Below are positions 1-64,000 of a stretch of DNA of 64,000 nt, piece after piece. The notes beneath the pieces were generated by a model. It was given only the letters and a program-made list of their open reading frames with translations, was not told the DNA's origin and did not search any database. Each line of letters opens with the position of its first letter. Position 1 is the stretch's first letter. Made by a program: the position numbers and the translations under genes. This stretch comes from Homoserinimonas sp. OAct 916 (GTDB taxonomy: Bacteria > Actinomycetota > Actinomycetes > Actinomycetales > Microbacteriaceae). The DNA lies in NCBI RefSeq assembly GCF_003260275.1, contig NZ_QJHB01000003.1, positions 248,001-312,000 on the forward strand, given 5' to 3'.

Positions 1-594
1 GATCATGAATCGGCGGGCGAGGGCCACGATCGGCCCCGGCATGGTCGCCGAGAAGAGCATGGTGTGTCGGTTCGCCGGGGTCTGGGCGAACAGCTTCTCG
101 ACGTCGGGCAGAAATCCGAGGTCGAGCATGCGGTCGGCTTCGTCCAGAACCATCTCCTTCACGTTTGCAAAGGAGAGTATGCGCTGGCTCATGAGGTCGA
201 GCAGGCGGCCCGGGGTGCCGACGACGATCTGCGCACCGGCCTTCAATTCCTCGATCTGGCCCTCGTAGGCCTTGCCGCCGTAGATGGCCGCCACGCGAGT
301 GCTGCGGTTGGACGCGGCGAGTGCCAGGTCTTCGGCGACCTGCACGCACAGTTCACGCGTGGGTACCACGATCAGGGCCTGCACCCCGGGGGCGGGGTCG
401 GGACCCAGACGCTGGATCAGAGGAAGGCCGAATCCGAAGGTCTTGCCTGTTCCGGTCTTGGCCTGGCCGATGACATCCTGACCGCCGAGCGCCATCGGGA
501 TGGTCTGGGTCTGGATGGGGAATGGTTCGATAATGCCCTTGGAAGCGAGCGCGTCGACCATGTCCTGGTCGATGTTGAGATCAGAGAAAGTCAC
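1..594 (-). CDS. DEAD-box RNA helicase, N-terminal part (cut by window edge)
   Basis: The gene reads leftward and leaves the window, so only the first 198 residues (RecA domain 1) are seen. They hold the Q motif (FPIQTQ, residues 25-30), Walker A AKTGTGKT (45-52), motif Ia PTREL (78-82), motif Ib TPGR (127-130), DEAD (151-154) and SAT (182-184), all intact. It should be an ATP-dependent RNA remodelling helicase of the RhlE/DeaD type acting in the cytoplasm. The start is a GTG (codon 594-592). There is no ATG in this part of the frame upstream. Its leader contains an inverted repeat (arms 644-651 and 673-680), so expression may be controlled post-transcriptionally. It is divergent from the ferritin-like gene, as Rv3211 is from its neighbours in mycobacteria. 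Family is certain; subfamily is not. Confidence 0.93.
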   Translation of the reverse strand, partial: MTFSDLNIDQDMVDALASKGIIEPFPIQTQTIPMALGGQDVIGQAKTGTGKTFGFGLPLIQRLGPDPAPGVQALIVVPTRELCVQVAEDLALAASNRSTRVAAIYGGKAYEGQIEELKAGAQIVVGTPGRLLDLMSQRILSFANVKEMVLDEADRMLDLGFLPDVEKLFAQTPANRHTMLFSATMPGPIVALARRFMI

Positions 595-852
595 TGTGAT
601 TAGCCTGTTCGTTGCAGAGATGAAGTGCAGAATAAAAGAGGGGATACGCCTCAAATTTTGCGTCATCATCACAGGCGTATGATCCCGATCCAGCGCCGGG
701 ACAGGTCAAGTCTAGGGGCGCGGGCCGTCAATTGTCTGTAATTCGGGTGTGTTCCGGGCCATCACGCCTTCAGACTCGGGTGGCGGGCGGGCCCGAACCG
801 GCCGAACGGACCGAATCGGCCACCATGCACGGCGAACCTCTAAGCTTGCATC
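595..852. promoter_or_regulatory. Divergent intergenic region with inverted repeat in the helicase leader
   Basis: This stretch lies between the helicase and the ferritin-like gene. It contains an AT-richer part (about 630-690) with an 8-bp inverted repeat, ATACGCCT at 644-651 and AGGCGTAT at 673-680, which would fold in the helicase transcript. No coding frame is convincing here. Confidence 0.4.
841..846 (+). promoter_or_regulatory. -10 box TAAGCT of the ferritin-like gene (leaderless)
   Basis: TAAGCT fits TANNNT and ends 6 nt before the GTG at 853. No Shine-Dalgarno sequence is present, so the transcript probably begins at the start codon. Confidence 0.55.
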
Positions 853-1569
853 GTGGTACCCAAGATGAGTAAGCGCCGGCCGTTGTCACCGTTGCCCCGC
901 CTTCGTGCGCGCGGCGATTCGGTCGAGGTCGACAGGGTCGAACTGACCGATCTGACGCCCGCGCTGCTGCCGTACCTCGGCCAGGTGGCCTACCTGCAAC
1001 TGGTGGTGTTCGAGTCGCTGTCTCGTCTGATATCGGCTGCGGCCGACCTTAACGAGAAGGCCATGCTCAGCGAGACCGCTGGCACCGTATTGACCAAGCA
1101 GCAGGGTTTCGTGGCGGAGATCCGTCGGGCGGGTGAAGACCCGGCTGAGGTGATGGGGCCGTTCACCGACGCCATCGACGAGTTCGAGAAACTGACCCGC
1201 GGCAAGGATTGGGCCGAGCGGCTGACGAGTATCTATCTGACCATGGGCCTGCTGGATGACTTCTTCCTACGGTTGAGCGGCGGGTTGCCGGGGGATGTGG
1301 GGCCACGTGCCGCGGCCCTGTTGGGGGCAGACAGCCGCGACGACGTGATCATTGAGATTCTCCAGCGCGCCATCGCCCACGACCCGCGACTGGCGTCCCG
1401 GCTCGCGATGTGGGGCAGGCGGCTGGTCGGAGACACATTGCTGATGGCACGGTCGGCGTTACACGTGACCGGCGACAGAAAATCCGACGAGTCTCGGATC
1501 GAGCCGGTGTTCACCGAGTTGATTGCGGCGCACACCCGGCGGATGGATGCGCTCGGGCTCACCGCCTGA
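853..1569 (+). CDS. Ferritin-like protein of the MiaE_2 family
   Basis: The 238-residue protein is mostly helical and matches the actinobacterial family annotated as tRNA-(ms2io6A)-hydroxylase-like (ferritin-like fold). The core runs from AYLQLVVFESLSRL (about residue 42) to the C-terminal helix GRRLVGDTLLMARSA. The real reaction is unknown, and the diiron ligand set is not obviously complete by eye, so hydroxylase activity is not claimed. A helicase/ferritin-like/DUF3107 neighbourhood is common in this phylum. The GTG start at 853 is preferred because of the -10 box six bases upstream; an ATG at 865 is the alternative. Confidence 0.8.
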   Translation: MVPKMSKRRPLSPLPRLRARGDSVEVDRVELTDLTPALLPYLGQVAYLQLVVFESLSRLISAAADLNEKAMLSETAGTVLTKQQGFVAEIRRAGEDPAEVMGPFTDAIDEFEKLTRGKDWAERLTSIYLTMGLLDDFFLRLSGGLPGDVGPRAAALLGADSRDDVIIEILQRAIAHDPRLASRLAMWGRRLVGDTLLMARSALHVTGDRKSDESRIEPVFTELIAAHTRRMDALGLTA

Positions 1570-1572
1570 TTC

Positions 1573-1866
1573 TCAGACGGCTCGGCTGAGTGTGTCCAGC
1601 ATGAGGGCGTCGTCTTCACGGCGGCGGTGCACGATCACCAGGTTGGACACGACCACAACCAACGGCGTGAGGATCAGGGTGATGGTCCAGATCCAGCCAC
1701 CGGCCCAGGGCATGCCCAGCCAGGTGAGGGCGACCCAGATCAGGGCGGCCGCCCCGGTGCCGATGGCGGGAATCAACATGCTGCCGTGCAGTTCACGCCC
1801 CGGCATCGCGTAGCGGCCAATCGCTCCGTACACGGCGCCGGCGAGGCAGACGAAGAGAAGTTCCAT
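1573..1866 (-). CDS. Small membrane protein, unknown function
   Basis: The 97-residue protein has three likely hydrophobic segments: residues 3-20, about 28-50 and about 58-78. The tail is basic then acidic (HRRREDDA). I do not recognise a family. It lies 6 bp downstream of the DUF3107 gene on the same strand and is probably co-transcribed with it. It converges with the ferritin-like gene, whose stop is only 3 bp away. The size and hydrophobic profile suggest a genuine gene; function is open. Confidence 0.7.
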   Translation of the reverse strand: MELLFVCLAGAVYGAIGRYAMPGRELHGSMLIPAIGTGAAALIWVALTWLGMPWAGGWIWTITLILTPLVVVVSNLVIVHRRREDDALMLDTLSRAV

Positions 1867-1872
1867 GATCGG

Positions 1873-2097
1873 CTACGCGAAGAATCCGACGCGGCGGGTC
1901 TCTTCGCTGCCGAGCTCGACGTAGGCGATCGTGGCGGTGGGCACGATATAGACGGCACCCTTGCTGTCGGTCAGCCGGACATAACCGGTCGTGCCGGCTA
2001 ATGCGGCGGCGATGGTCTCCTCGACCTCGGTCGCCTTGTCCTCGGATTCGAACGTGAGCTCGCGCGTCGTGTTGAGGACGCCGATACGGATTTCCAC
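1873..2097 (-). CDS. DUF3107 family protein
   Basis: This is a 74-residue protein beginning MEIRIGVLNTTREL, with a beta strand, an acidic helix (EDKATEVEETIAAAL) and a C-terminal strand, as in the short DUF3107 proteins of actinobacteria (Rv3208A/TB9.4 type). Biochemical function is unknown. It sits next to the AdnA-like gene as in mycobacteria and heads a two-gene unit with the small membrane protein. Length is normal for the family. Confidence 0.85.
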   Translation of the reverse strand: MEIRIGVLNTTRELTFESEDKATEVEETIAAALAGTTGYVRLTDSKGAVYIVPTATIAYVELGSEETRRVGFFA

Positions 2098-2250
2098 GTG
2101 GTCTGCCTTTCACGAATGCGGGGGAACACCCCGCCGAACACTGCCATAGACAGGTTACGGTAGTTCTCTGGCAGTCGCAGACGTCTTCGCTTCGTGGATC
2201 GATCCTCTGGAGCAGATCTGGGCCAGAGGAGGAATGTCCCAGGCAGCCGA

Positions 2251-2256
2251 TAGCGT
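2251..2256 (+). promoter_or_regulatory. -10 box TAGCGT of the adnA-like gene (leaderless)
   Basis: TAGCGT fits TANNNT and ends exactly 6 nt before the GTG at 2263. An AGGAGG-like string at 2228-2233 is too far from the start to act as a ribosome binding site. Confidence 0.55.
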
Positions 2257-2262
2257 GGTGCC

Positions 2263-5200
2263 GTGGAAGATTCACCAATCATCGAAACCGGTCATGGTCC
2301 GGGCGCGCAGGCTGACACGGCTCCGTCCGCCTTCGCAGGCGCACAGGTGCTCGTCGATGCGGAGCCCACAGGGCTCGATGACTCGCAGCGTGCCGTTCTC
2401 GCGCTCGACGACGACGAAACGGCCGCGGTGCTTGGTGGCCCGGGAACCGGCAAGACGCACACCATCGTCGAGTTGGTCGCCGAGCGCGTCGAGCTGCGCG
2501 GCTGGTCCCCTGACCGGGTGCTGGTGCTGGCCGCGACGCGCACCTCGGCCACCAGATTGCGTGATCGGATCGCGCTGCGGCTCGGTATCCCCACCGGCGG
2601 CCCTGTCGCGCGCACCGCGAACTCGGTGGCATTTCAAATCGTTCAGGAGGATGCCGCGATCCGGGGGCTCGAGCCGCCCACGCTGCTGACCGGGGGCGAA
2701 CAAGACCAGATCATCGCCGACCTGATCCGCGGCGACCTGGAATCCGGGACCGGGCCCGACTGGCCAGAACCGCTGGATGCCGATGTGCGCGGGCTGCGCG
2801 GCTTTCGCACGCAATTGCGTGACCTGATGGCCCGCTGCGTCGAATATGGGCTGAGCACGACCGAACTCGCGGAACTCGCCCGACAGGCGCATCAGCCCCA
2901 GTGGTCGGCCGCCGCAGAGTTCATTCAGGTCTATGACGAGGTGAAGGCGAGTTTTCGCGACCGCCATTTCGATTCCGCCGAACTGGTGCGCCAGGCCACG
3001 TGGATCCTGAACGATTGGCCGACGGCCGAGGCGGGTGCCCTGGCCACGTCGCCATTGGCCGGGATCAGGCTCGTGGTACTCGATGACGCACAGGAGTCGA
3101 CCCAGTCCACGATGACCCTGGTGCGGGCGCTGCACGCCCGTGGTGCCGCCGTGATCGCTTTCGGTGACCCCGATCTGACCTGCGGTACCTTCCGAGGTGC
3201 GCGTCCCGACACCCTGAGCCGGCTCGGCCGATATCTGGCCGACGCCCGCGGAGTCGGGCCGGCCGTGACAACGATGAGCCTGACGACTGATCACCGACGC
3301 GGAAAAGAGCTCGGTGAATTGCACCAGAAGATCGTCGGACACATCGGAACCGCCGGGGCGTTCGGCCATCGTCGGGTCGTGAGTGCGGCGGCGGCCGGCT
3401 CGGGCCCCGAGGTTCAGGCCGGCGAAACGCGAGCCGGCGACATTGATCGGATCCCCCTCAGCTGCGCCCACGCAACCAGCCCCGAGGATGAGATCGCGAT
3501 CATCGCCAGGCGGTTGCGCGAGCGCCACATCTTCGGCGGCGTGCCATGGCGCAGAATGGCCGTGATCGTTCGAAGTGGCGCCACAGTCCCGTCGCTCGTG
3601 CGCGGGCTGGCCGCACTCGAAGTGCCCACCCGTGAGAAGAGCCCGCAAACAGCCCTGCGCGATCACTCGGCGGTGCGGGCGATGACCTCGGCACTCGACA
3701 TCGCGCTGGGGCGCACCCACGTCGATGCGGAGGCCGTCATCGCGTTGCTGACCGGGCCACTCGGCGGGCTCGACCCCGTCGGGCTGCGTCGTTTGAAAGC
3801 GGCACTGCGTCACCAGGAGCTCGAATCAGACGGCCGTCGCGGCGCCGACGAACTGCTGGTCGAAGCCATCTCACTGCCCGGCTCGCTCGCGGCCATCGAC
3901 ACGGCCGTCGCCAGGCGGGCCGAACGCCTGCGGTCCAATCTCCACGCGGCGGGTGAAGCTGCGAGAAGCGGTGCGAGCATCGAAGAGCTCCTCTGGGGGC
4001 TCTGGGAACGCAGTGGCCTGGCCATGCCCTGGTACGAGCAGGCGTTGGGGCAGGGCATCATCGCCGATGAGGCCAACCGCAACCTCGACGCTGTCGTTGC
4101 GCTGTTCTCATCAGCCAGGCGCTTCGTCGAACGCACCCCCGACTTCCCGCCCTCCCAGTTCTTGGATCAGCTCGCTGACGCCGACGTGCCCGAAGACTCC
4201 CTGGCGCCGCGTGCCGCCGGGCAGGCGATCACGGTCAGCACCCCCGCGGGAGTGATCGGTGAGGAGTTCGACGTGGTGGTGATCGCCCGGGTGCAGGAGG
4301 GCGTGTGGCCCGACCTTCGGGTGCGCGGCTCTCTGCTCGGCGCCCAACTGCTGGCCGATCTGGCCTCTGGCGGCCCCGCACCGCACGAGGGAGCAATCGA
4401 GGATGACCCTTCCGAGGCGCGAACCGCAGTGCTCCACGATGAATTGCGCATGTTCGCCCAGGCTGCGTCTCGGGCCCGGTCAGAGGTCTTCATCACCGCA
4501 GTGGCCGACGAGGACAGCGTGCCGTCCCCGTTCTTTCGCCTGCTGCCACCACCCGACGAGAGCGCCGTCGGCGGCTATCCGCTTTCTCTGCGTGGGCTCG
4601 TCGGCCGGCTGCGCCGCGATCTCACTCGCAACCGTGATGCCGATGCCGCGCGGGCATTGGCACGGTTGGCGGCCGAGAACGTGCCCGGGGCCGACCCGCA
4701 CCAGTGGTACGGCCTCGCCCCGATCAGTGTCGAGCGTCCGTTGGTCGACCTGGAAGCCCCGGACGCCACCGTCTGGGTGTCACCGTCGAGAATGGACGCA
4801 TACGAGAAGTGCCCGCTGCACTGGCTGCTCGGCCAGATCGCCCCCGGGGCGTCGGGGGTGGCCCAGGGGCTCGGCACGGTCATCCACTCGGCCATGGAAC
4901 ACGCGGCCGAGGGCGAGGAGCCCACGAGCGCTGACGCGTTGTGGGACTCTGTCGACGGGCGCTGGGGCGAGCTGGCGTTCGATGCCTCGTGGGAGTCTGA
5001 GGTCGCCCGGGCCAGGGCGCGCGAGATGACCGGGCGACTGGCCTCGTATCTGCGCGACGCCCAGGCGGCCGGGGCCACACTGTTGGGGGCCGAGTTGCGT
5101 TTCAAGCTGCCGATACCGCTTGAGCAGGGCACGGTGCAATTGAGCGGATCGATCGACCGCGTCGAGGCATACCCGAACGGTACCGCAGTGATCGTCGATC

Positions 5201-5553
5201 TGAAGACCGGAAAGAACGAGCCCACATCGGATGCTGCGGTGGCCAAGCATTCACAGCTCGGCGCCTACCAACTCGCCTTCGCCGACGGTGCACTCGCCGA
5301 GGTGACCGGCGACCTCGCCTCGGGCGGCGCCAAGCTGGTGATCATCTCAGCCGGAACCCAGAAGAAGAACTACTACGACCCCGGACAGCTGCCGTTCGAC
5401 GACGAACAGTTGGCCGCGTTCCGCAACCGCGTGGTCGAAGACGCCACGGGCATGGCCGGAGCCATCTTCGTAGCAAACGTCACATCGCACTGCGTCGACC
5501 CGTATTCGTTCGGTGACTGCCGGGTGCAGATCATCAAGGCGGTGAGCGCGTGA
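2263..5553 (+). CDS. adnA: AdnA-like helicase-nuclease subunit (UvrD motor plus RecB-type nuclease)
   Basis: This 1096-residue protein has a UvrD/Rep motor followed by a PD-(D/E)XK nuclease module. Visible are Walker A GGPGTGKT (58-65), a degenerate Walker B ending DDAQ instead of DEXQ, the GDP motif III, and the nuclease core VIVDLKTGK near residue 980. Cysteines at EKCPLHW (about 848) and in the final 25 residues could belong to the Fe-S-like element of this nuclease class. AdnA and AdnB form the heterodimeric end-resection machine of actinobacteria, working on DNA double-strand breaks. The gene overlaps adnB by 4 bp (GTGA), so the two are translationally coupled. Length and order match mycobacterial AdnA/AdnB (Rv3202c/Rv3201c). 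Confidence 0.9.
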   Translation: MEDSPIIETGHGPGAQADTAPSAFAGAQVLVDAEPTGLDDSQRAVLALDDDETAAVLGGPGTGKTHTIVELVAERVELRGWSPDRVLVLAATRTSATRLRDRIALRLGIPTGGPVARTANSVAFQIVQEDAAIRGLEPPTLLTGGEQDQIIADLIRGDLESGTGPDWPEPLDADVRGLRGFRTQLRDLMARCVEYGLSTTELAELARQAHQPQWSAAAEFIQVYDEVKASFRDRHFDSAELVRQATWILNDWPTAEAGALATSPLAGIRLVVLDDAQESTQSTMTLVRALHARGAAVIAFGDPDLTCGTFRGARPDTLSRLGRYLADARGVGPAVTTMSLTTDHRRGKELGELHQKIVGHIGTAGAFGHRRVVSAAAAGSGPEVQAGETRAGDIDRIPLSCAHATSPEDEIAIIARRLRERHIFGGVPWRRMAVIVRSGATVPSLVRGLAALEVPTREKSPQTALRDHSAVRAMTSALDIALGRTHVDAEAVIALLTGPLGGLDPVGLRRLKAALRHQELESDGRRGADELLVEAISLPGSLAAIDTAVARRAERLRSNLHAAGEAARSGASIEELLWGLWERSGLAMPWYEQALGQGIIADEANRNLDAVVALFSSARRFVERTPDFPPSQFLDQLADADVPEDSLAPRAAGQAITVSTPAGVIGEEFDVVVIARVQEGVWPDLRVRGSLLGAQLLADLASGGPAPHEGAIEDDPSEARTAVLHDELRMFAQAASRARSEVFITAVADEDSVPSPFFRLLPPPDESAVGGYPLSLRGLVGRLRRDLTRNRDADAARALARLAAENVPGADPHQWYGLAPISVERPLVDLEAPDATVWVSPSRMDAYEKCPLHWLLGQIAPGASGVAQGLGTVIHSAMEHAAEGEEPTSADALWDSVDGRWGELAFDASWESEVARARAREMTGRLASYLRDAQAAGATLLGAELRFKLPIPLEQGTVQLSGSIDRVEAYPNGTAVIVDLKTGKNEPTSDAAVAKHSQLGAYQLAFADGALAEVTGDLASGGAKLVIISAGTQKKNYYDPGQLPFDDEQLAAFRNRVVEDATGMAGAIFVANVTSHCVDPYSFGDCRVQIIKAVSA

Positions 5554-8500
5554 GCATCTCTGCGGTGCAACTCGCCAGGGCGCTTGGCCAGCCCGAGCCG
5601 ACCGAGCAGCAGCAGGCCGTCATCGAAGCACCCCTCAGCCCGGCACTGGTCGTTGCCGGGGCGGGCAGCGGCAAGACCGAGACCATGGCCAACAGGGTGC
5701 TTTGGCTGCTGGCCAACAATCGAATCGACGTCGCCGAGGTGTTGGGGCTCACCTTCACCCGTAAAGCGGCGGGGGAGCTCGCCCTGCGCATCAACCGCAG
5801 AATCCAGCAGCTCCGTGAGGCGGGGCTGCTGGGAGCACCAAGCGCTTCCGGCGATGCTGCGGCAGGGCCCACCGACGTCGGGTCTTTCGAGCAGCCCACC
5901 GTGTCGACCTACAACGCCTTCGCGAACGGCATCTTCCATGACAACGCGCTTCTGGTGGGGCGGGAGCCCGAATCGGTGCTGTTGAACGAGGCGTCGAGCT
6001 GGCGGCTCGCCCGGCGCGTGGTCATCGAGCACGGTGATCACCGTTTGGTCCCCTTCCAGAAGACGGTCGACCAGGTGACCGACGCCGTGCTCGCCCTCAG
6101 CCGAGAACTGAGCGAAAGCGATGCCGGCCCGGACGAGATCCGCGAACTGGCCAACGATTTCGGTTACCTGGCCAACCTCCCGTACACCGAGGGCCGGGCC
6201 AAGGCGACGCCGTACGCGTCGGTCACCGAGGCGGTCGGCCATGTTCAGGCGTTGCCCGTGCTGACCGAACTGGCCATGCGCTATGCCGAGGAGAAGAAGC
6301 GTCAGGGCCTGGTGGAATACTCCGACCAGGTCGCGCTGGCGCTCGCCGTCTGCCGTAAGGTACCGACGGTGGTCGCGGGGTACCGAAGCCGGTACAAGGT
6401 CGTTCTTCTCGACGAGTATCAGGACACGTCAGTTGTGCAGACACGTTTGCTGAGCACTCTGTTCGCCGGGCACGGTGTGATGGCCGTGGGCGACCCACAC
6501 CAGTCGATCTACGGCTGGCGCGGCGCCAGCGAAGCGAACCTCAGCCGGTTTCCGAACGATTTCTCCGGCGCCTCGCACTCCACGGGACGGTTCGCCCTGT
6601 CGGTCAGTTGGCGAAACGATCGCACCGTGCTCGATGCAGCCAACATTCTGGTGGACCCGCTGCGTAAGGTTGCGCGCACACCGGTTCTGCCGCTGGCGGC
6701 CAGCCCCGCCGCGGGTGAAGGCGCCGTGACCGCGCTGATGGCCGAAACGATTCAGGCTGAGGCGACCGGCGTCGCCGAGTGGTTGGCTGATGTGCTCGAC
6801 ATCGATCGCCGCACCCCTGGCTCCATCAACTCCGGCCGGTCGGCGGCGATCCTGTTCCGTGCCCGACGGCACATGGAACTGTTTGCCAGGGCACTGGCCG
6901 AACGCGGTGTTCCCCATCACATCCTCGGGCTCGGCGGTTTGCTCAGCACCCCAGAAGTCGTTGATGTTGTGAGCACGTTGCGGGTTCTGCACGACCCGTA
7001 TGCCGGAGACGCGCTCGTGCGCCTCTTGGCCGGCGGTCGGTGGCGGCTCGGCGTGCATGATCTGAAGGCGCTGGCCGATCTGGCGGGATGGCTGCACTCG
7101 CGTGACTGGAGAATGGCCGCGTTGAGTGACGAGGTGAAGCAACGCATGCGGGAGTCAGTGGCCTTGAGCGACGGGCGATCCACCATCGATGCACTCGACT
7201 TCATCGCCAGCGCGCCGCCGACACATTCCCAGATGGCGGGGTTCAGCGAGCCGGGCCTCGCCCGGCTGCGCGACGCCGGGCGCCTGTTCGCCTCGTTACG
7301 CTCACGCGACCTCGGACTTCTCGACCTGGCGCGCCTGATCGAACAGGAACTGCTGCTCGATATCGAGGTGGTCGCCAACGAGACCCAGACGGTCGGCCAC
7401 GGGAACCTGCACGCGTTCCACGACGAGATCAGCTCGTTTCTCGCGGCTGACGACCTGGGCACGATCGGTAGCTTTCTGTCCTGGCTGAAACGGGCTGAGC
7501 GACAGGACTCGATGGCGCCGCGCACCGAGGAGCCCGAGGCCGGCACCGTACAACTGTTGACGATCCATGGGGCGAAAGGGCTGGAATGGGATGCCGTGGC
7601 CGTGCCACGAATGGTGGTCGGAGAAATGCCGGGTTCGTCGAGGGAGGGCGCCGGCTGGTTGCGTTTCGGTACCCTGCCTTTCGAATTCCGCGGCGACGGC
7701 GCGGAGCTTCCCCAGCTCGGCTGGCGCGGGCTCGCAGCGCAGAGTCAGTTCAACGACGAGCAGAAACGGTTCAAGGCCGAATTGGCCGAGCGTCATCAGG
7801 CCGAGGAACGTCGCCTGGCCTACGTCGCGGTCACTCGCGCGCGTTCCGCCCTGTTCATGAGCGGATCGTTCTGGTCGGGACAGACCAAACCGAGGCCCCC
7901 GAGCCCGTTCCTGGCCGAATTGGTCGAGGCGGGGGTTCTTCCGGCACTGCCCGAGTCAAGCGAACACGAGGACAACCCGCTGGCCGACAACGGCCGCGTC
8001 GAGCCGTGGCCGCTCGACCCGCTGGGTGAGCGCCGCGGCGCGGTGCAGGCAGCAGCCATCGCGGTCGCCGAAGCCGGCCGTGCTGAATCGGGCCGTGCTG
8101 AATCGGGCCGTGCTGAATTCGGCGGTGCCGAATCCGGCGGTGCCGAATCCGGCGGTGCCGAATCAGGCAGTACCGCGGTCAACACCGCCGGTTCGTCCCG
8201 CTGGGAGCGTGATATTGATCTGCTGCTGGCCGAACGCGTCGCCAGGAGGCGTACCGCACACCAGATCGAGCTGCCCACGAGGATCCCGGCTTCCCGATTC
8301 AAGGATTTCGTGTACACCCCGAACGAAGTGGTCGCATCGTTGCGTCGCCCGATGCCGGTGCGCCCCTACCGACAGACACGGCTGGGAACCCTCTTTCACA
8401 GCTGGGTGGAGCAGCGCACGATCGGCGCCGCCCGGGGCACTGCCACCGGCGACCTGATCGACGCCTCCGAGATGGAACTCGACGACCAATGGCTTGACGC

Positions 8501-8921
8501 CGGCATCGATACCGAAGAACTGGCGCGGCTGCAAACCGTCTTCGAGGCTTCTGAATGGGGCCAGCGCATCCCGGAATACGTGGAGGAGGAGATCCACCTT
8601 CCGTTCGGGGACCGGGTGGTCATCTGCAAGATCGACGCTGTCTATGTGCAACCATCCGGCGACGACGGCCTCGAACGGTACCAAGTGGTTGACTGGAAAA
8701 CCGGTAAGGCCCCGAACGACGAGGCCGACCTGGAATCCAGGCAGTTGCAGCTCGCGCTGTATCGCCTCGCATTCGCTCACGCCCACGGAGTCGACCCGGC
8801 GCAGGTCGACGCGGTCTTCTACTATGTGTCGGTCGACACCGTGGTCAGACCCAAGCGGCTCTATTCCGAGTCGGAACTCCGCTCACTCTGGTCGTCTGTG
8901 ACCGGAGGGAGCCCGGTGTAG
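5550..8921 (+). CDS. adnB: AdnB-like helicase-nuclease subunit
   Basis: The 1123-residue protein has an intact UvrD motor: Walker A GAGSGKTE (about 37-44), Walker B LLDEYQDTS (about 286) and GDPHQSIYGWRG. A C-terminal RecB-family nuclease carries VVDWKTGK near 1046. With a canonical DEXQ box it should be the main ATPase of the AdnAB pair. Between motor and nuclease, residues about 843-872 are six copies of a five-residue unit (G-R/G-A-E-S/F) encoded by a 15-bp tandem repeat at 8076-8165, a likely flexible linker. The GTG start overlaps the adnA stop. The 3' end overlaps the convergent next gene by 61 bp. Confidence 0.92.
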   Translation: MSISAVQLARALGQPEPTEQQQAVIEAPLSPALVVAGAGSGKTETMANRVLWLLANNRIDVAEVLGLTFTRKAAGELALRINRRIQQLREAGLLGAPSASGDAAAGPTDVGSFEQPTVSTYNAFANGIFHDNALLVGREPESVLLNEASSWRLARRVVIEHGDHRLVPFQKTVDQVTDAVLALSRELSESDAGPDEIRELANDFGYLANLPYTEGRAKATPYASVTEAVGHVQALPVLTELAMRYAEEKKRQGLVEYSDQVALALAVCRKVPTVVAGYRSRYKVVLLDEYQDTSVVQTRLLSTLFAGHGVMAVGDPHQSIYGWRGASEANLSRFPNDFSGASHSTGRFALSVSWRNDRTVLDAANILVDPLRKVARTPVLPLAASPAAGEGAVTALMAETIQAEATGVAEWLADVLDIDRRTPGSINSGRSAAILFRARRHMELFARALAERGVPHHILGLGGLLSTPEVVDVVSTLRVLHDPYAGDALVRLLAGGRWRLGVHDLKALADLAGWLHSRDWRMAALSDEVKQRMRESVALSDGRSTIDALDFIASAPPTHSQMAGFSEPGLARLRDAGRLFASLRSRDLGLLDLARLIEQELLLDIEVVANETQTVGHGNLHAFHDEISSFLAADDLGTIGSFLSWLKRAERQDSMAPRTEEPEAGTVQLLTIHGAKGLEWDAVAVPRMVVGEMPGSSREGAGWLRFGTLPFEFRGDGAELPQLGWRGLAAQSQFNDEQKRFKAELAERHQAEERRLAYVAVTRARSALFMSGSFWSGQTKPRPPSPFLAELVEAGVLPALPESSEHEDNPLADNGRVEPWPLDPLGERRGAVQAAAIAVAEAGRAESGRAESGRAEFGGAESGGAESGGAESGSTAVNTAGSSRWERDIDLLLAERVARRRTAHQIELPTRIPASRFKDFVYTPNEVVASLRRPMPVRPYRQTRLGTLFHSWVEQRTIGAARGTATGDLIDASEMELDDQWLDAGIDTEELARLQTVFEASEWGQRIPEYVEEEIHLPFGDRVVICKIDAVYVQPSGDDGLERYQVVDWKTGKAPNDEADLESRQLQLALYRLAFAHAHGVDPAQVDAVFYYVSVDTVVRPKRLYSESELRSLWSSVTGGSPV
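8076..8165 (+). repeat. Six 15-bp tandem repeats inside adnB
   Basis: Units of GGCCGTGCTGAATCG type start at 8076, 8091, 8106, 8121, 8136 and 8151. The first three are near-identical and the last three form a second sub-type (GGCGGTGCCGAATCC). The repeat keeps frame. Confidence 0.95.
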
Positions 8922-9928
8922 GTCGAGTTCAGGTCGTCGCCGGGTAAGGTCTCCAGCATCGCCTCGACGTCGGCGACCGCCATGATCGGGCCGGTCGCAT
9001 CGGTCAACGGGTTCATCGCATCATCGCGCACGCTGTCGACCATCCGGTCGAGCATCTGAACGGCGTCGTCGACGACCACAGTATCTCGCTGCTCCAGCCC
9101 GTGCAGCAACCAGCGGGCCACCTCCAGCTCCGAATACAGTGTCGCGCGTTGCCTGATCTTCTGATCGGTCGAAGACGACCGGGCCATCGCGTAGGCATCG
9201 AACACCGAGTCCTGGGCTTCGGGGTGAAGACTCGAGAGCCAATGCAGGTCCCTGGCAGGGTCGCCGACTCGCAGAGAGGCCCAGCCGAGCACGGCTGTCA
9301 CCGACTCCCCGTCGGTGAGAAAGGACGAACTGGTCATTGACCCGTGAATGAGCGCCGGGGAGAACTGCCACATTCCCGTGTCTGCCATCGCCCCCTCCCA
9401 CCGGGTGCGAATGGTCGCGGGCAACAATCCGCTGCCGGCCGCCTGCTCGACGAGCGCGGCAGTGGATTGTTGGCATTGTTCGGTGCTGAGCGAGGGAAAC
9501 GCGGAGTTCACGATCACCGAAGTGGGCAGCGCGTGGATCGCGGCCACCGTGCGGCCGATCGAGACCGCGACCGGCCCGGCCGGCGGAACCTGGCCGGGGG
9601 CGATGCTGCGGCCGGGCAGAAATTCATAGACGATCGCGCGGGCGGCCTTGGTGCGCAATTCACCCACCACAGTCGGAACGTCGAACGGGAGCCGACTGCG
9701 AACCCCGTGGCTGAGCAGTGCGAGCGCGGCAACCTCGGCGGCCTGTTCAGCTTCGGCTGTCTCGCCGTTCGGCACCCGCACCAGAAGCAGGCCGCCGCCT
9801 TTTTCGGTGAGCACCGCGGAGTCGTAGTCTCCCTGCTCACCGGTGGAGAACGGGCGGGCGTGGGTGATCGTGAGACCGGCCACGGCAGAAGCGGCCAACG
9901 CCGCTAGAGTGAGATGGGATCTGGCCAT
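8861..9928 (-). CDS. Phosphotransferase-fold (APH-like) protein, probably catalytically inactive
   Basis: The 355-residue protein resembles aminoglycoside phosphotransferase/kinase-like proteins of actinobacteria. The order of elements is recognisable: an IVYEFLPGR hinge-like segment, then LIHGS near residue 192, then GWASLRVGDPARDLHWL. The catalytic HGDxxxxN of active kinases reads HGSMTSSS, and the metal-binding aspartate of the following I-D-W element is G (LGW). I infer a pseudokinase or a changed chemistry. The ATG at 9928 is preferred over a longer frame because TAACCT (9941-9936) sits 7 nt upstream, indicating a leaderless start. The gene lies between adnB and nudC and its end overlaps adnB by 61 bp. 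Confidence 0.75.
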   Translation of the reverse strand: MARSHLTLAALAASAVAGLTITHARPFSTGEQGDYDSAVLTEKGGGLLLVRVPNGETAEAEQAAEVAALALLSHGVRSRLPFDVPTVVGELRTKAARAIVYEFLPGRSIAPGQVPPAGPVAVSIGRTVAAIHALPTSVIVNSAFPSLSTEQCQQSTAALVEQAAGSGLLPATIRTRWEGAMADTGMWQFSPALIHGSMTSSSFLTDGESVTAVLGWASLRVGDPARDLHWLSSLHPEAQDSVFDAYAMARSSSTDQKIRQRATLYSELEVARWLLHGLEQRDTVVVDDAVQMLDRMVDSVRDDAMNPLTDATGPIMAVADVEAMLETLPGDDLNSTYTGLPPVTDDQSERSSDSE

Positions 9929-9935
9929 GCCTTCT

Positions 9936-9941
9936 AGGTTA
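9936..9941 (-). promoter_or_regulatory. -10 box TAACCT of the phosphotransferase-like gene
   Basis: Read on the minus strand, TAACCT ends 7 nt before the ATG at 9928. The next gene, nudC, is divergent, so 9929-10008 must hold both promoters. Confidence 0.5.
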
Positions 9942-10008
9942 GGTCGGTTCCGTGTTTCCGGGGGCATTCGCCACGCCTCTAGAGTCCTTCCCCGCGCAGA
10001 TTGGTCGT

Positions 10009-10947
10009 ATGTCTCGAATCGAACTGACCCGGCACCAGCGTTTTGAGGATGTCGTTGACCGCGATCATCGTTCGAGGCCGTCGCCCGAGCGTCTGCGTGA
10101 GTTGATGAGCGGCCCCGATGCGCGAGTGCTTCTGCTCTGGCGGGGGCGCACACTGTTGGTACAGGATCAGTACATCGGTTTGGTCGCTGCCTCCCGATGG
10201 GTTCGCTGGCCACACCGGATCTACCTCGGCCTGACGTTGCGCGCGTCCAAAACCGTCGACGCCCGGGCTGCCGTGTTCGCCGTTCTCCTCGACGATGCAA
10301 CGGCGCTGGCCGAAGAGCCCGACGAGACCAGGTGGCACCCGCTTTTGACCGTCGGCGAAGATCTGGCCGATGTTGACCTGGCCCTGTTCACCCAAGCGGT
10401 CGCCGTCGGCAATTGGCACGAATCCAGCCGTTACTCACCCCGCTCCGGTGACGAGACGCGGGTGGAGCAGGGCGGCTGGGTGCGTCGATCACCCGCAGAC
10501 AATTCGGAAGTCTTCCCGCGCACCGACCCCGCCGTGATCGTACGGATTCTCGATGATGAGGGCCGCATCCTGCTCGGCTCGAACGCACTCTGGGCAGCCA
10601 ACCGGTTCTCGCTGCTGGCAGGATTCGTCGAACCGGGGGAGTCGCTGGAGTCGGCGGTCATTCGGGAGATGGAGGAGGAGTCGGGGTTACGCGTTGTCGA
10701 CCCCGTCTATCTCGGCTCCCAACCGTGGCCCTTTCCCGCATCACTGATGTGTGGGTTCGAGGCGAGACTCGCCCCCGATCAAGACGCTCGTGAGCTCGTG
10801 CCTGACGGTGACGAGATCCTTGACCTGCGCTGGTTCAGTCGAGACGAGTTGAGAAACGCCCTACCGCACCTCGTGCTTCCGGGGCGGATGTCGATCGCCC
10901 GGGCGATCATCGAACAGTGGTACGGCGGCCCGCTCGATGACGAATGA
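10009..10947 (+). CDS. nudC: NAD(H) pyrophosphatase NudC
   Basis: The 312-residue Nudix hydrolase would cleave NADH to NMNH and AMP and may remove NAD caps from RNA. The Nudix box GFVEPGESLESAVIREMEEE is followed by the NudC signature SQPWPFPAS. The zinc-ribbon cysteines of the E. coli-type enzyme are absent: the region reads YSPRSG and WVRRSP. The ATG at 10009 gives about the length of mycobacterial NudC; a GTG at 9952 would add 19 weakly conserved residues. It overlaps uvrD2 by 11 bp, so the two genes form one unit. Confidence 0.9.
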   Translation: MSRIELTRHQRFEDVVDRDHRSRPSPERLRELMSGPDARVLLLWRGRTLLVQDQYIGLVAASRWVRWPHRIYLGLTLRASKTVDARAAVFAVLLDDATALAEEPDETRWHPLLTVGEDLADVDLALFTQAVAVGNWHESSRYSPRSGDETRVEQGGWVRRSPADNSEVFPRTDPAVIVRILDDEGRILLGSNALWAANRFSLLAGFVEPGESLESAVIREMEEESGLRVVDPVYLGSQPWPFPASLMCGFEARLAPDQDARELVPDGDEILDLRWFSRDELRNALPHLVLPGRMSIARAIIEQWYGGPLDDE

Positions 10948-12664
10948 TTCACCCGAATCGCTGCTGGCCGGTCTCGACGACCAACAACGGGTGGCGGCCG
11001 AAGCGGTGCTCGGACCGGTGTGCATCCTCGCCGGGGCCGGCACCGGAAAGACGCGGGCGATCACCCATCGCATCGCATACGGCGTGGCCAGCGGGGTGTA
11101 CGCGCCGAGCCGCGTGATGGCATTGACCTTCACGGCCAAGGCCGCCACAGAATTGCGCAGCCGTCTGCGAATGCTCGGGGCACCGAATGTCGCGGCCCGC
11201 ACGTTCCACGCCGCGGCGCTCAGCCAGCTGAGCTATTTCTGGCCTCAGGTCGTCGGCGGCAACATGCCGAAGATCGTCGAGTCGAAGGGGCGCCTGCTCG
11301 GGCACGCGGCCGAAATGATCCGGGTACCCGTCACCACTGGTTCGTTGCGCGAGTTCGCGGCCGAGGTGGAATGGCGCAAGGTTTCCCGGCTGGGCATCGA
11401 ACAGTACGCAAAGGCCCTGGAGTCCCGGCCGGTGCCGGGCAATCTCAGCGTCGACCAGGCGGTGGCATTGCAACAGGCCTACGAAGACATCAAGGACGAG
11501 CGTCGACTGATCGACTTCGAGGACATCCTCCTCGCCACGGCCGGCATGATCGAGGCGGAGCCCCGGGTGGCACTCCAGGTGAGGGAGCAGTACCGGTTCT
11601 TCGTCGTGGACGAATACCAGGACGTCTCACCGCTTCAGTACGAGTTGTTGCAGGCCTGGCTCGGTGACCGTCGGGACCTCTGCGTGGTCGGCGATGCCAG
11701 CCAGACCGTGTATTCGTTCGCCGGGGCCACGGCGACGTACCTGCTTGAGTTCGAGCAGAAGTACACCGACGCCCAGGTGGTGCGGTTGGAGCAGAACTAT
11801 CGGTCGACGACCGAGATCATCCAGACCGCGAACGCGTTGATGCGCGGGCGGGCGGGATCGCTCGAGTTGCGGCCGGCGGCTGCCCGGGTGACGGAGCCGA
11901 GTGCCGCGGTGGTTCGTGCGGCATATCCCAGCGACGTTCTGGAGGCGCGCGCCGTGGCGCAGGCGATCAAGGCGACGATCGACAGTGGGGTGCAACCGAA
12001 GCAGATTGCGGTGCTCTACCGCATCAATGTGCAGTCGGCCGTGCTGGAAACAGCACTGGCCGACCTCGGCGTGCCCGTACAGTTGTCGGGTTCGACGAGA
12101 TTCTTCGATCACCCCGAGGTGCGCCAGGCCGTGATGGCCCTGCGTGCCGCATCGGTGTCTATCGTGGGTGAGCCCCTGTTCAAGTCGGTCAGCGATGTGT
12201 TGCGTTCGCTGGGTTGGAGCCAGCACCCGCCAGAGACTGCCGGCGCGGTCCGTGACCGTTGGGAATTGCTCAACGCGTTGATGGGGCTGGTCGACCTCGT
12301 TCCGGCGGGCACGACATTCCGCGACTTCACCGATGACCTGCTGCAGCGACAGGCCGCGCACCATGCTCCCGATCTTTCGGCCGTCACCCTCGCCACGCTG
12401 CATTCCGCGAAAGGCATGGAGTGGGACACCGTGTTTCTGGTCGGGTTGAGTGAAGGCCTGCTGCCGATCAGTTACGCCACCACCCGGCCGCAGCAGGACG
12501 AGGAGCGGCGGCTGCTCTATGTCGGCATCACACGGGCGAAACGCGCGCTGCAGCTGTCGTATGCCGAATCCTCGGCGGGGCGGCGGGAGGTGCGAAGGCC
12601 GTCACGGTTCCTGGCAGAGCTTGACATCCGCACTCCGGATGGAAGACGACCGGACGCGTCGTAG
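10937..12664 (+). CDS. uvrD2: UvrD2-like superfamily 1 DNA helicase, short form
   Basis: The 575-residue protein contains GAGTGKT (about residues 34-40), VVDEYQDVS, QNYRST, LHSAKGMEWD and VGITRAKRAL, the full SF1A motor. It starts within the end of nudC. Its position matches Rv3198c (uvrD2), but mycobacterial UvrD2 is about 700 residues and ends in a tetracysteine segment and an HRDC domain. Here the protein stops soon after the motor, so those modules are missing. It should be a 3'-5' helicase for repair or R-loop/D-loop processing. The last 137 bp are also coding on the other strand. Confidence 0.9.
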   Translation: MTNDSPESLLAGLDDQQRVAAEAVLGPVCILAGAGTGKTRAITHRIAYGVASGVYAPSRVMALTFTAKAATELRSRLRMLGAPNVAARTFHAAALSQLSYFWPQVVGGNMPKIVESKGRLLGHAAEMIRVPVTTGSLREFAAEVEWRKVSRLGIEQYAKALESRPVPGNLSVDQAVALQQAYEDIKDERRLIDFEDILLATAGMIEAEPRVALQVREQYRFFVVDEYQDVSPLQYELLQAWLGDRRDLCVVGDASQTVYSFAGATATYLLEFEQKYTDAQVVRLEQNYRSTTEIIQTANALMRGRAGSLELRPAAARVTEPSAAVVRAAYPSDVLEARAVAQAIKATIDSGVQPKQIAVLYRINVQSAVLETALADLGVPVQLSGSTRFFDHPEVRQAVMALRAASVSIVGEPLFKSVSDVLRSLGWSQHPPETAGAVRDRWELLNALMGLVDLVPAGTTFRDFTDDLLQRQAAHHAPDLSAVTLATLHSAKGMEWDTVFLVGLSEGLLPISYATTRPQQDEERRLLYVGITRAKRALQLSYAESSAGRREVRRPSRFLAELDIRTPDGRRPDAS

Positions 12665-13442
12665 CAGCCCCTGTCGCCACCACGAAGTGCCTGCTGATGC
12701 GGCCAAGATCCGCGACCGGTTCGCTCATCGAACAGATCGGTGCGCGGTTCACGGCTCGCTCGCGGCCGAGTGCGCGCACCAGGATGCGGGTGACGAGCGC
12801 TGCGATCTCCCAGGCGACGAGGGGCTGCTCGATTGTCGCACGACGGTGGAGCAGTTGTGCGGCGATGGCGACCCTGGCCGGGTCGAGATCGCGTCGATGG
12901 AGTTCCACGCAGTGCCAGCACGGGCTCACACCGGGCGAGATCAGGGGGCCGATGCCCACCTCGGTGTCTCCGAAGACGACCGGAAGGTGGGGAATGTCAC
13001 GCCGCAACCAGGCGCCGGCACGGGGCGGGGTGATCACGAAGTGCGCCAGCAGTACGGCCGCGGCCACCTCGGCTGGGGCTCGCTCCGCTGAGCCCGAAAC
13101 CACCGTGAACCCGGCTTCTGGCAGCAACGCCGCCAATCGTTCCGCGGTGGGACCCGCGCCATCGATGGCGATCAGCGGGAAGGATTCAACGGGTTTCTCC
13201 GTGGTCAGAACGGTCGGCCCCAGCGCGGCCAGGAGCGCCTCGACATCATCGGAGTCGGCACCCGCCTGCATCCCGATCATCTCGAGGCCGCTGCGGGTGA
13301 TCCCCAGCCGAAGTGCCGCCACCATTCGCTCTTTGGCGGCGGACATCGTGTCGACGCGCGCGCGAGGTCGGTCCACTCCGATTTGAAGCATCCAGGGGGT
13401 GCGCCAGACGACCGCGAATCGGGGATCCAGGATCAGTACCAT
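12528..13442 (-). CDS. E1/ThiF-fold, cyclodehydratase-like protein
   Basis: The 304-residue protein resembles the E1-like (ThiF/cyclodehydratase-type) proteins found between uvrD2 and the DUF2342 gene in actinobacteria (Rv3196 position). The segment SPCWHCVELHRRDLDP near residue 168 is typical, and HPECGC near the C terminus supplies the second cysteine pair, so four cysteines could bind zinc. The glycine-rich nucleotide loop of active E1 enzymes is not evident. Substrate is unknown and no precursor peptide gene is visible nearby. Its 3' end, including the CGC motif, overlaps uvrD2 by 137 bp in antisense. The ATG at 13442 is the first good start. Confidence 0.7.
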   Translation of the reverse strand: MVLILDPRFAVVWRTPWMLQIGVDRPRARVDTMSAAKERMVAALRLGITRSGLEMIGMQAGADSDDVEALLAALGPTVLTTEKPVESFPLIAIDGAGPTAERLAALLPEAGFTVVSGSAERAPAEVAAAVLLAHFVITPPRAGAWLRRDIPHLPVVFGDTEVGIGPLISPGVSPCWHCVELHRRDLDPARVAIAAQLLHRRATIEQPLVAWEIAALVTRILVRALGRERAVNRAPICSMSEPVADLGRISRHFVVATGAATTRPVVFHPECGCQALPGTVTAFAPPAAPPRIRHTTAAARVSPV

Positions 13443-13529
13443 GCGCCGATTGTGCCGTGTTTCGGCGCACCGGCGTGAAATCTATCCACAGGCGTCCCGA
13501 GCCGAAGGGGGGAGCCGGGCGTTCCCCGC

Positions 13530-14981
13530 CTACGAGTCCGTGGCGTCCGTGTCGTCGCCAGAATTGCGGTCGGTGCCGCCACCGTCGCTGGTTTCGGCGT
13601 CGTTGCCGTCGGTCCCGTCGCCAGTGGCATCGTCGGCTCCGTGGTCGGTGGAAGGTTCGTCGCGAAGCAACTGCGCCAACGCCTGATCGAACTCGTCCGG
13701 TTCCGGCGCCGTGTCGGAGGACTCGGCCTGGAGCCTGGCCACCAGAGCGCTCGGATCGTCGAGATCGCTGGCGCCGGGAAGAATATCGGGGTGTGCCCAC
13801 AATCGGTCTCGGGCCTCGGGCCCGACTGAGTCGCTGACCGCCTGCCACATGATCGCCGCCTCGCGCAGGCGGCGTGGCCGCAACTCCAGCCCCACCAGGG
13901 TGGCGAAGGCCGACTCAGCGGGCCCGCCGGAAGCGCGCCTGCGGCGCACCGTTTCGGCGATTGCGTCAGACTTGGGAAGGCGCTTGGTCGCGTCAGCGGT
14001 GACCTGATCGACCCAGCCCTCGACCAGGGCGAGCATGGTTTCAAGCCGCCCGAGGGCCGCGAGTTGGGCATCCGACTTGGGTGGGATCAATGCGCCACTG
14101 ACCATGGCCTGTCGCAACTCCTCCGGGTTGGACGGATCGAAACTCGATGCGAGCTCTTCCAGCGCGGAGGTATCGATGTGCACCCCTCGGGCGAACTCGG
14201 TGATTGCCGAGATCAGGTGCAGACGCAACCAGCGGGCGTGCCTGAACAGGCGGGCATGGGCGAGCTCCCGCACCGCAAGATAGATCTGCACCTGGTCGGC
14301 GGGGATGTCTAGCCCAGCCCCGAATTCCTGCACATTCTGGGGCAGCAATGCGGCCTGCTGTTCGTTGAGCAGGGGGATGCCGATGTCGCCGCCCGAGACC
14401 ACCTCGGTGGAAAGCTGCCCGACCACCTGCCCCAGTTGCACTGCGAACAGCGTGCCGCCGATCGAACGCATGATCTTGCCGGCTCCGGCGATCATCGATT
14501 GGAATTCCTCGGGCGCCTGTTCGGTGAGCATGTCAGTGAGGGAGTCAGAGATGCTGGAAGCGACGGGTTCGGCCATCTGAGTCCACAGATCCATGGTGGC
14601 GACAACCCATTCGGTGCGCGTCATCACCCGCGGGGTCGCCGTCAGCTCCGACACGAAGGTGACGTCATCCAGCCACAGGGCTGCAACCTGGAACGCCTGT
14701 TCGATGTCGTGGCGCAGCGCTGTGCTGGTCGGTGTCGCCGAGGCGCTTGCCGTCGTCTTGGCCTGGTCGAGGGCGAGGGACCAATTGATGGACCCGTCAG
14801 TTGTTCCACCGGCCATCGCCATGTTCAGCTGCCGCATCAGCTGCGCCATCGCGGCCGGGTCGTCGGGCAGTCCGGCAGCACTCGCCAATTGACTGGGGTC
14901 GATGCCACCGGCACCGGAAAGCAACTGGTTCAGCATTTCGCGGAACTCGTCTTCGGGACTCTTGTCGGAATCCTGGGCCAT
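13530..14981 (-). CDS. Zinc-dependent metalloprotease-like protein, DUF2342 family
   Basis: The 483-residue protein matches the DUF2342 family (Rv3195 position). The central helical region has histidines spaced as AHARLFRHARWLRLH (about 215-230). A low-complexity acidic Asp/Gly/Thr tail occupies the last 45 or so residues. Members are annotated as zinc metalloproteases by fold; the activity is not well proven. The ATG at 14981 has a good ribosome binding site (GAGGGAG, 6 nt spacing). The gene is divergent from the Lon-like protease gene, an arrangement shared across actinobacteria. Confidence 0.85.
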   Translation of the reverse strand: MAQDSDKSPEDEFREMLNQLLSGAGGIDPSQLASAAGLPDDPAAMAQLMRQLNMAMAGGTTDGSINWSLALDQAKTTASASATPTSTALRHDIEQAFQVAALWLDDVTFVSELTATPRVMTRTEWVVATMDLWTQMAEPVASSISDSLTDMLTEQAPEEFQSMIAGAGKIMRSIGGTLFAVQLGQVVGQLSTEVVSGGDIGIPLLNEQQAALLPQNVQEFGAGLDIPADQVQIYLAVRELAHARLFRHARWLRLHLISAITEFARGVHIDTSALEELASSFDPSNPEELRQAMVSGALIPPKSDAQLAALGRLETMLALVEGWVDQVTADATKRLPKSDAIAETVRRRRASGGPAESAFATLVGLELRPRRLREAAIMWQAVSDSVGPEARDRLWAHPDILPGASDLDDPSALVARLQAESSDTAPEPDEFDQALAQLLRDEPSTDHGADDATGDGTDGNDAETSDGGGTDRNSGDDTDATDS

Positions 14982-15110
14982 TGTGGCTCCCTCGTTCTAC
15001 TCGGTTGTTTCCACGGTAGCCGCAGAACGTCTGAATATGATGGGTTTTCGCCTAGGCTGAAGTGTCTTCACAGTGCGCTGATCGCGAACAGACAAGCGAA
15101 AGGATGGGCG

Positions 15111-16253
15111 GTGGCCCTCTTCCCCGGCGACGACCTGAACGACGACTCGACCCCTGGCCTCCGTCCGCGCCGATCCACGGGCTCTGCTGGTGACCGCCGC
15201 CGAGGGCGTGGGCTGATCTTCCTGTTTGCCGCATTGCTGCTGGGAGTGGTTCTCGGGTCCATCCCGGCACCGTACGTGATTGAGAAGCCGGGACCGGTTT
15301 TCAACACGCTCGGTGAGGAGACCCACGATGGTGAACCGGTGCCGCTCATCACGATTCCCGACCACAAGACCTACCCGACCGCCGGGGCCCTCTACCTGCT
15401 CACGGTCTCCGCGGTCGGCCAGCCGGGCAACCTGCCGAACTGGTTCGAGGTGGCGCGGGCCTGGGTCGACCCGAGCGAGGCGGTGCTGCCGGTCGACCAG
15501 GTGTACGCGCCGGACCAGACGGTGGATGAACGCAACCAGGTCAACCAGGAGATGATGGTCAACTCCCAGCAGGAGGCGATCGCCGCGGCGTTCACCAATC
15601 TCGACATCGCCTACACCGCGACGCTTTCGGTCCAGCAGGTGATGGCTGATTCTCCCGCAACGGGCATTCTCAACGCGAAAGACGTGATCGTCTCGGTGAA
15701 CGGGACCGCTGTGTCCGATATCACGGCGTTGCGCCAGGCGATCAACGACAATGGGACCACCAAGGCGGCCAAGTTGGGCATCACCCGGGACGGGAAGCCG
15801 CACACTGTCGAAGTGACCCCGGTCGAGAATCAGGGTTCGGTCATTCTCGGGGTGACGGTGTCGACGACCTTTGAATTTCCGTTCGACGTGAAGATCGAAT
15901 TGGACAATGTCGGCGGACCGAGCGCCGGCATGATGTTCTCGCTGGGGATCATCGACAAGCTCACCCCGGGCGAGTTGAACGGCGGCACCGAAGTCGCGGG
16001 TACGGGCACGATCGACGCGGCGGGAAATGTCGGCCCGATCGGCGGGATCCGGCAGAAGATGTACGGTGCCAAAGACGCGGGTGCTGCGTGGTTCCTGGCT
16101 CCCGCGAAGAACTGCTCTGAGGTGGTCGGCAACATTCCGGGTGACCTTGAGGTGTTCGCGGTGGCAACCCTGGACGACTCACTGCACGTGCTGGAAGGCA
16201 TCCGGGGAGGCACGGATCTCGATTCGCTGGCCCGCTGCACCACCGGCGGATAA
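15111..16253 (+). CDS. Membrane-anchored PDZ and Lon-like (S16) serine protease
   Basis: The 380-residue protein has one N-terminal membrane segment (about residues 35-53), an extracytoplasmic PDZ domain (about 175-245, around ILNAKDVIVSVNG) and an S16 Lon-type domain. The catalytic serine is in GGPSAGMM (about 276), and a lysine dyad partner is expected in the GGIRQKMYGAKDAG segment. It should cleave envelope proteins outside the membrane (Rv3194c type). The GTG at 15111 is chosen because AAAGGA lies 7-8 nt upstream; the open frame runs much further upstream without support. Its neighbour UPF0182 is a large membrane protein and the pairing is conserved. Confidence 0.9.
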   Translation: MALFPGDDLNDDSTPGLRPRRSTGSAGDRRRGRGLIFLFAALLLGVVLGSIPAPYVIEKPGPVFNTLGEETHDGEPVPLITIPDHKTYPTAGALYLLTVSAVGQPGNLPNWFEVARAWVDPSEAVLPVDQVYAPDQTVDERNQVNQEMMVNSQQEAIAAAFTNLDIAYTATLSVQQVMADSPATGILNAKDVIVSVNGTAVSDITALRQAINDNGTTKAAKLGITRDGKPHTVEVTPVENQGSVILGVTVSTTFEFPFDVKIELDNVGGPSAGMMFSLGIIDKLTPGELNGGTEVAGTGTIDAAGNVGPIGGIRQKMYGAKDAGAAWFLAPAKNCSEVVGNIPGDLEVFAVATLDDSLHVLEGIRGGTDLDSLARCTTGG

Positions 16254-16397
16254 CGCAGGGTGCAGTCACAGCTGGGTAACGCAATGAGGAGCCCGGGGAA
16301 AACTCAGTCACGTTTCGCATACGATTGGTGGGTTGACCCAAACTGTCGACCCGTACTTCCCAATCAGTAGACGAGCCACAGAACACGAGGCCCATCA

Positions 16398-19319
16398 GTG
16401 AGTTCCGCCCAAGAACAGCAGCCACAGCACAAGTCACGTGCCAAGCTCACCGTCACGATCATCGCGGTGGCGGTGCTGGTCATTCTCTTCTTCATCTTCG
16501 CGAACCTGTACACCGATGTGCTCTGGTACGCCCAGCTCGGTTTCCTGAATGTGTTGACCACCCAGTGGCTCGCGGGCGGTTTACTGTTCGTGATCGGGTT
16601 CCTCGCCATGGCGATCCCGGTGTGGGTCAGCATTCAACTGGCGTACAGGCTGCGACCGGTCTACGCGAAACTCAATGATCAGCTCGACCGTTACCAGGAA
16701 GTGATCGAACCGCTGCGCAAACTTGCGATGTGGGGGATCCCGGCCGTCTTCGGTTTCTTCGCGGGGGTGTCCGCATCGACGCATTGGCAGGAAACGCTGA
16801 TTTGGCTCAACCGCACGCCAACGGGCAAAACCGACCCGCAGTTCGGCCTGGACATCTCGTTCTACCTGTTCGAGCTGGGCTTCTATCACAGCGTGCTCGC
16901 GTTCGCCTCGGCCGTCGTCATCCTCTCCGGGTTGGCCGCGATCGCGACCAGTTACCTCTACGGCGCCTTCCGGGTGCGCGGCCGCGAGGTGCGCATCTCG
17001 AAGTCGGCGCGCGTGCAGCTGGCGATCACTGCTGCCGTTTATCTGGCGCTGCAGGCGGCCAGCATCTGGTTCGACCAGTACTCGACCCTGACCGAGACCG
17101 GCCAGGTGATCACCGGTGCCTCCTATGCGGATGTGAACGCGACCATCCCGGGGCGTGCCATCCTGGCCGGCATCGCCGCACTCGTCGCGATCCTTTTCAT
17201 CGTCACCGCCGTCAACGGCAGATGGCGCCTGCCGATCATCGGCACCGCCCTGCTGCTGGTCAGCGGCCTGCTGATCGGCGCGGTCTACCCCTGGGTGGTG
17301 CAGAAGTTCCAGGTAGACCCGACTGAGCTCACGATGGAAGAGCCCTACATCCAGCGCAACATCGAGATGACGCGCGAAGCCTATGGTGTCTCTGACGTGG
17401 AAGAGATACCGTATAAGGCGAAGACGGATGCCGAACCCAACGCACTGCGCAACGACGCCGCAACCACCGCCAACATTCGAATCATCGACCCGGCATTGGT
17501 GAGCGCCACCTTCGGCCAGCTGCAGCAGTTCCGGCAGTACTACAGTTTCCCGAAGCGGCTCGACGTCGATCGGTACAAGATCGGCGAGACCGTCCAGGAC
17601 ACAGTGATCGCGGTGCGTGAGCTGAACCAAGCCGGCCTCGGCGGGTCGCAGACCTGGTACAACAACACCGTCGTGTACACCCACGGCTATGGCGTCGTCG
17701 CAGCATTCGGAAACCAGCGCTCGGTCGACGGGCAGCCGGTGTTCCTCGAATCGGGCATCCCGACCACCGGAAAGCTTGGCGAGTTCCAGCCACGCATCTA
17801 CTTCGGTGAGAACTCGCCGCTGTACTCCATCGTCGGAAAGGTGGCAGGGGCGAAAGATATCGAACTCGACTACCCGAGCGGCTCCGAGGGGACCCAGCAG
17901 CAGACCACGTTCGACGGAGACGGTGGGCCAAAGCTCGACAACATCTTCAAGCGCCTGATCTTCGCGCTGAAGTTCCAGTCGGAGCAGATCGTGCTCTCCG
18001 ATGCTGTCAGTGACAGCTCGCAGATTCTGTACGACCGCGACCCGATCCAGCGGGTACAGAAGGTCGCCCCGTACCTGATCCTCGACTCGGATGCGTATCC
18101 GACGGTGGTCGACGGCCGGGTGAAGTGGGTGGTCGACGCGTACACGACCAGCAACCGCTACCCCTACTCGCACATCGAGAGCCTGAGCAGCGCGATCACC
18201 GATACCGAGACGCCGCCGAAGCCGTTCGCACTGGACGACATCAACTACATGCGTAACTCGGTGAAGGCCACCGTCGATGCCTACGACGGGTCGGTCACTC
18301 TCTACGTCTGGGACGAGAACGATCCGATTCTGGAGACCTGGCAGAAGATCTTCCCCGCGACGACCGTGCCGCTCAGTGAGATGAGTGCTGATCTGATGAG
18401 CCACGTTCGCTACCCGGCCGACCTGTTCAAGGTGCAGCGTTCGGTGCTGGGGCTCTATCACGTCACCGACGCACAGTCGTTCTACCAGCGTGATGACGCC
18501 TGGGTGCCGCCGAACGACCCGACGTCGCCCGCCGGAAACCCGACCACGCAGCCGCCCTACTTCCTGACTTTGCAGATGCCGGGACAGAAGCAGCCGTCGT
18601 TCTCGCTGTACACGACGTACATCCCGCTCGCAGCGGGAGACACCACGAGAAACGTGTTGACCGGCTACCTCGCAGCGGATGCCGACGCCGGCTCCACCAA
18701 GGGAGTGCGGGCTGACACCTACGGCAAGCTGCGCATGCTGGTTCTGCCTAAGGATGTCACGATCCCGGGCCCGGGGCAGGTGCAGGCGTCGTTCGACTCC
18801 GACACGTCGGTCTCGACCGAGCTGAACCTGTTGCGTCAGGGGCAGACGAAGGTGCTGAATGGCAACCTGCTGACGCTGCCGGTCGGTGGCGGTCTTCTGT
18901 ATGTGCAGCCGGTCTACGTGGAATCGACTGGTGAGACTGGTTACCCGCTGTTGCAGAAGGTGCTGGTGGCCTTCGGAGACAAGATCGCCTTTGAAGCGAC
19001 CTTGGACACAGCACTCGACACGTTGTTCGGTGGCAGCTCTGGTGCCAGTGCGGGCGACAACGCACTGCCGCCGGACACTCCCGGCGCGAAGCCCGTGCCG
19101 AGTCCGACAACGCCTGGCACGGCAAGTGAGGCAGTGACCGCGGCGCTCAAGGAGGCGCAGACCGCACTGCTCGCCAAGCAGGCCGCCCTTGCCAAGGGCG
19201 ACTGGACGGCATACGGCGAAGCCGATGCCGCACTCGCGAAGGCGATCGAGGCGGCCATTGCGGCCGAGGGCGGATCCACCACTCCCGCGCCGTCTCCCGC
19301 GCCGTCGCCGGCCCCGTAA
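16398..19319 (+). CDS. UPF0182 large membrane protein
   Basis: The 973-residue protein has about seven transmembrane segments in its first 310 residues, then a large extracytoplasmic domain (about 310-860). The C terminus is Ala-rich and ends in Pro/Ser repeats (TPAPSPAPSPAP). This is the UPF0182 layout (Rv3193c type). Function is unknown; the tail could reach into the wall. It follows the PDZ/Lon-like protease gene after 144 bp. Start is a GTG at 16398. Length is normal for the family. Confidence 0.92.
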   Translation: MSSAQEQQPQHKSRAKLTVTIIAVAVLVILFFIFANLYTDVLWYAQLGFLNVLTTQWLAGGLLFVIGFLAMAIPVWVSIQLAYRLRPVYAKLNDQLDRYQEVIEPLRKLAMWGIPAVFGFFAGVSASTHWQETLIWLNRTPTGKTDPQFGLDISFYLFELGFYHSVLAFASAVVILSGLAAIATSYLYGAFRVRGREVRISKSARVQLAITAAVYLALQAASIWFDQYSTLTETGQVITGASYADVNATIPGRAILAGIAALVAILFIVTAVNGRWRLPIIGTALLLVSGLLIGAVYPWVVQKFQVDPTELTMEEPYIQRNIEMTREAYGVSDVEEIPYKAKTDAEPNALRNDAATTANIRIIDPALVSATFGQLQQFRQYYSFPKRLDVDRYKIGETVQDTVIAVRELNQAGLGGSQTWYNNTVVYTHGYGVVAAFGNQRSVDGQPVFLESGIPTTGKLGEFQPRIYFGENSPLYSIVGKVAGAKDIELDYPSGSEGTQQQTTFDGDGGPKLDNIFKRLIFALKFQSEQIVLSDAVSDSSQILYDRDPIQRVQKVAPYLILDSDAYPTVVDGRVKWVVDAYTTSNRYPYSHIESLSSAITDTETPPKPFALDDINYMRNSVKATVDAYDGSVTLYVWDENDPILETWQKIFPATTVPLSEMSADLMSHVRYPADLFKVQRSVLGLYHVTDAQSFYQRDDAWVPPNDPTSPAGNPTTQPPYFLTLQMPGQKQPSFSLYTTYIPLAAGDTTRNVLTGYLAADADAGSTKGVRADTYGKLRMLVLPKDVTIPGPGQVQASFDSDTSVSTELNLLRQGQTKVLNGNLLTLPVGGGLLYVQPVYVESTGETGYPLLQKVLVAFGDKIAFEATLDTALDTLFGGSSGASAGDNALPPDTPGAKPVPSPTTPGTASEAVTAALKEAQTALLAKQAALAKGDWTAYGEADAALAKAIEAAIAAEGGSTTPAPSPAPSPAP

Positions 19320-19341
19320 CCCGGGTCCAACCTGTTCGAAA

Positions 19342-19379
19342 CCGCAGCCCGCGGCCACTTCAGTGGTCGCGGGCTGCGG
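19342..19379 (+). terminator. Strong hairpin after the UPF0182 gene
   Basis: CCGCAGCCCGCG pairs with CGCGGGCTGCGG and an inner GCCAC pairs with GTGG(T), giving a near-perfect GC stem. The following TGTTCTC is only weakly T-rich. Confidence 0.75.
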
Positions 19380-19458
19380 TGTTCTCGGGGTCGGCCGCTG
19401 CTGACTCCCGGGTTGGTCGGCACCCGCTTCTGGCCTGTGCTAGAGTTAGTTCTTGTGC

Positions 19459-19532
<74 letters not shown>

Positions 19533-19555
19533 CGGAAGTGCTTGCGAAGGCACCA

Positions 19556-19586
19556 AGTCCCGGTCTCTCACGAGGAGACCGGGACT
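19556..19586 (+). terminator. Hairpin after tRNA-fMet
   Basis: AGTCCCGGTCTC and GAGACCGGGACT form a perfect 12-bp stem with a 7-nt loop, followed by CACATCTTT. Confidence 0.85.
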
Positions 19587-19664
19587 CACATCTTTAAGGC
19601 ACGCTTCACTGAGTGAACGCAGCCCTGAGCGAACCCCGATCCACGTGAACCCAGCCTCCTTCGG

Positions 19665-19670
19665 TAGGGT
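19665..19670 (+). promoter_or_regulatory. -10 box TAGGGT of the nitrilase-family gene (leaderless)
   Basis: TAGGGT ends exactly 6 nt before the ATG at 19677, and there is no Shine-Dalgarno sequence. Confidence 0.55.
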
Positions 19671-19676
19671 CGAGAG

Positions 19677-20501
19677 ATGCAGACATTCGTAAGTTCGTCC
19701 GGTTCCTCTGTTGGAGTCGCGGTTGCGCAGTTCGCGCCCGGTCCGGACACCACCGCCAACCTCGACCAGGTCACACAGCTCGCAACGGCTGCCGCTTTAC
19801 GCGGGGCGGCGCTGGTGGTGTTCCCGGAGTACACCAGCTACTTCAACGATCCGATGGGTGACGACTTCAAACGCAACGCCCAACCACTCGACGGCCCGTT
19901 CGTCGACGCGCTGACAGCACTCGCCCGCCGATTGGACATCCATATCGTGGCCGGATTGCTGGAAGCAACCGACGACGATCGCCGCTTCGCCAACACGGCG
20001 ATCGCCGTCGACGGCACTGGGTTGCTTGCCACCTACCGCAAGCTGCACCTGTACGACGCGTTCGGCCAGAAGGAGAGCGACTGGGTGCTGGCCGGCGAGA
20101 TCGCCGAGCCGGAGACCTTTCGGGTGGGGGAGATGACCGTCGGCATGCAGACCTGTTACGATCTGCGTTTTCCCGAGGTCAGCCGGCGCCTCGTCGACGC
20201 CGGTGCGGACCTGTTCGTAGTGCCGTCGGAGTGGGTGCGTGGCCCGCTCAAGGAGGCGCACTGGCGCACGCTGGTCACGGCACGGGCGCTGGAGAACACC
20301 GTCTACATCGCCGCCTCAGACCAGGCGCCGCCCATCGGCGTGGGAAACAGCCTGATCGTTGACCCGATGGGCGTCTGCCTGGCCTCGATCGGGGAGGCCG
20401 CCGGTGTCGCGGTCGCCTGGGTGGACCAGCGTCGCATCGCCGAGGTGCGCCGCAAGAACCCAGCACTCACCCTGCGGCGCTTTCGCGTCGAACCGGCCTG
20501 A
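19677..20501 (+). CDS. Carbon-nitrogen hydrolase (nitrilase superfamily)
   Basis: The 274-residue protein carries the Glu-Lys-Cys triad: E in VVFPEYTS (about 50), K in TYRKLHLYD (about 122) and C in MQTCYDLRFPE (about 160). It should hydrolyse an amide or nitrile C-N bond in a small molecule, with NIT2/omega-amidase-like and deaminated-glutathione amidase-like enzymes as the closest types. The substrate cannot be read from sequence. It converges with the aminotransferase gene. Since omega-amidases work on products of glutamine transaminases, that neighbour may be functionally linked (inference). Confidence 0.85.
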   Translation: MQTFVSSSGSSVGVAVAQFAPGPDTTANLDQVTQLATAAALRGAALVVFPEYTSYFNDPMGDDFKRNAQPLDGPFVDALTALARRLDIHIVAGLLEATDDDRRFANTAIAVDGTGLLATYRKLHLYDAFGQKESDWVLAGEIAEPETFRVGEMTVGMQTCYDLRFPEVSRRLVDAGADLFVVPSEWVRGPLKEAHWRTLVTARALENTVYIAASDQAPPIGVGNSLIVDPMGVCLASIGEAAGVAVAWVDQRRIAEVRRKNPALTLRRFRVEPA

Positions 20502-20564
20502 CGCACTCCCGCGCTCTCGTCACATCTGCCCCGGCCAGCACATCCCCGCGCGCGTGGCGGTGAG

Positions 20565-20623
20565 GGGTCAGGATCGGCGCTTCACAACGCCGGTTCGATC
20601 GGCTCACGTGCCGATTCTGACCC
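20565..20623. terminator. Inverted repeat between convergent genes
   Basis: Arms 20565-20580 and 20608-20623 match at 14 of 16 positions with a 27-nt spacer. The position suits a bidirectional terminator, but there is no T run. Confidence 0.45.
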
Positions 20624-20644
20624 TTCAGCAGAGGGCATGATCAC

Positions 20645-21853
20645 TCAGCGGGCGGCCGGTACCTGAAGCTCGGCCAGTTGCGCCGCGGCCTGCTCGAGCA
20701 CCTCGGTTCGCTTGCAGAACGCGAAGCGCACCAGCGAGGAGTACTCGGCTGCGAGCTCGTCATGACAGAACGCGGAGATCGGAACCCCGACCACCCCTGC
20801 CAGCCGGGGGAGCTCGCGGCAGAATGCGGCCCCGTCGGTGAAACCGAGGGGGCGGGCATCCGCCACCACGAAATATCCGCCCTCGGGGGCCGACACCTCG
20901 AAACCGGCAGCGGTGAGCCCGGCCGAGAGCAACCGAGATTTCGCCTTGAGCCCGGCCGCGACCCCGGTGAAGAAACTATCGGGCAGGGCGAGACCGACCG
21001 CGATCGCCGGCTGGAAGGGTGCGCCGTTCACAAAGGTCAGAAATTGTTTGACCGCGAGAATTGCGGTGAGGATCTCTCGTGGGGCGGTGAGCCAGCCGAT
21101 CTTCCACCCGGTCGTGTTGAACGTCTTGCCAGCCGATGAGATGCTGACCGTGCGTTCCCGCGCGCCGGGCAGCGACGCCACCGGGATGTGCGGTTGGTCA
21201 AAGACCAAGTGTTCATAAACCTCATCGGTCACGATCAGCGCGTCATGCTTGTGCGCCAACTCGACGATGAGCTCCAGAGTCTCCTTCGGCAGAACCGCGC
21301 CGGTGGGGTTGTGCGGGTTGTTGACCAGGATGACGCGCGTACGGTCGTTGATCGTCGAGCGCAGGCGATCATGGTCGGGCAGGAAGTGTGGGGCCAGGAG
21401 CGGCACCGTGCGGTGCACTCCGTTGGCCAGGCCGACGATCGCGCCGTACTCGTCATAGAACGGTTCGAGGGTGACCACTTCGTCACCCGCGTCCAGCAGC
21501 GCCAGCAGCGTGGCAGCAATCGCCTCTGTCGCTCCCGCGGTGACCAGGACCTCCCGGTCCGGATCCACATCGAGACCATAGAAACGCTTCTGATGCGTGG
21601 CAATCGCATCCCGAAGGACCGGCATGCCGAGCCCGGGCGGATACTGGTTGTAGCCCTCGCTGATCGCGCGCCGGGCTGCTTCGAGCACCTCAGGTGGCCC
21701 GTCCTCGTCGGGGAATCCCTGGCCGAGGTTGATCGCACCGGTCGACTGGGCGAGAGCGCTCATCTCTGCGAAGATCGTGGAGGCGATGCTTCCGTCAGGG
21801 CCGAGCAATCCCGCCCCGCGTGCCGTTCGCTTCCAACCACCGGAGATCGTCAT
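20645..21853 (-). CDS. PLP-dependent class I/II aminotransferase (DapC/kynurenine aminotransferase type)
   Basis: The 402-residue fold-type I aminotransferase has NLGQGFPDEDGPPEV near the N terminus, NNPHNPTGAV before the cofactor region, and the PLP lysine in SSAGKTFNTTGWKIGW (about 245). In actinobacteria this group includes the N-succinyldiaminopimelate aminotransferase DapC (Rv0858c), but kynurenine/glutamine transaminases look the same. No lysine-pathway gene lies beside it, so the substrate is left open. The start ATG at 21853 is divergent from the HtrA-type protease gene. Confidence 0.85.
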   Translation of the reverse strand: MTISGGWKRTARGAGLLGPDGSIASTIFAEMSALAQSTGAINLGQGFPDEDGPPEVLEAARRAISEGYNQYPPGLGMPVLRDAIATHQKRFYGLDVDPDREVLVTAGATEAIAATLLALLDAGDEVVTLEPFYDEYGAIVGLANGVHRTVPLLAPHFLPDHDRLRSTINDRTRVILVNNPHNPTGAVLPKETLELIVELAHKHDALIVTDEVYEHLVFDQPHIPVASLPGARERTVSISSAGKTFNTTGWKIGWLTAPREILTAILAVKQFLTFVNGAPFQPAIAVGLALPDSFFTGVAAGLKAKSRLLSAGLTAAGFEVSAPEGGYFVVADARPLGFTDGAAFCRELPRLAGVVGVPISAFCHDELAAEYSSLVRFAFCKRTEVLEQAAAQLAELQVPAAR

Positions 21854-22065
21854 ACCATTTCCTCAATCATTTGCTGTCTGATGGCCGGATGTTTGCAGAG
21901 AAGCCCTCACCGAATGGCCGTGGGCGCAGTTTACTGTAGACAGGCGCGTCACCACTTTTTGGCCCTTCATCAGTTACTCGGCATCTCGCATGCCCACATA
22001 CAGGTGGCGCCAAGAAAACGTTCAGCTTCAGCAGGGAAGCTAAGACTGCTTGGAAGGAGCATCTC

Positions 22066-23910
22066 ATGACCGAGAACAGCGAAGGCGCCAATTCAACTCC
22101 TGAGCAACCGAAGGCAGGTACTGAAGCCCCGGCTGCTGCAACACCCCAGATGCCCCCAGCATCGACGCCCGATGCAGAGCGTGCAGCAACAGTTGAACCA
22201 TCGCCCGTTTCCTCGGAACCGGCAATCCAATCGGCGGTCTACCAGCCGGGTGCGGCCACCCCGGACACCGGGTCAACGCTGGCACAGCAGTCGGCTCCGT
22301 TGGACGCCGAGCCGACACAGGCACCGCAGCCGGCTCTGCTGGCTGGCGAAACTCAGCCGACCGAGCCCCTCAATCCGGTTTCCGCAACCCAGCCGACTGC
22401 GCCACTGCCACCGTTGCAGTCATCGCAGTACCTCTATCAGGATCAGATTCCCTACGCCCAGCAGGCTCAGCCGGTTCACGGCCAGCCCGCGCCCTATAAC
22501 CCCGGCACGCCAATGTCTCAGCAGGGCGCACCTCGACAGGGCCCGTACACGCAGCAGTCCGCATTCGGAACGTTGCCGACGCCGGATCATTCCCAGGGCC
22601 GGCCCCACGGTGCAGGCAATGGTTCTGGAGGAAACGGAACGGGCAACCACGGGTCAGCTTCGACGGGCCACCCGCACACGCCGCGCCGACGTAGTGCGCT
22701 CGCAATTGTTGGTGCTCTGGCAGTCGGAGCGGTTGTCGGCGGGGCCGCAGGCGGCGGAATCGTCGGCCTGTATGCCCTGAACCAGAACGGTTCATCCACC
22801 TCCAGTACGGCCAGCGCACCCTCGAACATCACCGTCAACAACCCCAATGACGCCACCATGGTGACAGCGGTGGCTCAAAAGGCTTCACCGAGCGTGGTAA
22901 CCATCTCGGTCGAGGGGAACAACACGGGCGGTACGGGCACCGGCATCATCTTGAGTGCCGACGGCTATGTACTCACCAACACCCACGTGGTGACTCTCGA
23001 TGGCGCGATCAACGATCCCTCGATCCAGGTCAGCGACAATTCCGGCCACCTGTACACCGCGAAAGTTGTTGGCACCGACCCGATCTCCGACCTCGCGGTG
23101 ATCAAGCTGCAAGACGCGTCTGGACTCACCCCCGCGACCTTTGCCGACTCCAGCAAGCTCAACGTCGGTGATGCCGCGATTGCCATTGGGGCCCCGCTCG
23201 GATTGAGCGGCACGGTGACCAACGGAATCGTCAGCGCGCTGAACCGCAGCATTACGATCGCCTCATCTGCTGCGCCGAGTACTCCGAACAATGACCAGGG
23301 CAACAACTCCAGCCAGAGCCCGTTCAACTTCTGGAACCTCCCGCTGCCCGGAACCCCGGGCACCCAACCACAACAACCACAACAACAGGCCCCATCGGCG
23401 ACCATCTCGTTGCCGGTCATCCAAACCGACGCAGCCATCAACCCCGGCAACTCGGGTGGACCGCTGCTCAACGACCAGGGCCAGGTGATCGGGGTCAACG
23501 TCGCCATCGCCAGTGCCGGTGGTTCGTCGGCGGGCGCCCAATCGGGCAACATCGGTGTGGGTTTCGCCGTTCCGAGTGACCTCGCCCAGCGCGTGGCCAA
23601 CGAGCTGATTGATTCGGGTAAGGCCAGTCACGGGCTGTTGGGGGCGTCGGTCTCCGACGCAGCCAACACCGGAACCAACAGAGTTCTTGGTGCGGAGATC
23701 AAGGCCGTGACGCCTGATGGGGCGGCCGCGAAGGCCGGGTTGCAGGTTGGTGACGTCGTGACCGAGTTCAACGGTTCGCCGATCACCAACGCGTCAGACC
23801 TGACCGCTCAGGTGCGGGTACTGGCCGGCGGCGCGACCGCCAAACTGACCTATGTTCGTTCGGGCAACTCAGCGACGGCGTCGGTGACGCTCGGGGAGCT
23901 CACTCAGTAG
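22066..23910 (+). CDS. HtrA/DegP-type (S1C) membrane-anchored serine protease
   Basis: The 614-residue protein begins with a Pro/Gln/Ala-rich cytoplasmic stretch (1-205), then one membrane helix (about 210-237, with a GAVVGGAAGGG run). A trypsin-like domain and a C-terminal PDZ domain (about 520-610) follow. The triad is visible: His in TNTHVV (about 306), Asp in SDLAVIK (about 341) and Ser in PGNSGGP (about 463). A Pro/Gln/Asn-rich insert of about 45 residues lies between the second and third catalytic residues. It should degrade or chaperone misfolded extracytoplasmic proteins (PepD/HtrA type). A good ribosome binding site, GGAAGGAG, precedes the ATG at 22066. Confidence 0.93.
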   Translation: MTENSEGANSTPEQPKAGTEAPAAATPQMPPASTPDAERAATVEPSPVSSEPAIQSAVYQPGAATPDTGSTLAQQSAPLDAEPTQAPQPALLAGETQPTEPLNPVSATQPTAPLPPLQSSQYLYQDQIPYAQQAQPVHGQPAPYNPGTPMSQQGAPRQGPYTQQSAFGTLPTPDHSQGRPHGAGNGSGGNGTGNHGSASTGHPHTPRRRSALAIVGALAVGAVVGGAAGGGIVGLYALNQNGSSTSSTASAPSNITVNNPNDATMVTAVAQKASPSVVTISVEGNNTGGTGTGIILSADGYVLTNTHVVTLDGAINDPSIQVSDNSGHLYTAKVVGTDPISDLAVIKLQDASGLTPATFADSSKLNVGDAAIAIGAPLGLSGTVTNGIVSALNRSITIASSAAPSTPNNDQGNNSSQSPFNFWNLPLPGTPGTQPQQPQQQAPSATISLPVIQTDAAINPGNSGGPLLNDQGQVIGVNVAIASAGGSSAGAQSGNIGVGFAVPSDLAQRVANELIDSGKASHGLLGASVSDAANTGTNRVLGAEIKAVTPDGAAAKAGLQVGDVVTEFNGSPITNASDLTAQVRVLAGGATAKLTYVRSGNSATASVTLGELTQ

Positions 23911-23917
23911 AACCGGC

Positions 23918-24817
23918 TCAATCTCGCGAGACCGCGGGGGCGTCGACGGAAATGTACCTCGGCGCTCCCGCTTCCTCGTGCTCGGGAGTAACCAGTCGGC
24001 CATGACGCGTGGCGGAGAAGATCCGACGCACGGCAGTTTGCTCCGTGTCGGTCAGGCCGAGGCGGCTGCCAGGCTCCAACTCGGCCGGGAAGGTGCTTCG
24101 AACCACAAGGAACGCCTGGCGAGAGCTCGAGACGACCTTGCGGGACAGCATGAAGTTGCCAACCCCGCCGACAGCGGCACCCACTCCGAATGGAATGACT
24201 TTTCCGACCACCCCAGCAGTACCACTCACGGCAAATCTGCGGGTGAATTCAGACCGGAGCTTCTTCGACAACGGAGAAACAACGAACTGGGGAAGCCCGG
24301 CCGTGATCAATTCCCCCCAATAGTCGGAACGCAGAGGGCTGATGCCGGTGAACTCACCAGCTAGTTGCCGAACCATGGAAGCTCCGGCATCGCCCAGCAT
24401 CATGGTCATCACGAGGGCACTGGCTCGTTGAGGATCCTCGACAGCCAGGCCGTGGACCTCGCTGATGGACTGCGCGAAAAGTGCGCTGGCTTCGAGAAAA
24501 CCCATGGTTTCAATCCCGGAAAGAGACAGGGTGATGCCGGTACCGATCCCCGGCACAACTGCGGTGGCACCGACCGCAGCACCGCCGGTGGTGACAGCGG
24601 CCTGGTACCGGCGTTCAAGAATCTGGATGATCCGCGCCGGAGTAGCGTTCGGATTGCGCCGCCTGATCCGCCGGATGTGCGCGAGCACCACGGGCCGCTG
24701 CACCGAGAGAACCCGTTCGAAGCCGGAGAAGACACGAGAAAATTTTGGCACCGGCTCAGGCATCGCCACGTGCGGGGCAGGCGGGCTGATGTGGTTCTCA
24801 TCGCGAGTTCGCGCCAT
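23918..24817 (-). CDS. Glycine-rich membrane-associated protein, EcsC-like (tentative)
   Basis: The 299-residue protein has two Gly/Ala-rich hydrophobic segments: about 75-120, containing TTGGAAVGATAVVPGIGTG, and about 205-230, GKVIPFGVGAAVGGVGN. This resembles EcsC-domain proteins, but I am not sure of the family. The rest is basic and amphipathic, with conserved-looking FRVIR-type helices. It converges with the HtrA-type gene (7 bp between stops). The ATG at 24817 has AAGGAG about 8 nt upstream. Confidence 0.65.
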   Translation of the reverse strand: MARTRDENHISPPAPHVAMPEPVPKFSRVFSGFERVLSVQRPVVLAHIRRIRRRNPNATPARIIQILERRYQAAVTTGGAAVGATAVVPGIGTGITLSLSGIETMGFLEASALFAQSISEVHGLAVEDPQRASALVMTMMLGDAGASMVRQLAGEFTGISPLRSDYWGELITAGLPQFVVSPLSKKLRSEFTRRFAVSGTAGVVGKVIPFGVGAAVGGVGNFMLSRKVVSSSRQAFLVVRSTFPAELEPGSRLGLTDTEQTAVRRIFSATRHGRLVTPEHEEAGAPRYISVDAPAVSRD

Positions 24818-24975
24818 GGCAGAATCTCCTTATTTCATGCAATTTCGCTTGCAAACTGCGTTTCATGTGCTGAATTCCACACAATTGGGTGCCGGTAAGT
24901 CTAAAGCCGGCAGTTCTGGATCGACCGAAAGCGTCACACACCCGGAGGTGGCAAACAGTTGCCGGTTGCACTTGA

Positions 24976-24981
24976 TACTTT
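24976..24981 (+). promoter_or_regulatory. -10 box TACTTT of the ABC transporter operon (leaderless)
   Basis: TACTTT ends 6 nt before the GTG at 24988. Confidence 0.55.
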
Positions 24982-24987
24982 GGAGCA

Positions 24988-27384
24988 GTGACTTCCAACA
25001 CCGAACCGAGCGAATCTGCTGAGAACACAGAGGGTTCTGCGGCGCGGTCTCCGGAAGAGCGCGCAGGCACCGCTGCGATAGTGTTCTCCTCGAAGCTTGT
25101 CGCTGAGAAACCAACTGCCGGCGGCGATGCGCACGACGCATCAGCCGAAACCGGCGCAAAACGCCAGGCCGTGCAGAAACCAGAGGGGCGCAAACCCGCG
25201 ACACGGAAGCCGGCGGCCAGAAAGCCTGCGGCCAGGAAGCCCGCCGCGCGCGCGACAACAACCCCAAAGCCTGCAACCGAGCCGTCTGCCGCGACTGCTG
25301 CGCGGCGCACCGCCGTGCGCAAGCCCACGGCAAAAAAGACAGACCAGGCAAGATCGGTGGTGGATGAGCACTCGATCTCTGCGGAGGACGTCGAGACCGT
25401 ATCAGACCACGAGTCTGCATCCGGTGCCGAGTCGTCCACAGCTGATCGCGCCACAGCGCAGTCGTCTGCCGCCGAAGCAGCTGACGCGGGTACCAAGCCT
25501 GCCGCGATGAAACCCGCGACGAAACCCGCTGTGAAACCGGCTGCGAAGAAGTCGGCGACGAACACGACGGCCACGAAAAAGTCCGGCACGAAGAAGGCGG
25601 CGGCAAAGAAGACTGCGGCGAAGAAGCCGGTCGTGCCCGGCGCGGCGACCAAAGACGCGTCAATGGAGGGTGTGTCCACAGCGGCGCCGTCGACTGAGAA
25701 ACTCAATTCTGAGGAGCAGACTGCCACGACGGTGGAGGTGGAGATGGTTGGTACAGAAATTCCGGCCTCCCTCACTGGCGATTCTTGGGCAGAGGACAAG
25801 TCTGCAAAGGGAGTCGAGCCTGAGTCAGGTGCGGGGCCCGAGCCCACTCCAGATCTTGCTACGACGTTTCCAGAACCCGAAGAAGAACCGGAAGCCGAGC
25901 TGGAAGCCGTGCCCGAGACCGAGACCGAGACCGAGACCGAGTCGGATTCGGGAGCGGCACCGGAGCCGCAAGAGAACGCCGAACGGGACCGGAAATCCGA
26001 GCTCGAAGCTGAACCGGAGGCAGAATCAGGACCGGATTCACAGGCTGTTGCAGATGCAGATGCAGATGCAGATGCAGATGCGGTTGCAGATGCAGGTGTG
26101 GAGTCAGAGATCGACGTGGAGCCGAAAGCTGAAGACGAGGCTGCGTCGGAGGTTGGGGTCGACGCCGAGTCCGAATCGGGGGCACAGGCTGAGCCACTCC
26201 CCGAAGACGAGGTCGAGCACGAGCCCGAAATCGAGACAGATTTTGGGGCCGAATCCGAGCCGGAAGTCGAGACACCACTCGAAGCTGATGCAGCGGCCGA
26301 AGCCTCTCCCGAGCCTGAAACTGATGCCGAGGAAGAAGCCGACGTAGAGGAAGAAACAACCTCCGAGACCGATCCGGTGGTCGCGGTCGAACCCGCGGCC
26401 GCGGGGTCGAAGCCTGCTCCGGCCGTCGGCGCGCGGGTTGCCGCCCTCGCGGCGGCCACGGTGCCCATTGCACGCTCGTTCGGCCGCGCGACGGTTCGCC
26501 TCGGCGAACGAGCCCGCACGACGGCCGCAGCGCAGCTCGAGGAAGCGCGACGACGCGCGGCCGAACGGCGCCGCGCTGCCGAGGATCGCCGCGTTGCAGA
26601 GCGGCAGCCAGCCCCCATATCGCCGCAACCCGAACAACGTTTGCTCGCGGCGGAAGCCGTGGTCAGTGCCGGGCTGACAAAGTCGTTCGGGAGCACCACA
26701 GCGGTCGACGGGATCGACCTCCGGGTGCCGACAGGCTCGCTCTACGGGCTCGTGGGTCCGAACGGTGCCGGCAAGACCACGACACTGTCGATGATTGCCG
26801 GGTTGATGCGCCCTGACTCCGGCGAGGTGACAGTGTGCGACACCGATATGAGGGCGCATTCGATCCAGGCGAAAAAGAGGATCGGAGTGCTTCCCGACCA
26901 ATTGCGGCTCTTTGACCGACTCACCGGCGCGCAATTGTTGTACTACGCGGGCTCGCTGCGCGGCCTCGAGCACAGGCTCATTCAGCTGAAGACGGAGCAG
27001 CTGGCGCATTCCCTCGGTCTGACGGAGGCCCTCGATCGCCTGGTGCTGGACTATTCGGCGGGCATGCGCAAAAAGATTGGCCTCGCCGTCGCTATGATTC
27101 ATTCACCACAGCTGCTGGTGCTCGATGAGCCTTTCGAGTCGGTGGATGCCGTCTCCGCCGACAGCGTGGTCGAAACCTTGCGAGAGTACGTTGCCGCGGG
27201 GGGAACAGTTCTTCTTTCCAGCCATGGAATGGGGCTGATCGAGCGCGTCTGCAGCCACGTCGCGATCATGTCGGAGGGCGCCATCGTCGCATCCGGGCCG
27301 ATCGATGAGGTGCGTGACGGGAGGTCGCTCGACGAGGTTTTCACGACGTTGGTCGGAAAAGCTTTCGAGGGCGAGGACGCGTAG
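24988..27384 (+). CDS. ABC transporter ATPase with a very long disordered N-terminal extension
   Basis: Of 798 residues only the last 240 or so form the ABC domain: Walker A GPNGAGKTT (about 590), a variant signature YSAGMRKK, Walker B LLVLDEPF and H-loop SSHG. The first 555 residues are low complexity. They start with Lys/Ala/Pro/Arg repeats (RKPAARKPAARKPAAR, KKAAAKKTAAKKP) like histone H1 tails. A strongly acidic Glu/Pro/Asp stretch with short tandem repeats follows, then a basic Arg/Ala helix (about 505-545). The ABC part pairs with the permease that begins on its stop codon, so it is an ABC-2-type exporter. Typical ATPases of this class are 240-320 residues. The frame is open throughout and the GTG start has a -10 box, so the extension appears to be translated. 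Confidence 0.85.
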   Translation: MTSNTEPSESAENTEGSAARSPEERAGTAAIVFSSKLVAEKPTAGGDAHDASAETGAKRQAVQKPEGRKPATRKPAARKPAARKPAARATTTPKPATEPSAATAARRTAVRKPTAKKTDQARSVVDEHSISAEDVETVSDHESASGAESSTADRATAQSSAAEAADAGTKPAAMKPATKPAVKPAAKKSATNTTATKKSGTKKAAAKKTAAKKPVVPGAATKDASMEGVSTAAPSTEKLNSEEQTATTVEVEMVGTEIPASLTGDSWAEDKSAKGVEPESGAGPEPTPDLATTFPEPEEEPEAELEAVPETETETETESDSGAAPEPQENAERDRKSELEAEPEAESGPDSQAVADADADADADAVADAGVESEIDVEPKAEDEAASEVGVDAESESGAQAEPLPEDEVEHEPEIETDFGAESEPEVETPLEADAAAEASPEPETDAEEEADVEEETTSETDPVVAVEPAAAGSKPAPAVGARVAALAAATVPIARSFGRATVRLGERARTTAAAQLEEARRRAAERRRAAEDRRVAERQPAPISPQPEQRLLAAEAVVSAGLTKSFGSTTAVDGIDLRVPTGSLYGLVGPNGAGKTTTLSMIAGLMRPDSGEVTVCDTDMRAHSIQAKKRIGVLPDQLRLFDRLTGAQLLYYAGSLRGLEHRLIQLKTEQLAHSLGLTEALDRLVLDYSAGMRKKIGLAVAMIHSPQLLVLDEPFESVDAVSADSVVETLREYVAAGGTVLLSSHGMGLIERVCSHVAIMSEGAIVASGPIDEVRDGRSLDEVFTTLVGKAFEGEDA
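25915..25938 (+). repeat. GAGACC x4 tandem repeat (Glu-Thr)
   Basis: Four perfect hexamers lie in the acidic part of the ABC ATPase extension. Confidence 0.95.
26050..26097 (+). repeat. GCAGAT tandem repeat (Ala-Asp)
   Basis: Five perfect GCAGAT hexamers (26050-26079) are followed by GCGGTT, GCAGAT and GCAGGT. The repeat encodes an Ala-Asp run and is a slippage-prone site. Confidence 0.95.
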
Positions 27385-28949
27385 TGTTCGCCACGTTCGT
27401 CCGGTTGAGGGTGCAACTGACGCTGGGGTCGTTCCGACGGGGCCCCTGGCTGACCGTTGCGGTGTTGCTTGCCGCCATACTCGGGGTCTTTCTCGTCATT
27501 GTGACAATGGGCATTCAGCTCGCGATGCGTGGCTTGGATGCGGATCTCGTCCGGGTGGCATCCATTCTGTTCGGAGCGTTGATCTTCACCGGATTGGCCA
27601 TTGTGCCGTTGATGCGCGGCGGCCCCGATCCGATGGATCCCCGTGCGTTTGCCGACTTCGGGCTTTCCAACAAGAAATTGGCGAACCTGCTTCTGGTTGC
27701 GGCCGCCGCCAGCGTGCCGATCGCCGCGGTGATCCTCGTCGTGTTCGCCGGAGTCGTCAGCTGGAGCAGGGGGTTCTGGCTGACCGTGCTCGCGATCATC
27801 TGCGGTGTTCTGGCGATCGCGACCGCGACCCTCATACTGAGGCTGATGACCAGTGCGGCCGCGGTGTGGATTCGAACCCAGAGCGCCCAAGACAGTGCAG
27901 GGACGATCGGCGTTTTTCTGCTGGTCGTCCTGCCCCCGTTGCTCGTGATCACGGCGGCCTACCGCTGGGTTGCCGAACCGGGGCTGGCCCTACGTTTCGC
28001 CGAGGTTCTGAGTTGGACCCCGCTCGGCGCCATCTGGGCTGTACCGGGGGAGGCGGCGGCAGGAAACGGAGGCGCGGCCGCGGTCAAGCTGCTGGTGGCC
28101 ATCGGCTATCTGGCTGGCCTGTGGTGGCTCTGGCAGTGGAGTGTCGCCCGCATGCTGGTGCTCGTGGCTGGCCGGCCTCGTAGGGCGAATGCGGCGCTCG
28201 GCTGGTTCGAGCTGCTCTCGTTCGGTCCGACCGGGGCAATCGCGGCTCGCAGCATCACCTATTGGATGACCGATTCGCGCTACCGGATGTCGCTGGTGAT
28301 AGTGCCGATCGTGCCGATATTGATGATGCTGCCCCTGGCGGTGGCCGGGGTTCCCACCAACTGGCTCGCGTTGATTCCGATTCCGGTGATGTGTCTGTTT
28401 CTGGGGTGGTTGCCCCACAACGACGTCTCCTATGACGGCACGGCGATCTGGATGAACGTGGCGTCGGGCATCCACGGCTTCAGCGACCGGCTCGGACGGC
28501 TCGCCCCGGCGTTGATCCTCGGGCTGCCGGTGCTCTTCTTCGGGTCGATCATCAGCGCGGGCGTGTTTGGAAATCCCGCGGCGTTCGCCTCACTCATCGG
28601 CGTCGGTGCCAGCCTGCTTCTCGTCGGACTCGGATTGTCCAGCATGGCAAGTGCACTTCTGCCGTATCCGGCGACCAGGCCCGGGGACAGCGCGTTTGCG
28701 GGCCCCCAGACGGCGAGTTCTCGTGGCGCCCTCGTGCAGACGGGACTGTTCATCGTCACCGTGCTGCTCTCTGTGCCGACCCTCGTCTTCGCCGGGTATG
28801 GATTCTGGGTCGACCCGGCCTGGCATCTGACGGCTCTGGTCACCGGCCTGGGGACCGGCATCGGGGTGTTGCTGATCGGCATCTTCGTGGGCGGCTGGGC
28901 CTTCTCCCGGCGCGGCTCCCGGCTGCTCGAGGCATCATTACGCACCTGA
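27384..28949 (+). CDS. ABC-2 type permease
   Basis: The 521-residue protein has about twelve hydrophobic segments and lacks enzymatic motifs. It starts with GTG on the last base of the ATPase stop codon (TAGTG), so the two are co-translated. It is the membrane half of the exporter. Substrate is unknown; related large permeases are often annotated as transport permease proteins. Confidence 0.85.
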   Translation: MFATFVRLRVQLTLGSFRRGPWLTVAVLLAAILGVFLVIVTMGIQLAMRGLDADLVRVASILFGALIFTGLAIVPLMRGGPDPMDPRAFADFGLSNKKLANLLLVAAAASVPIAAVILVVFAGVVSWSRGFWLTVLAIICGVLAIATATLILRLMTSAAAVWIRTQSAQDSAGTIGVFLLVVLPPLLVITAAYRWVAEPGLALRFAEVLSWTPLGAIWAVPGEAAAGNGGAAAVKLLVAIGYLAGLWWLWQWSVARMLVLVAGRPRRANAALGWFELLSFGPTGAIAARSITYWMTDSRYRMSLVIVPIVPILMMLPLAVAGVPTNWLALIPIPVMCLFLGWLPHNDVSYDGTAIWMNVASGIHGFSDRLGRLAPALILGLPVLFFGSIISAGVFGNPAAFASLIGVGASLLLVGLGLSSMASALLPYPATRPGDSAFAGPQTASSRGALVQTGLFIVTVLLSVPTLVFAGYGFWVDPAWHLTALVTGLGTGIGVLLIGIFVGGWAFSRRGSRLLEASLRT

Positions 28950-29033
28950 ACCAAACCGTGTGCCGGGCATGTGCTGTGTGGAACCGGGGCGAGTGCCGGG
29001 CGGAGTCACGGTTCATGAGCCTACAATTGAATC

Positions 29034-29366
29034 ATGATGATTCAGCCCAGCGCACACCTCCCGGGCGCGCATCAAACCCGAGCACACCGGCACAGTGCCA
29101 GCACGATTGAACCGGGTTCGCCCGGCACAGGCGGCACCGACACCCTTGACCGCGAACTTGAGGAACTGCTTCAGCGGGAGAGCATCGAGCCCGGTGACCA
29201 CGAGCGATTCTCGCACTATGTTCCGAAGGAGAAGATTCTCGAGTCGGCGATCACGGGCAAGCCTGTGATCGCCCTGTGCGGCAAGGTGTGGCTGCCTGGA
29301 CGGGATCCGCAGAAGTTTCCGGTCTGCCCGACCTGCAAAGAGATCTACGAAAAGATGAAGAAGTAG
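29034..29366 (+). CDS. DUF3039 family protein
   Basis: The 110-residue protein ends with HYVPKEKILESAITGKPV, ALCGKVWLPGRDP and CPTCKEIYEKM. Its three cysteines (ALCGK and CPTC) may bind a metal. This is the DUF3039 family, widespread next to the nicotinate phosphoribosyltransferase gene in actinobacteria. Function is unknown. The first 35 or so residues are variable. An ATG at 29037 is an alternative start. It converges with pncB. Confidence 0.88.
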   Translation: MMIQPSAHLPGAHQTRAHRHSASTIEPGSPGTGGTDTLDRELEELLQRESIEPGDHERFSHYVPKEKILESAITGKPVIALCGKVWLPGRDPQKFPVCPTCKEIYEKMKK

Positions 29367-29399
29367 CAGGCCGGTTTGCTCGACGACCCGGCCGCGCGA

Positions 29400-30743
29400 C
29401 TACTCATAAATGGTCGGCAACACCGGATCGCCGCGTCCGAGCCGGAACGCGACCGGCGGCAACTCCGCAATCGCTCGCTTGTGGTGGGCGCGCGCCGCCG
29501 AAACCCCGTCAGGACCGGTGTATGCCGAAGCCACGGCGCCGTCGACGATCAGCGGGACGAGCAACGCACGGCCGGCGACATCCGAGGCCACGGGATCCCT
29601 TGGCCGGGTATCGGTGACCCCGGTCGCGTCAGGGACACGGTGGTCGACGACATCGATCACTTCGGCCACGGCGATCCCTTGGCCGCTCAGCCGGCGGATC
29701 GGCTGCTTGCGACCCCCGACGCTGATCTTGTCGGCAGATTTTTTCGCGACCGCCACCCATTCGCCCGCATCATTCTTGCGGGCGACCAGCTTGTAGACCA
29801 TGCCGGCCGCGGGTGATCCGGAGCCGGTCACCACGGCGGTGCCCACCCCGTAGGAGTCGACCGGTGAGGCGGAGAGAGCGGCGATCGCGTACTCGTTCAG
29901 ATCGCTGGTCACCGTGATCGTGGTCGTGGTGGCGCCGAGAGAGTCCAACTGGTCTCGCACTGTGCGCACCACCGACGGCAGGTCGCCCGAATCGATGCGC
30001 ACCGCTCCGAGTGCGGTGCCCGCCACTTCGACCGCGGTCTCGATTGCCGTCGGGATGTCGTAGGTGTCGACCAACAGGGTCGTCTGAGGCCCGAAAGCAT
30101 CGACCTGGGCCTGGAACGCCTGCCGCTCGCTGTCGTGCAGCAGGGTGAACGAATGGGCGGCAGTGCCCATGGTGGGCACGCCCCAACTGCGACCGGCTTC
30201 GAGGTTCGAGGTCGCGCTGAAGCCGGCGATGTACGCCGCCCGGGCGGCACAGATCGCCGCGTTTTCGTTGGCGCGGCGGGAGCCCATCTCGGCCAGGGGT
30301 CGACCACTCGCGGCCGACACCATGCGTGCGGCCGCGCCTGCGACGGCTGAGTCGTAGTTGAAGACGCTGAGGATGAGCGTTTCCAGGATCACCCCTTCTG
30401 CGAACGGGGCATCCACCACGAAGATGGGGGAGCCGGGAAAGTAGAGTTCTCCCTCCCGATAGCCGTGGATGGTTCCTGTGAAGCGGTATCCGGATAGCCA
30501 GTCGATGGTGGCTGGGCTGACCACGCGATGTTCGGTCAGCCAGTTCAGTTCGGCATCGGTGAACCGAAAACGGTCGATCAGCTCCAGCAGGCGACCGGTG
30601 CCCGCGACGACGCCGTAGCGCCGGCCGGCCGGCAGGTGCCGTGCGAAGACCTCGAAGGTGGATTCACGATCATGGGTGCCGGCTTTGAGGGCGGCATCGA
30701 CCATGGTCAATTCATAGTGATCGGTGAGAAAGGCGGTAGTCAC
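29400..30743 (-). CDS. pncB: Nicotinate phosphoribosyltransferase
   Basis: The 447-residue protein makes nicotinate mononucleotide from nicotinate and PRPP in the NAD salvage pathway. Recognisable parts are [13 protein letters not shown] at the N terminus, [12 protein letters not shown], the GTAAHSF active-site segment (about 193) and the IRIDSGDL-type phosphate-binding region ([12 protein letters not shown], about 247). Length is normal. The start is GTG at 30743, divergent from murI. Confidence 0.95.
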
Positions 30744-30788
30744 GAGGCCATGCTACGGCGTTTCGGGCCTTCGATCCGGCGGCACGAC

Positions 30789-30794
30789 TAACAT
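30789..30794 (+). promoter_or_regulatory. Possible -10 box TAACAT of murI
   Basis: TAACAT ends 8 nt before the GTG at 30803, a little wider than at the other leaderless genes here. Confidence 0.4.
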
Positions 30795-30802
30795 TGACTC
30801 TC

Positions 30803-31693
30803 GTGACCGATTCACCGATAGGCATCTTCGACTCTGGGGTGGGCGGGTTGACCGTCGCCCGGGCGATCATCGACCAATTACCCAACGAATCGATTCTGTA
30901 CGTCGGAGACACCGCCCATTCCCCGTACGGGCCGAAGCCCCTCGCCGATGTGCGGCGCTATTCGCTCGAAGTGCTCGACGGAATGGTCGCCCAAGGGGTG
31001 AAACTTCTGGTCATCGCCTGCAACACGGCGTCGAGTGCCATGCTGCGGGATGCCCGCGAACGGTTCAGCGAGGGGCACGGCATCCCGGTGCTCGAAGTGA
31101 TTCAACCCGCAGTGCGACGCGCGGTGCGTGACACCCGCAACCACCGGGTGGGGGTCATCGGCACGGAGGGAACGATCAAGTCGAAGGCCTACGAAGACGC
31201 TTTTGCTGCCGCGCCGCACCTGGAGCTGTTCACCCAGGCCTGCCCGCGCTTCGTCGAGTTCGTCGAAGCGGGCATCACCTCCGGCGACGAACTGCTCGAC
31301 GTGGCCGAGGGCTACCTGCGACCGCTCCGCGACGCCAAGATCGACACCCTGGTGCTCGGGTGCACCCACTATCCGCTGCTTCGCGCCGCCATCGGCTACG
31401 TGATGGGGCGCAAGGTGAGTCTGGTCTCCAGCGCTGAAGAGACCGCCGACGACGTGTACCGCCGCCTGGTGAAACACGGCATCGAACGAACGGTGGAAAC
31501 CCCGCCCAGCTACCGCTGGGAGGCCACCGGAGAGTCCCGACGCGAATTTCTGCAACTGGCCCGCAGATTTCTCGGGCCCGAGGTATCGGCCGTCGACCTG
31601 ATCGATGCCGACGGAGCGGCCACTCGTGAGACGGCCGCCCCGGACACCGCTGACCTGGATTCCGCCGACAACCTGACCTGGCAGCCGAGCTGA
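30803..31693 (+). CDS. murI: Glutamate racemase
   Basis: The 296-residue enzyme supplies D-glutamate for peptidoglycan. [13 protein letters not shown] opens the protein, and the two catalytic cysteines are in ACNTASSA (about 72) and LGCTHYPLL (about 187). The GTG at 30803 starts directly before the conserved core; a TTG at 30794 would add three residues. Next come rph and rdgB, the same order as in mycobacteria (Rv1338-Rv1341 region). Confidence 0.95.
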
Positions 31694-31730
31694 CGCCGCC
31701 GGGACCGGGCGCTGAACAGCTCTCGAACTG

Positions 31731-31790
31731 ACCTGACCTGACCTGACCTGATACCCGCAGACCTGATACCCGCACACCTGATACCCACAG
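31731..31790 (+). repeat. Nested tandem repeats upstream of rph
   Basis: Three 5-bp ACCTG units (31731-31745) are followed by three 15-bp units of ACCTGATACCCGCAG type (31746-31760, 31761-31775, 31776-31790). Each 15-bp unit begins with ACCTG. The array ends about 14 bp before the rph start. Confidence 0.95.
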
Positions 31791-31804
31791 ACCCAAGAGA
31801 TGAC

Positions 31805-32560
31805 GTGACCGTGACTGAAACAACTTCCCCGAACTCCCGTGCCGACGGTCGGCAGGTCGCCGACCTGCGCGAGATCACCATCGAGCGCGGCTGGAGCACC
31901 CAGGCCGAAGGCTCTGCACTGATCTCGTTCGGCAACACGAAGGTGCTCTGCACGGCATCCTTCACGAACGGGGTGCCGCGCTGGCTGAAGGGCAAGGGCA
32001 AGGGCTGGGTCACCGCAGAATACTCGATGCTGCCTCGCTCCACGAACGAGCGCATGGACCGCGAATCGGTCAAGGGGCGTATCGGAGGCCGTACCCACGA
32101 GATCTCCCGCCTCATCGGGCGAAGCCTCCGTGCAGTCGTCGATATGAAGGCGCTCGGAGAGAACACGATTGTGATCGACTGTGACGTACTGCAGGCCGAC
32201 GGCGGCACCCGCACGGCGGCCATCACCGGCGCCTACGTCGCGTTGGTCGATGCGATCGAATGGGCGCGCGAGAAGAAGTTCATCGCCGCCAAGTCGATGC
32301 CGCTGACCGACAGTGTGGCCGCTGTCTCGGTCGGCATCGTCGCCGGGGTGCCCGTGCTCGACCTCGCCTATGTCGAAGACGTGGCCGCCGACACCGACAT
32401 GAACGTGGTCGTCACCGGCGCCGGCAGGTTCATCGAGGTGCAGGGCACCGCGGAGGCAGAACCGTTCGATCGCGCCGAACTCGACTCCTTGCTCGACCTG
32501 GCGGTCGCCGGTTGTGCCACGTTGAGGGATCTGCAGGCCGACACTTTGGCGAGCCTCTGA
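31805..32560 (+). CDS. rph: Ribonuclease PH
   Basis: The 251-residue phosphorolytic 3'-5' exoribonuclease trims tRNA 3' ends. Present are [12 protein letters not shown], the arginine-rich [15 protein letters not shown] segment and [14 protein letters not shown] with the phosphate-site residues. The GTG at 31805 is preferred (AAGAG 5 nt upstream); a GTG at 31811 also works. The stop overlaps the rdgB start by one base (TGATG). Confidence 0.95.
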
Positions 32561-33180
32561 TGAGTCTGCAGCTCGTGCTGGCCACCCACAACCAGCACAA
32601 GGTCGACGAGTTCCGGCGCATGCTCGAGCGGGATCATCCGCACATCGGCATCGTCGGCTATGACGGTCCGGAGCCGGTCGAGGACGGCACCGACTTCAGC
32701 CAGAACGCCCTCATCAAGGCGCGGGCTGCCGCGCAGCACACCGGTAAGATCGCCCTCGCCGACGACTCCGGCCTCTGCGTGGACATACTCGGCGGTGCCC
32801 CGGGCATCTTCTCTGCCCGGTGGGCTGGCTCCGCGCACGACGCCACCGCCAATCGTGATCTGCTGCTCGATCAGTTGAGCGACATCAGTGACCCCCACCG
32901 AACGGCACGCTTCGTGTGCACGATCGCGCTGGTCGTACCCGAGACCGTTTTGGCAGGCGGCCACGAAGAGATCGTCGAGGGCATCTGGCCCGGCTCGTTG
33001 GCCACCGCCCCGCGGGGCACGAATGGGTTCGCCTACGACCCGATCTTCATCCCGGAGGGCATGGAGGCCACGAGCGCCGAACTCGCTCCCGAGGAGAAGA
33101 ACCGCCTGAGTCACCGGGCCCGCGCACTGTCCGCGCTCGGAGGAGTTTTGGCGACGACCCTCGAAAACCTCGTCAATTGA
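32560..33180 (+). CDS. rdgB: XTP/dITP diphosphatase (Ham1/RdgB)
   Basis: The 206-residue house-cleaning nucleotidase removes ITP, dITP and XTP. It contains ATHNQHKVDEF, ADDSGLCVD, GTNGFAYDPIF and RLSHRARA, the complete family signature. It is coupled to rph by the overlapping stop/start and is followed after 7 bp by the metal transporter gene. Confidence 0.95.
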   Translation: MSLQLVLATHNQHKVDEFRRMLERDHPHIGIVGYDGPEPVEDGTDFSQNALIKARAAAQHTGKIALADDSGLCVDILGGAPGIFSARWAGSAHDATANRDLLLDQLSDISDPHRTARFVCTIALVVPETVLAGGHEEIVEGIWPGSLATAPRGTNGFAYDPIFIPEGMEATSAELAPEEKNRLSHRARALSALGGVLATTLENLVN

Positions 33181-33187
33181 TCCCTTG

Positions 33188-34102
33188 ATGTCCCACACCC
33201 ACGACCACCACGCGAACTCTGCGAACCGATCGCGACTGCTGATCGCGATCGGGATCATCGCGGTCGTGCTGATCGTGGAGGTGATCGGCGCGGCAATCTC
33301 CGGATCGTTGGCCCTGCTCGCGGATGCCGGGCACATGTTCTCCGATCTGGCCGGGCTGCTGATCGCGCTGTTCGCCACCATCATCGCCGCGAGGCCGCCC
33401 ACAGACCGGCAGACGTTCGGGTACCAGCGTGCCGAGGTGTTCGGGGCACTGGTGAACGGGGTGATCGTATCGTTGGTCGCGATGTTTGTGCTCATCGGCG
33501 GGATCAGCCGGCTGCTCGCGCCGGAGAACGTGGAGGTGCACAGCACCCCAATGCTCGTGGTGGCCACCATCGGTGCTGTCGCCAACGTGGCGGCGCTACT
33601 GGTACTTCGCGGCGGCGCGAAGACGTCGATCAACATGCGCGGAGCCTACCTCGAGGTGCTCGGCGATCTGCTGGGCTCGATCGCCGTGATCATCGCCGCG
33701 CTCGTGATCATGACAACTGGCTTCGTGGCTGCCGACGCGATCGCGTCGATCCTCATCGCGCTGATGATCGTCCCTCGCGCGTTCGTACTTTTGCGGGAAG
33801 TGTTCCGGGTGCTCAGCCAGGCCGCTCCGGCCGACACCGATGTGGCCGAGATCCGCGCCCACATCCTCGGTGCCGAAGGCGTCGTCGCCGTGCATGACGT
33901 GCACGTGTGGGCCATCACCTCAGGTGCTCCTGTCTTCTCGGCCCACGTGGTTGTCGCGCCGGAGGTTTTCACGGGTGGGCGCACCGGCGCACTGCTGGAC
34001 GAGCTCGGCGCCTGCCTTTCCGAGCACTTCGACGTGGAGCACTCCACGATCCAGTTGGAGCCGCGGGAGCACTCGGAACACGAGGGTACCCAACACGGCT
34101 GA
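33188..34102 (+). CDS. Cation diffusion facilitator (CzcD/ZnT-like)
   Basis: The 304-residue protein has six membrane helices, a His-rich N terminus (SHTHDHH) and a cytoplasmic C-terminal domain. It exports divalent metals in exchange for protons. The first site is the usual HxxxD (AGHMFSDL, about 49-53). In the second helix pair the expected HxxxD reads ExxxD (YLEVLGDLLG, about 157), so the site is HD-ED. That could shift metal preference. ATG at 33188; a TTG codon directly before it is less likely. Closely follows rdgB. Confidence 0.9.
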   Translation: MSHTHDHHANSANRSRLLIAIGIIAVVLIVEVIGAAISGSLALLADAGHMFSDLAGLLIALFATIIAARPPTDRQTFGYQRAEVFGALVNGVIVSLVAMFVLIGGISRLLAPENVEVHSTPMLVVATIGAVANVAALLVLRGGAKTSINMRGAYLEVLGDLLGSIAVIIAALVIMTTGFVAADAIASILIALMIVPRAFVLLREVFRVLSQAAPADTDVAEIRAHILGAEGVVAVHDVHVWAITSGAPVFSAHVVVAPEVFTGGRTGALLDELGACLSEHFDVEHSTIQLEPREHSEHEGTQHG

Positions 34103-34113
34103 GACTGGCCGCC

Positions 34114-34148
34114 GTGAGCCGTGAGCCGTGAGCCGTGAGCCGTGAGCC
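34114..34148 (+). repeat. GTGAGCC x5 tandem repeat
   Basis: Five perfect 7-bp copies lie in the gap between the convergent CDF and DedA genes. Confidence 0.97.
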
Positions 34149-34224
34149 GGGTGCTGGTCAGGGTCGCGGGTTGGCCAGTGAGCGCGCGGGTTGGGAAGTG
34201 CAAGCGTCAAACAGGGGGCATGCC

Positions 34225-34977
34225 CTAATTCGACTCTGGTCCCGGTGCTGGCTTGTGGTCGAAAACGCCTTCGTCGAGCGTGATCTTCACCTGCGGAGCA
34301 TCGCTGGCTCCCGCCTGCGCGTTCAGCCGATGCTGTTTGCGCGACTTCAACCAGGCGCGCGAATAATGAATCACCGAGGGTGTGAGCGAGATCACGATCA
34401 CCGCGAGCAGGACCAGATCGATGTATTGCGTGGCGAATTCGGCCACCCAGGGGATCTGCCCGAGGAAATAGCCTCCCAGGGTCACGCCGGTGCCCCAGAT
34501 GAACGCACCGATCAGGTTGTAGAGAGAGTACTTGCGGTAGTCCATGTGGCCAACGCCAGCCGCAACCGGGGCGAACGTGCGAATGATCGGCACGAAGCGG
34601 GCGAGTACCACTGCGAGTGGTCCGTGCCGGTTGAAGAACGCGTTGGTGCGCTCGACGTTCTTGACACTGAACAGCCCTGTCTCCTTGCGCTCGAACACCT
34701 TCGGGCCCAACCGGTGCCCGATCAGATACCCGACTTCACCGCCAAGAAACGCGGCGACCGAGATGGCCAGACAGATCCACCAGATGTCGATATCGAACTT
34801 GCCGCTGACGGCGAGCACGCCGGTGAAGAACAACAGGGTGTCCCCGGGCAGCAGAAAACCGACCAATAGTCCGGTCTCGGCAAATACGATCGCGCAGACG
34901 ACGATCAACGCCACAGGACCGAAGAACCCCCCCAGAATGACATCTGGGTTGAGCCACGGAATCAGAGCGGTATGCAT
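34225..34977 (-). CDS. DedA family membrane protein
   Basis: The 250-residue protein has the DedA signature ETGLLVGFLLPGDTLLF near residues 34-50, the FxGRxxPxxRTFxPxxAG-like segment ARFVPIIRTFAPVAAG (about 126-141), and four to five membrane segments. DedA proteins act in membrane homeostasis; several are undecaprenyl-phosphate flippases. A 35-residue hydrophilic tail is variable. ATG at 34977. Confidence 0.92.
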   Translation of the reverse strand: MHTALIPWLNPDVILGGFFGPVALIVVCAIVFAETGLLVGFLLPGDTLLFFTGVLAVSGKFDIDIWWICLAISVAAFLGGEVGYLIGHRLGPKVFERKETGLFSVKNVERTNAFFNRHGPLAVVLARFVPIIRTFAPVAAGVGHMDYRKYSLYNLIGAFIWGTGVTLGGYFLGQIPWVAEFATQYIDLVLLAVIVISLTPSVIHYSRAWLKSRKQHRLNAQAGASDAPQVKITLDEGVFDHKPAPGPESN

Positions 34978-35383
34978 CGTGATATGGCTCCATCAGATAA
35001 AAGGGTGACCGAAGTGGTCAGATTGCAGTTTAGTCAGAATGAGTGGGCGTTGAGTGAAAGAATTCTGAACGCCGGAATTCTGCATTTGCATGGATCAGCT
35101 CTCGGTCGGTGAGGCCCTTGACCACGTGAGGGCTTCAGCTTGACCCCGCAACCTCCTCGCCCCGAATTGGGGGTTCGTCGTGGAGCTGACCCTCGGCGGT
35201 GATCAGCTCTTCACCGACGACCTGCCGCCCCATCTTCGTCAGGCTCCAGGGTCAGATTGCGCACCGGGCCGGGAGGAGAGCTCTGCGCCGGGTCGATGCC
35301 GGCTGTTGAACCGCGGTGAAGGGCTCATTGCGCACGTGCCACAGTGCGGATCGCTTTGTGCTGCCAGCAGCAGTCGGCCACGG
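34978..35383. other. 406-bp gap without a convincing gene
   Basis: The gap lies upstream of dedA and holds its promoter region. Near 35044-35084 there is a repeated AATTCTG word. From 35135 to about 35233 the minus strand encodes a 32-residue frame (MGRQVVGEELITAEGQLHD and on) that reads like a protein end but has no support. I call no gene. Confidence 0.4.
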
Positions 35384-35465
35384 TGCGGGAAGGGGGACTT
35401 GAACCCCCACGCTCGAAAGCACAGGAACCTAAATCCTGCGTGTCTGCCAATTCCACCACTCCCGC
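35384..35465 (-). tRNA. tRNA-Leu (UAG)
   Basis: An 82-nt class II tRNA with a long variable arm. The anticodon loop TTTAGGT gives anticodon UAG, which reads CUN leucine codons. The acceptor stem GCGGGAG pairs with TTCCCGC. CCA is not encoded. Confidence 0.95.
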
Positions 35466-35628
35466 GTGACGATTCAGTGTAATGGCTCGAGCTCTCAGCC
35501 GCGCCATCCTCGACCGGAGCGCAGCCGAAGAGGGTTTCGTCGCGCCAGAGAATCAAACATCGACCCCGGGCAGGAGCAGGGGACTGCGGGCCTGTGGATA
35601 ACTTAAACGGCCGCGGGGGGTTCTGGTT

Positions 35629-35634
35629 CATGAT
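35629..35634 (+). promoter_or_regulatory. Possible -10 box CATGAT of the Tad operon
   Basis: CATGAT ends 6 nt before the ATG at 35641, the same spacing as the leaderless genes elsewhere here, though the first base is off consensus. Confidence 0.3.
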
Positions 35635-35640
35635 GCTGGG

Positions 35641-36870
35641 ATGGACGACGCGGTTCAACTGATCACCGACCGGGTGCGCTCGCGGGTGCGAACAGACGGT
35701 GTCGACCTCGCCTCCAGTGCGACCGTCGCTGAACGGTACGTACACGACGAGGTGCAGCGCTATAGCGAGCGGGCGCTGGGCGGGTCGATGCCGCTCCTCC
35801 ACGATGAGTTCGCGGCTGCCCGCACGATCATGGCCTCGTTGACCGGATTCGGCGCAGTGCAGCCGTTCCTTGATGACCCCGAGGTCGAGGAGATCTGGAT
35901 CAACGCGCCTGACCGGGTATTTGTCGCCAGGGCGGGCATATCCGAACTGACCGATTGTGTGCTCGCGGAGTCCGAGGTGCGCGACCTGGTGGAGAGAATG
36001 CTGCAGTCCTCCGGGCGCCGAGTCGATCTGAGCAGTCCGTTCGTCGACGCGTCCCTGCCCGATGGCTCCCGCCTCCACGTCGTGATCCCCGATGTGACGC
36101 GCACGCACTGGTCGGTGAACATTCGCAAGTTCACCCAACGCATCAAAGAGCTGAACCAGTTGGTGCACCTCGGCTCGCTGACCGTTCAGGCCTCGGAGTT
36201 TCTGCGAATGTGCGTATTGGCCGGTCAGAACATCTTGGTCTCCGGTGCCACGCAGAGCGGCAAGACCACCCTGCTCAACGCCTTGCTCTCAGGCGCACGT
36301 GCGGGCGAGCGCATTGTCACGGTGGAGGAGACCTTCGAACTGCAATTGACCGGCCGCGATGTGGTTGGCATGCAATGCCGACAGCCGAGTCTGGAGGGCA
36401 CGGGCGAGATCACCCTGCGCCGCCTGATCAAGGAGGCGATGCGGATGCGCCCGGACAGGCTCGTGGTGGGCGAGGTGAGGGAGGCCGAGAGTCTCGACCT
36501 GCTCATCGCCCTCAACGCCGGGCTGCCGGGAATGTGCAGCATCCACGCCAACAGCGGCAGGGATGCACTGGTCAAATTGTGCACCCTGCCATTGCTGGCG
36601 GGGCGCAACATCGATTCAGCGTTCGTGGTGCCTACTGTGGCATCGTGCATCGACATCGTCGTGCACTGCGAAATGGACCGGCGCGGCAATCGCACGGTTT
36701 CAGAGATCTTGGCTCTCAGCGGGCAGGTCACCGACCAGGTGATCGAGGCGAGCCTGATCTTCGCTCGTGATCGGGGCGAACTTGTAACGGCTGGCGGGTA
36801 TCCGACCAAACGCGCAAAGTTCGACGCCCACGGGCTCGACCCGGTCGTCGTTCTGGGGGAGCGAACCTGA
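35641..36870 (+). CDS. tadA: Tad pilus secretion ATPase (CpaF/TadA)
   Basis: The 409-residue VirB11/GspE-type ATPase should power pilus assembly at the inner face of the membrane. Walker A GATQSGKTT (about 201-209), the Asp-box/Walker B region RMRPDRLVVGEVREAESLD (about 268-286) and the His-box SIHANSGRDALVKL are visible. It starts the compact Tad operon, and its stop overlaps tadB (TGATG). No TadZ/CpaE-type gene precedes it, unlike many actinobacterial loci. Confidence 0.93.
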   Translation: MDDAVQLITDRVRSRVRTDGVDLASSATVAERYVHDEVQRYSERALGGSMPLLHDEFAAARTIMASLTGFGAVQPFLDDPEVEEIWINAPDRVFVARAGISELTDCVLAESEVRDLVERMLQSSGRRVDLSSPFVDASLPDGSRLHVVIPDVTRTHWSVNIRKFTQRIKELNQLVHLGSLTVQASEFLRMCVLAGQNILVSGATQSGKTTLLNALLSGARAGERIVTVEETFELQLTGRDVVGMQCRQPSLEGTGEITLRRLIKEAMRMRPDRLVVGEVREAESLDLLIALNAGLPGMCSIHANSGRDALVKLCTLPLLAGRNIDSAFVVPTVASCIDIVVHCEMDRRGNRTVSEILALSGQVTDQVIEASLIFARDRGELVTAGGYPTKRAKFDAHGLDPVVVLGERT

Positions 36871-37739
36871 TGGTCACGGCCATCGGCGTGATGCTCGGTC
36901 TGGGGATGCTGCTCGTATTCTCGCCGCTCTTGTGGCCGCGGGGTGTGCGCCCACGGGCGGCCGCGACTGTCCGCTCTCGACTGGAATCTTTGCGGACCCA
37001 CCTGGCGCTCGCCGGTTTCGAACGGGTTCCCGTCGTGGTGTTCCTTGTGATCTGCGCCGTGCTCGGGGTGCTGGCGGCGGCCGCGTGCCAGGCCATGTTC
37101 GGGGTCGGTGCGCTCTCGGTGATCGCCGGCCTGCTCGGTGCCATCCTCCCGCTCGTAGTGGTGAGGCGCCGGGCCAGGGCGGCCAGGCGGGCCAGCCGCA
37201 CGGTGTGGCCCGACGTCGTGGACCATCTGGTCTCCGCCGTGCGCTCCGGGCTGGCGCTTCCTGACAGTGTGAGCACGCTTGCCCGGTCGGGCCCCCTCGC
37301 CACCCGGGTCGCATTCGCGTCGTTCGAGGCCGACTATCGGGCGACCGGCAGCTTCGGCTACAGCGCGAATCGGCTGAAAGTGACCCTGGCTGACCCGGTC
37401 GCCGACCGGCTGGTGGAGACCTTGCGCATGGCACGGGACGTGGGCGGCAACGATCTCACCCGGGTTTTGCGGGATCTGGCCGCGTACCTGCGCGAAGATG
37501 CGTCGGTGCGGGCCGAGGTGGAGGCACGGCAGGGCTGGATCATGAACGCGGCACGGCTCGGGGTGGTCGCTCCGTGGATCGTACTGGGGATGCTCGCCAC
37601 CCGCACCGAGGCAGCCCACGCCTACAACACGCCGACCGGTGCTCTGGTGATCATGGCCGGGCTCGTGGTCACCGTGCTCGCCTACCGGCTGATGATGCTG
37701 ATTGCCCGGCTGCCCGAGCAGAAACGGTGGTTCTCATGA
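36870..37739 (+). CDS. tadB: Tad pilus assembly platform protein TadB-like
   Basis: The 289-residue type II secretion F-family protein has two N-terminal helices, a basic cytoplasmic segment and two C-terminal helices. The T2SF domain contains VWPDVVDHLVSAVRSGLALPDSV. It overlaps tadA by one base and tadC by four (ATGA). Confidence 0.9.
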   Translation: MVTAIGVMLGLGMLLVFSPLLWPRGVRPRAAATVRSRLESLRTHLALAGFERVPVVVFLVICAVLGVLAAAACQAMFGVGALSVIAGLLGAILPLVVVRRRARAARRASRTVWPDVVDHLVSAVRSGLALPDSVSTLARSGPLATRVAFASFEADYRATGSFGYSANRLKVTLADPVADRLVETLRMARDVGGNDLTRVLRDLAAYLREDASVRAEVEARQGWIMNAARLGVVAPWIVLGMLATRTEAAHAYNTPTGALVIMAGLVVTVLAYRLMMLIARLPEQKRWFS

Positions 37740-38668
37740 CAGCGTTGGCAGCCTGGGGTGTCGTCTGCGGCACCGTTCTGGGGCTTGGGCTGTGGTCGCT
37801 GGTCAGCATGATGCCGAGCCTGCGCCGACCCCGACTGGCGGATCGGCTCGCCCCCTATCTCCTCGACGTGTCTTCGGAGGCGCGGATTATGGTGAGCCGC
37901 GCCACGGTCAACCCGTTGCCGGTGATCGGAGGACTGTTTGCGCCGGTGGCACGGCGGGCGCGCCTGCTCCTGGCAGCGGCAGTGGGCAGTGCGGAGCCGA
38001 CGATCTTGCGCCTTGCGCAGGCGGGCTCATCCGTGACCCTGGAGGAATATCGGTCCCGGCAACTGGTCTGGGGGCTCGCCGGCTGCGGTGCCGGCCTGCT
38101 GGTCGCCGCCGGGGTCGGAGGATCTGCGCCGACAGTCGTTTACCTCCTCGCTCCCGTGCTGGGTGGCGTGCTGGGGGTGCTCACCAGCGACCGGTGGCTG
38201 CAACGGATGGCATCCGCGCGCATCCGACGCATCGCAGCCGAATTGCCGACAGTTCTGGAGTTTCTTACCCTCAGCCTGTCTGCTGGCGATGGGGTTGTCG
38301 GTTCGTTGCGGCGCGTCAGCGAGGTGTCGACCGGTGAACTCGCCGCCGAGTTTCGACTGGTGCTGGCCGATGTGAACACCGGCGTACCGCTTGGCGCAGC
38401 GCTTTCTCGCCTCGCCGCGCGCGTGCGACTGCCCGCGTTGAGCCGGTGTGTGGAGCAACTCATCGGTGCCCTCGACCGCGGCACGCCGCTGTCTGAGGTG
38501 TTGCGGGCGCAGGCCCAGGACTCCCGCGACGAGACCAAGCGTGACCTGCTCGAGATGGCCGGAAAAAAAGAAGTGGCAATGCTCGTTCCGCTGGTCTTTC
38601 TGATTCTGCCCGCCACCATCATCTTCGCGATCTTCCCGGGCATCCACGTGCTGCGAGCAGGATTCTGA
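37736..38668 (+). CDS. tadC: Tad pilus assembly platform protein TadC-like
   Basis: The 310-residue protein is a second T2SF protein with ELPTVLEFLTLSLSAGDGVVGSLRRV (about 180-205) and the C-terminal helix LVPLVFLILPATIIFAIFPG. It pairs with TadB to form the platform. ATG at 37736 within ATGA; a longer open frame upstream overlaps tadB and is not needed. Confidence 0.9.
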   Translation: MTALAAWGVVCGTVLGLGLWSLVSMMPSLRRPRLADRLAPYLLDVSSEARIMVSRATVNPLPVIGGLFAPVARRARLLLAAAVGSAEPTILRLAQAGSSVTLEEYRSRQLVWGLAGCGAGLLVAAGVGGSAPTVVYLLAPVLGGVLGVLTSDRWLQRMASARIRRIAAELPTVLEFLTLSLSAGDGVVGSLRRVSEVSTGELAAEFRLVLADVNTGVPLGAALSRLAARVRLPALSRCVEQLIGALDRGTPLSEVLRAQAQDSRDETKRDLLEMAGKKEVAMLVPLVFLILPATIIFAIFPGIHVLRAGF

Positions 38669-38699
38669 CCCCCGACCGTTTCAAAGAAAGTAGGCCGAC

Positions 38700-38876
38700 A
38701 TGTTCTGGTTCAGGCGCTCCATGCGCAACCTGATGATCGACGATCGCGGCGACGTGCCCGGGTGGGTGCTGATCACATTGATGACCGCGGGCCTGGTCCT
38801 CCTGATCTGGGCAGTCGCCGGCCCGGCACTCAGCGGTGTGTTCGACGAGGCCATCCAGCGCGTCACTTCGTTCTGA
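38700..38876 (+). CDS. Small Tad-locus membrane peptide, probable pilin subunit
   Basis: This 58-residue protein has a short basic N terminus (MFWFRRSMRNLM), the segment DDRGDVPGWVLIT, one membrane helix (about 22-41) and a short tail. Such peptides sit between tadC and the tadE-like genes in related actinobacteria and are the best candidate for the Flp-type pilin. A classical Flp cleavage motif (G followed by xxxxEY) is not present, so the assignment is by position and size. A purine-rich ribosome binding site (AAAGAAAG) lies upstream. Confidence 0.75.
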   Translation: MFWFRRSMRNLMIDDRGDVPGWVLITLMTAGLVLLIWAVAGPALSGVFDEAIQRVTSF

Positions 38877-38902
38877 CACTCGCACTCGACTTCGAACCGA
38901 CC

Positions 38903-39370
38903 ATGACACCGGCGCCACTCGGCCATCTTGCCCTGACCCCGACTCGTTCCCGAGCGCCCAAATCGGGGAATGGGAGCGGATGCCGTGACCGGTCGGGCTC
39001 AGATGCTGGCTCGGCCGCGGTGGAGTTCGTACTCGTCGGAGCGTTGCTGACGGTGCTGACCCTCGGCGTGATGCAATTGGGCCTCGCTCTGCACGTGCGC
39101 AACACGGTGGTTGACGCGGCAGCCGAGGGCGCGCGATACGCTGCCCTCGCCGACAACACGCTCACCGACGGGGTGCGACGAACGCAGCAGTTGATTCGCG
39201 CGGCGATCGGTGCGGGCTATGCCGATGACGTGCGCGCCGCCTATGACAACTACCTCGGGCATCCGGCTGCCACGATCACCGTGCGCACTCCGCTGCCCCT
39301 GCTGGGTCTGGTCGGCATCGACAGCGGGTTGGAGGTGTCGGGGCATGCAGCCGTCGAAGAAGTGGGCTGA
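38903..39370 (+). CDS. TadE-like pilus protein
   Basis: The 155-residue protein has a TadE-type core DAGSAAVEFVLVGALLTVLT (about 36-55), with the E five residues after G as in pseudopilins. It then continues LHVRNTVVDAAAEGARYAA. The N-terminal 30 residues are polar. It is a probable minor pilin. The ATG at 38903 lacks a clear ribosome binding site, so the start is uncertain; the frame is open further upstream. Confidence 0.8.
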   Translation: MTPAPLGHLALTPTRSRAPKSGNGSGCRDRSGSDAGSAAVEFVLVGALLTVLTLGVMQLGLALHVRNTVVDAAAEGARYAALADNTLTDGVRRTQQLIRAAIGAGYADDVRAAYDNYLGHPAATITVRTPLPLLGLVGIDSGLEVSGHAAVEEVG

Positions 39371-39866
39371 GCTCCTGGGGCAGCGGACATCCGACACGCC
39401 CCCGGCAGGGAAAAAGCCTGCCGGCAACGAACTGACCGGTGACGCGGGGACCGCATCCCTCGAATTCATCACAGCCGGAATGATCCTGCTGGTTCCGCTC
39501 GTCTACCTGGTGCTCGCGCTTGCTGCGATCCAGGCCGGAGCGTTCGCCGTGGAGGGAGCCGCACGGCAGGCTGCGCGGGTCTATGTGCAGGCCGGCACCA
39601 TGGTGGATGCGGAGGAACGCGCAGCGCGTGCCGTCGAGTTCGCGCTCGCCGACCACGGGGTGTCGGCCGCCGACGCCAGCGTGACGGTGAGCTGCCAGCC
39701 GAGCCCGGAGCAGTGCCTGACCCGGCTCGGCCGGGTGAGCGTGACGGTGCGTGTGCAGGTGACGCTGCCCCTGGTACCCGACGTGCTCACCCTGTCCCAG
39801 GCGGCACGTGTGCCTATCGAGGCCACAGCAACCCAGCAGGTGTCCAGGTTCTGGCGGCAGCCATGA
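39345..39866 (+). CDS. TadE/F-like pilus protein
   Basis: The 173-residue protein has GTASLEFITAGMILLVPLVY (about 41-60) as its pseudopilin-type helix, then AVEGAARQAARVYVQA. Two cysteines (VSCQPSPEQC) may form a disulfide. The ATG at 39345 is chosen for the GGAGG 9 nt upstream. It overlaps the previous gene by 26 bp. Confidence 0.82.
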   Translation: MQPSKKWAELLGQRTSDTPPAGKKPAGNELTGDAGTASLEFITAGMILLVPLVYLVLALAAIQAGAFAVEGAARQAARVYVQAGTMVDAEERAARAVEFALADHGVSAADASVTVSCQPSPEQCLTRLGRVSVTVRVQVTLPLVPDVLTLSQAARVPIEATATQQVSRFWRQP

Positions 39867-40309
39867 ACCGGCTGCGAAATGGTGCGGGCGACGACCGCGG
39901 CTCGACCCTGCTGCTCACGATCTTCTACGGGTTTCTGGCGCTCGCGCTGATCTTCGTGACACTGGCGGCGTCCAGCCTCTACCTGGAGCGCAAGCGCCTG
40001 TTCACGCTCGCCGACTCGGCCGCCCTGGTCGGGGCCGAAGCGTTCAGCCTTGAGGGTGTCGCCACTCACGACGGCGAGGTGCGCCCGGGCCTTCGCACAA
40101 CGGATGTGTATGCGGCGGTCAGCGATTACCTCGCCGGCACCGCGAACCATCGGTTCCACGGCCTCAGGCTCGCCCGCGCCGAAACGAGCGACGGGATGAG
40201 CGCCACTGTCGAGCTCACCGCCGAGTGGCGGCCGCCGATCGCGTCTCTTGTGCTGCCACGCGGGGTGCCTCTGAGCGTCACCGCCGACGCCCGCGCGGTG
40301 TTCTGGTGA
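39863..40309 (+). CDS. TadG-like pilus protein
   Basis: The 148-residue protein has DDRGSTLLLTIFYGFLALAL near the N terminus, then LADSAALVGAEAF, the usual TadG/TadE-like N-terminal module. The long C-terminal domain of classical TadG is missing, so this is the short actinobacterial form. It overlaps the previous stop by ATGA and is last in the Tad operon. Confidence 0.82.
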   Translation: MNRLRNGAGDDRGSTLLLTIFYGFLALALIFVTLAASSLYLERKRLFTLADSAALVGAEAFSLEGVATHDGEVRPGLRTTDVYAAVSDYLAGTANHRFHGLRLARAETSDGMSATVELTAEWRPPIASLVLPRGVPLSVTADARAVFW

Positions 40310-40323
40310 CCCGCGACCTGGCC

Positions 40324-41565
40324 TCAGCGGTGCCCAGGCACGTAGCGGGGGATGTACCGGGCGAGGGTACCGGCCCCAATGAGCCCGAGCACGCCGGTGA
40401 TGGCTGCAGCGACGGGCAGCGACCAGATCGCGGTGGCCACGGCGATGAGCACCGGCGCGGCCGCGCTGCCGCCGTCGCCGGTGAACCGGAACGCCCCGAG
40501 AAACGGTGCCGGGTTCTCGGGTGGCGCGAGGTCAGCGCCGAGGGTCATCAGGAGGCCACTTCCGATACCGTTCGCGAGCCCCAGGAACATCGCGAGAGCG
40601 ATGAACCAGTTGACCGCATCCGGGCTCTGATGGGTGAAAGCCAGCACCAACAGCCCCAGCCCCAGGCCCAGCATGCTCGGCATCGCCGTCCACATGCGTC
40701 CGAACCGGTCCATGATCTGACCGCTGGCATAGAACAGCGCGAAGTCGAAACCGCCCGCAATCCCGATGATCAACGCCGTGCTGGCATCGTTCACCCCGAT
40801 CGAGACCGCCCACAGGGGCAGAATGATCACCCGTGCCGCGCGCACCGCGCCGACCAGACCCGCACTGCCACCCATCCGCACCAGCGCGCCGCGATACTCC
40901 CAGATGGTGCGGAACAGTCCCACAGATTCGGGGGTTCCCGCGCTGCCGGCTGACGAGGGGCTCGTACCGTGCACGACCTGGCCGAAGGTCTTCTCAGGGT
41001 CGGGCAGCAGGAGCAGCACGGCGGCCGCAGCGACGCAGCAGGCCACGTGAATCCAGAACACGACCTGCACGGCCCCGGTCAGGTGGATGAGGAACGCGGC
41101 GATGAACGGGCCGAGAAACATGCCGGCGCGAAACGTTCCCCCGAGCGATGACAGTGCCCTCGCCCGGTAGGCCAGAGGCACGAAGGTGGTCATGAATGCG
41201 TGGCGAGCCAGCGCGAACACCGCGGTGGCCAGCCCGACCAGGAACACCCCCGCGGTGAGCAGCACCGGGCCCTGGGCGGCCGCGCAGACCACAAGACCCG
41301 CCACGGCCACGAGCGCCGCCCCGACCATGGCGTTTCGCTCACCGACCCGATTCACGACCCAGCCGCTCGGGATGTCGCCGACCAGTTCGCCGATCATGAT
41401 CATCCCGCCGATGAACCCGGCGATCGCGAGGCTCGCCCCGAGGCTGGTGGCAGCGATCGGGATCATGGGGATGATCGCGCCCTCACCGATCGAGAACAAG
41501 AGGGTCGGTAGGAACACCGGCAGAAAAATTGATCTGAATGAGAAGGGGCGGTCGGTGGTGGACAT
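40324..41565 (-). CDS. MFS transporter
   Basis: The 413-residue protein has twelve predicted membrane helices and an MFS-type loop after helix 2 (SGWVVNRVGERNAMVGA, about 67-83), matching the G-x-x-x-D-R-x-G-R-R motif A loosely. It is probably a drug or metabolite exporter. It converges with the Tad operon with 14 bp between stops. No regulator is adjacent. Confidence 0.85.
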   Translation of the reverse strand: MSTTDRPFSFRSIFLPVFLPTLLFSIGEGAIIPMIPIAATSLGASLAIAGFIGGMIMIGELVGDIPSGWVVNRVGERNAMVGAALVAVAGLVVCAAAQGPVLLTAGVFLVGLATAVFALARHAFMTTFVPLAYRARALSSLGGTFRAGMFLGPFIAAFLIHLTGAVQVVFWIHVACCVAAAAVLLLLPDPEKTFGQVVHGTSPSSAGSAGTPESVGLFRTIWEYRGALVRMGGSAGLVGAVRAARVIILPLWAVSIGVNDASTALIIGIAGGFDFALFYASGQIMDRFGRMWTAMPSMLGLGLGLLVLAFTHQSPDAVNWFIALAMFLGLANGIGSGLLMTLGADLAPPENPAPFLGAFRFTGDGGSAAAPVLIAVATAIWSLPVAAAITGVLGLIGAGTLARYIPRYVPGHR

Positions 41566-41694
41566 GGCTGAACCCCATGGTAGTCGCGTCGATCACGGTG
41601 CCAGCATCGATCGAAAATCGCCCGCTTCGGCCAGTCTCATCGAGCGATTTCACCGGCAAAGCCGGAGACGGTCGGCGGGTAGGCTTGAGCCACC

Positions 41695-42804
41695 ATGATG
41701 GAGCTGGATATAACCGCCAAGATCGCCGCGTTGCGCTCGACCTTCAACGACATCGCCGCCGTGGCCGACACCGCCCGGCTGGAGCGCGAGATCGCCGATC
41801 TGAGCGAGCAGGCGGGCGTGCCCGACCTGTGGGACGACACCGAGAAGGCGCAGAAGGTCACCAGCGCGCTGAGTCACCGCCAATCCGATCTGGCGCGGAT
41901 CAACAACCTCGCCGCACGCCTCGACGACCTGGAAGTCTTGGTCCAACTGGCCAACGAAGAAGACGACGAGCAGTCACAGCTCGAGGCGCAGGATGAGCTG
42001 AAGGCTCTCCAGAAGACACTCGGCGACCTCGAAGTGCAGACCCTTCTGAACGGCGAGTTCGATGACCACTCCGCCGTGATCACCATCCGTGCGGGTGCCG
42101 GCGGCGTGGACGCCTCCGACTTCGCCGAAATGCTGATGCGCATGTACCTGCGGTGGGCCGAACAGCACAAATACAAGGCAACCGTGCTCGACACGAGTTA
42201 CGCCGAAGAGGCCGGCATCAAGTCGGCGACCATCGAAGTCGACGCCCCCTACGCGTTCGGCACCCTGTCGGTCGAGGCCGGCACGCACCGGCTGGTGCGG
42301 ATGAGCCCGTTCAACTCGGCCGGCAAAAGACAGACCTCGTTCGCCGCCGTCGAAGTGGTGCCCCTGATCGAGCAGCTCGACCACATCGACATTCCGGAGA
42401 ACGAGATGCGGGTGGACGTGTACCGCTCCAGTGGCCCCGGCGGGCAGTCGGTCAACACCACCGACTCCGCGGTTCGCATCACCCACCTGCCGACCGGGAT
42501 CGTGGTGAGCTGCCAGAACGAGAAGAGCCAGATCCAGAACCGCGCCGCCGCGCTGCGAGTGCTGCAATCCCGGTTGCTGCTGGTCAGGCGCGAGGAGGAG
42601 AGCGCCAAGAAGAAGGAGATCGCTGGCAACATCACCGCCAGCTGGGGCGACCAGATGCGCAGCTACGTGCTCGCGCCCTACCAGATGGTCAAAGATCTGC
42701 GCACCAACCATGAGGTGAACAACCCGTCTGACGTGTTCGACGGAGACATCGACGGATTCATCTCGGCGGGCATCCGCTGGCGCAAGCGGGCAGTTGACGA
42801 GTAG
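41695..42804 (+). CDS. prfB: Peptide chain release factor 2
   Basis: The 369-residue RF2 recognises UGA and UAA. The stop-recognition tripeptide region is RMSPFNSAG and the catalytic GGQ lies in [12 protein letters not shown]. The frame is continuous, so there is no programmed +1 frameshift of the E. coli type, in line with many actinobacteria. ATG at 41695 or 41698. A TAGGCT box lies at 41680-41685. ftsE, ftsX and smpB follow. Confidence 0.96.
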
Positions 42805-42829
42805 CCGCACCGTGGGGTACCGGGTGCGG
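42805..42829 (+). terminator. Weak hairpin after prfB
   Basis: CCGCACC (42805-42811) pairs with GGTGCGG (42823-42829) over an 11-nt loop. There is no T run. Confidence 0.4.
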
Positions 42830-42923
42830 TGGCAGGAGAGTGTCACAGTGCTCGCTGTGGGATGGCGCCGAACGGTATGTCGTTGCCGACAAATCCCCGC
42901 GGGGTGCTTAGGCTCGGATGGCC

Positions 42924-44150
42924 ATGATCAGGTTTGACAACATTTCCAAGAAGTATGCCGGCACTGCGCGCCCGGCGTTGAATTCCGTGAACCTCGAGAT
43001 TCTGCGGGGCGAGTTCGTGTTCCTGGTGGGAGCATCGGGTTCGGGGAAGTCGAGCTGCCTGCGCCTGATTCTCAAAGAGGAGAAGCCGAGTACCGGCAGC
43101 ATTCACGTTCTCGGGCAGGATCTGGGCTCGATCTCGAACCGCAAGGTGCCGTATTTCCGACGCAATCTCGGCGTCGTCTTCCAGGACTTCCGCCTGTTGC
43201 CCAACAAGAGCGTCTTCGACAATGTCGCCTTCACGCTTCAGGTGATCGGCAAGTCACGGGGTTTCATTCAGGAAGCGGTTCCGGATGTACTGAAGATGGT
43301 CGGTCTCACCGGCAAAGAAGCCCGATTGCCGCACGAACTCTCCGGTGGCGAGCAGCAGCGCGTGGCCATCGCCCGGGCGATTGTGAACAAACCGGCACTC
43401 CTACTCGCCGACGAGCCCACCGGAAACCTTGACCCCGTCACCAGTTCCGGCATCATGAGCCTGCTGGAACGTATCAACGCCGGGGGGACGACCATCATCA
43501 TGGCCACCCACGAGGCGGGCATCGTGGACAAGATGCAACGCCGCGTCATCGAACTGGTCAACGGGCAGATCGTGCGTGATGAGCGACACGGCGGATACGG
43601 CCAGACCACAGCGGTGAACATCATCGCCGATGAGGCGGTGCTCGACACCGCATCGGGGCAGACCCCGGTTTCGGCGCCGGTAGGAGCGGCGTCACCCCCT
43701 GAGGTGCAGGCGGCCGAGGTTCCGCTGGTTCCGGACTGGACCGGCATGGTTCCTGTTCCGGCCGAGGTGCGCACACGGGCGGAACGCTCGACCTTCGCAC
43801 CCGAACCAGCCGACGAACAGGCCATCGAGCCCGCGCTCGCTGCTGCCCGATCATCGCGCTCGACCGACGAGTCTGTTCGGGAGCCGGTCGCCGCTTCTGC
43901 CCCACAGCCGGCAAAGTCCGAACCCGGCACCACCACGAGCGCCGTGCCGCTCAACGACCATTTCGCCACACGCCCGGTGCAGCCGGTCGCGCCGCCCACC
44001 GCCGTGCCCACCAGCGCCTCAGACGACGACGGATTCGGCGACGCAGCCGGCTCCGAGCATCCCGTCCCGCTGAGCCTTGCGGAAAAACTCGGATTGCGGG
44101 CGGGCCCGCGCAACGACTCCGATGACCAGAATGTGGGGCCCACCTCATGA
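42924..44150 (+). CDS. ftsE: Cell-division ABC ATPase FtsE with a long C-terminal extension
   Basis: Residues 1-225 are a standard FtsE: MIRFDNISKKYAG, Walker A GASGSGKSS (about 36), LSGGEQQRVAIARA, LLADEPTGNLDP and ATHEAG. With FtsX it signals to peptidoglycan hydrolases at the septum. Typical FtsE ends near 230 residues. Here a Pro/Ala/Glu-rich, presumably disordered tail of about 180 residues follows. The ATG at 42924 matches the usual MI-start and lies 9 nt after a TAGGCT box; an ATG at 42918 is possible. The stop overlaps ftsX by ATGA. Confidence 0.93.
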   Translation: MIRFDNISKKYAGTARPALNSVNLEILRGEFVFLVGASGSGKSSCLRLILKEEKPSTGSIHVLGQDLGSISNRKVPYFRRNLGVVFQDFRLLPNKSVFDNVAFTLQVIGKSRGFIQEAVPDVLKMVGLTGKEARLPHELSGGEQQRVAIARAIVNKPALLLADEPTGNLDPVTSSGIMSLLERINAGGTTIIMATHEAGIVDKMQRRVIELVNGQIVRDERHGGYGQTTAVNIIADEAVLDTASGQTPVSAPVGAASPPEVQAAEVPLVPDWTGMVPVPAEVRTRAERSTFAPEPADEQAIEPALAAARSSRSTDESVREPVAASAPQPAKSEPGTTTSAVPLNDHFATRPVQPVAPPTAVPTSASDDDGFGDAAGSEHPVPLSLAEKLGLRAGPRNDSDDQNVGPTS

Positions 44151-45061
44151 GGTTCGCACTGGTCTGGTCCGAGGTGACGCACGGCCTCAGACGCAACATG
44201 TCGATGGTGATCTCGGTCGTGCTGGTCACCTTCATCTCTCTCACATTTGTGGGCACCGCGATCCTGATGCAGATGCAGATCGGCCAGATGAAGAACTACT
44301 GGTACGACCGCGCCCAGGTCGCCGTCTACATGTGCCTGCCCACGTCAGGCACCGAAAACTGCGTTGGCGGCGAGGCTTCCGAGGAGCAATTGGCGGCGGT
44401 GAAGACCCAACTCAATTCGGACACCTTGAAACCGTTCATCAAGGAGTTCTACTTCGAAGACCACGACCAGGCCTACGCGAACTTCCAGGAACAGTTCAAA
44501 GGCACCCAGTTCGCCGACTATGTGACACCGGACCAGCTGAACCAGACGTTCTGGGTGAACCTGATCGACCCGAGCAACGCCGACGTGATCAAAGAGAGTC
44601 TGTCGGGGATGGCCGGCGTGGAGGGGGTGACCGACCAGCGCAGCCTGCTCGACCAGATCTTCTCGGTGTTGAATGCCGCGAGTTACACGGCGATCGGCAT
44701 CGCATCCCTGATGCTTCTGGCAGCGACGTTGCTGATTGCCACCACCATCCGACTGTCGGCGTTCGCGCGCCGCAAAGAGCTGGGAATCATGCGTCTGGTC
44801 GGCGCGTCCAACGGTTTCATTCAGACCCCGTTCGTTCTCGAGGGGGTGTTCGCCGCGCTGATCGGATCGATTCTTGCCGGCGGCGCCGTTGTGGGTATCG
44901 TGCACTTCTTCGTGCAGGGTTACCTGGGTCAGGTGATCGTGTCGACCACATTCGTTCAGGTGTCCGATGCCTTTGTCGTTGTGCCGATCCTGTTGGGTGC
45001 GGGCGTGCTTCTGGCGGCGCTCTCCGCGAATTTTGCGATCACTCGTTATCTGAAGGTCTAG
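44147..45061 (+). CDS. ftsX: Cell-division membrane protein FtsX
   Basis: The 304-residue protein has four membrane helices, one N-terminal and three C-terminal, with an extracytoplasmic domain (about 50-175) that has two cysteines (YMCLP, ENCVG). FARRKELGIMRLVGASNGFI is the usual coupling region. It is the FtsE partner, and the extracytoplasmic loop should contact a NlpC/P60-type hydrolase such as RipC (family knowledge). Translation is coupled to ftsE. Confidence 0.94.
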   Translation: MRFALVWSEVTHGLRRNMSMVISVVLVTFISLTFVGTAILMQMQIGQMKNYWYDRAQVAVYMCLPTSGTENCVGGEASEEQLAAVKTQLNSDTLKPFIKEFYFEDHDQAYANFQEQFKGTQFADYVTPDQLNQTFWVNLIDPSNADVIKESLSGMAGVEGVTDQRSLLDQIFSVLNAASYTAIGIASLMLLAATLLIATTIRLSAFARRKELGIMRLVGASNGFIQTPFVLEGVFAALIGSILAGGAVVGIVHFFVQGYLGQVIVSTTFVQVSDAFVVVPILLGAGVLLAALSANFAITRYLKV

Positions 45062-45155
45062 CGTCTTGTAAGATGTAGGGCTGTCCTGCGGATGCCGGAT
45101 GGTCGGCCGCCCGGTCCCGGGCAGGCATACAGAACGCGATGAAAGGCTCAGCAAC

Positions 45156-45632
45156 GTGGCCAAGGAACACGGTGAAAAGGTCGTGGCGACCAACCGAAAG
45201 GCACGCCACGACTACCTCATCGAGTCCACGTTCGAAGCCGGCATGGTACTCACGGGGTCGGAAGTGAAGTCGCTGCGGATGGGCCGCGCATCCCTGGTCG
45301 ACGGCTACGCGTTCATCGAGAACGGCGAGGCCTGGCTCGACGCGGTGCACATTCCCGAGTTCTTCCAGAGCTCGTGGAACAACCACTCGCCACGGCGTAA
45401 GCGCAAACTGCTGCTGCACAAGGAGCAGATCCTCAAGATCCACAACAAGACCAAAGAGGGCGGCTACACCATTGTTCCCTTGCGGATCTATTTCCTTGAC
45501 GGTCGTGCCAAGGTCGAGATCGCGATCGCGAAGGGCAAGAAGGAGTACGACAAGCGCCAGACGCTGAGAGAGCGTCAGGACAAGCGCGAGGCCGACCGGG
45601 CCGTGTCGACCAGGCGGAATCTCGGAGAATAG
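45156..45632 (+). CDS. smpB: SsrA-binding protein
   Basis: The 158-residue protein has NRKARHDYLIESTFEAG, GSEVKSLRMGRASLVDGYA and a basic C-terminal tail (KKEYDKRQTLRERQDKRE) that enters the ribosomal mRNA channel. It brings tmRNA to stalled ribosomes. Start GTG at 45156 with GAAAGG about 10 nt upstream. The tmRNA gene lies 1 kb downstream in the same direction. Confidence 0.96.
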   Translation: MAKEHGEKVVATNRKARHDYLIESTFEAGMVLTGSEVKSLRMGRASLVDGYAFIENGEAWLDAVHIPEFFQSSWNNHSPRRKRKLLLHKEQILKIHNKTKEGGYTIVPLRIYFLDGRAKVEIAIAKGKKEYDKRQTLRERQDKREADRAVSTRRNLGE

Positions 45633-45697
45633 GCCAGCATCAGCAGCGCGTCCAGTATCCAGCGCGTGGTGTCCTGATCGGATTCCAATGGTAGGCC

Positions 45698-46366
45698 TCA
45701 GCGGGCGCTGAATCGTGCTTCAACGGCCGCGTGCACGATGATCGGTTCCGGTGTGAACTCCACCGGATCAATCTCGCCCTGGTCGCCTGAGGCTCGGGCC
45801 ATGCCCAACATCCTGCCCGGAAAGGGCTGAGCGCCGTCGCCGGAGAGCCCGACGTCGCTCAGGGCGACTGGGTCAAGGTTCTCCAGCCCGAGGCTGCGCG
45901 CGTAGCCGGTTGCTTTCAGAACCGCGTTCTGCACGGCACGGTCGCGAGCAACTTTGTTCGCTTCGGCCAGACTCGTCTCGGTCAGGCTCCAGTTCACCCC
46001 GTGCACGGTCACGCCCTCATGGGACGAAACGTCGGCGAGCCAGCGGGAGAGTTCACCGAAGTCGCTGAACGTCACGGCGAGGGTCGCATCCGCACGGTGC
46101 ACGAGCGGAAGGACTGCGCCGTCCTGGCTCCACGGCCTGGTCGATGACGCGGTGGCGTTGCTTGCTGAGTACTCCGTGACCGGGCCCTTGTTCGGGTCGT
46201 GCAGCGGGGCGAGACCCGCTTGCAACTCGGTGTGTAATTGCGCAGTGTGGGTGAGCACGATGTCGCGAGACTCGCCGTCGTGCGAGACCGTGATCTGCAC
46301 TGTGGCGCGCTCCGGCTCGTGTCTCGCCTCGTACTCGCCGTGCACCGTGATGAGTGTTTCAGACAT
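45698..46366 (-). CDS. SIMPL domain protein
   Basis: The 222-residue protein is a member of the SIMPL/DUF541 family (ITVHGEYEARHEPERATVQITV at the start, KVARDRAVQNAVLKATGYARSLGL in the middle). No signal peptide is visible, unlike many family members, so it may be cytoplasmic. Function is poorly known. The ATG at 46366 has AAAGGAG about 8 nt upstream. It lies between smpB and ssrA on the opposite strand. Confidence 0.85.
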   Translation of the reverse strand: MSETLITVHGEYEARHEPERATVQITVSHDGESRDIVLTHTAQLHTELQAGLAPLHDPNKGPVTEYSASNATASSTRPWSQDGAVLPLVHRADATLAVTFSDFGELSRWLADVSSHEGVTVHGVNWSLTETSLAEANKVARDRAVQNAVLKATGYARSLGLENLDPVALSDVGLSGDGAQPFPGRMLGMARASGDQGEIDPVEFTPEPIIVHAAVEARFSAR

Positions 46367-46608
46367 CTCACCGCTCCTTTGATCGGGGCCGAGCGGGCCG
46401 GAGACATATCGGGTGTGCTTAGATCGTAGTCGGCGGAGGGGCGACCGGAACCGTGTGGCGGCCGAGAGCGGCTCTCTAACATCCGTCGGTGGCGATCGGC
46501 CGCGGCAACCGGTATACTGGAGGGCTGTCAGGAAGAAGTCCTCGGGCTACGAATGGCAATTGGTAATTCAACAGCGTGCGATAGTGATCCACCTTCACCG
46601 GTGTTCAT

Positions 46609-46984
46609 GGGGATGATCGGTTTCGACATTGCCTGAGCGACTGTGGGAAGCGGGTCGAGGATGCAGAGTTATCTCGTAAACGATCTCTGCAAAACAATAA
46701 GTGCCGATACAAAGCGCACTGACTTCGCCCTCGCTGCCTAAGCGAGCGCACTAAAGAAGTCCGTCAGGCCGGGAATGCTCTCTACCCGGGTCCTGGCGCC
46801 ATTCAGAGAGATTGCTTTCATGTTCTGTCTTGGGGCATGAAGGGACTTTAACCAGGGCTGGGCTTGTCGGATTAGGTGCCAGTGGCAAATTCCGGAGCCG
46901 AGTAGAACGCCTGCACTGGCTACACCCGTAGAAGACACATGACCACAGCAGTGGACGGGGGTTCAATTCCCCCCATCTCCACCA
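46609..46984 (+). ncRNA. ssrA: Transfer-messenger RNA (tmRNA)
   Basis: The 376-nt RNA starts GGGGATGATCGGTTTCGAC. Its 5' end pairs with CATCTCC before an encoded ACCA, and the T-arm GGGGGTTCAATTCCCCC is present. The tag frame runs from GCC at 46703 to TAA at 46739-46741 and encodes ADTKRTDFALAA; the alanine of charged tmRNA precedes it. Together with SmpB it rescues stalled ribosomes. Confidence 0.97.
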
Positions 46985-47010
46985 TCGATCACTATCGCAC
47001 GCTCGCGACC

Positions 47011-47046
47011 GAAAGGGGTCGCCCGATTCGTCGGGCGACCCCTTTC
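47011..47046 (+). terminator. tmRNA terminator
   Basis: GAAAGGGGTCGCCCG and CGGGCGACCCCTTTC form a perfect 15-bp stem with a 6-nt loop, followed by GTGTTTGT. Confidence 0.92.
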
Positions 47047-47060
47047 GTGTTTGTCGTGGT

Positions 47061-47120
47061 GTCGCACGCCCCGGCAGCAATAGTGTCGCGCGCCCCGGCA
47101 GCAATGTCGCGCGCCCACGC
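47061..47120 (+). repeat. Short tandem repeat after the tmRNA terminator
   Basis: Two units of GTCGC(A/G)CGCCCCGGCAGCAAT (47061-47081 and 47085-47105) and a degenerate third copy (47106-47120). Confidence 0.85.
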
Positions 47121-47147
47121 AATGTGGCGCCCTGGCCCTGGGGGTGG

Positions 47148-48788
47148 TCAGCGGCCGCGTGTGCTCGGCCCGCGCGCGGGGTCGCCGACAGTCGATCCGT
47201 CTGTGAAGAATTCGTCAGCGCTCTCGATCATGACCTGGCCATCGCCGATGGATTCGGGAATGATGTCGCGTTCGATGGTGGTCTTCAGCGGAACTTCCTT
47301 GACGAAGAACAGAAGCACGACGGCCGCGACCGCGAGCGGAGTCATCCATAGAAATAGTGGCGCGAGCGCGTCGTTGTAGCCGTGCACCACGATCGAATTC
47401 AGGGCGACCGGCAATGCGAGCACGCTGTGGGGTGTCAGGGAACTGATGTCGCCCACCTGGGCCGCACTACCTGCAGGAAGCCGCTCGCCGATAATGCTGA
47501 GGAGCCGAACCGTGAACAGGCTGCCGATGATGGCACTGCCCAGCGACGCACCGATCTGCCGGAAGAAGTTGTTGGCCGCCGTCGCCGTGCCCACGATGCG
47601 ATTCGGGAACGAGTTCTGCACGATGAGCACCAGGATCTGCATGTTGGCCCCGAGCCCGAGTCCCATCACTCCGATATAGATCCCGAAGAGCCACAACGGG
47701 GTCTCGGGGGTGAGCGTCCCGAGTAGGACAAGGGCGAGCCCGATCAGGAGGGCGCCGGCAATCGGCATCCACTTGTAACGGCCATATCGGCTCACCAGCC
47801 AACCCGTCCCGAGCGAGGACACGAGCATCGCCCCCATCATCGGAACCATGAGGATCCCCGCCAAGGTCGCATCCGCCCCGAATGTCATCTGCAGGTGCGT
47901 CGGCAGGTAGCCGATTGCGCCAAACATTGTCACCCCCACGAGCAGCCCGGCCGCCGTGGTGAGATTGAAGTTGCGGTCGCGGAAGAGCGCGGGAGGGATG
48001 ATCGGCTCCACCGCCCGGCGCTCGAAAAAGACGAACAGCGTGGAGAAGACCACGGTGGCCACGATCAAGCCGATGATGACGGGGGAGTTCCACTCGTAAT
48101 CGTTGCCGCCCCACGACGCGACCAGAATCAGGCTGGCCGTCCCAGCGGCAAGGGTCATCATGCCGGCCACGTCGATCTTCGGCTTCGAGTTCGTGCCTTT
48201 GGGCAGATGCAGCAGAACGATCGCGGCGAGGAGGGCGATCAGCCCGAGCGGCACGTTGATCCAGAAGGTCCAGCGCCAGTCGACCTCTTCGGTGAGCCAG
48301 CCGCCCAACAGTGGGCCGGCGACCGACGAGACCGCGAAGACGGCTCCGATGATGCCCATGTATTTGCCTCGTTCGCGCGCCGGCACTACGTCGGCGATGA
48401 TCGCCTGCGACAGAATGATGAGACCGCCCCCACCGAGGCCCTGCACGACACGGCCCACAATGAGGATGCCCATGTCTGGGGCGATCGCGCCGATGACCGA
48501 GCCCACGATGAAGAGCAGGATCGCCGCGATGAGCGGCGGCTTGCGACCGATCAGATCACTCATCTTTCCGTAGATCGGCATCATGATGGTGGAAGCGAGA
48601 ATGTACGCCGTCATCACCCAGAGCATCTGGTCGACCCCGCCGAGTTCGCCGACCATGGTGGGCATCGCGGCGCTCAACACTGTCTGGCTGAGGGCCGCGA
48701 GAAGCATCGCGAGGATGAGGCCGATGAAGAGCAGGATGAGGCCTCGACGGGACTCGTGGGACTGTTTGCGCGGCGTGATGGTGGTCAT
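47148..48788 (-). CDS. DHA2-family MFS multidrug efflux protein
   Basis: The 546-residue protein has fourteen membrane segments, MPTMVGELGGVDQMLWVMTAY in helix 1-2, GKMSDLIGRKP as motif A and GPLLGGWLTEEVDWRW as motif C of the drug:H+ antiporter type. It overlaps the TetR gene by four bases (ATGA) and is translated second, so the pair is a self-regulated efflux operon. Confidence 0.92.
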   Translation of the reverse strand: MTTITPRKQSHESRRGLILLFIGLILAMLLAALSQTVLSAAMPTMVGELGGVDQMLWVMTAYILASTIMMPIYGKMSDLIGRKPPLIAAILLFIVGSVIGAIAPDMGILIVGRVVQGLGGGGLIILSQAIIADVVPARERGKYMGIIGAVFAVSSVAGPLLGGWLTEEVDWRWTFWINVPLGLIALLAAIVLLHLPKGTNSKPKIDVAGMMTLAAGTASLILVASWGGNDYEWNSPVIIGLIVATVVFSTLFVFFERRAVEPIIPPALFRDRNFNLTTAAGLLVGVTMFGAIGYLPTHLQMTFGADATLAGILMVPMMGAMLVSSLGTGWLVSRYGRYKWMPIAGALLIGLALVLLGTLTPETPLWLFGIYIGVMGLGLGANMQILVLIVQNSFPNRIVGTATAANNFFRQIGASLGSAIIGSLFTVRLLSIIGERLPAGSAAQVGDISSLTPHSVLALPVALNSIVVHGYNDALAPLFLWMTPLAVAAVVLLFFVKEVPLKTTIERDIIPESIGDGQVMIESADEFFTDGSTVGDPARGPSTRGR

Positions 48789-49411
48789 GGGAGTGTGCGG
48801 AGTACCTCTCTCAAGGTGGTGAGGGTTTCGCCGAGGCGGTGCTCGAGGCCGGCAGGATAGTCGCCGAGGTCAATCGTCTTGCGGATGCTGAGGCGCAGAA
48901 TGCTGCTGCAGGTCACGACGAGTACGAGCGCGGCCGAGGGAATATCGCTGAGATGCTCGAAGGCTCCGGATGCGCGCATGCGTTCGGCAACAACCTCGGC
49001 CGTGCGTTGTTCGACCCCGATCAGTCGGGCCCATTGGCGCTGGATCAGACGCGGGTGTTCGGTCATGAGCGCACGGTGTTTCAGTATGAGCTCGTCGTCA
49101 CTGGGTGAGAACACCCCCAGCAGCAACTGGATGATGTCGCTGATGAGGTCATCGCAGGTTCCCGAACGAAACTCGTCGAGCTCCGCGTCACTGGGGAGCC
49201 CCTCGTGCAGCCCGACGATCGCGTCCTCTTTGCAGGGGTAGTAGTTGAAGAAGGTTCGTACCGAGATGTTCGCCCTGTTGCTGATTTCGGCGACCGTTGC
49301 CGCGTCGGGGCCCTGTTCGAGAGCCAGGCCGACGGCGGCGCGGTGAATGGCGCGTCGGGTCTCGCGCTGTTTGCGCGCCCTCAGTCCTTCGCCACCATCC
49401 ATTGGCGCCAT
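48785..49411 (-). CDS. TetR-family regulator of the efflux operon
   Basis: The 208-residue protein carries an N-terminal TetR helix-turn-helix (ATVAEISNRANISVRTFFNYY, about 36-56). The C-terminal ligand domain is as variable as usual. The ATG at 49411 is preferred; an ATG at 49402 also exists. It should repress itself and the downstream transporter until a substrate binds. A palindrome directly before the start codon is a probable operator. Confidence 0.88.
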   Translation of the reverse strand: MAPMDGGEGLRARKQRETRRAIHRAAVGLALEQGPDAATVAEISNRANISVRTFFNYYPCKEDAIVGLHEGLPSDAELDEFRSGTCDDLISDIIQLLLGVFSPSDDELILKHRALMTEHPRLIQRQWARLIGVEQRTAEVVAERMRASGAFEHLSDIPSAALVLVVTCSSILRLSIRKTIDLGDYPAGLEHRLGETLTTLREVLRTLP

Positions 49412-49413
49412 TC

Positions 49414-49428
49414 TTGCAAGAGTTGCAA
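49414..49428. promoter_or_regulatory. Probable TetR operator
   Basis: TTGCAA-GAG-TTGCAA is a 15-bp palindrome 2 bp upstream of the regulator start codon and just downstream of a CATAAT -10-like box (49434-49429). A second inverted repeat, GCACAA/TTGTGC, lies at 49433-49438 and 49450-49455. Confidence 0.55.
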
Positions 49429-49655
49429 TTATGCACAAATGCAGAATTATTGTGCGTCGGTGATCGCGATAGTCATGCGACCCGTTGTCGCGGTGGCACC
49501 TTCCAAAAAGAAACTGGTCGCTCGGTTCAACGGATGGCCACTTCATCGGTGTGTAACGTTTGCATAAGCTCCCGGAGAAAAGGCGACAACGGCCCGGGTT
49601 CCCCCTACACTCGGGGGAGTGTGCACGGGGAGGTGCGCAGACAGGGGGAAGTGCA

Positions 49656-50438
49656 ATGTCCGATATGACAACGAAGCGTGGCCGACTCATGGGGGCGGGA
49701 GCTGTCGTGGCCGTGGCCCTCTTGCTGGCCGCATGCGCGCAGGCCCCCGCTGGCCTGTCGCCGAGCGCGTCGGCAGTGGCTCAAACGCCCGCCACATCGC
49801 AGACAGACCCCGCCGAGACAGACGCCGAACCCGGTGTTTTGACGGATCCCCAGCCTTCTTCGGGACCGCCGTCATCCGATCCGAACTCGACCGCGCCCGG
49901 CTCGGCCCCGTCGGATGAAGCCTGCCTGGCCGGCAAGTGGAAGATGGACAACGACGTCTTCGCGAAGGCCATGCTCGCGATGGCGAAGGCGCACCCGGAG
50001 GCCGCGAAGGTGACGCAGGATTTCCGGGCATCCGGTGACCGGTTCCTCTGGTTCAGCGGTGACGGCGACTACGGAGCCACTGACGACAAATTTGTCCTGA
50101 CCACGGTCGGTGGGACCAACGGGAGAACCATGGAGGTGGTGACCACGCTCGACAGCGCGCGTATTGGTGCATACGGTGCTGTTGACGGGTTCCTCTGGGT
50201 CGCTGAGACCGAAACACTCTTCGAGGACGCCACGATGACGGTCGATAAGATCCAGGTGAGTATCAGCACGTCCTTGGGCGGCCCGACCGACGTGGATTTG
50301 TTCGGTTATACCGGTCAGATCCCCAACATCACCGGCGACCACAACTTCGATGGCGTGGCAATCTACCGCTGCGCGGGGAACGAGCTCGAACTCGAAGTCG
50401 ACGGCGGCATCATTTCACGTTTCACCCGCACCAAATAG
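49656..50438 (+). CDS. Lipoprotein, unknown function
   Basis: The 260-residue protein has a lipobox VALLLAAC (Cys about 27), then a Ser/Pro/Thr-rich linker to about residue 85 and a globular domain starting ACLAGKWKMD. Cysteines at the start and near the end of that domain (YRCAGNE) may pair. The ATG at 49656 follows a purine-rich AGGGGGAA. I do not recognise the domain; it resembles lipocalin-like small extracellular domains in length only. It is a single gene, divergent from tetR. Confidence 0.8.
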   Translation: MSDMTTKRGRLMGAGAVVAVALLLAACAQAPAGLSPSASAVAQTPATSQTDPAETDAEPGVLTDPQPSSGPPSSDPNSTAPGSAPSDEACLAGKWKMDNDVFAKAMLAMAKAHPEAAKVTQDFRASGDRFLWFSGDGDYGATDDKFVLTTVGGTNGRTMEVVTTLDSARIGAYGAVDGFLWVAETETLFEDATMTVDKIQVSISTSLGGPTDVDLFGYTGQIPNITGDHNFDGVAIYRCAGNELELEVDGGIISRFTRTK

Positions 50439-50492
50439 CGCGAGTCGCTATTCCGATGCGACTGCGCATCGCACGGACACGGGTGACTCCAG

Positions 50493-50555
50493 AAGTTCAG
50501 GAGAAGAGCACGCCCGGCCCGGATACCGGATCGGCCCACCTCTCCTCCTGAACTT
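50493..50555 (+). repeat. Hairpin repeat copy 1
   Basis: Left arm AAGTTCAGGAGAAGAG pairs with CTCTCCTCCTGAACTT at 15 of 16 positions, with a GC-rich middle (CACGCCCGGCCCGGATACCGG). TT follows the stem, giving TTTT in all. Confidence 0.85.
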
Positions 50556-50653
50556 TTGGCGTAGCCACCGAACCTGAGGGAGCCTCGCTGCGGCATCGCT
50601 GCACTTTCGGCGTGCGGTCTTCCGCCTCGCCTTCGAGCTGACACCCGTCCGCG

Positions 50654-50716
50654 AAGTTCAGGAGCAGAGCACGCCCGGCCCGGCTATAGGCTCGGCACCG
50701 CCATCATCCTGAACTT
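50654..50716 (+). repeat. Hairpin repeat copy 2
   Basis: Same left half as copy 1 (AAGTTCAGGAGCAGAGCACG and on, through CCCGGCCCGG), then CTATAGGCTCGG. Right arm CCTGAACTT is followed by TT. Confidence 0.85.
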
Positions 50717-50831
50717 TTGCGCCGCCGCCTCGGCCTCCCAACCCGTCCTCCACAGGATCCACGCCACACGATCCCGCACATATTTGTGCCGTGCCGCCCC
50801 GGTTGTCGGGCCGGGACGGCAGTCTGAGACG

Positions 50832-51719
50832 ATGACGCCCGCGGATGCCCTGGCCCAACTGTCCGGAGTCGGGCACTACTCGGCGCTCGAAGCCGCAGGC
50901 GTCAGCCGGCGTGAGGTCCTTGCGGCCGTGCGCCGCGGGGAGATCACCCGGGTGCGGAACGGCTGGTTCGCCTGTGTGGGTGCGCCGGTCGAAATGGTCA
51001 GGGCGGTCCGTGTCGGCGGTTCCCTCACGGCCGGTTCGGTCGCACGGCTGCACGGACTGTGGACCATGCCTGATTCTCGCCTCCACGTGCGGGTCGCGCT
51101 CAACGCAAGCAGGCTCTCCAGTGCGGACGGGGCGAGCCCGCTCGACCCGACCCGTCACGGCGTATGCGTGCATTACCGTCCCAGGCTCCCGTTGACAGCC
51201 GTTGACAGCCTCATTCGGGCTCTTGCTGAAATGTTCACCTGCGTCGATGAGGTCGCCGCCATTGTCTCCGTGGAATCTGCGCTCAACTCCGGTGCGTTTC
51301 CATCGTGGAGGTTGGCTGAATTGCGCGAACTCATTCTCCCCAGTAAGCGAGCCAGCCTCGCCAAGGTCGACGCGGGCGGCCAGTCAGGCCTGGAGACAAT
51401 AGTGCGCCTGCTGATGCGGTCGCACGGAGTTCGTTGTCGCACCCAAGTGGCGATTTTTGGTGTGGGTCGCGTTGACCTATTGATCGGTGACCGGTTGGTG
51501 GTGGAACTCGACGGCCGCGAGTTTCACGGGTCTGACTTCGAAGCCGACCGCCGGCGCGACTGGGAGCTGACGCAGCGTGGATACCACGTGGTGCGAATCA
51601 GCTACTCCATGGTGATGTTCGAGCGGGAGCGGGTCGAGGAGGGGTTGCTGGCGCTTGTTCGTCGTGGTGATCATCTCTGGCGCTACCGGCACCAGAAATC
51701 AGGAGCAGGGCGGCGCTGA
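50832..51719 (+). CDS. DUF559 (Vsr-like nuclease fold) protein with winged-helix N terminus
   Basis: The 295-residue protein has an AbiEi-antitoxin-like winged helix at the N terminus (ALEAAGVSRREVLAAVRRGE, about 18-37, then ITRVRNGWFA). At the C terminus is a DUF559 domain: VDLLIGDRLVVELDGREFH (about 214-232), RRRDWELTQRGYHVVRISY. The D-x(n)-E-x-D core fits a PD-(D/E)XK/Vsr endonuclease fold, so DNA cleavage is plausible but unproven. ATG at 50832; the frame continues to a TTG at 50784. No partner toxin gene is adjacent. It is flanked on both sides by the hairpin repeat family. Confidence 0.82.
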   Translation: MTPADALAQLSGVGHYSALEAAGVSRREVLAAVRRGEITRVRNGWFACVGAPVEMVRAVRVGGSLTAGSVARLHGLWTMPDSRLHVRVALNASRLSSADGASPLDPTRHGVCVHYRPRLPLTAVDSLIRALAEMFTCVDEVAAIVSVESALNSGAFPSWRLAELRELILPSKRASLAKVDAGGQSGLETIVRLLMRSHGVRCRTQVAIFGVGRVDLLIGDRLVVELDGREFHGSDFEADRRRDWELTQRGYHVVRISYSMVMFERERVEEGLLALVRRGDHLWRYRHQKSGAGRR

Positions 51720-51754
51720 GGGTGTGGGCGGGTCGGCAGCGCCCTGCTCCTGAA
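51700..51754 (+). repeat. Hairpin repeat copy 3, overlapping the DUF559 stop codon
   Basis: TCAGGAGCAGGGCG (51700-51713) pairs perfectly with CGCCCTGCTCCTGA (51741-51754). The left arm encodes the last residues of DUF559. It may also act as its terminator. Confidence 0.85.
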
Positions 51755-52020
51755 CATTCGAGTCGCGTCACGTGCTGCAGTTTGACCGGGGGCGCGGAGC
51801 TGGGCCCGATGTGCGGTGGTGCTGGAGCTACCCGACCGATGGGTGGTGCGGAAGTTTCAGGTGGAGGGGCTCACCGAGGCTATAGCTGAACCGGGTGTGC
51901 TCTGCTCCTGAGTTTTGAGCTGCCCTGAGGGCCGATGGGCTGTGGGAGATTGGCGGTGTGGGGCGCTGGCAGCGCAGCACCATCGGCAGCGCAGCACCGC
52001 CGGCAGCGGCGGCGGCCCGG
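51720..52020. other. 301-bp intergenic stretch with repeats
   Basis: The stretch separates the convergent DUF559 and membrane-protein genes. It holds the right arm of hairpin copy 3, copy 4, and a GGCAGCGCAGCACC word repeated near 51967-51998. No gene is seen. Confidence 0.55.
51852..51916 (-). repeat. Hairpin repeat copy 4, inverted
   Basis: Read on the minus strand it is CTCAGGAGCAGAGCAC, then CCCGG, then GCTATAG and CTCGG, ending CCTGAAACTTC. It therefore matches copy 2 along its length in opposite orientation. Confidence 0.8.
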
Positions 52021-52776
52021 TCAGCCGAAGGCAATGGTGAGGCCGGCCGCAACGGCGTAGAGCACCATGGCCCCGAGGATGCCTCCGAGCAGGCGCCACC
52101 CCTCCCGGCCCAGGGCGCACAGCGCACTGCCGACCGCGATCGACAGACCCAACAACGCCAGCGCGACCACGTCGTCTTCTGCCGGGTTCTCGAACAGGCC
52201 GCCGGTGAGCCTCCACCCGATGACACCCGCTGCAAGGGCGAGCCCAATCGCGCCCACAACCGCGAACACGGCGCTCAGAGACCGCGTCGGGCCGCCGGCG
52301 GCGTCGGGTGCGCCACCGGCGGCGATCTGTCGCCGCGCCGGATGCAGGAGCACAAGCGGGACGGCGAACAGGCACAGCGTCACCAACCCGGTGAGCGCGG
52401 CGCCGATCCAGCCGTCGTGCCCCTGGAGCATCGTGGAAACGGCAGATCCGATGCTTATCAACGTGAGGGTGCCGGCAACCCACGCGACCACTCCGGAGCG
52501 CCGGAGGGGCCGGATCGCGAGCAGCATGGCGGTCACGCCGACGGCCAGCATCAGAACCCCGCTGGCGGCGTCGGCGAGAACGTGCAACTCGTTGGTGCGC
52601 GTCCACCCGTGATCGGCGCTGTCGGGGAGCGCCAGCCATGGAGCGAGAATCGTCTGCCAGGCGCCGAACAGCACGATGTAGATGGCGGCCACCACGGCCG
52701 CAACGATTCGAAAGATGATCGCCCGTGATGCCCGTCTGGTCGGTTGAACGGTGGGTTCGAGGGTTGTGGTGGTCAT
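52021..52776 (-). CDS. Membrane protein, paralogue of the 53262 gene
   Basis: The 251-residue protein has about six membrane helices and the conserved strings PLVLLHP (about 141) and GGLFENPAEDD followed by ALCALGREGWRLLGGIL (about 196-235). No known family is recognised. The start is ATG at 52776 although the frame is open further. It is divergent from a paralogue across a 485-bp gap. Confidence 0.75.
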   Translation of the reverse strand: MTTTTLEPTVQPTRRASRAIIFRIVAAVVAAIYIVLFGAWQTILAPWLALPDSADHGWTRTNELHVLADAASGVLMLAVGVTAMLLAIRPLRRSGVVAWVAGTLTLISIGSAVSTMLQGHDGWIGAALTGLVTLCLFAVPLVLLHPARRQIAAGGAPDAAGGPTRSLSAVFAVVGAIGLALAAGVIGWRLTGGLFENPAEDDVVALALLGLSIAVGSALCALGREGWRLLGGILGAMVLYAVAAGLTIAFG

Positions 52777-53261
52777 AGTGCTTCCTGACTCGGGGGTTCC
52801 GCAGCGGTCGGGCAGTTGTCGGCCGTTCGGGATGACACCGGGAGGTGACCGGCTGAGATCATCCTGCAGGCACGGAGGTGTCCCCGACAGGGCCCACGGT
52901 CCCGGGCAGCCGGGCAGTCTGCCCGCGGCCTGGGACATCCGGTCCTGCCCGATCGGGCCGACAACCGGACGGCGACGGCAGCATGCTGGTCGGTGTAGTG
53001 CTGGCTGGGATCGTCGGCGGTGTGTCCGACTTGACCCGTCAACCGGAGCCTGCGACGACACCGTGTCAGGAGGTTGGGCCTCCACGAGGCACACCGGCCG
53101 GGCAGCGGTTCGTCCCCGGGTGAACCGGGCGCATTGCCCGGATGTTTGGGACCTGGTCCACTGGCGGCCCGGACATGCCAGCTCGAACATGGAGGAAACC
53201 AAACATCGGCCGGCGTGCTCGGCCGCTGTTTCCCAGCCAGTAGATAGCTAGGAGTCCGCTC
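52777..53261. other. 485-bp divergent promoter region
   Basis: No gene is convincing in this gap between the two paralogous membrane-protein genes. It has several GC palindromes, for example CGGGCAG/CTGCCCG near 52913-52928 and an inverted GGGCG/TGCCCGG pair near 53128-53141. A TAGGAG ribosome binding site lies at 53250-53255. Confidence 0.5.
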
Positions 53262-54029
53262 ATGTTAACGCTTCCAGCCCGCACCACCAGCACCGCACAT
53301 AAGAGCCGCCGCTTCAGTTGGTCGTTGTTGGCGTTTCGCTTCTTTGCCGCATTGGTGGCAGCTCTTTTCATCATCCTCTTTGAGGAGTGGCGGAAGATGA
53401 TGCTCCCCTGGACCGGCTATCCGGAAGTCGACAGCTCTGAATTCGGTTGGCCACGGCACCATGAATTGTTCCTTGTTCCAGATACAGCCGCCGCTCTTTT
53501 TCAGTTTGCCCTGGGAGTAGCAGCGTTGATCCTGGTAATCCGCCCGCTGGGGCGTTCGGCAGTGGTCAGCTGGCTTGTCGGAGGCCTGTTGATGATCTCC
53601 TGGGCGGGCATGTTCACCGCTCACTTCGCGGGCACCAGCCTGGTCGAGACCACACTTCTCGGGGTGGTCATGACCGTGGTCCTTTGTGTGCCGCTGGTAT
53701 TGCTTCACCCGCATCGCACGGCAATCATTGGTGGCGGGCTGCCGGGGAAGGGAGCGGGGCCCGGGAATCTTCTCCGGCTTGAAGTTCTGGTGATTGGCCT
53801 TGCGGGGCTGGGACTGGCCGTCGGCTCGATCATCTGGAGGGCGAGCGGGGGAGTCTTCGAGAACCCACTCGAAGACAGCGTTCTCTCTCTGGTGATGTTT
53901 GGCCTGGTGCTCGCACTGGGAGCACTTCTTTGCTGGCTGGGGAGGGAAGGTTGGAAGACACTGGCCTACATCCTCAACGGCATTGTTGCCTTCGCCCTGA
54001 TCGCGCTGTTGACCATCGCAATGTCCTAG
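53262..54029 (+). CDS. Membrane protein, paralogue of the 52021 gene
   Basis: The 255-residue protein shares with the 52021 gene the IRPLGRSAVVSWLVGG/IRPLRRSGVVAWVAGT, PLVLLHP, GGVFENPLEDS and GREGWK segments and the same helix pattern. ATG at 53262 with TAGGAG about 6 nt upstream. Base composition is slightly less GC-rich than its neighbours. It is followed 158 bp later by the sensor kinase gene and may be co-transcribed with it. Function is unknown. Confidence 0.78.
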   Translation: MLTLPARTTSTAHKSRRFSWSLLAFRFFAALVAALFIILFEEWRKMMLPWTGYPEVDSSEFGWPRHHELFLVPDTAAALFQFALGVAALILVIRPLGRSAVVSWLVGGLLMISWAGMFTAHFAGTSLVETTLLGVVMTVVLCVPLVLLHPHRTAIIGGGLPGKGAGPGNLLRLEVLVIGLAGLGLAVGSIIWRASGGVFENPLEDSVLSLVMFGLVLALGALLCWLGREGWKTLAYILNGIVAFALIALLTIAMS

Positions 54030-54187
54030 TGCCGCAAAATACCGCGGGGACGGGCATTGACACCCTCTCGCAGTTCACGCACGAGGGTTCTGGATGCCAA
54101 CCCGTCCGCACCTACGGGCAGTGCGCCCGGGCACCCGGGACATCCGAGCCTTGCTCGATCGAGTCGGAAACCAGCAGACTGGGCATC

Positions 54188-56173
54188 ATGCGGGTATACC
54201 GGGTGGTGATCGTCGTTGTGCTGCTGATCGCCGCGCTGGTCGCGACTGTGGGCGGTGTCGCCGAGTGGACCCGGCAACAGGATCTCGGCACGCCCACCGT
54301 GCGAGCCCTCGCCTTTGTCGGCTTCACTGTCGTGGCCCTCAGCTGGGCGATGATCGGCGGGGTGCTTTCCTGGTTGCGTCCCCGCAACCGACTCGGCGCC
54401 CTGATGCTGGGTGTGGGATTCATCACCCAACTCAGCACGACGGAAGAAGCCTTGGCTCAGGCTGGCCTGTTCGGTGGGCTCGACCCGGCCGCTCCGGGGA
54501 CTGATCGGTCGGTGGGGATGCTGTTGAGTCTGCTCGTCGGGTTCGCTCTCTACGTAACGATCGGCCTCCTGCCAGCCCTCTATCCATCTGGTCGACTGCC
54601 TGCTCGATCGTGGCGATGGCCGGCGGCGGTCGTCGTGCTCGGTGCCGCACTCATGCAGCTGCAGTGGCTCGCCGCTAACCTCAGCGCCCCGGTGCAGAGC
54701 GCATCGCCGGCGTCGGAGCTCCTGCAGGCGCTGACGACGGCCGTCTTCCTGCTTGGCGTACTGGCCGTCTGGGTGCTGTGCATCGTGAGGCTGGCCCGAT
54801 CCAGATATCCTGAGCGTCAACAGCTGATGTGGCTGTTCGCCTCCGTCGTTGTCGTCGTCATCACCCTTTTTGCCGGCGAAAGCACGATCGGGCTCTGGGT
54901 ACAGTTGGCCGGCCTCTACTTACTGCCCGTCGCGATCGGAATCGGAATCGTGCGTTACCGCTTGCTCGGCATCGAGACCGTGCTGCGACGCGGCTTGGTC
55001 TACGGCACGCTCACTGCGGTGATCGTCGCCGCCTACGCTGGGGTCTCGGCGCTCGCGGGCACCCAATTGACCGGCGCCGCGTTCCCCGCCGTCATTGCCG
55101 CCGCCCTCGTCGCGGTCGGGCTCAACCCGCTGCGCATCCGATTGCAGAACGCGGTGGATCGGCTGGTCTACGGGCAGCGCTCCGATCCGGCTCGCGCGCT
55201 GAGCGATCTGGGCCACCGGGTCGTCGGTGCTGCCGAAGGCGAACTTGTCGCGGTGCTTTTGGGCGGCGTGCAGAATGCCGTGCGTTCGGCGGGCGTGCGT
55301 ATTCATCACGGCGACGGCACCCTGCTCGGCCGGCTCGGCGACGAAGCGTCGTTTCATGGTGCGGATGCCCAGGCAAGCTGTTTTGTCGCAGAGCTCACGG
55401 TCGGCGGTGCGGTGGTGGGCAGCCTGGAGGTTGCGGGGCGTAGGCCCGGGGAGCGCTACTCAGGTCAGGATGAGTTGCTCCTTCGGGCGATCGTGCCCCA
55501 GGTGGCGGTGGTGGTGCGGGCGCTCCAATTGACTGCCGAGTTGGAACGGGAACGCGAAGCCGTCGCGGCCGCGACCAGCCAGGAACGTGAACGACTGCGA
55601 CGAGATTTTCACGACGGGCTCGGTCCGTCGCTGACCGGTGTCGGTCTCGGCCTCGAGGCGCTGAGTGACGCGCTGGAATCAGGAGACCGGGCGACAGCCG
55701 GGCAGATCACCACAGTCCTGCGCCAGGAGATGCAATCGACGGTGATCGAAGTGCGACGCATCCTCGCCGACCTCGGGCCGGTCGTGCTGGCCGAACAGGG
55801 GCTCGCCGCCGCCATCGAGCGACGAGTCACAGCGGCAGCCTCACCAATGCCGATCGAGGTGCGGATCCTTCCTCTGCCGCCCCTGCCCGCCGAGGTCGAG
55901 GAGGCCACCTACCTGGTCACTGCGGAAGCGGTCAATAACGTGCTCAAACACGCGAACGCCAACCGGGCTTCGGTTGAGGTTGGCGTGTATTCTGGCCGCT
56001 TGGTCGCGCGAGTCACCGACGACGGCATCGGGTTCCAGACAGACGAAGGCGCCGGGATCGGTCTGGAGTCCATGCGCACTCGGGCGGCAGCGCTCGGGGG
56101 AGAATGTGAGATAACCACGGCCGATACCGGAACGACCGTGACGTTCACCATTCCGATCGGGGGAGAGTCGTGA
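54188..56173 (+). CDS. Sensor histidine kinase, NarL-partner type
   Basis: The 661-residue protein has eight or so membrane helices (1-390), then a GAF-like segment (about 335-455). A HisKA_3 dimerisation domain has the phosphorylated His in [14 protein letters not shown] (about 473). The HATPase domain carries [11 protein letters not shown] (about 579), DDGIGF and GIGLESM. The signal is unknown. ATG at 54188; the open frame extends upstream past the previous gene but lacks support. It overlaps the response regulator by 4 bp (GTGA). Confidence 0.92.
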
Positions 56174-56832
56174 CAAATATACCGGTGCGCGTAGTGGTCG
56201 CTGACGACCACCCCATGTTTCTCTACGGACTGTGTGCCGCCCTCGCCGGCTCCAACGAACTCGCCGTGGTCGGTGAGGCGACAGACGGGGCCGCCCTCGG
56301 TGAGATGGTCGACCGGTTTCGACCTGATGTTGTGCTCACCGACCTGGCGATGCCGGGAGTCGACGGGCAGACCGCGACGCAGATGATCACCGACCAGTTT
56401 CCGGAAACCTCCGTGCTGGTGCTCACGATGAACTCCGAGGATGAGGCAGTCATTGGGGCGCTTCGGGCGGGCGCGCGCGGCTACTTGCTCAAGGGAGCCG
56501 AGCGAGACGAGATCGTGCGCGCGGTACTCACCGTGGCGTCAGGCGGAACCGTCTACGATCGCGAGATCGGCCATCGGATTGCCTCCTACTTCGCCGCCGG
56601 CCCACGCCGCGACACCCGCAAGGCCTTCGAAGAGCTCACCGCGCGTGAGAACGAAGTGCTGGAGCACGTGGCCGCCGGGCGGGGCAACCATGAGATCGCC
56701 GGTCTACTCTTCCTCTCGGAGAAGACGGTGCGAAACCACGTGGCGAGCATCTTGACCAAGCTGCAGGTGCGTGATCGGGCAGCTGCGGTCGCGAAAGCCC
56801 GAGATATGCGGATGGGCCAGTCGCCGGTCTGA
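56170..56832 (+). CDS. Response regulator, NarL/LuxR family
   Basis: The 220-residue protein has receiver DDHPMF at the N terminus, phospho-Asp in LTDLAMPG (about 58), LTMNSED and [10 protein letters not shown] LuxR-type helix-turn-helix ([14 protein letters not shown], about 157-210, with [16 protein letters not shown]) follows. It is coupled to the sensor kinase and should control nearby membrane-protein genes (inference from position). Confidence 0.94.
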
Positions 56833-56874
56833 TCAGACTGTGGCCGCACACCGGCGGCAGGGGTACCGTTTGTT

Positions 56875-57495
56875 GTGTGCGAAACGCACGCAACGACAGG
56901 AACGCACGCAACGATAATGAAGGCCATGGCCCGCTCAGGGGGTGACTCACCCCGGCACCAGGGGCACGGAACCGCCACGGTCAGTGCATCCGCCACGGCC
57001 CGCGTGAAGCCCGTCGCAGTGGTTCTGCGCGCCTACAAGACGGAGCACGCGATCTACGGCACGGTGCTGGTGAGCGCCCTGGTTGCCGTGGGCTGGAAAT
57101 TCGACACTGACTGGGAAGTGCTCGTGTTCATCGTCGGCACTGTTGCGGTCTTCTGGCTCTCACACATCTATTCGATGGTGATCTCCCGCGAAGAGGCCCG
57201 CGCGCCCCATGGCCGGGCGCTTATGGCTGAGTGGCTTACCGCAGCCCATGAGTCGGTCGGGATGGTGCTTGCCATGTTGGTGCCCGCCGTCTTCCTCCTA
57301 CTGGCGACCGTCGGCGTGCTCGACGAGTATGTCGCCTATTACATTGCGCTCTGGGTGGGTGTCGGGATCCTCGCCGTTCTCGGGTTCGTGAACGCCAGAC
57401 GGCGGGGGCGAAGCTGGCCCCGGCAGCTGGTCAACGCCTCGCTCACTTCGGCGTTTGGGCTGGTCATCATCTGGCTCAGTACCCTCGTGCACTGA
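56875..57495 (+). CDS. Four-helix membrane protein, unknown function
   Basis: The 206-residue protein has four hydrophobic helices between about 58 and 205 and a polar N terminus (1-50). No family is recognised. The GTG at 56875 lies 5 nt after a TACCGT box (56864-56869); ATGs at 56917 and 56926 are alternatives. The first codons come from a 14-bp direct repeat (AACGCACGCAACGA at 56883-56896 and 56901-56914), so a later start with a regulatory leader is possible. Confidence 0.7.
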   Translation: MCETHATTGTHATIMKAMARSGGDSPRHQGHGTATVSASATARVKPVAVVLRAYKTEHAIYGTVLVSALVAVGWKFDTDWEVLVFIVGTVAVFWLSHIYSMVISREEARAPHGRALMAEWLTAAHESVGMVLAMLVPAVFLLLATVGVLDEYVAYYIALWVGVGILAVLGFVNARRRGRSWPRQLVNASLTSAFGLVIIWLSTLVH

Positions 57496-57565
57496 TTCGC
57501 GCGTGGGCGCTGTAGGGTGCTAGTGTTATCCCTCGGTTCGGGTTGTTATTTTCGGGCCACAAAAC

Positions 57566-57638
57566 GCACCTCTAGCTCAATCGGCAGAGCAACTGACTCT
57601 TAATCAGTGGGTTCCGGGTTCAAGTCCCGGGGGGTGCA
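57566..57638 (+). tRNA. tRNA-Lys (CUU), probable attachment site of the island
   Basis: A complete 73-nt cloverleaf. The anticodon loop CTCTTAA gives CUU, and the acceptor GCACCTC pairs with GGGGTGC. A tyrosine integrase gene follows, so the 3' half is the likely attB/attL. CCA is not encoded. Confidence 0.96.
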
Positions 57639-57721
57639 CTTTCACTGAGGCCCGATCCCAGTAATTACCTGGTATTACGGGGCTCACGTGGTTACACCAA
57701 TGCCGTCTACGACACTCAAGT

Positions 57722-57833
57722 CGTCACAAACTCGTCATAAACCTCCGCTGGGGCACCCTGGGTGGGCGTGGTCATCCGGTTGTTTCGGTGTGTTCCCCGC
57801 CCAGTTCTGGGTGAACCCGGCACGCCCAGCCCA
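57722..57833. promoter_or_regulatory. Direct and inverted repeats before the excisionase gene
   Basis: CGTCACAAAC (57722-57731) and CGTCATAAAC (57733-57742) repeat with an 11-bp period. TGGGTGGGCGTG (57759-57770) is partly inverted at 57821-57833 (CACGCCCAGCCCA). These are candidate integrase-arm, excisionase or repressor sites. Confidence 0.45.
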
Positions 57834-57843
57834 CCTACCCGGT

Positions 57844-58050
57844 ATGAATGAACTACGTCCCTTCACAGAACCACCGAGCCGCCTGGAACGGCTGCTCACG
57901 GTGCAGCAGCTTTCGGACTACCTGGGTGTGCCGGTCAAGACGCTCTACGACTGGCGAACGCAGAAGGTTGGCCCGCGGGCGGTCAAGGTCGGCCGGGCAT
58001 TGCGCTACCCGGAGAGCCGGGTCATCGTCTGGCTGGAGGAGCAGTCGTGA
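57844..58050 (+). CDS. Excisionase-like HTH protein
   Basis: The 68-residue protein has a MerR-like helix-turn-helix of the HTH_17 type (LLTVQQLSDYLGVPVKTLYDW, then RALRYPESRVIVWL). It directly precedes the integrase, overlapping it by GTGA, and is probably the recombination directionality factor. ATG at 57844; the frame is open upstream to about 57688 without homology. Confidence 0.88.
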   Translation: MNELRPFTEPPSRLERLLTVQQLSDYLGVPVKTLYDWRTQKVGPRAVKVGRALRYPESRVIVWLEEQS

Positions 58051-59282
58051 GCCGCCCCATCCAGCCGTTGGGCACCTACGGGGCGATCTCTGTGCGCAGA
58101 GTCGGCTCAAAGTACGCCGCCACCACCCGCTACCGGGACATGGACGGCAGGTACACCCGCATTCAGGCCACGGACAGCACCGAGACGAAGGCGGCGTATG
58201 CGCTCAAGGCCAAGGTCGCCGAGCACACCCGTGCCGGTGGCGACGGCGACCTGAACCGCAACAGCACCGTTGCCGATCTGGCCAACTACTGGTTGGTGGA
58301 GGCCCGGGTCGGTGGACGCCAAATGCCGCAGACTCTTGACTGTTACGAACAAAACCTCAAGGCCGTCGTCCTGCCAGCCCTGGGCCGGCTCCGACTGCAC
58401 GAGGTGACCGTCGGCCGGGTCGACCGATTTCTGAAGGTGCTCGCTCCCGCCCACCCGTCACGGGCACGCCGGGCCAGGATTGTGCTGTCACTGGTGTTCG
58501 ATCTGGCCGTGCGCCACGATGCGGCCGGCAAGAACCCGGTTCGCGACGCGGCGCCCGTGCCGCACCCGCGCAAGGAGATCCGCAGCCTAAACCACTCCCA
58601 GCTGCAGGCCCTGCGGGCCTCGGTGGCGACCTGGCGCACGGGCGAGAATGTGTACGGCCCCAGGCCCGATGGCCGGCTGGCGGACGTGATAGAGATGCTA
58701 CTTGGAACCTCGGCACGCATCGGTGAGGCGTTGGCGATCCGCAAGTGCGACGTCGACATGAGCGTGTCGCCGCCGACGGTGACGATCAGCGGCACCCTGG
58801 TCGGCCGAAAGGGGCAGGGCCTGTATCGGCAGCCGCACACGAAACATTCGAAACAGTGGCGGATCATCGCGGTGCCGAGCTACACGGCGCAGGCGATCCG
58901 CTCCCGGCTGGCCGCCCAAAGCGCTGCGCCGGAGGATGCTCCGCTGTTCTGCACCCGCAACGGCACATTCGTCTCGCCGCACAACCTGCGTCGTCAGCTC
59001 CGGGCCGTGCTCGCAGATGCCGGGCTGCCGGAGGGCATCGAACTGAGTGACATCACGCCGCACACGTTCCGCCGGACGGTCGCGACGACGATCAACCGGG
59101 CTGCCTCCAGCGATCTGGCCGCGGAGTTGCTCGGGCACACGTCGAGGGAGATCACCGAGGCCTTCTATATCCAGCCCACGAAGCGTGTGAACCCGGTGAC
59201 TGCAGAGATCCTCGAACAGCTCGCGCCGGACGGAGGGGAGCTCCCTCTGAGCTCCATTGACCTGGACGGACACATCGAGTGA
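58047..59282 (+). CDS. Tyrosine recombinase (phage/island integrase)
   Basis: The 411-residue protein has an N-terminal arm-binding part, a SAM-like core-binding domain and a catalytic domain. Catalytic Arg is in TSARIGEAL (about 223), HxxR in HTFRRT (about 340), His in LLGHTS (about 363) and Tyr in EAFYIQP (about 374). All are intact, so it should be active. Starts with GTG overlapping the excisionase gene. Confidence 0.94.
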   Translation: MSRPIQPLGTYGAISVRRVGSKYAATTRYRDMDGRYTRIQATDSTETKAAYALKAKVAEHTRAGGDGDLNRNSTVADLANYWLVEARVGGRQMPQTLDCYEQNLKAVVLPALGRLRLHEVTVGRVDRFLKVLAPAHPSRARRARIVLSLVFDLAVRHDAAGKNPVRDAAPVPHPRKEIRSLNHSQLQALRASVATWRTGENVYGPRPDGRLADVIEMLLGTSARIGEALAIRKCDVDMSVSPPTVTISGTLVGRKGQGLYRQPHTKHSKQWRIIAVPSYTAQAIRSRLAAQSAAPEDAPLFCTRNGTFVSPHNLRRQLRAVLADAGLPEGIELSDITPHTFRRTVATTINRAASSDLAAELLGHTSREITEAFYIQPTKRVNPVTAEILEQLAPDGGELPLSSIDLDGHIE

Positions 59283-59503
59283 AGCCGAGGCCTCAGCACC
59301 TTGACGTCAACGGCCGGGGAGCACCACGCCGAGCTCGACCGCACGGTGAAGTCGGCGCCGGCGACGGTGCTGCAAGGGCTGGCACCGGAATCGTAGCAAG
59401 GCTAGGTGTCGATCCGGGAGTATCTGGGCGTTGCGGTCGGTGGTCATCACGGCAGCCGGCTGCCGGGCCTCCCGGACGGCATCGCCACGGTGGCGGCACC
59501 GCC

Positions 59504-59690
59504 TGATCTGGGGTTTTGACTGTGCGTGCCGAACCTGGTGTCCGCTGACGGTGGGTTCACGGTGAACCCACCGTGTGATCTGGCGTTTTGTTGACTCCGG
59601 CCGAACCTCGCGCCTGCTGACGGTGCGGCCACGGTGGCCGCACCGTGTGATCTGGCGTTCTGTTCACTCCGGCCGAACCTCGGGACCTGC
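59504..59690. repeat. 72-bp tandem repeats with compensating palindromes
   Basis: Unit 1 is 59504-59575, unit 2 is 59576-59647, and a partial third copy starts at 59648. A degenerate tail of an earlier copy ends at 59503. Each complete unit ends in a 27-nt palindrome (59548-59574 and 59620-59646). The inner arms differ, GGGTTCAC/GTGAACCC against CGGCCAC/GTGGCCG, yet stay self-complementary. Confidence 0.9.
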
Positions 59691-60009
59691 TGGCAGCGCT
59701 CGACACGGGAGAGCTCCCGAGGGCACCGACCATTGCGCAGGAGTCCGCCGCCGCGGCAAGCACCGACCGCGAAGCCGCGCCGGCCGAGCGCGTGACGGCC
59801 GGACGGGACATGCTCGGCCCGGTCGAGACTCTCCCAGGGTCGGTATCGGGAACGGGGGTGCCGTCGAACGCAGGGTGAGAGTCGGTGGGCGAGCCCGCTC
59901 GGTCGCAGAACAGTTCGACATCGGGAAACGCCGAATACTGGCGGCCGCGCGCCGGATGCGGGCAACACAACCACCCGTCGGCGCGATGCGAAGGGTCATG
60001 TTCATGCAT
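59557..60009 (-). CDS. Hypothetical protein of the island (tentative)
   Basis: A 150-residue frame starts at ATG 60009, preceded by a consensus AGGAGGTGA with 7-8 nt spacing. The first 40 residues include paired cysteines (GWLCCPHP, ELFCDRAG). The C terminus is the translated 72-bp repeat (RGSAGVNRTPDHTV, then RGSAGVNKTPDHTV). No family is recognised. The composition is Arg/Ser/Pro-rich, so it may not be a functional protein. Confidence 0.35.
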   Translation of the reverse strand: MHEHDPSHRADGWLCCPHPARGRQYSAFPDVELFCDRAGSPTDSHPAFDGTPVPDTDPGRVSTGPSMSRPAVTRSAGAASRSVLAAAADSCAMVGALGSSPVSSAASRSRGSAGVNRTPDHTVRPPWPHRQQARGSAGVNKTPDHTVGSP

Positions 60010-60050
60010 ACTCGGGTCACCTCCTGAACAATAGGTGCACACCTGCTCCC
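60009..60050 (-). repeat. Shine-Dalgarno leader repeat, copy B
   Basis: Minus strand: GGGGAGCAGGTGTGCACCTA, then TTGTTCAGGAGGTGA before the ATG at 60009. CACCT can pair either with AGGTG upstream of it or with the AGGTG of the Shine-Dalgarno sequence. Confidence 0.7.
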
Positions 60051-60157
60051 CAGAAACCCGGGAAGCCTTCAGGCAGGCATGTCGGCACTGCCTCAACTCG
60101 GTGGCGCAGCCCTTTTGGGGCGTAGATTTCTGGCGGTATCCGATTGTGGCTATCCAT
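60017..60157 (-). CDS. Short upstream frame coupled to the 59557 frame (tentative)
   Basis: A 46-residue frame starts at ATG 60157 after AGGAGGTG with about 8 nt spacing. It ends GVHLLFRR, whose last codons and stop (TGA, 60019-60017) are the Shine-Dalgarno sequence of the next frame, so translation could be coupled. No homology is recognised. Confidence 0.3.
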   Translation of the reverse strand: MDSHNRIPPEIYAPKGLRHRVEAVPTCLPEGFPGFWGAGVHLLFRR

Positions 60158-60198
60158 GCCTGGCGCACCTCCTGAACAGTAGGTGCGCATCTGCTCCC
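60157..60198 (-). repeat. Shine-Dalgarno leader repeat, copy A
   Basis: Minus strand: GGGGAGCAGATGCGCACCTA, then CTGTTCAGGAGGTGCGC before the ATG at 60157. GCGCACCT and AGGTGCGC form an 8-bp stem that would hide the Shine-Dalgarno sequence. Confidence 0.7.
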
Positions 60199-60489
60199 CA
60201 ACGGGTCTGGCCTCCCCGCGGATTGCCATGTTCTGTTCGCCTCTACTGAGATGCCGGTGCACAATCGGTGTGTCGGACCGCTTTCTGTGTTCGACCCAAA
60301 GCCGGGGGAGGAAGGGGACGGCAGCAAACGCTGTTACGGGCACGATGGCGCCGCGACCGTGAAGTTGGGGTCGACTCGGCCAGCCGACGCATTAGCACAC
60401 CGTCGCTCGATCAATGATGTGCCGGTATCCCATAGTCCCAAGATGCCTTCTGCCGATTCGCGAGGGCGTCCGCGCGTGAACCGCGCAGT

Positions 60490-60837
60490 TCACGAGTGAG
60501 GGTTCGGTGCTGCGCTTCGTACCTCATCGATGAGGTCGCGCCACGGCCCCTGGGCAGCTTGTTCGGGCAATTCGACGGTGCGTTCCCGGGTGCCGTACTG
60601 GGCCCGGATCCACCACGTGAATCTGTCGGCGCCGTTGCCGTTCTCGGCCGTCGCATCCCAGGGGGCGCTCTTGATCAGGGCGATCCACCGCGACTCGTCA
60701 TCGATTGCCGGCTGGACACGCCATTCCCGACGTAGCCCGGCGAATCCACCCGTGCGGGTAACGATGACTACGACGGAGTGGCGATGCGCTGAATCTTCGG
60801 GCGCCGCGGCATCCGGTCGTTCGTCAAGTTGGGCCAT
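60490..60837 (-). CDS. Emfourin-like (protealysin inhibitor) protein, orphan
   Basis: The 115-residue protein has the emfourin pattern: VVIVTRTGGFAGLRREWRV (about 25-43), an acidic middle, FTWWIRAQYG, RTVELPEQ and WRDLIDEVRSA. Emfourins inhibit M4 (protealysin-like) metallopeptidases and are usually encoded next to one. None is in the window, so this copy is an orphan or acts on another protease, possibly the M23 peptidases upstream (speculative). ATG at 60837; a TTG at 60843 is possible. Confidence 0.7.
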   Translation of the reverse strand: MAQLDERPDAAAPEDSAHRHSVVVIVTRTGGFAGLRREWRVQPAIDDESRWIALIKSAPWDATAENGNGADRFTWWIRAQYGTRERTVELPEQAAQGPWRDLIDEVRSAAPNPHS

Positions 60838-60995
60838 CCTCAAGCACGCCTACAGCGATCCACGCGGCGCGGACCGTGTTGACCACCTCCGACATTTATC
60901 GTACGCCCGCCCCGCCGCGGTGAGGGCAGGTTTCGACAGGCACGGGATGATGCAGGTCGGCGGAATCCCGCGCCGGGTTTTGGCCCTAACGTGTG

Positions 60996-61949
60996 TTACT
61001 CCTTGCTGGGTGCCAGAACGACCCAGGTCTGACCGTAGTCGGGGCTCGCACTGATGCCGCGCTCGTTTGAGACAAGAATCCACGGCTCATCACCGCCGGC
61101 ATAGCTGAACGCTTCCGGGACACTTTCGACCTTGCCGGGCACAAACCACTCGCCCGTGGCTCCGTTCTGGTGCCAGACATCGCCTTCTATGCCGATCCCG
61201 ATGAACCCGCCGCCCTCATCCGGGTCGACAGCGTCGATCAGGTAGAGCATTGGTGCATTGGGCTCTACAACGAACGAACGTGCACCATCGTTACTGACCA
61301 TGAGCCCTTGCTCGGTGGTCGCAAAGACACGGTCGGGCTCGGTCGGGTCTGCAACCAGATTGCGCAGCGGGATGCTCGCTCCAGTCGCCCACGTGGCTCC
61401 GCCGTCATCACTGACCTTGATCTCCCCGGTGCCTGAGTCATAGCCAAACACGCGCAATGCATTGTTGGGGAGCATCACGGCATCGATATCGTGGAAGTCT
61501 GTTTCACCGTGAAGCGAGATCGAGGCCCACGTCTTCGCACTGTCGGTGCTGGAGATTAGCCCAAGATTCGGTCGAGCCAGATCAGGTTGCTCCCCGGGCG
61601 CGGGATGCCCGGAGGCCAGGAGCAGACCTGGGTGCGCGACAACGAAACCCATCGTGTCCTGAGAGCCGTCACCCACCTTGATGACATCTTCCTGCGTGCT
61701 TCGCGGGGCACCGGTGAGATAGGTTTCCGGCAGGTCGCCGGTCGGGACCGTCCACACACCGTTATGGGTTGCGGCAAACGTTTCCCCCGTCTGCCGATCC
61801 ACCCCAAGCGCGTGAACGTGCCCGAACCCGGCCTCTGGGGCCGCTGTTTTCGCAACGGGGGGTTGCACTGTGGTTGCCGAGCAGCCTGCGACGAGCAGCA
61901 GTATCGCGGTTGAGAACGTGATTGCGGTGATGGAGCTGAATCGGGTCAT
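60996..61949 (-). CDS. Lipoprotein of the F510_1955 glycosylhydrolase-like family
   Basis: The 317-residue protein has a lipobox LLLVAGC (Cys about 23) and a beta-propeller-like body with BNR/Asp-box-type repeats (SSTDSAKTW, VSDDGGATW, VSNDGARSF, ASPDYGQTW). FGHVHALGVD near the start is typical of the F510_1955 group. It is probably exposed on the cell surface. Hydrolase activity is inferred from the fold only. Such genes occur in metal-resistance islands (family context). ATG at 61949; it lies right behind the M23 gene, whose stop is 8 bp upstream of the start. Confidence 0.78.
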   Translation of the reverse strand: MTRFSSITAITFSTAILLLVAGCSATTVQPPVAKTAAPEAGFGHVHALGVDRQTGETFAATHNGVWTVPTGDLPETYLTGAPRSTQEDVIKVGDGSQDTMGFVVAHPGLLLASGHPAPGEQPDLARPNLGLISSTDSAKTWASISLHGETDFHDIDAVMLPNNALRVFGYDSGTGEIKVSDDGGATWATGASIPLRNLVADPTEPDRVFATTEQGLMVSNDGARSFVVEPNAPMLYLIDAVDPDEGGGFIGIGIEGDVWHQNGATGEWFVPGKVESVPEAFSYAGGDEPWILVSNERGISASPDYGQTWVVLAPSKE

Positions 61950-61956
61950 GTGTTTT

Positions 61957-63231
61957 CTATCCAAGTTGTACTCCTCGTGCGCTCATAAAAGGTTGGGGGT
62001 CGATGCGGGCGCCGTCGACGCGGGTTTCAAAGTGCAGGTGACAACCGCTGGAGGCACCGGTTGTTCCCACAAGTGCGACGCGCTCACCAGCAGCAACACG
62101 TTCGCCTTCACCGATCAGTACCGCACTGTTGTGGGCGTAGCCGGTCTGGATCCCGCTGCCGTGATCGATGAGTACCCAATTGCCGTAGCTTCCGAGCCAG
62201 CCGGCATACACAACGGTGCCGGCCGTCGCCGCGTACACGGGCTGGCCGCAGCCAGCTGCGAGGTCGGTGCCGTAATGGAAGGCTCCGACGCCAGCAACCG
62301 GCCTGTCCGGGCGGGGCCCAAACCGGTCGCTGATCCAGCCAGAGACCGGCAACGCCCAACCCTGGCCGCTCAGCTGACCGGAATCATCGGAATCTCTGGC
62401 CGCATCCGCCGCATCTGCTGCTGCTGCTGCCGCTGCTGCTGCCGCTGCTGCTGCTGCTTTTGCCTCTGCAGCTTTACGCGCCTTTTCGCCCTTCTCGAAA
62501 TCGGCTTCGGTAGCTGCTCGGTCCTCGGTCAGGACAGCCAGTTGCGCGTTCAATCGGCCGGCGTTCGCTTCTTGCCGATCCAGGTTGTCTTGTACCGCGA
62601 GACGTGCCGCCATGGCCGCCTTCAGCGACTTCTCGGCCTCCGCGGCGAGCTCACCCAACGATTGTTTCGCCACGGCCGCTTGCGCGCCCAGTGATCGCGC
62701 GTTGTTCTTCTCCGACTCCGCGTTGGAGAGCAAGGTGCTGGTGAGATCGGAGAGTTTGCTCATCGCACCCAACTTGTAGAGCACATCAGTGCCGTCCCCG
62801 GTGTCAAGAAAGATACCCAGCGATAGGTCAGGCACCGCCGCTGTTTTCGCGAACGTTGAAGCGATCCGGCCCAGCTGCTCTTGAGACTCACCGGCACGAA
62901 GTTCTGCTTCATCGGCCTGCTCTTGTAGCTGACCTGCACGATAGGTGGCTTCGTCGAAAGCGGCCTGGGCCCGTTCGTATTCGACACCTCGGCTTTGAGC
63001 GATTTCTTCCGCGCTTACCAAGTCCGCATCCAGCCCGGCGATATACGCCTTCAGCTCACTGATCTGCGCCTGTTTCGCCGTTTCATCCGACCGCGCACTC
63101 TCGACATCAGACCAGGACGGGTATTCCAGTGCCCGGGCCGGCTCAGGAATTGCGACCGCGGCGGCGATCACCACCACGGCCCCGATCGCCACGAGAGCAT
63201 TCGACACCCGTCGACCGGTCGCCCGGATCAT
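61957..63231 (-). CDS. M23 peptidase with coiled-coil domain (EnvC-like layout)
   Basis: The 424-residue protein has an N-terminal signal or anchor (about 10-32), a long coiled coil (about 45-275) ending in a poly-Ala run of about 14 residues, and an M23 domain (about 300-415). The zinc ligands are HYGTD and HLHFE, with YAH between. It should cut peptidoglycan stem peptides or act as an activator. ATG at 63231 overlaps the preceding gene's stop (ATGA). Confidence 0.88.
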   Translation of the reverse strand: MIRATGRRVSNALVAIGAVVVIAAAVAIPEPARALEYPSWSDVESARSDETAKQAQISELKAYIAGLDADLVSAEEIAQSRGVEYERAQAAFDEATYRAGQLQEQADEAELRAGESQEQLGRIASTFAKTAAVPDLSLGIFLDTGDGTDVLYKLGAMSKLSDLTSTLLSNAESEKNNARSLGAQAAVAKQSLGELAAEAEKSLKAAMAARLAVQDNLDRQEANAGRLNAQLAVLTEDRAATEADFEKGEKARKAAEAKAAAAAAAAAAAAAADAADAARDSDDSGQLSGQGWALPVSGWISDRFGPRPDRPVAGVGAFHYGTDLAAGCGQPVYAATAGTVVYAGWLGSYGNWVLIDHGSGIQTGYAHNSAVLIGEGERVAAGERVALVGTTGASSGCHLHFETRVDGARIDPQPFMSARGVQLG

Positions 63232-63959
63232 TGCGCAGCCACATTCTCTGCAAACCAGGTGACAGGGTCGGTGGGGGAGACCCCGTCCAAGAGGATCTCG
63301 AAGTGCAGGTGTGGCCCGGTACTCTGACCCGTGTTGCCGACGTTCCCAACAATGTCACCGACCGCGACCGACTGGCCAACATAGACGTTGAGAGACCCCT
63401 CGATCATGTGGGCGTACACGCTACTGACCTGTCGCCCATCAACCAGATGGTCGATCACCGCGTAGACGCCCAAACCACCGGCATCAGTCGTGGAGACCTC
63501 GCTCACGACCCCGGCGGCTATCGCTTGTACCGGGGAGCCGATGCCGGGGTTCATGTCAATGCCTTTGTGGAAGCTGGAGCACCCGCCACACGGCGGTACT
63601 CGGGGGCCGAAGTCGGTGGTGATCGGCACGCCAACAAGGAAGGGCCACTGCACGGCACCGGCGTAATTTATGAACGTTGAAGCCGTCTGGGCGTATGAGC
63701 CCTCGGTGGGTTGTGGCACCAGTGTCGAGTCATACCCGTCACGCTCAACCACCAGGGAGTCACCTCCGTGCGCGACGAAGGACTGACCGGGCTCGATGAG
63801 CTTTGGCGCTGGCTCGTATTCGTAATGGTTCGGGTAGGTCGCATCGGTGGCCGCAATCGCCGTGGCCGGCACCGAGACAGACACCGCGAAAAGTGCCGCC
63901 ACGACAACTACCAGGCCGCCGGTGGTCTTACGCAGAGACGACGTCACCGGTACGCTCAC
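63228..63959 (-). CDS. M23 family metallopeptidase, secreted
   Basis: The 243-residue protein has a signal peptide (basic start, hydrophobic 13-33, ATAIAA cleavage region). The M23 domain carries FHKGIDMNPG (first zinc pair), YAHM and GPHLHFE. It is likely lysostaphin/LytM-type endopeptidase. The GTG at 63959 is used. The frame stays open toward the window edge, so the start could lie further out. It is the first visible gene of the island's leftward operon. Confidence 0.87.
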   Translation of the reverse strand: MSVPVTSSLRKTTGGLVVVVAALFAVSVSVPATAIAATDATYPNHYEYEPAPKLIEPGQSFVAHGGDSLVVERDGYDSTLVPQPTEGSYAQTASTFINYAGAVQWPFLVGVPITTDFGPRVPPCGGCSSFHKGIDMNPGIGSPVQAIAAGVVSEVSTTDAGGLGVYAVIDHLVDGRQVSSVYAHMIEGSLNVYVGQSVAVGDIVGNVGNTGQSTGPHLHFEILLDGVSPTDPVTWFAENVAAQ

Positions 63960-64000
63960 GGCACGCGCACTGACCTGTTTCGTACGCGCCCTGGCGTGAC

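Follow-up and report, generated by a model that had tools for sequence, protein, structure and literature searches.

Phased inverted repeats bracket DUF559 nuclease-type genes in Microbacteriaceae and may be cognate sites of the encoded proteins

A DUF559 gene in the 64,000-nt stretch of the Homoserinimonas sp. OAct 916 genome analyzed here (the window) lies among four short repeats, which raises the question of what these repeats are and whether they are connected with the protein encoded between them. The first-pass annotation described them as hairpins, likened their layout to REP sequences around a RAYT transposase gene and offered duplicated terminators as a plainer reading. The repeats themselves are real: a gap-free 77-nt alignment joins all four copies (Table 1), and the TTCAGGAG-to-CTCCTGAA core is exactly 57 nt long in each of the four when one mismatch per arm is allowed. 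The window contains seven occurrences of TTCAGGAG against 1.69 expected, a count reached in 0 of 100 shuffles. Each copy is a dyad, in which a pair of inverted half-sites (core AANTCAGGAG) encloses a stretch of DNA whose length is fixed. Of the letters reported as shared beyond the arms, GCTATAG is found in copies 2 and 4 only and is missing from copy 1, and copies 1 and 2 are not identical in the stretch said to be common to them, copy 1 reading GAAGAGCAC and copy 2 GCAGAGCAC. Elsewhere in the window, two near-identical direct repeats of ~35 nt (60018-60052 and 60166-60200, 148 nt apart) carry one minus-strand TTCAGGAG half-site each, with no partner at 57 nt.

Table 1. Positions of the DUF559 gene and the four dyad copies in the window
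Feature	Position	Strand	Remarks
DUF559/MTES_1575 protein gene	50832..51719	+	295 aa; putative AbiEi-like winged helix, weak match, aa 19-42; putative Vsr-like nuclease domain, aa 191-274
Dyad copy 1	50486..50562	+	half-sites 50494-50503 and 50545-50554; best model match in the window genome, E 8e-16 (used in building the model)
Dyad copy 2	50647..50723	+	84% like copy 1
Dyad copy 3	51688..51764	+	first half-site encodes the last residues of the DUF559 protein, KSGAGRR, and the stop
Dyad copy 4	51846..51922	+	in the convergent gap past the DUF559 gene

The 295-aa protein matches the MTES_1575 model (E 1.5e-8, 35 bits, below the Pfam cut-off of 38.2) and the DUF559 model (E 4.9e-7, 30 bits, above the cut-off of 20.6). 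Its match to AbiEi_4, at 0.008, is below the Pfam cut-off; among 10 homologues, Pfam AbiEi matches were obtained for five and weak PADLOC AbiEi matches for eight. The nuclease-type residues D215, E225, D227, H232 and D239 are invariant in all 10. Profile searches matched the endonuclease-like protein of PDB entry 3hrl (8.9e-7) and, without significance (E 0.27), the mobile intron protein 3r3p, which we take to be I-Bth0305I. In a single-sequence fold model (mean pLDDT 38), residues 1-48 resemble a winged helix and the remainder is unreliable. No NCBIfam family was found for 7 proteins at E <= 0.01, and the closest named relative is a Microterricola pindariensis protein (67% identity). The available text of PMC3710099 names the MTES_1575 domain a Vsr-type nuclease domain, there as part of a large fused protein. 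Judged from these profile matches, the DUF559 protein is predicted to join an AbiEi-like winged helix, weakly matched, to a Vsr-like nuclease domain.

A covariance model built from 14 copies was run on the 3.64-Mb genome that contains the window (the window genome). It retrieved 34 full-length dyad places, 77 nt each on the better strand, the weakest with E 0.29; 14 of the 34 were the model-building copies, and a 55-nt partial match at C135:69086 was excluded. Since model searches favor a fixed length, all claims about length rest on gap patterns. The pattern AANTCAGGAG-N{30,60}-CTCCTGANTT matched 37 of 299 family genomes, in 22 of 85 genera, and the wider gap N{61,90} matched 25 of 299; the control pattern, read backward, matched none of the 299. 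With the short gap N{0,29}, matches were obtained in only two of 17 positive genomes, both of which hold tandem arrays. A pattern-negative genome may still carry diverged copies: the window genome itself has one exact match versus 34 model places.

The lengths of the dyads are stepped. Among the matches listed there were 189 places, 30 of which (G102 and G263, tandem arrays) were left out of the periodicity test. The remaining 159 fall into classes with mean lengths of 62.1, 74.2, 85.6, 95.8 and 107.7 nt, with two exceptions, of 68 and 92 nt. The step is ~11.3 bp; no uniform control among 2000 reached this periodicity, which holds also when each genome-length pair is counted once (71 pairs). 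Overall, the dyads span about 52-110 nt, with arms some 40-90 nt apart. Individual genomes have preferred lengths (61 in G162 and G260, 62-63 in G149 and G291, 74-75 in G029, 85-86 in G257), and the dyads of G021 are spread over 74, 85-86, 96 and 107-108. B-DNA in solution has about 10.5 bp per turn, and values near 11 bp per turn have been reported for loops in living cells. We infer that the two half-sites are probably held on the same helical face. In G102 and G263, half-sites are additionally arranged in tandem direct arrays with units of ~21-22 nt (e.g., L165 12366-12449 and L187 5842-6002), and one such array stands upstream of a DUF559 gene. Close pairs of dyads, 80-180 bp from start to start, are frequent: window copies 1-2 and 3-4, G291:C1 1048174/1048256 and 2179558/2179640, and G149:C1 2317129/2317293.

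"Hairpin" is the wrong picture of these elements, because the copies form no copy-specific stems beyond the arms; on the evidence of pairing in their sequences, the window elements are best described as spaced inverted sites. For the 34 window-genome copies, interior complementarity is 0.498, against 0.480 +- 0.016 when halves are swapped, and the mean likeness between copies is 0.77 in the arms and 0.48 in the interiors. The corresponding interior pairing values, own versus swapped between copies, are 0.448 and 0.444 for G029, 0.389 and 0.423 for G023, and 0.304 and 0.312 for the 86-nt copies of G257. The interiors of the four G260 copies are 0.71 complementary, a figure without a control, and 0.76 alike. 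Interior likeness was no higher than in the shifted control in G023 (0.36 versus 0.38) and G291 (0.36 versus 0.40) and slightly above it in G029 (0.40 versus 0.34) and G257 (0.37-0.39 versus 0.32-0.33). A search of Rfam over 50400-52020 gave five matches at E <= 5 and none at the gathering score. A hairpin or structured RNA is not supported, given the lack of a gathering-score Rfam match and of copy-specific interior pairing. Among the matches listed, an off-center motif, CGACACGCC, is common to many dyad interiors of G257, G297 and G211 (L152-L157), and the dyad center in G162, G260 and G099 is often CCAC(T/A)(G/A)TGG or GTGGATAGTGG.

A profile survey of fetched stretches revealed DUF559 genes between dyads in the window, in Microterricola (L031) and in G162, G029, G257, G211, G149, G291, G023 and G260, several of these stretches having been selected by dyad content ahead of any DUF559 search beyond the window genome. 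The fair count is based on 62 PF04480 matches in 18 dyad-positive genomes, 61 of which were used, and on a test that names no motif and calls a gene bracketed when dyads of equal length (+-2) that share an arm of 8 nt or more lie on both sides. By this test, 31 of the 61 genes are bracketed by same-arm, same-length dyads, compared with one of 241 control genes of 700-1300 nt from the same stretches, and that one lies inside the G029 dyad cluster. The figure of 31 is a low one, because the exact test overlooks plainly bracketed genes whose arms differ by one base (the window, L031, G029 C12, G211); among the 30 genes that failed it, those of the window and G263:C23 are bracketed under relaxed arms. 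Two of five further loci known as bracketed also passed (33 of 66 overall), and an earlier form of the test, without the demand for equal length, gave 34 of 66 versus 4 of 563 shuffles. When TCAGGAG was named, with up to two mismatches per pair, dyads were detected within 1.5 kb of 13 of the 61 genes, on both sides in 12, and in one of 360 shuffled control segments. The 18 genomes were selected by TCAGGAG dyads, which may inflate this arm family and not the others. In five of them (G102, G297, G136, G283 and G195), no gene with TCAGGAG dyads on both sides was found, and in G102 dyad copies lie upstream of the DUF559 gene only.

Enrichment of the repeats near DUF559 genes was the check that the first-pass annotation had set for a link between the two. 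Within the window genome alone it looks weak, with only the window locus among six PF18741 places adjoining TCAGGAG-type dyads; this looked negative because the other DUF559 genes of the genome lack this arm family. Across the 18 genomes, the bracketing counts and the change of arms with lineage (see below) bear the link out, and DUF559 proteins and dyads very probably belong together. In G023 (L111 1607-2784) and G260 (L160 12446-13499), a bracketed gene is split in two frames with its dyads kept; unless sequencing errors account for the splits, dyads can persist after the gene is no longer intact. Bracketing is seen much more rarely at the level of the class than in the family: 3 of 30 loci (G052, G353 and G343), the 30 including the window's own, negative in that test, and seven with short flanks. 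Among four plasmid records, one has both-sided dyads (Actinomyces oris NZ_CP116225.1, 122 nt with 14-nt arms); the three Tsukamurella records have none by the exact test, and one shared arm is seen by eye in L269. The class-level and plasmid tests permitted a wider length range and had no control of their own. One phage record matches the DUF559 protein.

The arms read from the brackets vary. Besides TCAGGAG, they include ATGCAGGAG, CAAGGAGT and CGGGAGGA and, in a distant protein clade, GGGTGGCCA, GATCGGTCGC, GAGGGGTCA, ATCGAATGCCC and others. A 58-protein tree places (C)AGGA(G)-type arms in 19 of 22 labeled members of the window clade and in none of 8 elsewhere (Fisher 2.8e-5, for relatives that are not independent and an arm type defined after the labels were known). 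Since arm sequences follow the protein tree, cognate dyads could be predicted in other genomes. Searches for ATGCAGGA dyads gave 24, 36 and 34, copies beside the gene included, in G291, G149 and G029, the three genomes with bracketed genes of that lineage, and none in five others in which the lineage was not found; the reversed-pattern control also gave 0. A second bracketed gene of the window genome, C84:109172 (a weak PF04480 match of 20.0 bits against the cut-off of 20.6), has its own set of seven GAGGGGTC dyads, all of 65 nt except one of 66; two of the seven adjoin the gene. Two separate protein-site pairs therefore appear to share this genome. Because the arms covary with the protein lineage, we infer that the DUF559 protein recognizes the dyads, and we consider its binding to them likely.

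The dyads are mainly extragenic. According to a simple purpose-made gene caller, 20 of the 34 window-genome copies lie in co-directional gaps (16 of them no more than 75 nt from the stop codon of the upstream gene), 11 in convergent and two in divergent gaps, and one overlaps the DUF559 gene end. The 75 dyads in stretches from ten other genomes, with a coding share of 84.5%, comprise 27 co-directional, 17 convergent, 15 divergent and 13 genic ones and 3 at edges. Divergent gaps are thus not avoided in general, and the scarcity in the window genome (2 of 34) is ruled out as a rule by the 15 of 75 elsewhere. The last codons of the gene run into the downstream dyad in the window and in L107, L155, L157, L164, L170 and L111. 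Among the dyads listed, those of G029:C12, G023:C6 and G257:C1 (about 1.045-1.136 Mb) crowd into ~100-200 kb, unlike those of the window genome, which are scattered over many contigs.

Bracketed genes were found in at least five neighborhoods, as judged by protein comparison within ~9 kb, one of them common to three genera. The dyads themselves come and go: one in G029 has no counterpart at the same place in G023, and a place common to both holds one 74-nt dyad in G029 and two 63-nt dyads in G023. The interiors of the two dyads of one gene are 0.89 identical in G162 and 0.97 in G260, versus 0.57 between these species, whereas three orthologous G257/G211 dyads are 0.67-0.76 alike in their interiors and 0.95 in their arms. 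The former pattern looks like concerted change by copying within the genome, and the latter, a slow divergence, like plain descent. Direct repeats at mirrored offsets, as expected of target-site duplication, are near expectation in the window genome, G029, G023, G257 and G211 (34, 23, 12, 13 and 4 copies). Classical transposition is not supported, since no target-site duplication is seen in these five sets. A single master-copy MITE was also rejected, the interiors of G023 and G291 being too unlike and target-site duplication lacking.

The explanation of the whole that we prefer, and to which we give about an even chance, is a nuclease with cognate double-stranded sites that forms a REP-like, largely selfish repeat system. 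The DUF559 protein would have the dyads as its cognate double-stranded DNA sites, and two protein copies would bind the inverted half-sites via their AbiEi-like winged helices on the same DNA face; the half-sites would have to stand a whole number of turns apart, and the intervening DNA would be largely free. The DUF559 gene would thus be bracketed by its protein's own sites, and the nuclease domain would nick or cut at or near a dyad. Cutting would promote recombinational copying of dyads, and on rare occasions of the gene they bracket, into further places that are mostly extragenic. Protein and sites would persist together, each nuclease lineage with its own arms, through selfish rather than useful upkeep. 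That the protein cuts and thereby spreads the dyads could go either way. We suggest with some hesitation that this is an undescribed protein-linked repeat class, in which Vsr-type nucleases with AbiEi-like domains would have an orthogonal family of phased dyads per lineage; the enzyme would copy its own dyads and keep their spacing uniform, and in the course of lineage divergence the spacing of all of them would shift in concert, in whole helical turns.

Four other explanations were weighed. The dyads could be DUF559-bound sites that serve the host (in a regulon, in looping or in chromosome architecture); the protein would then be a domesticated DNA-binding factor, and nothing would spread. 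A looping protein requires phased spacing, the three orthologous G257/G211 dyads keep their arms far better than their interiors, and the listed dyads of G029, G023 and G257 crowd one region each; the invariance of the five nuclease-type residues in 10 homologues, the gain and loss of dyads between relatives, the several neighborhoods of bracketed genes and the two arm families side by side in one genome nevertheless make this explanation unlikely. Another proposal is that the dyads are autoregulatory operators of the DUF559 gene in the style of an AbiEi antitoxin, solitary copies making up a regulon. It would account for the AbiEi-like domain and for the dyad upstream of bracketed genes, and AbiEi proteins repress through inverted repeats, according to the available text of PMC7319586. 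An equally conserved dyad, however, overlaps or follows the gene end, and most window-genome copies stand after genes rather than before them, so we regard operators as quite improbable.

Inverted ends, fixed phased lengths and dispersed copies both with and without the gene would also be expected of miniature inverted-repeat elements that DUF559 or some other transposase mobilizes, with phasing needed for the two ends of so short a DNA to pair. The absence of target-site duplication in five genome sets, interior likeness that in G023 and G291 does not exceed the shifted control, and a gene that lies between two complete dyads and not two single ends argue against such elements, which we consider improbable. 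For the idea that the dyads terminate transcription in both directions or serve as 3' processing sites, their nearness to DUF559 genes being accidental, the window genome does offer some encouragement: 16 of its 20 co-directional copies are no more than 75 nt from the preceding stop codon, convergent gaps hold 11 of the 34 copies and divergent gaps only 2, and copies 1 and 2 end in TTTT. Arms ~40-90 nt apart and lengths in ~11-bp steps make the duplicated-terminator reading of the first-pass annotation less likely, and with no copy-specific interior pairing, arms that are lineage-specific and tied to DUF559, and divergent placement of 15 of 75 dyads elsewhere, terminators have very little probability left.

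The preferred explanation, a nuclease with cognate dyads, resembles several known systems in part. The likening of the layout to RAYT/REP proved apt in that cognate dyads are both beside the DUF559 gene and dispersed in the genome. In the available text of PMC8266576, a RAYT gene, of nuclease type, accompanies lineage-specific palindromes that are dispersed and mostly extragenic and whose mode of spreading is unsettled, and RAYTs are HuH enzymes acting on single-stranded hairpins of 20-50 nt that follow a tetranucleotide, most often GTAG. The DUF559 system likewise combines a nuclease-type gene with dispersed, mostly extragenic, lineage-specific sites, as in the RAYT (TnpA-REP)/REPtron case. 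It differs in its protein, for which the only matching models are Vsr-like/DUF559 and AbiEi: in 10 homologues, Pfam at E <= 0.01 returned only MTES_1575, DUF559 and AbiEi_4, and no HuH (Y1) transposase. The sites differ as well, being phased dyads of ~52-110 nt without copy-specific stems, and no GTAG is found at the ends of the window copies in their alignment. Because enzyme family and site type both differ when tested, the DUF559-dyad pair works like RAYT/REP but is not a member.

The gene of the EDxHD enzyme I-Bth0305I is located inside a group I intron, and the enzyme has one target, whereas DUF559 genes are free-standing and bracketed by dyads present in tens of copies. According to the available part of a review (PMC3943268), this Vsr-like homing enzyme dimerizes on a target of nearly 60 bp; the Vsr-type nuclease domain with separate DNA-binding parts described there and the dimer on a long target would be points of likeness to the predicted DUF559 architecture. 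AbiEi antitoxins of type IV toxin-antitoxin systems bind inverted repeats (PMC7319586, available text), and the N-terminal domain of the DUF559 protein matches AbiEi models; its C-terminal half is instead a nuclease-type domain by its matches, and its sites are scattered through the genome and found after the gene as well. Caulobacter VsrA (CCNA_02930), also a DUF559, Vsr-like protein, is tied to DNA damage in cells without cytosine methyltransferase in the available text of PMC12907096, which differs in that neither "hairpin" nor "inverted repeat" occurs in it. No report of a DUF559-dyad link was found in the open-licence literature as judged by titles and abstract openings, which is not proof of absence. 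The analysis turned up no known kind of system built from these parts, and the system would accordingly be categorically new; it would be a variant if any nuclease gene with dispersed cognate palindromes is counted as one kind.

DUF559 matches are present in 39 of 60 genomes sampled across the class, no accepted role was found for DUF559 in class genomes, and the ties between lineages and sites give the family testable targets. If the proposed explanation is true, it would provide a second answer, with unrelated parts, to the origin of dispersed extragenic palindromic repeats, and DUF559 proteins would be naturally diversified DNA-binding nucleases whose site codes may be read from the genome.
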